A DNA stretch of 21,296 nt from a virus: positions 1 through 21,296 of the IMG/VR virus record IMGVR_UViG_3300008262_000488; one strand, written 5' to 3'. Position 1 is the stretch's first letter; the number at the start of each line of letters is the position of its first letter. Below are positions 1 through 21,296 of the stretch, piece after piece. The notes beneath the pieces were generated by a model. That model made no database searches, had not been told where the DNA came from, and worked only from the letters and a program-made list of their open reading frames with translations. The translations under genes and the position numbers were made by a program.

Positions 1-31
1 TTCGTGATGACGTAGTAACTTGATAAGTTTA

Positions 32-529
32 TCAGATACTTTCACGTTTCTTTTCCCATGTACGAGAGCCGAAATAGAAACCAATAATAGATGCAGTAAT
101 AGCCATTTCATCTGTGCCAAATACTGATTCTGAAGCTGTTACAAAGTCTACACCTGTCCACATAGCCCAACCTAGTGAGATAAGGTTAATAACCACTAAC
201 TCACCTACAAAGATAAAAGCTACTACAGGTCTAACCATAGCGTTCCAGTTCTTAACTGTAGGGCTTGCATTTTCTACTAGCTTCTTATCGTGATCGTATA
301 ATGCTTCACGTTCTTGTGCGTATGTTTGAACTTCTATTTGGTCTAGTTTAATAGCTTCTATTTTTTCTTGTGATATAAAACCTGCTTTAGCTAATTCTAA
401 TTCACGTTCTGTTTGTAGTTTAGCCATTTCTCTTTCATGCTTTTGGTCACCTTTTTGCTGAAAGAAACCTAAAATACTAGGCAAGCCTGAAGTAGCAAAA
501 CCTAATATACCTGATAGAATACTTAACAT
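32..529 (-). CDS. Holin, 3TM / gene-transfer-agent type
   Basis: This 165-aa membrane protein probably permeabilises the inner membrane at lysis. The N-terminus (residues 1-22) is hydrophobic and Gly-rich. Residues 25-90 form a charged helical, coiled-coil-like segment rich in Glu, Lys and Gln. A strong membrane segment lies at about residues 100-125 (after NAMVRPVVAF), and a further one at about 141-155 leads into the typical IIGFYFGSRTWEK ending. This layout and the Pro-containing MVRP entry to the second helix match the family called 'holin of 3TMs, for gene-transfer release'. An AAGGAG ribosome binding site sits in the last codons of the preceding peptidase gene, whose TAG stop directly abuts this ATG, so the two are probably co-translated. 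It is the last gene in the window, and positions 1-31 hold nothing recognisable. The holin role is family-based. Confidence 0.8.
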   Translation of the reverse strand: MLSILSGILGFATSGLPSILGFFQQKGDQKHEREMAKLQTERELELAKAGFISQEKIEAIKLDQIEVQTYAQEREALYDHDKKLVENASPTVKNWNAMVRPVVAFIFVGELVVINLISLGWAMWTGVDFVTASESVFGTDEMAITASIIGFYFGSRTWEKKRESI

Positions 530-886
530 CTATAACTCCTTTGGATCAAAGCCATATATTCTGGCTACTTGTTTTTGTAATTTACTAAATCTACCTTTGT
601 GTGAATGATAATCACCTTTAGGCTGCTCTAAATATAAAGCCATATGTATCATTTCGTGCATAAGCGTTTTAACTACAGTATCTAAATGACTGCATTTACC
701 AGTGCTTATTGTGATGATGTGTGGGTCACCTGATTCACATGGTTGATACTCGCCATATAATTCAATACTGCTTGTGACAACAAATTCTACTTTAGATGGT
801 GGTGGAAACCTGTAATTATCAAATGGAGGAAAATATACAAAAGCAGCATAAAGTGCAGCTATATTATCTTCCGTAATAAATTTCAT
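530..886 (-). CDS. SprT-like zinc metallopeptidase
   Basis: This is a small 118-aa zincin. It has the HExxH zinc-binding motif as HEMIH at residues 77-81 (His77, catalytic Glu78, His81) and a downstream HSHKGRF segment whose His96 is the likely third ligand, as in SprT/SprT-like peptidases. No signal peptide or membrane segment is visible. The start codon overlaps the upstream stop as ATGA and there is no clear Shine-Dalgarno sequence, which suggests re-initiation after the spanin-like gene. It lies between a spanin-like gene and the holin. No muramidase, amidase or transglycosylase is visible in the window, so this enzyme could take part in cell-wall or host-protein cleavage at lysis. An intracellular processing role is equally possible. 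The fold call is confident; the substrate is unknown. Confidence 0.72.
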   Translation of the reverse strand: MKFITEDNIAALYAAFVYFPPFDNYRFPPPSKVEFVVTSSIELYGEYQPCESGDPHIITISTGKCSHLDTVVKTLMHEMIHMALYLEQPKGDYHSHKGRFSKLQKQVARIYGFDPKEL

Positions 887-1290
887 TTTGATAAAGGATT
901 CATGCTAGAACGTTTAAGAGTGTTAAGCTTGTCATCCATAGCATTAACAGTAGCTTCTAATTCTTTTCTTAAACCACCTACCATAGCAGATGTTTCACGA
1001 GAGTTAGCAATAGCGTCTGAAGACTTTTCACTGGCTTTCATAATAGATTCTGATAGTTGATATTGTCTTTCATTAATAGCTTTAATTTGTATTTCTAAAC
1101 CATTTAATTTAGACTCTATAGGGGCTAGATCAAGACTATCTACAGCTTCAATTGCCGAAACCATCTTGTTGTAAAAAGTTATGCCTGCGTATGCTCCTCC
1201 AGCTACGATCGGTAATACGATCAAAATCATCTTGAGAAGTGCCGAGCTGGATAAGCTCAAGCTGAAGGTTTTGGTTTCTTCCGAACTCAC
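883..1290 (-). CDS. Spanin-like inner-membrane coiled-coil protein
   Basis: This is a 135-aa protein with a short polar N-terminus, one strong membrane segment at about residues 19-39 (LLKMILIVLPIVAGGAYAG) and a long helical coiled-coil-like tail at about 45-128. That N-in, single-span topology with an extended periplasmic coil is the layout of an i-spanin (Rz-like), but there is no sequence motif that proves it. The start is GTG, supported by an AGGAGA ribosome binding site six bases upstream at 1297-1302. The first 143 bases, including the whole membrane segment, are coded inside the 3' end of the upstream 352-aa gene in another frame. The stop overlaps the peptidase start as ATGA. It could alternatively be a structural or holin-accessory membrane protein. 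Confidence 0.65.
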   Translation of the reverse strand: MSSEETKTFSLSLSSSALLKMILIVLPIVAGGAYAGITFYNKMVSAIEAVDSLDLAPIESKLNGLEIQIKAINERQYQLSESIMKASEKSSDAIANSRETSAMVGGLRKELEATVNAMDDKLNTLKRSSMNPLSK

Positions 1291-2206
1291 GGTTTATCTC
1301 CTGTTCAAATTTAAATGCGTCTGTTATTTCAATTTGCTGTATAATAGGTTTATTAAGTATTTCTAAAGAAAGAACTATTCCAAAGCCATGTACAATTTCC
1401 TTACCCTTTGGCACGTCAAGTTTAGGACTCTCCTTGCTTTCATTCTTTTGTTCAGCCTTTGGTGTCTCTTTTGGGCTGTCTTCTTTTGCTTTTGGCTCGC
1501 TTTTAACTTCCTGTTTTGGCTGTTCAACCTTAAGTGGAGGTGATTCTGCTCTAGGTGCTTCAGGAGGTGGTGGTGGAGGCGGTGCTGGAGGAGGTGGAGG
1601 TGGGTTATTTACTGGGTTAAGGGGTGAGCTAGGGCTAACTGGAGAACTCACGTTAGTGACGTTTGTAGCACTCTTAACACATGTATTAGTTGTTTCTACC
1701 CAAGCACCAAAAATAGGGTTGCCATAAGGATCTGGACAAGATGAATATCTAGTCTCTGTAATAGATCCTACATACTCTGCTTGACAAGCTAGTTGTCTAG
1801 TTTCAGAACTTGTTTGACACGTTGGAGGATCTTGTGTGCAATTGTTGCTAGTTTCTGTCCAAGCTGACCAAGAGTTTGTAGAACAACTAAAAGTCCTGCT
1901 TTGGTTAATAGCACCGCTATAGTGAGGTAACGTGCAAGCAGTGGTTTGGTTTTCAACCAAAGGAGAGCAAGTAGGTGCTTGATACGCACCGCAAATTGGG
2001 TCATCTGGTCTATAAGATACACACCAATAGTCTTTAATTGCAATTTGTGGGTCAATGCCGTTACAATAGAGAGAGCCTTCAAGCATATATCCTTCAGGCG
2101 TTGGAGTATAGTTGCAAGACCAAGCATAGGCGTTATTTACCTTTAGTAGGGAGAGAAGTAGTAATAGGCTCGTCAGGAACAAGCGGTATAGTGAATGTTG
2201 GACCAT
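1148..2206 (-). CDS. Exported Cys-rich protein with Pro-rich linker
   Basis: I cannot name this 352-aa protein, but it has a clear modular layout. Residues 1-28 form a signal peptide: a Leu-rich core and an AYA^W cleavage site. Residues 29-176 contain twelve cysteines and a tandem duplication of about 47 residues (79-123 and 129-176), each ending in a W-x-E-T-(S/T)-N-x-C pattern with matching Cys spacing. Residues 185-225 are a Pro-rich stretch with two polyproline runs, followed by a Lys/Glu/Pro-rich linker to about residue 268 and then a charged helical C-terminus. An even cysteine number fits disulphide bonding in the periplasm or on the surface. The gene overlaps its upstream neighbour by 74 bases and its downstream neighbour by 143 bases, and no good Shine-Dalgarno precedes the ATG. 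The Pro-rich region recalls outer-membrane spanins, but no lipobox is present. An adhesin-like or envelope role is equally possible. Confidence 0.65.
   Translation of the reverse strand: MVQHSLYRLFLTSLLLLLSLLKVNNAYAWSCNYTPTPEGYMLEGSLYCNGIDPQIAIKDYWCVSYRPDDPICGAYQAPTCSPLVENQTTACTLPHYSGAINQSRTFSCSTNSWSAWTETSNNCTQDPPTCQTSSETRQLACQAEYVGSITETRYSSCPDPYGNPIFGAWVETTNTCVKSATNVTNVSSPVSPSSPLNPVNNPPPPPPAPPPPPPPEAPRAESPPLKVEQPKQEVKSEPKAKEDSPKETPKAEQKNESKESPKLDVPKGKEIVHGFGIVLSLEILNKPIIQQIEITDAFKFEQEINREFGRNQNLQLELIQLGTSQDDFDRITDRSWRSIRRHNFLQQDGFGN
1297..1302 (-). promoter_or_regulatory. Ribosome binding site for a GTG start
   Basis: On the minus strand AGGAGA lies six bases before the GTG at 1290. It decides the start of the spanin-like gene and shows that translation begins inside the upstream reading frame. 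Without it the long 143-base overlap would be hard to credit. Confidence 0.7.
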
Positions 2207-2645
2207 ATAGTTTTCTGAATGTATCTGGTTTTAATTCATACCAGCCACGCTTTGCAGCATCACCGATAGAACCGTTAATAGGGCATGGTGAACCTGATTG
2301 TAGCATAGCTTCAAATACTCTATTATCTTGACAAAGTATAGAAACTGCTGCAACTTTAAGACCTAAATCATTGAGAGTTTTAGCTAATTTAATACGCTCA
2401 CAGTTCTCGTCTTTATAGCCAGAGCCACCACTTACGCCAAACAATGTACTAGAAACAGAACCACTTACAGGAACAAGGCAAACGTCTTGGCTAAAAGCAC
2501 TTATAGAAGGGCTAATGGCACTCGGTGGTGGTTGACCTTTATAGTTGATAGTAGTTGTATCTGCTCTAGCATCCATAGCAAGTGCTAATAAAACACCTAT
2601 GGACATTCCTACAAGTAATGCTACTAGATTTCTTAATGCTTGCAT
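2133..2645 (-). CDS. Exported conserved phage protein, lysis-type cassette
   Basis: This 170-aa protein has an N-terminal signal peptide or anchor (hydrophobic residues 5-24, possible cleavage after ARA at about residue 28). Four cysteines (56, 82, 105, 121) lie in the mature part, which suggests two periplasmic disulphides. The core, including a GLKVAAVSILCQDNRVF segment and a CPINGSIGDAA segment, resembles a family I associate with small exported proteins next to lysis genes in podoviruses, with no assigned function. The start overlaps the stop of the 52-aa gene as TAATG, so the two are probably translationally coupled. Its last 74 bases overlap the signal-peptide region of the next gene in another frame. 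The function is unknown; an envelope-directed role is inferred from export and position. Confidence 0.72.
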   Translation of the reverse strand: MQALRNLVALLVGMSIGVLLALAMDARADTTTINYKGQPPPSAISPSISAFSQDVCLVPVSGSVSSTLFGVSGGSGYKDENCERIKLAKTLNDLGLKVAAVSILCQDNRVFEAMLQSGSPCPINGSIGDAAKRGWYELKPDTFRKLYGPTFTIPLVPDEPITTSLPTKGK

Positions 2646-2803
2646 TATTTCATTCCATTTGTAAGTAGATATACAATAACGAAACCTGCTGTGCCTAAAA
2701 GTATTTGTTCTAAACGTTTTAATCTTGCATTTATTTGTTCATAACGTAAGGCACATAATTCTTCGTGTGTACTTAATCTTGATTCTACGTCTGACTTCAC
2801 CAT
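2645..2803 (-). CDS. Small XhlA-like membrane protein
   Basis: This short gene encodes 52 residues: an N-terminal charged helix (MVKSDVESRLSTHEELCALR and onward to about residue 34) followed by one membrane segment at about 35-48 (ILLGTAGFVIVYLL) and a short polar tail. This matches the layout of haemolysin XhlA-type proteins, which associate with holins in phage lysis modules. An AAAGGAT ribosome binding site lies about five bases before the ATG at 2803. The TAA stop shares one base with the next start (TAATG), so it is firmly embedded in the operon. It is the first gene of the membrane/exported cassette. The role in lysis is inferred from topology and position. Confidence 0.75.
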   Translation of the reverse strand: MVKSDVESRLSTHEELCALRYEQINARLKRLEQILLGTAGFVIVYLLTNGMK

Positions 2804-2863
2804 CTTATCCTTTCGGAGCGTTATATAAGTTTATAGGGGGTAGGTATAAATCGTGCCATTCAA

Positions 2864-4264
2864 TCATAAAAGACTCTTATAGTCTTCAGGATTGGTCATG
2901 TACGGTGCTAGTAATCCAGTTGAGTTTATAGCATTTGTTGGTACAGTAGTACCTGTTATTGGATTAAGTTTAACAAAAGGAGCAAGTTGAACACCAGAAT
3001 AAGGTTGACCTCCAGTTTTAATAGTATCAATCACATTCTGTAAATTTTGTTTGCCTAAAGCACCAGCAACTCTTCTAGACACTGCTCTAGATGCAGGAAC
3101 TAAATTGGCACCTACAACAGCACCAGTTGGTCCACCAAGTTTAAATCCAATTAAAGCTGGAATACTTAAAGATGCTACATTTTGACCTTGAAGCACTGTT
3201 CCTTGTAATGGCTTACCAAATGCTCTTAAAGCATTTTCAATTTTTCCACCTTGAGCAGCTGATTTAATTGCTTTTACTTCTTCCTCTGTAAATCCACGAA
3301 GTTTATTTTTGTTAGTAGCTAGGTTTCTAAATTGATCTCTTAATTTAGTAGCAAATACAACATCATCATATTTAGCATTAGGTTGAAGACCAGCTTTTTC
3401 ATAAAGTTCATCTAATAACTCTGATTTTCTAGCTTGCTTCCATAAGTTTCTAGCTTGTGGAACTAATTTAATAGCTTCTACATCACCCTGTGCTGGAGCA
3501 ACAAGTTTAGAAGCATCTAAATTATCTACAAAATCATCTAGTTCTTTTATAATGTCACCAGCAAATTTACTTTCAGACATATTTTTAGATAATTTAATTT
3601 CAGAAATACTTGACCTTAAATCTTGTAATTTTCTTAAAGTCATTGCTGAACCTGTAGCTTCATCTAATTGATTAATAGCATCTACAACATTAGGTTGTCT
3701 AATTTGTCTAATTTTTCCGCCAATATCAACTTTAATTTTATCAACCAATTGACCAAAAGGTTCTGATTTAATAAGTACACCAGCATCATCTATTTTTTGA
3801 TATAATTGAGAAGCTTGTGCTTTTATGTCAGCAGAAGCAGGAACTTTAGCTTTTGTTCTAAAGCCAATGTTTGCTACACCAGTAATAGGTGTAGGTGCTA
3901 ATTTTGATTCTTCTACTGCAGTTTGTAAGCCTTCTAGGATTTGAGGTGCAACTTCACCTCTAGGTTGATATGTAAGTGCTTGTTGAACTTGTTGTGCAGT
4001 CTTTTCAGCAGTACCTTTACCAAAGTCACCAGTTAATACTTCTTTACCTACACCAGCAACATTACCTATAAGTTGAGAAAGAACACCTGTACCTGCAGAT
4101 AGAGCAGCCTCACCAACGCCTAATGCTTTTTGACCTACAGTAGATCCTTTAGGTTGACCAAAGTTTTGTTGAGCATAAGCTAATACTTCAGCTTGAGATG
4201 CTCCTTCTGGTGCATTAACCTCAAATAACCTTCCATCTGGTGAAGTTATTTCAAATTTAGGCAT
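2864..4264 (-). CDS. Putative ejection (internal virion) protein
   Basis: This 466-aa protein begins with a short beta-rich N-terminal motif (residues 1-33, including GRLFEVNAPEGASQAEVLAY) that I have seen at the start of phage internal virion and ejection proteins. Residues 44-75 are Gly/Ala-rich and hydrophobic. The centre, about 145-345, is helical and charged, with a WKQARKSELLDELYEKAG segment. A second glycine-rich hydrophobic stretch lies at about 366-390 (IPALIGFKLGGPTGAVVGA), which could insert in a membrane. The start overlaps the previous stop as TAATG and has an AAGGAG ribosome binding site. It is the last of three consecutive genes with glycine-zipper stretches, after the tail genes, which is where podovirus ejection proteins are normally found. 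No lytic enzyme motif is visible. Confidence 0.65.
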   Translation of the reverse strand: MPKFEITSPDGRLFEVNAPEGASQAEVLAYAQQNFGQPKGSTVGQKALGVGEAALSAGTGVLSQLIGNVAGVGKEVLTGDFGKGTAEKTAQQVQQALTYQPRGEVAPQILEGLQTAVEESKLAPTPITGVANIGFRTKAKVPASADIKAQASQLYQKIDDAGVLIKSEPFGQLVDKIKVDIGGKIRQIRQPNVVDAINQLDEATGSAMTLRKLQDLRSSISEIKLSKNMSESKFAGDIIKELDDFVDNLDASKLVAPAQGDVEAIKLVPQARNLWKQARKSELLDELYEKAGLQPNAKYDDVVFATKLRDQFRNLATNKNKLRGFTEEEVKAIKSAAQGGKIENALRAFGKPLQGTVLQGQNVASLSIPALIGFKLGGPTGAVVGANLVPASRAVSRRVAGALGKQNLQNVIDTIKTGGQPYSGVQLAPFVKLNPITGTTVPTNAINSTGLLAPYMTNPEDYKSLL

Positions 4265-5589
4265 TATCTAATCTCCTTAATACTCCAGTTGCCTTTACCA
4301 CCAACAGGGCTATTTAATGGTACATCTCTAGATGATGTAGGTGCTTTGTAAGTACCACGTTCATATAAAGGTTCAATAATAAATTCAGCTGGTCTATATG
4401 TTCTATTATATGAATTAGAAACACGTTTTTCAGTTGTTTCCATTTCTTTATCAAGTCTTTCTAACTCTGAAACAATATCTGAAAACTTTTTCTTTTGTTG
4501 TAGAGATGCTTTTAAGTTCTCAAATCTGCCACCTTCTTTTTCTGTTACGTTACCAACAGCAGCACCAGTTTGAGAAGCATTTCTCATTTCTGTAATGCCT
4601 TGTAAGAATAATTGATTTTTAAGAGTTTCTAGTTCTGCAGCAGCACTTGCAGCTTCAGTATCAGGAATATAAGATTTAAGAACTCCATCTGTACCAAAAG
4701 CCTCTTTAAATCTTGGATTATCTAAAAGACGTCTAGCAGCATTTCTAATATTTCTAGTAGTATTTAATGCGTATTCTGTAGCTTCTGTAGCTTTAGGTTG
4801 TTCAATAAGCAGTTGCTCTTTATTCTTTGGAGCAATAGCAGAGCTTTCAATAAGAGGAACACCTGTTTTAACTTCTTTTTCTGGTTGCTTAAAGCCAGTA
4901 GATGGCTTACCTGCAGGGGTACCTTGTTGATTACCTACTAGGTTACCTTGAGGTTGACTTGTAAAGTATGTTTCTTTTGTTTGAAGAGGACCAAATTTAA
5001 TACCAGTTTCATATGTAATTTTTGCACGATCTCCTTCTATTTTTGCAGCATCTGCAGATGTAGGTAATTGACTATAAACATTAAAGTCTTTAAAGTCTTG
5101 AGCAGTCCATGTGTCAATTGGTTTACCAGTTTGTTTAGAAAACATAGTAACATCTTTGTTAAATTCAGGATTTGCTGCAGCTATAGCTTTTACACCTTCA
5201 GATGGATTAGCTAAAAGTATATTTTGGTATTGTGGGTATTGTTGAATTAATCCTAAAGTACCAAACTCTTCTCTTTGTAGTTTTTTAGTTTCAAATTGAC
5301 CTTTTTGAATATCTTGCATCATTTTAGATAATTCAGTAGTAGTCATAAAGTTTTTAGTTGCTGCATCTATAGGAGCTTGTCTACCTGCAGATGCACCTGT
5401 AAATCCACCTAAAGCAGCACCAGCAACACCTTTATTCCAATTAGAAGCAAGACCAGTAGCTAAACCAAGACCAGTACCAATAAGTTGTTGAGTTTTAAGT
5501 CTTTCTTGTTCTTCTTTAGATAAAAGACCTGTTACTGGACTTTCTCTTGTAAGAAAAAAAGTATCTAATAATCCTTGAATATCTGCCAT
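4264..5589 (-). CDS. Putative ejection protein with glycine zipper
   Basis: This 441-aa protein has a charged N-terminus and then a glycine-zipper segment at about residues 37-70 (IGTGLGLATGLASN and AGAALGGFTGASAG). A Gln/Lys-rich coil follows at about 85-110, then a Pro/Gly/Gln-rich linker at about 210-255. The C-terminal helical domain (about 270-400) contains FLQGITEMRNASQTGAAVG and a following EKEGGRFENL segment. That resembles the conserved 'MR..S.TG.A.G.V.E.E' region I associate with phage DNA-ejection proteins. It starts three bases after the previous gene, whose stop lies in an AGGGTAA ribosome binding site. It lies among the candidate internal virion proteins and is inferred to leave the capsid with or before the DNA. 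Confidence 0.62.
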   Translation of the reverse strand: MADIQGLLDTFFLTRESPVTGLLSKEEQERLKTQQLIGTGLGLATGLASNWNKGVAGAALGGFTGASAGRQAPIDAATKNFMTTTELSKMMQDIQKGQFETKKLQREEFGTLGLIQQYPQYQNILLANPSEGVKAIAAANPEFNKDVTMFSKQTGKPIDTWTAQDFKDFNVYSQLPTSADAAKIEGDRAKITYETGIKFGPLQTKETYFTSQPQGNLVGNQQGTPAGKPSTGFKQPEKEVKTGVPLIESSAIAPKNKEQLLIEQPKATEATEYALNTTRNIRNAARRLLDNPRFKEAFGTDGVLKSYIPDTEAASAAAELETLKNQLFLQGITEMRNASQTGAAVGNVTEKEGGRFENLKASLQQKKKFSDIVSELERLDKEMETTEKRVSNSYNRTYRPAEFIIEPLYERGTYKAPTSSRDVPLNSPVGGKGNWSIKEIR

Positions 5590-5592
5590 GAT

Positions 5593-6243
5593 TTACCCTA
5601 TGCGTTTAATATTAAGAAGTCTTCCACCAGCAATGTCAGATTTACCTTGTGATATAGGTCTACTTCCTACTGCTACAGCTTCTTGTAATCTTTGTTTATC
5701 TGCTTGTTCAGCTTGATTATAAACATCAAGAATTGATTTACCACCACCTAAAACAGTCATTGGATTATTTTGTACATATTGAGAAGCAGTATTTAATAAA
5801 CCACTACCAGCAGGAGCAGCACCGCCACCAGTAAAGTCTGCAGAAGTACCTCTTGCAATATCTTCAAATTTAGGTCTAAATACATCTTGCACACCATCTG
5901 TAAATGTCGCAGGTTGTGTAGACATTGGAAACATAGATGCACCTTGTTTAGCTAAATTAGCACCCATTACTTCTCCAGCAGCATTAGTAACTTGTGCTGG
6001 ATTAGATAATAAACTAGCAGGAATATATTCATTCATGAATGTTGTTGGAAGTGCAGCTTCTGTTACAGCTGGTGCTGCAGCTTCTGCAGTTTTACTTCCA
6101 AGATTAAACATTTGACCTAATTGCATTTTGTCTGCAATACCACCAGTTACACCACCAAGTAGTGCACCTGTAATAGGGCTTTTGCCCATAGCAGCAGAAC
6201 TAACAGCTCCGATAGCTGCTGGAACTAAAATTTCTGGACCCAT
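5593..6243 (-). CDS. Small Gly/Ala-rich putative ejection protein
   Basis: I do not recognise a named family for this 216-aa protein. Residues 5-37 form two Gly/Ala-rich hydrophobic stretches separated by a short loop (VPAAIGAVSSAAMG, then GALLGGVTGGIAD), a glycine-zipper pattern that could span or disturb a membrane. The rest is low-complexity and polar with Ala, Gly and Thr, and ends in a basic tail (NIKRIG). The start overlaps the upstream stop as TAATG with an AAAGGTAGG-type ribosome binding site. Its position between two larger candidate ejection proteins and its composition suggest it is also packaged inside the head or tail channel. This is inference from context only. Confidence 0.55.
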   Translation of the reverse strand: MGPEILVPAAIGAVSSAAMGKSPITGALLGGVTGGIADKMQLGQMFNLGSKTAEAAAPAVTEAALPTTFMNEYIPASLLSNPAQVTNAAGEVMGANLAKQGASMFPMSTQPATFTDGVQDVFRPKFEDIARGTSADFTGGGAAPAGSGLLNTASQYVQNNPMTVLGGGKSILDVYNQAEQADKQRLQEAVAVGSRPISQGKSDIAGGRLLNIKRIG

Positions 6244-7358
6244 TACTTACCTACCTTTCCTACTGCATAGCAGATTGGTTCTAATATTGTTCTATAAATA
6301 CGACCTAATGTATCTCTACGTTTACCTTTCATTTCTCGGTAAATGTCAGCTGTTCTGTGACGAGCAATGTGCTCAATAACATTCTTAACAACACGATTAA
6401 GCATGCCATCACCTTTAGCAAAGTTTACTAATGGTAAGAATAATGTGTGATATCCTTTTTCGTATACTTTAGCGTTAGGCATAGATGCTGAATGTTTAAG
6501 CCATACTGCATTTCTAAATGAACCAAAACCATAAGACTCGTTCATCATCGTACATACAATCTTGCCACCACCTGATGATTGAGTTTGAGTAACTTGACCC
6601 ACTGGAGCACCGTATGCAGCACCCAAGTAAGCTTGTAGTTTTGTGTATGGTTTGTTTTGTTCAAATTCGTATCTAGCAATTTGATCTTCAAGAGCTTTTT
6701 GTTGATAGTCTTCAGCAATTTGACCAACGTTCATAAGTTGGTTAATATCTTGGTAATCAGATTGAGCAAGTTGAGGAGCTTGTAATGCAGCAGCTTCTTG
6801 TCTAGCACGTTCAGCACCATAGTTTTGATATGCAAGATCACCGTATTTATTAGTTAAAGTTGTAGCTAATGTTTGAGCAGCTCTGTTTTGAATATCTGCT
6901 GAAGTATTTGAACCATAACGACCTGCCATAGATGCTGTGCTTTGTGCTTGTCTAATAGCATCATTATAAGCTTGTGTAGCAGCTGCTGTAGGTGCAGCTA
7001 ATGCGTTCATAAGGTATGGATTACCTGCATTTAAGTATTGACCTTGCACAGTGCCTAATTGTTGTTGTTGAGCAGATGCCGTAAGTGGGCTACCAGCTAA
7101 TGCACGTTGTTGAGCAGCTTGTAATGCTGATTGTGTTTGTGCAGAAGGTGATACATATGTTTGTGTAGGGAAATATTCTGGAGTAGTAGTTTGGTATAAG
7201 TTTTTAGCCTCACTTAAACCATACTCTACATAAGGTCTAACAGTAGGATCTAATTCATTTTTAGTGGTAGATGATTGAGATCCTCCACCTGATCCACCAC
7301 CGCCATAAAATGTAAATGATTGTACTAATTCTTGTACCCAATTGTGTAACTTAAACAT
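6243..7358 (-). CDS. Modular putative ejection / internal virion protein
   Basis: This 371-aa protein has two parts. Residues 1-260 are Ala/Gln-rich and mostly helical, after a short Gly/Ser-rich segment at 19-29. That composition is common in podovirus DNA-injection proteins. After a GGG hinge at about 263-265 comes a compact, basic, Cys- and aromatic-containing domain of about 105 residues, beginning IVCTMMNESYGFGSFRNAVW and including VIEHIARHRTADIYREMKGK. I associate this domain with the C-terminus of structural proteins in several aquatic phages, with no known function. The gene starts nine bases after the GNAT-like gene, and that gene's TAA stop forms part of the TAAGGAA ribosome binding site. 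The role is inferred from composition and position. Confidence 0.6.
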   Translation of the reverse strand: MFKLHNWVQELVQSFTFYGGGGSGGGSQSSTTKNELDPTVRPYVEYGLSEAKNLYQTTTPEYFPTQTYVSPSAQTQSALQAAQQRALAGSPLTASAQQQQLGTVQGQYLNAGNPYLMNALAAPTAAATQAYNDAIRQAQSTASMAGRYGSNTSADIQNRAAQTLATTLTNKYGDLAYQNYGAERARQEAAALQAPQLAQSDYQDINQLMNVGQIAEDYQQKALEDQIARYEFEQNKPYTKLQAYLGAAYGAPVGQVTQTQSSGGGKIVCTMMNESYGFGSFRNAVWLKHSASMPNAKVYEKGYHTLFLPLVNFAKGDGMLNRVVKNVIEHIARHRTADIYREMKGKRRDTLGRIYRTILEPICYAVGKVGK

Positions 7359-7367
7359 ATTCTTTCC

Positions 7368-7766
7368 TTAAAGTGTATATTCCCATGTTTGAGGTTTAAA
7401 GCCCATTTGTCTTGCCTTACGTTCCCATCCACGTCTTTCAGAGTTGAACGTAACTTTAGTTTTACCGCCTTGTCTTGCTATTTGTTGAATCTCTTGAAAT
7501 GCTTGCATAAAGAGTGTATCGTCATTAATTAATGACCATGCAGCCCAAACATGAAGCCTGTTTCCGATTGGTTGAAGTACTACGAATCCTACTGGTTTAT
7601 TGTCTATAATGCCCATAAACAACATAGAACGTTGTTCAAAGCAATCACAATATACGTCTTCTGGTATATACTCGGTATGACCTTTAGATCTGACTATTTC
7701 TAATCCGTGTCTAATGTATTCCCAATGTTGACGTAAATTATCTTTAGGTATATAATGTAAAATCAT
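7368..7766 (-). CDS. GNAT-like acyltransferase-fold protein
   Basis: This 132-aa protein resembles the compact GNAT-like proteins found near the internal virion genes of podoviruses (compare T7 gp13). The supporting pattern is a beta strand and helix at the N-terminus, a central MLFMGIIDNKPVGFVVLQP pair of strands with a conserved Gly, an AFQEIQQIARQGG helix, and a closing WERKARQMGFKPQTWEY motif. The Arg/Gln-x-x-Gly-x-Gly/Ala acetyl-CoA loop is not clearly present, so it may be a catalytically dead, structural member. Its ATG overlaps the previous stop as ATGA. No membrane or signal segment is seen. A role in virion assembly is inferred from position between the tail and ejection genes. Confidence 0.6.
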   Translation of the reverse strand: MILHYIPKDNLRQHWEYIRHGLEIVRSKGHTEYIPEDVYCDCFEQRSMLFMGIIDNKPVGFVVLQPIGNRLHVWAAWSLINDDTLFMQAFQEIQQIARQGGKTKVTFNSERRGWERKARQMGFKPQTWEYTL

Positions 7767-8569
7767 CCTACTATTATATAACGATATGTTCTATCTGACA
7801 CAGAATTTGCAGGGTGAGATAGTGTTGCACTACCTTTAGTTTGTGCACTAACATAAGTTCCAGTAAATAAATTAGTGGTATATGAATTAGAACTTAAATA
7901 TTGTAATGTAGCTATAGTGCTAGGTGTTGATGGTCTAGTAGGACTTGTTTGTGCTGGCAACTGTTCAATAGTAACTGCTGTAGAAGTAGTAGCCCACATA
8001 ATTTCTACATAATCATTTTTAGCTAATTCAAAATAAAAATTTAGTGCAGCAATAAGATGACCTGCAGTTCCACCATGACTATTTGGTACTGAAAACTTAC
8101 TGTTAGATCCAGCAACGTCTGTACCATTTTTTCTAAACCAAATATCTATATCTTGAATTTGAGAATCTGTATTAGCAAACTGAAAGCTAAACTGTAGATT
8201 ATAAAGACCAGAATAAGATACATTTAATCTTGAGCTATTACTTAAAGACGCACCTAAAGCATAATCAGTAGTATTAAAAGTTACAGCATATGCAGTTGTT
8301 GTACTTGCAGCTATTTGATCCGTAGTATCTTGTACTGCTAAATATGGATAATAATCAGTAGCAGCTGTCATAGTGATTGGTTCTAAACCAATATATGAGT
8401 TATAACCTATACGTTCATCTGTAATGGTTGTAGTGGTAGCACCACCTGCTGCTAAAGTAATTTCGCCTGTATTGTTAGACTTACCTTCTACAAGGTTATT
8501 TACGACTTCAGAAACTTCACGAGGTGTACCACCTTGCCAGTTAAGCTTACGATACATGTCCCTAGACAT
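7763..8569 (-). CDS. Tail protein with internal C1q-like jelly roll
   Basis: This 268-aa protein probably forms part of the tail tip. Residues 1-65 (including YRKLNWQGGTPREVSEVVNN and a TTTTITDERIG strand) and residues 216-268 (ending GSATLSHPANSVSDRTYRYI) look like the two halves of a small conserved tail protein I know as a stand-alone family. Between them, at about 71-212, lies a beta-rich segment with C1q/TNF-like features: YNLQFSFQFAN, IDIWFRKNGTDV, AALNFYFELAKNDYVEIMW and a PTRPSTPS end. C1q-like domains usually form trimers and are used in phage tails for recognition. The start overlaps the hub gene stop as TAATG and the end overlaps the GNAT-like gene as ATGA. No enzyme motif is visible. 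Confidence 0.7.
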   Translation of the reverse strand: MSRDMYRKLNWQGGTPREVSEVVNNLVEGKSNNTGEITLAAGGATTTTITDERIGYNSYIGLEPITMTAATDYYPYLAVQDTTDQIAASTTTAYAVTFNTTDYALGASLSNSSRLNVSYSGLYNLQFSFQFANTDSQIQDIDIWFRKNGTDVAGSNSKFSVPNSHGGTAGHLIAALNFYFELAKNDYVEIMWATTSTAVTIEQLPAQTSPTRPSTPSTIATLQYLSSNSYTTNLFTGTYVSAQTKGSATLSHPANSVSDRTYRYIIVG

Positions 8570-9990
8570 TATCTACCGCCTTGTTGTGTATATTCTATAT
8601 CCAATCCTATAGCATGTGTCCAAGTGCCACTAGGAGTTGATTTAAGTCTATGATAACGACCATAGGATCTTAAAGGAACTCTACCTTCAGATGATGCAGC
8701 TAAAGCTGTTGAATATGTAATGTTATCATCTAATTCACGTCTAGATGCTATAGCAACGCTTGCAGAGCCATTATCTATTTGTGGTCTAGCTAAAGTAATC
8801 ACAGAGTTATAACCTAACTCTATATCGCCTACAGTTAAAGAAGCTGTAGAATTGCCACCTGTAAATGTAGCAATTTTAGCACCATCTGCACCACCTAATA
8901 AGAACTTACCACCTGACCATACACGAGAGTCTAGTGAAGCAGGAAGTGAGTCTAATGTTCCGTAAGCATCTAAACCTTCTAATGTCACACCAGAAGATGC
9001 TAGAGATACAATATACTCTAAAGAAGTGTCAGCAGATGACCATTTCTTTACTAACCAGTTATAGATAAGTAAAGAACGACCACCGTTAGTATTAGGATAG
9101 TTCCATATTACAATATTACGAATAGGATCTATAGCAGCACTTATAGTATCTTGTTGTGATAATGACATGTTTTGATAAAAGTATTCATCTACTTTATCAT
9201 TGCCAATATTAAACAATTGTGTACCATCACACATATAAAAGCCGTCATCAGCTAGGAAGTATGTATTCGGACCATATTGTGTAATAGATCCAGAAGTATT
9301 ACAGCCTAAATTACGAGAGATTGTGTCAAACTGGAAGAACAATGGAGATCCAACATATGACATTCTTACAATAGCTTTTTCTAATAATACAATGCCAAAC
9401 TCACCACCAGTAATGCCTGTAATGTTTCCACCTTCAGCAATTACTTGGTAATCTGATTGTGAAGCACCACCAGAAGTCCAATCCGTCTCGTCATTGATAT
9501 CCGACCATTGGAGTTTGTTTGTATCGTTACCAATACTTGCTGCCACTACAAAGTCACGAACTACTGTAATAAATTTAGCTATAGGTGCACTTGCAGATAC
9601 ATCAGCAAAGTTTGTAGATGATCCGATAGTCCATGCTTGAATCTTGTCATCATTATTAGCTGCTAATACAGAATTACCAAACTGAACAAAACTCCAACGA
9701 TCTGCACTAGAGTATCCACCAGCTTTAGATGCGTCATCCAATCCTGTTGTACCAGAATTAAATTTAAATAGTTTGGTAGTACCGCCTGCAAATAATTGAG
9801 TCGTAAGATCAAATTTAGCAGCAAATACATTGTTTAAGTTTTCACTAGCTGCTGTAGAATAGTCTGCAGATAATGGAAATGGTGCATATCCTATAGTGAT
9901 AGGATAGACGTTATTAGCTTCTAACAAAGCTCCAGTAGTCGTAGGTTGATCTGGCAACCATTCCGTAAACTCTATTCTTTGAGTAGCCAT
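8569..9990 (-). CDS. Tail hub / stabilisation protein, P22 gp10-like
   Basis: This 473-aa protein has an N-terminus (MATQRIEFTEWLPDQP, then NNVYPITIGYAPFP) and a series of beta strands with spaced motifs such as WSFVQFGNSVLAANNDDKIQ, FVVAASIGND and YFLADDGFYMCDG. These are typical of the phage tail hub or stabilisation proteins of the P22 gp10 type, which have a propeller-like architecture and close the tail below the portal. Residues 336-358 carry the motif TLEGLDAYGTLDSLPASLD, which recurs twice in the repetitive protein at 15569-16537. The stop of the previous gene (TAA) forms part of its TAAGGAA ribosome binding site nine bases upstream. The length fits the family. Confidence 0.75.
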   Translation of the reverse strand: MATQRIEFTEWLPDQPTTTGALLEANNVYPITIGYAPFPLSADYSTAASENLNNVFAAKFDLTTQLFAGGTTKLFKFNSGTTGLDDASKAGGYSSADRWSFVQFGNSVLAANNDDKIQAWTIGSSTNFADVSASAPIAKFITVVRDFVVAASIGNDTNKLQWSDINDETDWTSGGASQSDYQVIAEGGNITGITGGEFGIVLLEKAIVRMSYVGSPLFFQFDTISRNLGCNTSGSITQYGPNTYFLADDGFYMCDGTQLFNIGNDKVDEYFYQNMSLSQQDTISAAIDPIRNIVIWNYPNTNGGRSLLIYNWLVKKWSSADTSLEYIVSLASSGVTLEGLDAYGTLDSLPASLDSRVWSGGKFLLGGADGAKIATFTGGNSTASLTVGDIELGYNSVITLARPQIDNGSASVAIASRRELDDNITYSTALAASSEGRVPLRSYGRYHRLKSTPSGTWTHAIGLDIEYTQQGGR

Positions 9991-9999
9991 TCATTTTCC

Positions 10000-10362
10000 T
10001 TAAACTGTTACTTCGTCCCAAGATGTTGTTTCTTCGTTCCATACATATCTCTTACCGTCTGTAGGATAGTCCACAGGTGCTTTCCATTGTGCAGTTGCCT
10101 CGTCTAATGTCCATGAAGCAAATGGTTGTGGTGGTATAAATGCGTCTAGTTCAGCATCATATTTATAGCCAATACCTGCGTAGTTCTTACGAATGTTACC
10201 GTTGTATGAAGTTTGAACCCAGCGACCACCTAAAAGATTGTTACAGAACGCAGCACCAATTGCTTCATTCTCTACACCATCTTGATCTGCTGTATCTTGG
10301 TTAGCTACTACAATCACTTGAGTAACTAAATTTTCTTCGTTTAATAAGCAAAAGTGCGCCAT
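10000..10362 (-). CDS. Small conserved phage protein, function unknown
   Basis: This 120-aa protein belongs to a small family I recognise from aquatic tailed phages, but whose function I do not know. Conserved-looking features are a beta-rich start (MAHFCLLNEENLVTQVIVVA), a central GRWVQTSYNGNIRKNYAGIG segment, and a Trp-rich end with FIPPQPFASWTLDEATAQW and PTDGKRYVWNEETTSWDEV. There is no signal peptide or membrane segment. It starts 14 bases after the HNH gene with a strong AAGGAGA ribosome binding site. Its place among tail genes suggests a tail or tail-assembly role, but no motif shows this. Without the HNH gene it would directly follow the giant tail protein gene. Confidence 0.65.
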   Translation of the reverse strand: MAHFCLLNEENLVTQVIVVANQDTADQDGVENEAIGAAFCNNLLGGRWVQTSYNGNIRKNYAGIGYKYDAELDAFIPPQPFASWTLDEATAQWKAPVDYPTDGKRYVWNEETTSWDEVTV

Positions 10363-10376
10363 CTATTTCTCCTTAA

Positions 10377-10838
10377 TTAAATATGTTTCCAGGTATTGCT
10401 ACGCCAAATACGATAGATTGTAGATGGAACTACATTAAATTCTTGGCATAATTTTTTATAATTTTCATTCATTCTATTTTTTATAGAAACTATTTGGTCA
10501 TTAGTTAATTTATGATGACCTTGCATTTCACCTTTAGCTTGTCTATTTTTATTTATTTTATCTTTTATATTATCTTGATGAGTTCCATAAAATAAATGTT
10601 TAGGATTTACACATAATGGATTATCACAAGTATGACATACACACATTCCATCTTGTTTTCCTAAATGTATTTCAGCAGAATATCTATGTGCTTTAGTTTG
10701 TTTATTATTATCACCATCCCAAAATTGACCATAACCATCTTTATCTACACCAGCAACATAATTCCAACATTCATTATCTAAACGTTTATCTACTTTACTC
10801 CAAAATCTTATTAAACTATTTGTTTTTGATCTAGCCAT
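10377..10838 (-). CDS. Free-standing HNH homing endonuclease
   Basis: This 153-aa protein has an HNH_3-type nuclease core at about residues 50-95, with MCVCHTCDNPLCVNPKHLFY holding His69, Asn78 and His81 of the betabetaalpha-metal site, and cysteines (68, 71, 76) near it. Downstream, residues 105-153 (HHKLTNDQIVSIKNRMNENY, then STIYRIWRSNTWKHI) look like a helix-turn-helix DNA-binding tail as in NUMOD/HNH homing enzymes. No intron is evident, so it is a stand-alone mobile gene between two tail genes. Its base composition looks richer in AT than its neighbours, a sign of separate origin. Its ribosome binding site AAGGTGAT contains the TGA stop of the preceding gene, so it is precisely fitted to the operon. 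Confidence 0.88.
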   Translation of the reverse strand: MARSKTNSLIRFWSKVDKRLDNECWNYVAGVDKDGYGQFWDGDNNKQTKAHRYSAEIHLGKQDGMCVCHTCDNPLCVNPKHLFYGTHQDNIKDKINKNRQAKGEMQGHHKLTNDQIVSIKNRMNENYKKLCQEFNVVPSTIYRIWRSNTWKHI

Positions 10839-10841
10839 ATA

Positions 10842-13800
10842 TCACCTTGCATTAGAAATTTTTGTAGGATTCTCTGCAAATGCCATATATATGTATGTTC
10901 CAGCATTAACAATATCAAATCCACTTCTTAATTTAAATCCATTTGAAAGAAAGTCAATATTTACTTGAGAAGTTGTAGATTCTGCCTGTGAACTATCTGC
11001 TGCTAAATAATCATCAACAACATTAAAAGGACTTCTAGAAGAATCTTCCATTACCCAATTATTACCGCTATCTGTTCTTTTAATTAATACAAATTTAGGT
11101 CTAAATCCTAAATAAATAAATGGACCGTCTGTAGAACCATTACCTGTGTAAGAACCAAACTTACTAAACCCTGCTATTTCTGCCCAGCAATAGGCTACCA
11201 TGCCAGGACTTCCTGAAGTATTGGTTGTTCCTGCAGAACCAACACTAAATACAGTTGATGTAGGGTCTGTATTGTTCCAAGCAAGTGAAGTTGTATTAGC
11301 AGCATTAGTTAAGTTTAAATAAAGTGTTTTAGTCCCACCTAATGATGTATGGTATACACTCCATGATTCTGTTCCTCTATACCTTGTAAATATCATTTTA
11401 GGTGCTACACCTAAACCATGTCCTACTGTAGCGTTAGCACCTGTTCCTGTATAAGTTACAACACTAAACCCAGTAGTTGTATTAGCTCTTACTTGTGATG
11501 ATATAGAACCGCTTGTATTAGTTACTGTAGAACTACCAGCTTGCCATTGCCATGCTACATAAGTAATGCCAGATTGGTTACCAGCAGTATCAGTTCCTAT
11601 GTTAAAACCATTTGAATTAAATGCAGTAACCATAGTTGATTGAGTAGATTCTGCGTTTGTGCCAAATGTTTCTAGTTGTTTTGTAGCTCCACGAACAGCG
11701 TCATACAACCAACTTCCATAAGCTGCTGATCTTGCTTGTCCCCAAACTAAATCTGGTCTAAATAAGCCAGCATTTGTTATACTTGTATTAGCACCATTTC
11801 CTGTATATAGCGTTGCATCCATAAACCTATTACCCTGTAATATAGTAGGAGTAGGAAGGTTAAATGTGTTTAGTCTTACAAAGCCTGTAGGAGGTGTGTA
11901 AGTAAATGGTCTTTGACCAAAGTTTAAAAATCCACCATTACCAGAGTTATCAAATTGATAAGGTAAATATGTATATCCACTTGTAGTAGTTGTAGCACCT
12001 TGAGATACATTATTTTTATAAAATACAACGCTATTATTGTCAGCATCATACGCTACACCAATAACATCTCCAGTTGTATATGAAGCTCCATAAGCAATAC
12101 TGTTAGTGCCATTAAGCCATTTAGTTCCATTTCTATTATATTTCACACCATAGTTTTCATCTGGCGGATTAAGACCTACAATACCTATTGCTGGTCCATT
12201 ACCTGCCCCAGTAGAACTATTATTTGTAAATTCAAAATAATATTTACCCGTGGATGGAAAAGCCATTGTTCCCCAGCATTCATAACTTGATCCAGCACCT
12301 CTTAAATTGCCTTCTGTTACAGAACCAGAAAGTTGTCTTATTGTTGGATTTAATACGCAATAATTAGCCACAGTCGCACTTGTGTTAGTAGGCACATCTA
12401 ACATAGCATCATAAGTTGTGCCAGCTGTTAAGCTAATGTTGTTAGTAGTCCAATTGTTATTGTTACCTGATGTGTCGTAGCCTAATGTTGTGGTAGATGT
12501 TGTGTTACCAAATGTTAGGTAGAAACCGTTAGTTCCGTATGTGCCTGTGTATTTAATTGGTTTCCATACACCGTTAGCGTCATTGTTACCAAAGTAATAT
12601 GGTTCTAGTGCTTGACCGTCAATGAAGTTAATGTCAGTCATGTAGCCATCAAATTGTTGGTCGCTATTCCAGCTTCTTCTTCCTATTGTATGAAGTGCTG
12701 TGCTGTTAAAATATGTATCTCCATTTAATGTTGGATATGCAGAACCTACTTGAAATGAAGTTTGTTGATTGCCATTTACATATATCTTTAATCTATTTGC
12801 TTCTGTTGCTTGTGTTGTATCACAAGCCACTACTAAATGATACCAAGCAGATGGGTCTCGTGGCATTAAATTTGTAATTAAATCAGAACCAGCCGCACCA
12901 TTTACACGAAAACTATAATTAGTTCCATCATTAAGATAAATTGCAGTTTGTCCTTGTGCGCCAAATAATGTTCCCATATTTACAGAAATAGTGCCTAGTT
13001 TTATCCAAGCAGACCATGTCCATGTTTTTCTATTAGATGCAACACTTGGTGTTCTATTTAAATATGCAGACGCACTTCCTCTAAACCTTAAAGAATTGTT
13101 TAGGTTATTAGTAAGTGGTGTTAAAGCACCTGTAGCTGTAAATGTGTGGATAGTATTACCACCTGATGATGTGACTAGACCACCATTAAATACTTGTGAG
13201 CCAGCGTATAAGATGATAACGACACCTGAACCACCTGACTGACCGTTAGTTGCTCCTAATGGATCACCTGCTAAACCACCAGCGCCACCGCCTGTGTTTT
13301 GAGTGCCTGGTGTATTGCCTGTATTGCTTGCTCCAGCTCCTCCGTTACCACCACCACCTTGACCACCTGTGCCAGCACTTCCTGAAGAGTAAGCTCCACC
13401 ACCGCCACCACCTGCATAATATGTAGCTGTGCCTGATATAGATGATTGAGTTCCTATACCGCCTGCACCACCTGTGATTGTAACGGCTACCGAACCTGCT
13501 GCTCCTGCTCCGCCACCACCGCCACCAGCGTTTACACCAGCTCCACCATTATTTCCTTGCCCACTTGTGCCTGTTCCTGCTGTTCTAGGTGATTCACCGC
13601 TACCTCCGCCTCCTGAACCTCCGTTAGCGCCTGTGCCTGTAGAGCCACCGCCTCCACCTCCACCTGTGGAAGTTAATGTTGTTAATCCTGTTCCTGATAA
13701 TACAGAATTGCTACCACTTGGTGCTACACCTGAAGATGTGCCTCCTGCTCCACCCGCACCTACAGTAACTACATAAGTTGCGCCTGAATAAAGAGTTGTA

Positions 13801-14801
13801 GAACCTGATAATAAACCACCAGCTCCACCTCCGCCTCCACCAGCATATCCACCTAATTGTCTAGCACTTCCACCACCACCAGCTACGACTAAATAACTAG
13901 CTGTTACAGGTGTAAGAGGGCTTAATGTGCCTGAAGATGTGAATGTGTGTATTTGGTTACCACCTGAAGTAGTAAGAGTGCCACCTATGAATTTTGGTGT
14001 AGCAGATGCATAGGATATGATGACTACTCCTGAACCTCCTGCAGCTCCTGCTCCAGCTCCTCCGCCTCCTGCAGAACCTCCACCGCCTCCACCACCACCG
14101 CCTAAATTAACAGTTCCTGCAGAGTTAGCTGTTCCACCACCGCCTGTTCCACCTAAACCACCGTTAGATGTTGTTCCATATGCAGTATTATAGTAACCAG
14201 CTCCGCCTCCACCACCTGCGTATGTTACGGATGAGCCTGAAATAGAAGATGATAAACCATTACCACCAGCTCCGCCTGTAGAAGAACCAGAAGCATTACC
14301 ACCAACTGCACCAGCACCACCGCCACCTGCACCTGACTGGTTAGTTGCATCATTAAGACCATCACCACCTGCATTACCTTGACCAGATGTTGCAGAGCCA
14401 CCAAACCTATTAGTAGTTGACCTACCTCCGCCACCACCGCCAGAACCACCTGAACCTGCTGCTACATTATTGTAACCACCATAACCGCCACCAACTGAAG
14501 TAACAGTAGTTAAGCCTGTACCTGAAATAACTGAACTACTACCTTGAGAACCAATAGTATTTATTGCACCACCATTGCCACCTGCACCTACAGCAATAGA
14601 ATAAGTATTAAGAGTAGATAGAGTAAATGTAGATGTTTGGTAGCCACCAGCACCGCCACCTCCACCACCTGCAGTTCCACCTGCACCTCCGCCTCCACCA
14701 GCAACAACAAGATAAGATGCTGCTACTTTGTTTTTATCTGCGGCAGATAGAATACCATAAGCTCTTGCGGCTTGTACGGCTAGTCTTGACAATAATGACA
14801 T
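10842..14801 (-). CDS. Giant Gly-rich/LamG/SPRY tail protein
   Basis: This 1319-aa protein is the best candidate for host recognition. Domain order: a short helical N-terminus (1-25) that may anchor it to the tail; two homologous Gly-rich modules (about 28-299 and 300-565), each starting ASYLVVAGGGG and ending with an IHTF motif and PLT; a LamG/concanavalin-like domain (about 568-770, with TWSAWIKLG, WYHLVVACD and KIYVNGN); a SPRY-like domain (about 840-985, with GKYYFEF and GDVIGVAYDADNNSVVFYKN); and about 330 residues of DUF7483-like repeats, each starting with a YTGNGA/YTGTGA-type strand and followed by a 'xRPDLVW'-type strand. Such Gly-rich lattice and lectin-like domains are usual in phage adhesins. 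Its TAG/GGA junction with the preceding fibre-like gene places it in the tail operon. A glycan ligand is inference. Confidence 0.78.
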   Translation of the reverse strand: MSLLSRLAVQAARAYGILSAADKNKVAASYLVVAGGGGGAGGTAGGGGGGAGGYQTSTFTLSTLNTYSIAVGAGGNGGAINTIGSQGSSSVISGTGLTTVTSVGGGYGGYNNVAAGSGGSGGGGGGRSTTNRFGGSATSGQGNAGGDGLNDATNQSGAGGGGAGAVGGNASGSSTGGAGGNGLSSSISGSSVTYAGGGGGAGYYNTAYGTTSNGGLGGTGGGGTANSAGTVNLGGGGGGGGGSAGGGGAGAGAAGGSGVVIISYASATPKFIGGTLTTSGGNQIHTFTSSGTLSPLTPVTASYLVVAGGGGSARQLGGYAGGGGGGAGGLLSGSTTLYSGATYVVTVGAGGAGGTSSGVAPSGSNSVLSGTGLTTLTSTGGGGGGGSTGTGANGGSGGGGSGESPRTAGTGTSGQGNNGGAGVNAGGGGGGAGAAGSVAVTITGGAGGIGTQSSISGTATYYAGGGGGGAYSSGSAGTGGQGGGGNGGAGASNTGNTPGTQNTGGGAGGLAGDPLGATNGQSGGSGVVIILYAGSQVFNGGLVTSSGGNTIHTFTATGALTPLTNNLNNSLRFRGSASAYLNRTPSVASNRKTWTWSAWIKLGTISVNMGTLFGAQGQTAIYLNDGTNYSFRVNGAAGSDLITNLMPRDPSAWYHLVVACDTTQATEANRLKIYVNGNQQTSFQVGSAYPTLNGDTYFNSTALHTIGRRSWNSDQQFDGYMTDINFIDGQALEPYYFGNNDANGVWKPIKYTGTYGTNGFYLTFGNTTSTTTLGYDTSGNNNNWTTNNISLTAGTTYDAMLDVPTNTSATVANYCVLNPTIRQLSGSVTEGNLRGAGSSYECWGTMAFPSTGKYYFEFTNNSSTGAGNGPAIGIVGLNPPDENYGVKYNRNGTKWLNGTNSIAYGASYTTGDVIGVAYDADNNSVVFYKNNVSQGATTTTSGYTYLPYQFDNSGNGGFLNFGQRPFTYTPPTGFVRLNTFNLPTPTILQGNRFMDATLYTGNGANTSITNAGLFRPDLVWGQARSAAYGSWLYDAVRGATKQLETFGTNAESTQSTMVTAFNSNGFNIGTDTAGNQSGITYVAWQWQAGSSTVTNTSGSISSQVRANTTTGFSVVTYTGTGANATVGHGLGVAPKMIFTRYRGTESWSVYHTSLGGTKTLYLNLTNAANTTSLAWNNTDPTSTVFSVGSAGTTNTSGSPGMVAYCWAEIAGFSKFGSYTGNGSTDGPFIYLGFRPKFVLIKRTDSGNNWVMEDSSRSPFNVVDDYLAADSSQAESTTSQVNIDFLSNGFKLRSGFDIVNAGTYIYMAFAENPTKISNAR
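13107..14720 (-). repeat. Tandem duplication of a Gly-rich module
   Basis: This part of the giant tail gene codes two consecutive modules of about 270 residues. Both begin with the same ASYLVVAGGGG strand, contain a SGTGLTT(V/L)TS strand about 65-70 residues later, carry a SGVVII strand, and close with GGN(Q/T)IHTFT followed by G(T/A)L(S/T)PLT. Between these landmarks they consist of glycine runs. The pattern indicates an internal duplication and makes the DNA locally GC-rich and prone to slippage. Confidence 0.8.
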
Positions 14802-14810
14802 TGTTAATTC

Positions 14811-15554
14811 CTACTTAAATTGAGTTTGAGCTGCGAATACAGAGAATGTTGCTGAACCTGTTTTAATAATTGTGTATGAGTAAGCATCTACACCTGAAGC
14901 ATTACCACTTGACCATGCTGTACCACCTTGATATTTAGGTGTAACAGATGAACCGTCAATTGTAACTGCGTTGTTATAGTATGCTGTAGCACCTTGTGAT
15001 ACTAGGAATACGACTGTGATAGCTTCACCTGTTGACATTGCTGTATCTAAAGATGTGCCTGATGAACCTCTAAAGTTTACAGTCCAGTTTGCACTTGCAT
15101 TAGTTGTATAGTATAACACAGACTGTGTAGTTACATCATAGTTAATAGTACCTGTAGCTGCTGTTGCTGATACAGTTACACCTTCTAAAGCGTTTGTAAA
15201 TTTAGATGCTAATACTGAAGATGTACCAGCAAATGTTTGTTTGCCTGTATATGAATTGTTTGAATTAGATGCTACATAGTTAGCATTATATGCTTGTACG
15301 TCTGTACCGATAGCAAGACCTAAATTTGATCTAGCCGTAGTAGCATTTGCTGCACCTGTACCACCAGCTGCAATAGGTATAGTGTCACCACTTGCACCTG
15401 ATTGCAAGTCTTTAACTTGTGCCATCAATGTGCGAATAGCATTATTAATACCTGAAGGTGCACAACCCTCATCAATATTAATATTTGCAATGTCGGTGTT
15501 TAGATTAGCACCAGCACTGGTTGATGAATATTCTGAAATTTTTGTCTTTGCCAT
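14811..15554 (-). CDS. Tail fibre-like protein
   Basis: This 247-aa protein has the typical start of a phage fibre or fibre-linker protein: MAKTKISEYS, then INIDEGCAPSGINNAIRTLM, a conserved helix, followed by IPIAAGGTGAANATTARSNL. That last segment is the 'GGTGA...AR.NLGL' shaft motif common to many tail fibres. The C-terminal 130 residues are beta-rich and Ser/Thr/Ala-rich and end in SATFSVFAAQTQFK, as in many small tail proteins. It probably trimerises. The preceding gene ends 14 bases upstream, with an AAGGA ribosome binding site in the gap. The giant tail protein gene follows at once, which suggests that the two form one host-recognition apparatus. The exact place in the virion is inferred. 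Confidence 0.75.
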   Translation of the reverse strand: MAKTKISEYSSTSAGANLNTDIANINIDEGCAPSGINNAIRTLMAQVKDLQSGASGDTIPIAAGGTGAANATTARSNLGLAIGTDVQAYNANYVASNSNNSYTGKQTFAGTSSVLASKFTNALEGVTVSATAATGTINYDVTTQSVLYYTTNASANWTVNFRGSSGTSLDTAMSTGEAITVVFLVSQGATAYYNNAVTIDGSSVTPKYQGGTAWSSGNASGVDAYSYTIIKTGSATFSVFAAQTQFK

Positions 15555-15568
15555 AATTGTTCCTTAAA

Positions 15569-16537
15569 TTAAACCCATGTATTACTGCTAGATGAAACGT
15601 TATTCCAAGTATTACTTCCTGTTGCAATGTCTGTCCATGTATTTGAACCTACACTAACATTATTCCAAGTATTACTTCCTGCTGAAACATTTGACCATGT
15701 TTCTGAACCACTAGGTACGTTATTCCATTCTTCACCTAGCCTATTAGCCACTGCAACAACTGTTGCGTTAGCTGAAATACTACCAACTCCATGTAAAATT
15801 GCATTTGCATCACATAATATAGTAGCTATAACTTCTATATCAGCAAATCCAGAATAAGTCATGCCACCTAATGCAGAGACACTTGCACTTGCAGTAATGT
15901 CTGCTACAGAAGTTCTTACCCTAATAGCTTCTGACTCAACTTGAGCATTAGCTGTAATTGTTCCTTCTGAAAGTCTATAACGAATACCTTCGCCTGTTAC
16001 TTCAGCTGTAGAAGTTATGTCTGCAGATGACTCATAAATAGCTATAGGACTTGCAGAAACGCTTGCTAACGCATTTATTTCACCATTACCTACTAACACC
16101 CTTACAGCATCAGCAGATACTGTAGCATCGCTTAAAATGCTTCCACTAGCAAAAGTAATTCTTGTAGGATCAGCTTCTAATTGAGCATTTCCTGTAATAA
16201 CAGCATCTCCAGTAGCTACTCTTATAGCACTAGATACTAAAGTAGCATCGCCTGTAATACTTGCTTCACCTGTTCTTAATCTATTTGCTTCTGCTGTTAC
16301 GTCTGCATTAGATGTAATAACTGCATCAGCTAAATTAATACAAGCACCAGATTCCCATATTGGGTCATCTAGTGATATTGCTAAACTATCTATACTTCCA
16401 AAAACATCTAACTGATCTAGAGTCCATGATCCACAAACTCTAGTTCCGTTATCATAAAATGTATTATCTAAACTATATGGTACATTTTCCAAGCTACCAT
16501 AAACGTCTAGCTCTTCTAGCGTCATTGGTGTTGGCAT
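15569..16537 (-). CDS. Highly repetitive tail-associated protein
   Basis: This 322-aa protein is almost entirely repeats. Residues 6-27 and 39-61 are two copies of a motif of the form TL(E/D)xLDV(Y/F)GS(L/I)(E/D), followed by xSLD. The same motif occurs once in the gp10-like hub. Residues 67-268 contain about ten beta-strand repeats of about 20 residues, each with an ITxxA-type strand and a (V/A)xAxAxR(V/L)R-type strand. Residues 270-322 are five to six repeats of ten residues built on WNNVSxGSNT. No catalytic motif, signal peptide or membrane segment is visible. The shared motif and position between adaptor and fibre genes argue for a tail or neck structural role, possibly a fibrous or surface-exposed one. 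I do not recognise a named family. Confidence 0.65.
   Translation of the reverse strand: MPTPMTLEELDVYGSLENVPYSLDNTFYDNGTRVCGSWTLDQLDVFGSIDSLAISLDDPIWESGACINLADAVITSNADVTAEANRLRTGEASITGDATLVSSAIRVATGDAVITGNAQLEADPTRITFASGSILSDATVSADAVRVLVGNGEINALASVSASPIAIYESSADITSTAEVTGEGIRYRLSEGTITANAQVESEAIRVRTSVADITASASVSALGGMTYSGFADIEVIATILCDANAILHGVGSISANATVVAVANRLGEEWNNVPSGSETWSNVSAGSNTWNNVSVGSNTWTDIATGSNTWNNVSSSSNTWV
15572..15730 (-). repeat. Ten-residue W-x-N-V-x-x-G-S-N-T repeats
   Basis: The 3' end of the repetitive gene codes five to six units of ten residues (30 bases each), with Trp in position 1 and GSNT at the end. At the DNA level a stretch of about 22 bases is identical at 15600-15621 and 15660-15681, exactly 60 bases apart, which suggests recent unit duplication. 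Confidence 0.85.
15734..16339 (-). repeat. About ten 20-residue beta-strand repeats
   Basis: Residues 67-268 of the repetitive protein divide into about ten units of about 20 residues. Each has a small-residue turn (GEA, GDA, SSA, SEG, SVA), an ITGxA/ITSxA-type strand and a second strand ending RVRT/RVAT/RYRL. The copies are divergent, so this is an old amplification, unlike the near-identical C-terminal repeats. A beta-solenoid or beta-helix shape is possible. Confidence 0.75.
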
Positions 16538-16545
16538 AATTTACC

Positions 16546-17376
16546 TTAAGCTAATGTAACAGATAGGCTACCTGAAGCTATTTTAAAAATATCGCCTGTA
16601 TCAATAGTTTTAGATGTTGTTAATGGTGTATGGTAAAGTAAGTTACCAGATGTTGAAGCATCATAAATACCAATGTGTGATACTGTACCCCATGAACCAG
16701 TTGCTTGGTCAAAAGTAATATCTGCAGTTGTTACTGAAGCACCGTTAGATGGTGCACCAAATGTAGCTGATTTTCTTGTATATCCATTGCCAGATAGTTC
16801 TGTACCAGAACCTGCATCTGTTGGATCAGATGTAAATAATGCTACATAAACTGTTGATGGTGATGTATATGATGTGTTTCGTAGAGTTGCATTGATAAGT
16901 GCTAAAGCACCATATAATAATAAATCTGGGCAATTAGCTAAAAACACATTGGATGATACTGATGCACTTAAATATTCTGGTGCTGCGTAATAAATCATAT
17001 TAAGTGCATATGCACTATCTGGAACAGGTGCAAATTGTAATTCAGCACCTAAAGATGTATATTTTGTAGGTTGACCAGATTCTGTAACTCTACCGTTAGT
17101 ATAAAAACTAGGGATACTTAAATATTCAATTGTTGCTACTGGATTAGTTGCTAGATATAATCCACGCATAGCTAAAAAGTCACTAGGTAATGCAACTGTG
17201 CTATCACCTGCTGTCATTGTTGTTGTGACTACTTTTAACATTTGACGGATACGAAGATCACGTCTTAATCTATTTTCTGCTAATGTAATAAAGTCTGGAA
17301 TTTGTGATGTTAGATCACTACGAGCAAGATAATCAGCTATCGTGCTTTTTAATGTTGTATATGATGTAAAAGCCAT
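16546..17376 (-). CDS. Head-tail adaptor fused to second tail domain
   Basis: This 276-aa protein joins two families. Residues 1-157 have the features of podovirus head-tail adaptors: a helical start MAFTSYTTLKSTIADYLARS, FITLAENRLRRDLRIR, VALPSDFLAMRGLYL, LQFAPVPDSAYALNMIYYA and CPDLLLYGALA. The expected C-terminal adaptor helices then stop. From about residue 159 (LINATLRNTSYTSPSTVYVA) to the end the sequence matches a domain I know as a separate small phage tail protein, with VALFTSDPTDAG, GTVSHIGIYDA and GNLLYH. The fusion is in frame with no visible frameshift. The start overlaps the previous stop as TAATG. It would bind the portal ring beneath the capsid; what the second domain does there is unknown. 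Confidence 0.75.
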   Translation of the reverse strand: MAFTSYTTLKSTIADYLARSDLTSQIPDFITLAENRLRRDLRIRQMLKVVTTTMTAGDSTVALPSDFLAMRGLYLATNPVATIEYLSIPSFYTNGRVTESGQPTKYTSLGAELQFAPVPDSAYALNMIYYAAPEYLSASVSSNVFLANCPDLLLYGALALINATLRNTSYTSPSTVYVALFTSDPTDAGSGTELSGNGYTRKSATFGAPSNGASVTTADITFDQATGSWGTVSHIGIYDASTSGNLLYHTPLTTSKTIDTGDIFKIASGSLSVTLA

Positions 17377-17729
17377 TACACTCTACCCTCTCGTGTTCTA
17401 AACACTTTATTATCTGGATCGTTTAAGAATTCTTTAAATCGTTTTTGGTCAACGATATGGAAACCTCGCATAATACCTTTATGGTTTAGCGAATCAATAA
17501 CTGTCATTGGAATAGATGCAATCTTATTGTCAAATACATCATCACCCCAACGAGTGCGTCTGTCTGTTAATTTTCTTTGTTGTAAATTATTTTCAATAAT
17601 ATCACTAATATCTTGTCTAGTTTCAAGCACTAGACCTTGATCTGTATCGTGTGCTACAGATGTTCTAAATGTTGTAGGTTTTGTCATATTAAAATGTCGC
17701 AATAAAAAGAATAACAGAGGTGTAGGCAT
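17376..17729 (-). CDS. Small conserved head/neck protein, start uncertain
   Basis: This 117-aa protein of unknown function is found near capsid genes in related phages. The conserved-looking part is AHDTDQGLVLETRQDISDII, then RWGDDVFDNKIASIPMTVID and GIMRGFHIVDQKRFKEFLND, which is acidic/basic and soluble. Two starts compete. ATG at 17729 has a long GAGGTGAT ribosome binding site, but both lie inside a terminator-like hairpin, and the U-tract would then code a hydrophobic LLFFLL run. ATG at 17687 (MTKPTTFRTS, protein of 103 aa) gives a more natural N-terminus but has no Shine-Dalgarno. I report the longer form because of the ribosome binding site. The stop overlaps the adaptor start as TAATG. 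A completion or neck role is inferred from position only. Confidence 0.62.
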   Translation of the reverse strand: MPTPLLFFLLRHFNMTKPTTFRTSVAHDTDQGLVLETRQDISDIIENNLQQRKLTDRRTRWGDDVFDNKIASIPMTVIDSLNHKGIMRGFHIVDQKRFKEFLNDPDNKVFRTREGRV

Positions 17730-17744
17730 GACCTATCACCTCTG
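17701..17744 (-). terminator. Intrinsic terminator after the major capsid gene
   Basis: Read on the minus strand, CAGAGGTG plus TAGG pairs with CCTA plus CACCTCTG. This gives twelve base pairs with one bulged base and a five-base loop (17715-17744), followed directly by UUAUUCUUUUUAUUG (17714-17700). The hairpin starts 35 bases after the capsid stop. It contains the GAGGTGAT ribosome binding site and one possible ATG (17729, in the loop) of the next gene, so it may cut both transcription and translation of downstream genes relative to capsid. Confidence 0.7.
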
Positions 17745-17752
17745 CATTCAAC

Positions 17753-17770
17753 AATGGATAAAAATCCATT
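17753..17770 (-). other. Small hairpin in the capsid 3' leader region
   Basis: A perfect seven-base inverted repeat (AATGGAT and ATCCATT) with a four-base loop lies between the capsid stop codon and the terminator hairpin. It has no U-tract of its own. It could protect the 3' end of the capsid message or be incidental. Confidence 0.45.
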
Positions 17771-17779
17771 AACCTTCTA

Positions 17780-18733
17780 CTACTCTGCCAAGTCAGCAAT
17801 AATTGCGTGAGCAGCTTCGTTCTTAACTTCTAGTGTGTATTCTACTAAAAGTTGAGTTACATCAGCGTCACCAACTTTTGCTAATTCGTTTGTAGCAAAT
17901 GGACGTAAGTAAGCAACTGCTGCCATTTCTGGATCAAGCACAAATGCAACTTCACCACTGTCACCTGAATCAGCTGGAATAAATCTGTTAGGAACAACAG
18001 AGATAGTACCAAAGTCTGAAAGGTAAACATCAGCAGCACCGATGATTGTTGATTGCTTGTCAGATGGAGCCATGTAACGTTGTGCAGCAATACCAGCAAA
18101 ACCAGACACTACTTGTTTTTGTGTTGGAGTTACCATTAATACTGTTGGGTTACCACCAGCTGTGTATGCTTTTTTAACAGCAGATTTTAACATTGTTTCT
18201 GTGAAAGCTGCGTCTGTACCAGATACACGAGCAGTTGTACCACCAGAACCAGCAGTACCGTTAGTACCACCAACGTAGTTAGTATTTAACCATGCTTGTA
18301 AACCACCAAGTGTACGAGCTGTTGTTGCATTACCAGCTGCATTTAATTGGTTGCTTAAAAGGATGTATTCCATGTCACGTTTGATTTCAGCAGAAGCTTT
18401 AGCTAATTGGTAAGCCTTTTCAGATTTACGACCAGCTTTGTTTACTGCTTCTAAAGTACCAGCAATCTTCACAGTTTTTTGTGAGATTTGTGTACGGTTA
18501 CCAACTCGTGTTGTTGGGCTTAATGTAGCGTCAGATGCTGTTGCACCTTCAACTGCAGCGTTAGAACCATTAACAGATGCTAATGAGTCTGTTTGCCATT
18601 CATGGAGAACGCCAGTAGCTTTAGTTTTGCCTACTGATGACATAAATGGTGTTTCTGTTGGAGAAATGTTATAGATAACGTCTGTTAAATCTTCACGTTG
18701 ACCTATAGCGGTATAGGTTTGATATGTTGCCAT
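17780..18733 (-). CDS. Major capsid protein, DUF5309/SU10 type
   Basis: This 317-aa protein forms the icosahedral shell. The N-terminus (MATYQTYTAIGQREDLTDVI, then ISPTETPFMSSVGKTKA and HEWQTDSLA) and the RVGNRTQISQKTVKIAGT segment are hallmarks of the DUF5309/SU10-like HK97-fold major head proteins. The later KSEKAYQLAKASAEIKRDME helix and a GGNPTVLMVTPTQKQVVSGF core strand/helix fit the same fold. The length is usual for the family, with no sign of a cleaved prodomain. Two TAG stops follow in tandem. The ribosome binding site is weak (AGAAAGAAG), odd for the most abundant virion protein. It directly follows the scaffold gene and is followed by a terminator-like hairpin, so message from upstream promoters would be enriched for the head genes. 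Confidence 0.88.
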   Translation of the reverse strand: MATYQTYTAIGQREDLTDVIYNISPTETPFMSSVGKTKATGVLHEWQTDSLASVNGSNAAVEGATASDATLSPTTRVGNRTQISQKTVKIAGTLEAVNKAGRKSEKAYQLAKASAEIKRDMEYILLSNQLNAAGNATTARTLGGLQAWLNTNYVGGTNGTAGSGGTTARVSGTDAAFTETMLKSAVKKAYTAGGNPTVLMVTPTQKQVVSGFAGIAAQRYMAPSDKQSTIIGAADVYLSDFGTISVVPNRFIPADSGDSGEVAFVLDPEMAAVAYLRPFATNELAKVGDADVTQLLVEYTLEVKNEAAHAIIADLAE

Positions 18734-18748
18734 GTTTTATTCTTCTTT

Positions 18749-19744
18749 CTATTCTAAAAATTGTTCAAATAAAGCTGCTGCGTCACGGACATGTCCGCTG
18801 GTACGCAACTGTGCTTTCTGTTTTTTAATTGTTTCTGTGTTGTTACTACTTGTAGACGATCCAGCCTTTAGCATCTTTGGTGCTTCAGAAACTTTCTTCG
18901 TTACAGCAGGTTTTGACTTTTGAAGCTTGTCATACATCATTGCCTTGTGTAGTGTAACAACGTGCCTAGAATCATAGACGTGAGATAATTCTACATCTGT
19001 GAAACCAAGCGATTTGCCATAATTGCGAATCTCATTACGGAGGTTTTCGCCTTTAGCTGGGTCTGAAAACTCTGGCAAGACTTGTGTTAATTTTTGTGCT
19101 TCCTGTGCAACTCTTTCTTGCATGGCACGAGCATTTTCAGATTGTTGCATTTCTGCAATTCTGTATTGTTCGGCTCTTATAGCATTGAGTTGTTCTTTCT
19201 TTTCAGAAAGTTCAGCAACTTTAACAGCATAGCCTATCGGGTCGTTTTCTTTGAGGTATGTTAAATCCTCATTAGGAGATTGCGAGACTATAAATTGCTC
19301 TATAGCTTGCAAACGTTGAGCGTATGTATCACGAGCATACTTGGCTTCCTCAATTGCTGCACGTTCAGCTTCAACAGCTTTACGTTGTTCAGCAACTTCA
19401 GTAGTTTTTTTTGTATAATCAGCACCAAGTTGATAACCTTTAATTAAATCGTCAAGGGTGACATCCTTTTCTTCGCCAGCAGCTTTTACTTTAAAAGTCT
19501 GGGGGAGTTCCTCTTCTTCAACTTCGGTTTCTTCTTGTTCTTCAGCTTCACCTTCTTCTGTTTCTACTTCTTCAGTTTGTGGCTCTGCTTCTTGAGCTTC
19601 TGCTTGTTCAGTTTCTTGTTCACCTTCTAATTGCTCCGTAGAGTTAGCTGGGGTGTTCATTAGACCTTCAAAAGCATTGGCTGCTTGACCTACAGTAAGC
19701 GTGCCACTTCCAGAATCTTCTGGAGTCATGGTTGTTTCACTCAT
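18749..19744 (-). CDS. Capsid scaffolding protein
   Basis: This 331-aa protein directly upstream of the capsid gene has the classic scaffold composition. It has a Ser/Thr/Gly N-terminus, a strongly acidic stretch at about residues 40-80 made mostly of Glu and Gln, then a short globular segment (FKVKAAGEEKDVTLDDLIKG, a motif I associate with phage scaffolds). A long charged coiled coil follows at about 115-215, and a basic C-terminus at about 280-310 that could bind the capsid shell. No protease motif is visible, so it is a scaffold without an obvious maturation protease domain. It begins 48 bases after the 77-aa gene with an AGGAAA ribosome binding site and ends 15 bases before the capsid start. 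Confidence 0.82.
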   Translation of the reverse strand: MSETTMTPEDSGSGTLTVGQAANAFEGLMNTPANSTEQLEGEQETEQAEAQEAEPQTEEVETEEGEAEEQEETEVEEEELPQTFKVKAAGEEKDVTLDDLIKGYQLGADYTKKTTEVAEQRKAVEAERAAIEEAKYARDTYAQRLQAIEQFIVSQSPNEDLTYLKENDPIGYAVKVAELSEKKEQLNAIRAEQYRIAEMQQSENARAMQERVAQEAQKLTQVLPEFSDPAKGENLRNEIRNYGKSLGFTDVELSHVYDSRHVVTLHKAMMYDKLQKSKPAVTKKVSEAPKMLKAGSSTSSNNTETIKKQKAQLRTSGHVRDAAALFEQFLE

Positions 19745-19779
19745 TTTTATTTCCTATAATCCTCTAGGGGAGGTAACCC

Positions 19780-19799
19780 ATTTTAGAAATGTCTAAAAT
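19780..19799. repeat. Perfect 8-base inverted repeat at a stop codon
   Basis: ATTTTAGA and TCTAAAAT flank a four-base loop, giving a perfect but AT-only-rich hairpin that includes the TAG stop of the 77-aa gene. No U-tract follows on the minus strand, so it is not a convincing terminator. It may be a weak mRNA structure between that gene and the scaffold gene. Confidence 0.4.
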
Positions 19800-20026
19800 A
19801 TCTTCCATGCTTTACTTTTAATGTCGCTAGTTTTAGCGATTGATTCCAAGTAAGACATAAGTTCGTTATAACAAGCTATTCTTTGATAGGCTTGTTCACG
19901 CACATCTGTTTGATCTGCATTAGAGTAGATGATGCGTTGTAATTGATTTTCTTGTAGCTCTTTAACTACAGCTTGAAAATGTTCGTCATTAAGTATGCTA
20001 GTAATAGCGTCTACTTTATTGGACAT
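19793..20026 (-). CDS. Small helical protein between portal and scaffold
   Basis: This 77-aa, mostly helical and charged protein has no recognised name. Similar-sized genes sit in the same place between portal and scaffold in many podoviruses. Segments such as FQAVVKELQENQLQRIIYSN and REQAYQRIACYNELMSYLES look like two amphipathic helices. It overlaps the portal 3' end by 11 bases and has an AAAGGAAA ribosome binding site inside the portal gene, so it is translated with the portal. There is no membrane segment. A minor head or assembly-factor role is inferred from position only. Confidence 0.65.
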   Translation of the reverse strand: MSNKVDAITSILNDEHFQAVVKELQENQLQRIIYSNADQTDVREQAYQRIACYNELMSYLESIAKTSDIKSKAWKIF

Positions 20027-21296
20027 TATTATTTCCTTTTGTCATATTGTTGATAGTATTTAAAGCATCTACAATAGATTTGGTATTAGTGCCACGAGTT
20101 TGTTCTGCTTGGTTAGCAGCATCAGTTTCAATCTTCAATTGTTTAAGAGCTAATTCAGTATTTTGTTTTAGTTCTTGTTGTTGAAGTTCTAATGCTTTGC
20201 GAGCATTATCTAATTGCATTTGCTCACGTTCTAACTCAAGTTTAGCAGCTTCTGTTTGAGCACGAATAACTGCTTTTTCACGTTCAACTTCAGCTAATAC
20301 TTTTGCAGCTTCTGTATTAGGATCTAGTTTTTCTGGTTGAGGTTGTGAAAGTGCTTCATTTTGCTCTGGTGTAATTTCATTCATGAATTGTGCAGCATCT
20401 TTGAAACCAGCCATGTTAATAAACTTGGCTAATGTATTGCGATATTGCATTAAGTTCACTAATGGATTAGATAGACCATATTGCTGAATGATTTGCTCTT
20501 GTTTTTGCAAGATCATTTGCATAGTAGTTAATTGTTCTTGACGAGTACCTGTACCTAAACCTACGTTAATAGATACATTGTATTGGTCATTCCATTCACG
20601 AGGATTAAATGGTACAAATTTGCCATTTATACGCACCAAACGCTCTTTATCTTGATATTTGCATAGTAGGTGTAGGATTCCTTTGAAAAGGCTCTTAACG
20701 CCTGTTTCTGCAAAGATACGAGCTATTAATTCAAGCTTTCCTGCACTTGATTGTGACATTGCTGACACAGCAGCGGCTGTTACGTTTTGTAAGATGTTAG
20801 GGTCTATACCATTTTGTGAATCTGACACACCTGTACGTCTTGCTTGTACGCCATCGAGGTATTCAAGCATTGGGAATGATCCAGATGTAGTAGGTTGTAC
20901 AGTTAATGGTACAATAGCGTTAGGATTCTTCATTCTAACTACGCCACCTGCTGTAGATGTGAGTAAATCATCAAGATTTACCTGTCCTTCTACTGCACCA
21001 ACACGATAATTATTTGTTAAGTAGAGGTTATCCAACATTTGTCTTAAAACAGTAGACTTAATCAGTTGTAAATCTAGTGCACGATCAGCTAAAGACTGTC
21101 CGTAGAACTTATGTGGGATAGGAATTGGGCAAAGTGAGTGGAATGGGATGTAATCACACTCCATATCTTCTAAAACTTCGTTAGAAGCGTAAACAACACG
21201 TCTTAATTCAGCAATGCCATCATTATTGTAGTCAACTTTTATGTAACATTCGTAAACTTCTACGACTTCCATAGATTCATCTTGTGAACCCATGCT
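20016..21296 (-). CDS. Portal protein, P22 type, 3' part
   Basis: This is the C-terminal part of the portal, the twelve-fold ring at the capsid vertex through which DNA enters and leaves. The open frame runs off the window edge. The ATG at 21293 is internal, because the visible part begins in the middle of the protein and P22-type portals are much longer. Supporting segments are the wing/stem region YIKVDYNNDGIAELRRVVYA, FHSLCPIPIPHKFYGQSLAD, YLTNNYRVGAVEGQVNLDDL, and GVSDSQNGIDPNILQNVTAA. The last 120 residues form a long Gln/Glu/Lys/Ala coiled coil, which fits the barrel/coil of P22-like portals. It overlaps the next gene by 11 bases. The terminase genes expected upstream are outside the window. 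Confidence 0.85.
   Translation of the reverse strand, partial: SMGSQDESMEVVEVYECYIKVDYNNDGIAELRRVVYASNEVLEDMECDYIPFHSLCPIPIPHKFYGQSLADRALDLQLIKSTVLRQMLDNLYLTNNYRVGAVEGQVNLDDLLTSTAGGVVRMKNPNAIVPLTVQPTTSGSFPMLEYLDGVQARRTGVSDSQNGIDPNILQNVTAAAVSAMSQSSAGKLELIARIFAETGVKSLFKGILHLLCKYQDKERLVRINGKFVPFNPREWNDQYNVSINVGLGTGTRQEQLTTMQMILQKQEQIIQQYGLSNPLVNLMQYRNTLAKFINMAGFKDAAQFMNEITPEQNEALSQPQPEKLDPNTEAAKVLAEVEREKAVIRAQTEAAKLELEREQMQLDNARKALELQQQELKQNTELALKQLKIETDAANQAEQTRGTNTKSIVDALNTINNMTKGNNNVQ

Follow-up and report, generated by a model that had tools for sequence, protein, structure and literature searches.

The 276-residue open reading frame (ORF) in which a head-tail adaptor runs directly into a Gp80-family protein is most likely an assembly error at an ordinary pair of adaptor and Gp80 genes. 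We analysed it within a 21,296-nucleotide stretch of viral DNA, referred to here as the window (Table 1). Misassembly is the likelier explanation because the flanks are unchanged over 3.6 kb, none of the other records searched carries the fusion, and the window's nearest relatives come from a contig series in which similar gaps recur. An earlier note had proposed that loss of the adaptor C-terminus could change the neck; on these same grounds that reading is not supported, and the assembly join, which the note had named as something to exclude, is the likelier one.

An ORF joining two protein families

The ORF reading places the gene on the minus strand, the plus strand of the same interval being full of stops. 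Pfam searches divide the product in two: PF24175 (SU10_adaptor) matches residues 4–169 (E 1.1e-27, 98 bits, cutoff 27) and PF23140 (Gp80) matches residues 155–274 (E 2.7e-45, 154 bits, cutoff 27), with phrog_2941 and phrog_240 matching the first and second half, respectively. The PF24175 match ends at profile position 163 of 194 for the fusion ORF and at position 147 for the adaptor half alone. Each half searched on its own matches only its own Pfam family, in agreement with the earlier note's claim of two unrelated families. The coordinates given there and the split into an adaptor and a small protein were also correct by ORF reading, Pfam and PHROGs; the strand is added here.

The surrounding genes make up a typical head module, with the portal followed by a small ORF, a protein in the position of the scaffold, the capsid and a second small ORF, and the adaptor gene lies between capsid and tail genes, beside the portal module, as is typical of its family. 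The locus is best read as an ordinary podovirus neck module comprising portal, scaffold, capsid, small ORF, head-tail adaptor and Gp80. The 322-aa protein downstream carries degenerate repeats of the ITANAxVxA type with SNTWNNVS repeats at its end; no Pfam family scored above cutoff for it, and PHROGs gave no match either. Elsewhere on the minus strand, the window encodes a 1319-aa tail protein with a glycine-rich region, a SPRY domain and a C-terminal DUF7483 (10842–14801), an HNH endonuclease ORF (PF13392) inserted among the tail genes (10377–10838), and an ORF of the SprT-like metalloprotease type (PF10263) whose score falls exactly at the family cutoff (530–886).

Table 1 Features of the window around the apparent fusion, and blunt gaps in related contigs (gap positions are those of the contig named).
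Feature	Position	Strand	Remarks
Apparent fusion ORF, adaptor + Gp80, 276 aa	16546..17376	-	ATG start, no internal stop
Adaptor part, residues 1-158	16903..17376	-	PF24175, E 1.6e-27 when searched alone
Gp80 part, residues 159-276	16546..16902	-	Lacks first 10 residues (MAEMSNYLEN); PF23140, E 1.6e-45 when searched alone
Join	16902..16903	-	177 bp of L049 (2383-2559) absent in window; edges share 1 bp
Small ORF, 117 aa, PHROG 3982	17376..17729	-	Upstream neighbour in usual order
Major capsid protein, PHROG 1328	17780..18733	-	
Portal protein, C-terminal 425 aa, PHROG 1216	20016..21293	-	Cut by contig end
Repeat-rich 322-aa protein	15569..16537	-	Downstream neighbour; gene broken twice in L057
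L057 (3300008110)	1562, 1992 and 2833		Gaps of 152, 176 and 72 bp
L059 (IMGVR_UViG_3300008267_000827)	894 and 2505		Gaps of 103 and 157 bp
L063 (3300008265)	6186		Gap of 197 bp
L189 (3300008266)	7306		Gap of 62 bp
L207 (3300008107)	2807		Gap of 267 bp
L231 (3300008263)	8882		Gap of 116 bp

A 177-bp difference from a near-identical contig

The closest comparison is with IMGVR_UViG_3300008108_001846 (L049), which is 99.1–99.8% identical to the window across 5.1 kb. Over window positions 14344–17953 the two show zero mismatches, and their sole difference is 177 extra bases in L049 at 16902, which encode adaptor residues 159–203 (45 residues), the stop, a 9-bp spacer and Gp80 residues 1–10. With these 177 bp missing across the adaptor/Gp80 boundary, the two genes stay in one frame and are therefore read as one. 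The earlier note's deletion model, in which the adaptor lost its C-terminus and the following gene its N-terminus, together with a stop between them, is thus matched base for base by L049. The note's estimate of the junction (16890–16905) brackets the exact join, which the alignment places at position 16902 of the window, corresponding to base 475 of the gene.

Repeat-mediated collapse at this point was rejected: the edges overlap by 1 bp only, and a search around the join found no direct repeat pairing them. Neither the window nor the loci compared up to that point contained any N, although scaffold gaps stripped of their N-runs would look the same. A second gap in the window near 8954–9179, suggested by phage record MW202481, was likewise rejected, since the gene there aligns without gaps to contig 3300046804 (94% over all 473 residues).

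Related phages carry separate adaptor and Gp80 genes

None of 82 loci, comprising the 80 best relatives in IMG/VR and two phage records, is fused; adaptor and Gp80 are separate genes that share a frame, with a spacing of mostly 3 to 9 bp. After two further searches the count stood at 0 of 168 pairs, some contigs being counted twice, and a degenerate pattern built on the peptide at the fused junction had no match in IMG/VR. A natural adaptor–Gp80 fusion family would require an independent fused relative, and none was found among the records searched, a set from which records very close to the window may have been missing. The two phage records share the gene order from portal to Gp80 and keep the genes apart, by 9 bp in MW202481 (an uncultured podovirus from Manatee Spring, 91% identical in DNA to the window over 16902–21296) and by 6 bp in MT375522 (Methylophilales phage Venkman).

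The missing segment is conserved and includes a modelled helix

Intact adaptors of the relatives are 202–206 aa long. The motif EAEPYL-ND-R, which is invariant in 22 diverse adaptors, belongs to the missing part, and the first ten residues of Gp80 have a mean conservation of 0.95, vs 0.81 for the remainder. Judged by this conservation, the lost sequence is strongly constrained.

The intact L049 adaptor was modelled by AlphaFold with a pLDDT of 86 and a pTM of 0.75, showing a helix at residues 170–193 followed by a disordered tail, and its fold resembles the adaptors of Pseudomonas phage Pa223 (PDB 9nwi) and phage SU10 (gp11, PDB 7z47) with a TM-score of about 0.8. Whereas this intact relative aligns with the SU10-type adaptor through both the C-terminal helix and the arm, the window copy lacks a complete helix bundle, the C-terminal helix and the portal-binding arm falling within the missing 177 bp. 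Gp80 normally has its own gene, and the intact Gp80 of L049 can be aligned from its first residue (E 9.8e-17) with the chain of Ralstonia phage GP4 (PDB 8jou, 'Fiber I and fiber-tail-adaptor'); the window copy is fused, and the start codon and conserved N-terminus that relatives keep are absent. The model of the fusion protein has a pTM of 0.49 and a pLDDT of about 60 just past the join, and in it the adaptor helix at 150 continues into the Gp80 helix to 167.

The adaptor of phage SU10 makes up a ring of 12-fold symmetry that separates portal from nozzle, with an embracing loop wedged between the portal clip domains (PMC9509320), and in phage DEV the C-terminal arm of the adaptor inserts between portal protomers (PMC10925440). 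A phage with only the fused protein would be expected to fail in neck assembly, because the fusion loses both the last helix and the arm.

Blunt gaps recur in one contig series

In an all-against-all comparison of 219 distinct related contigs, we counted those with a comparator of ≥95% identity over ≥1 kb and scored as gaps only blunt ones (0–1 bp overlap) inside an ORF. Of the 13 contigs that belong to IMG series 3300008107–8267, 6 had such gaps, as did 1 of the 132 others; the Fisher p of 1e-6 is descriptive because the series was singled out once its first cases were known. Contigs of the series may have more near-identical comparators, which is partly controlled in that the 132 others also met the comparator threshold, and in four of the six cases the contigs or their comparators were obtained after the series had been picked out.

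Gap sizes in the series range from 62 to 267 bp, and the gap in the window, 177 bp long with an overlap of 1 bp, sits in the middle of this distribution. Seven of nine gaps are out of frame, which matches the chance expectation for random joins; among them, the 157-bp gap of L059, detected against less similar comparators, frame-shifts the portal gene. The nearest relatives of the window, L049 and L057, both come from this series, and the aligned blocks of L057, which span most of window positions 14908–16902, show 100% identity. From its identity to these two contigs, the window itself appears to belong to the gap-prone series. The gaps look like a dataset-wide assembly fault in 3300008107–8267; a literature search on its dataset ids found no paper. 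Similar gaps of 97, 95, 144 and 235 bp (at 2815, 3971, 5792 and 8900) were seen in a contig from another dataset (IMGVR_UViG_3300021599_000216).

Misassembly and its alternatives

We favour an assembly or scaffolding error in which two contig ends would have been joined and the 177 bp between them dropped. Against it, the gap preserves the reading frame (a chance of 1 in 3), lies close to the gene boundary and leaves most of both domains in place. The likelihoods that we attach to this and the other readings are judgements, not calculations.

Deletions of this kind, through illegitimate recombination, do occur in phages, and the exact loss relative to an otherwise identical L049, with its near-blunt join, is what would be seen if part of the population carried a real but defective allele that the assembler happened to pick. 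The adaptor, lacking the arm and the last helix, would then not be seated on the portal, and the genome would persist only if complemented or else in a dead-end particle. We consider this unlikely, as there is no reason why a dead allele should be the majority form, and comparable out-of-frame gaps occur in sister contigs, one of them in the portal gene. Several such gaps suggest a common technical cause.

A strain chimera, with sequences from two strains meeting at 16902, would itself be a kind of misassembly and overlaps with the main reading. Three contigs (L057, L052 and L064) indeed resemble the window more closely on their Gp80 side (97–100%) than on their adaptor side (89–92%), but L049 carries both sides with intact genes between them, identical to the window over the 3.6 kb described above, and we regard such a chimera as improbable.

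A functional fusion, one chain serving as adaptor ring and Gp80 with the N-terminal helix of Gp80 substituting for the last adaptor helix, is very improbable, as is a living phage whose neck consists of a single chain joining Gp80 to an adaptor without its portal-gripping helix and arm: the ORF is in frame, both domains are recognisable and the modelled helix runs across the join, but the lost segment is near-invariant among relatives, the DEV arm inserts into the portal, copy numbers need not match (fibre collar and adaptor stand at 15:12 in DEV and GP4; PMC10925440), and the 168 pairs hold no second example.

Under misassembly, and by homology, the adaptor (about 203 aa) would sit in the phage as a ring under the portal, which its last helix and C-terminal arm would grip, and Gp80 would be a separate small protein of the neck or of fibre attachment. 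The adaptor–Gp80 fusion is thus likely not a real feature of this virus. More broadly, in one public metagenome contig series genes seem to be fused or frame-shifted by silent blunt gaps some 60–270 bp long, and fusions or broken genes found there should therefore not be read as biology without read support.
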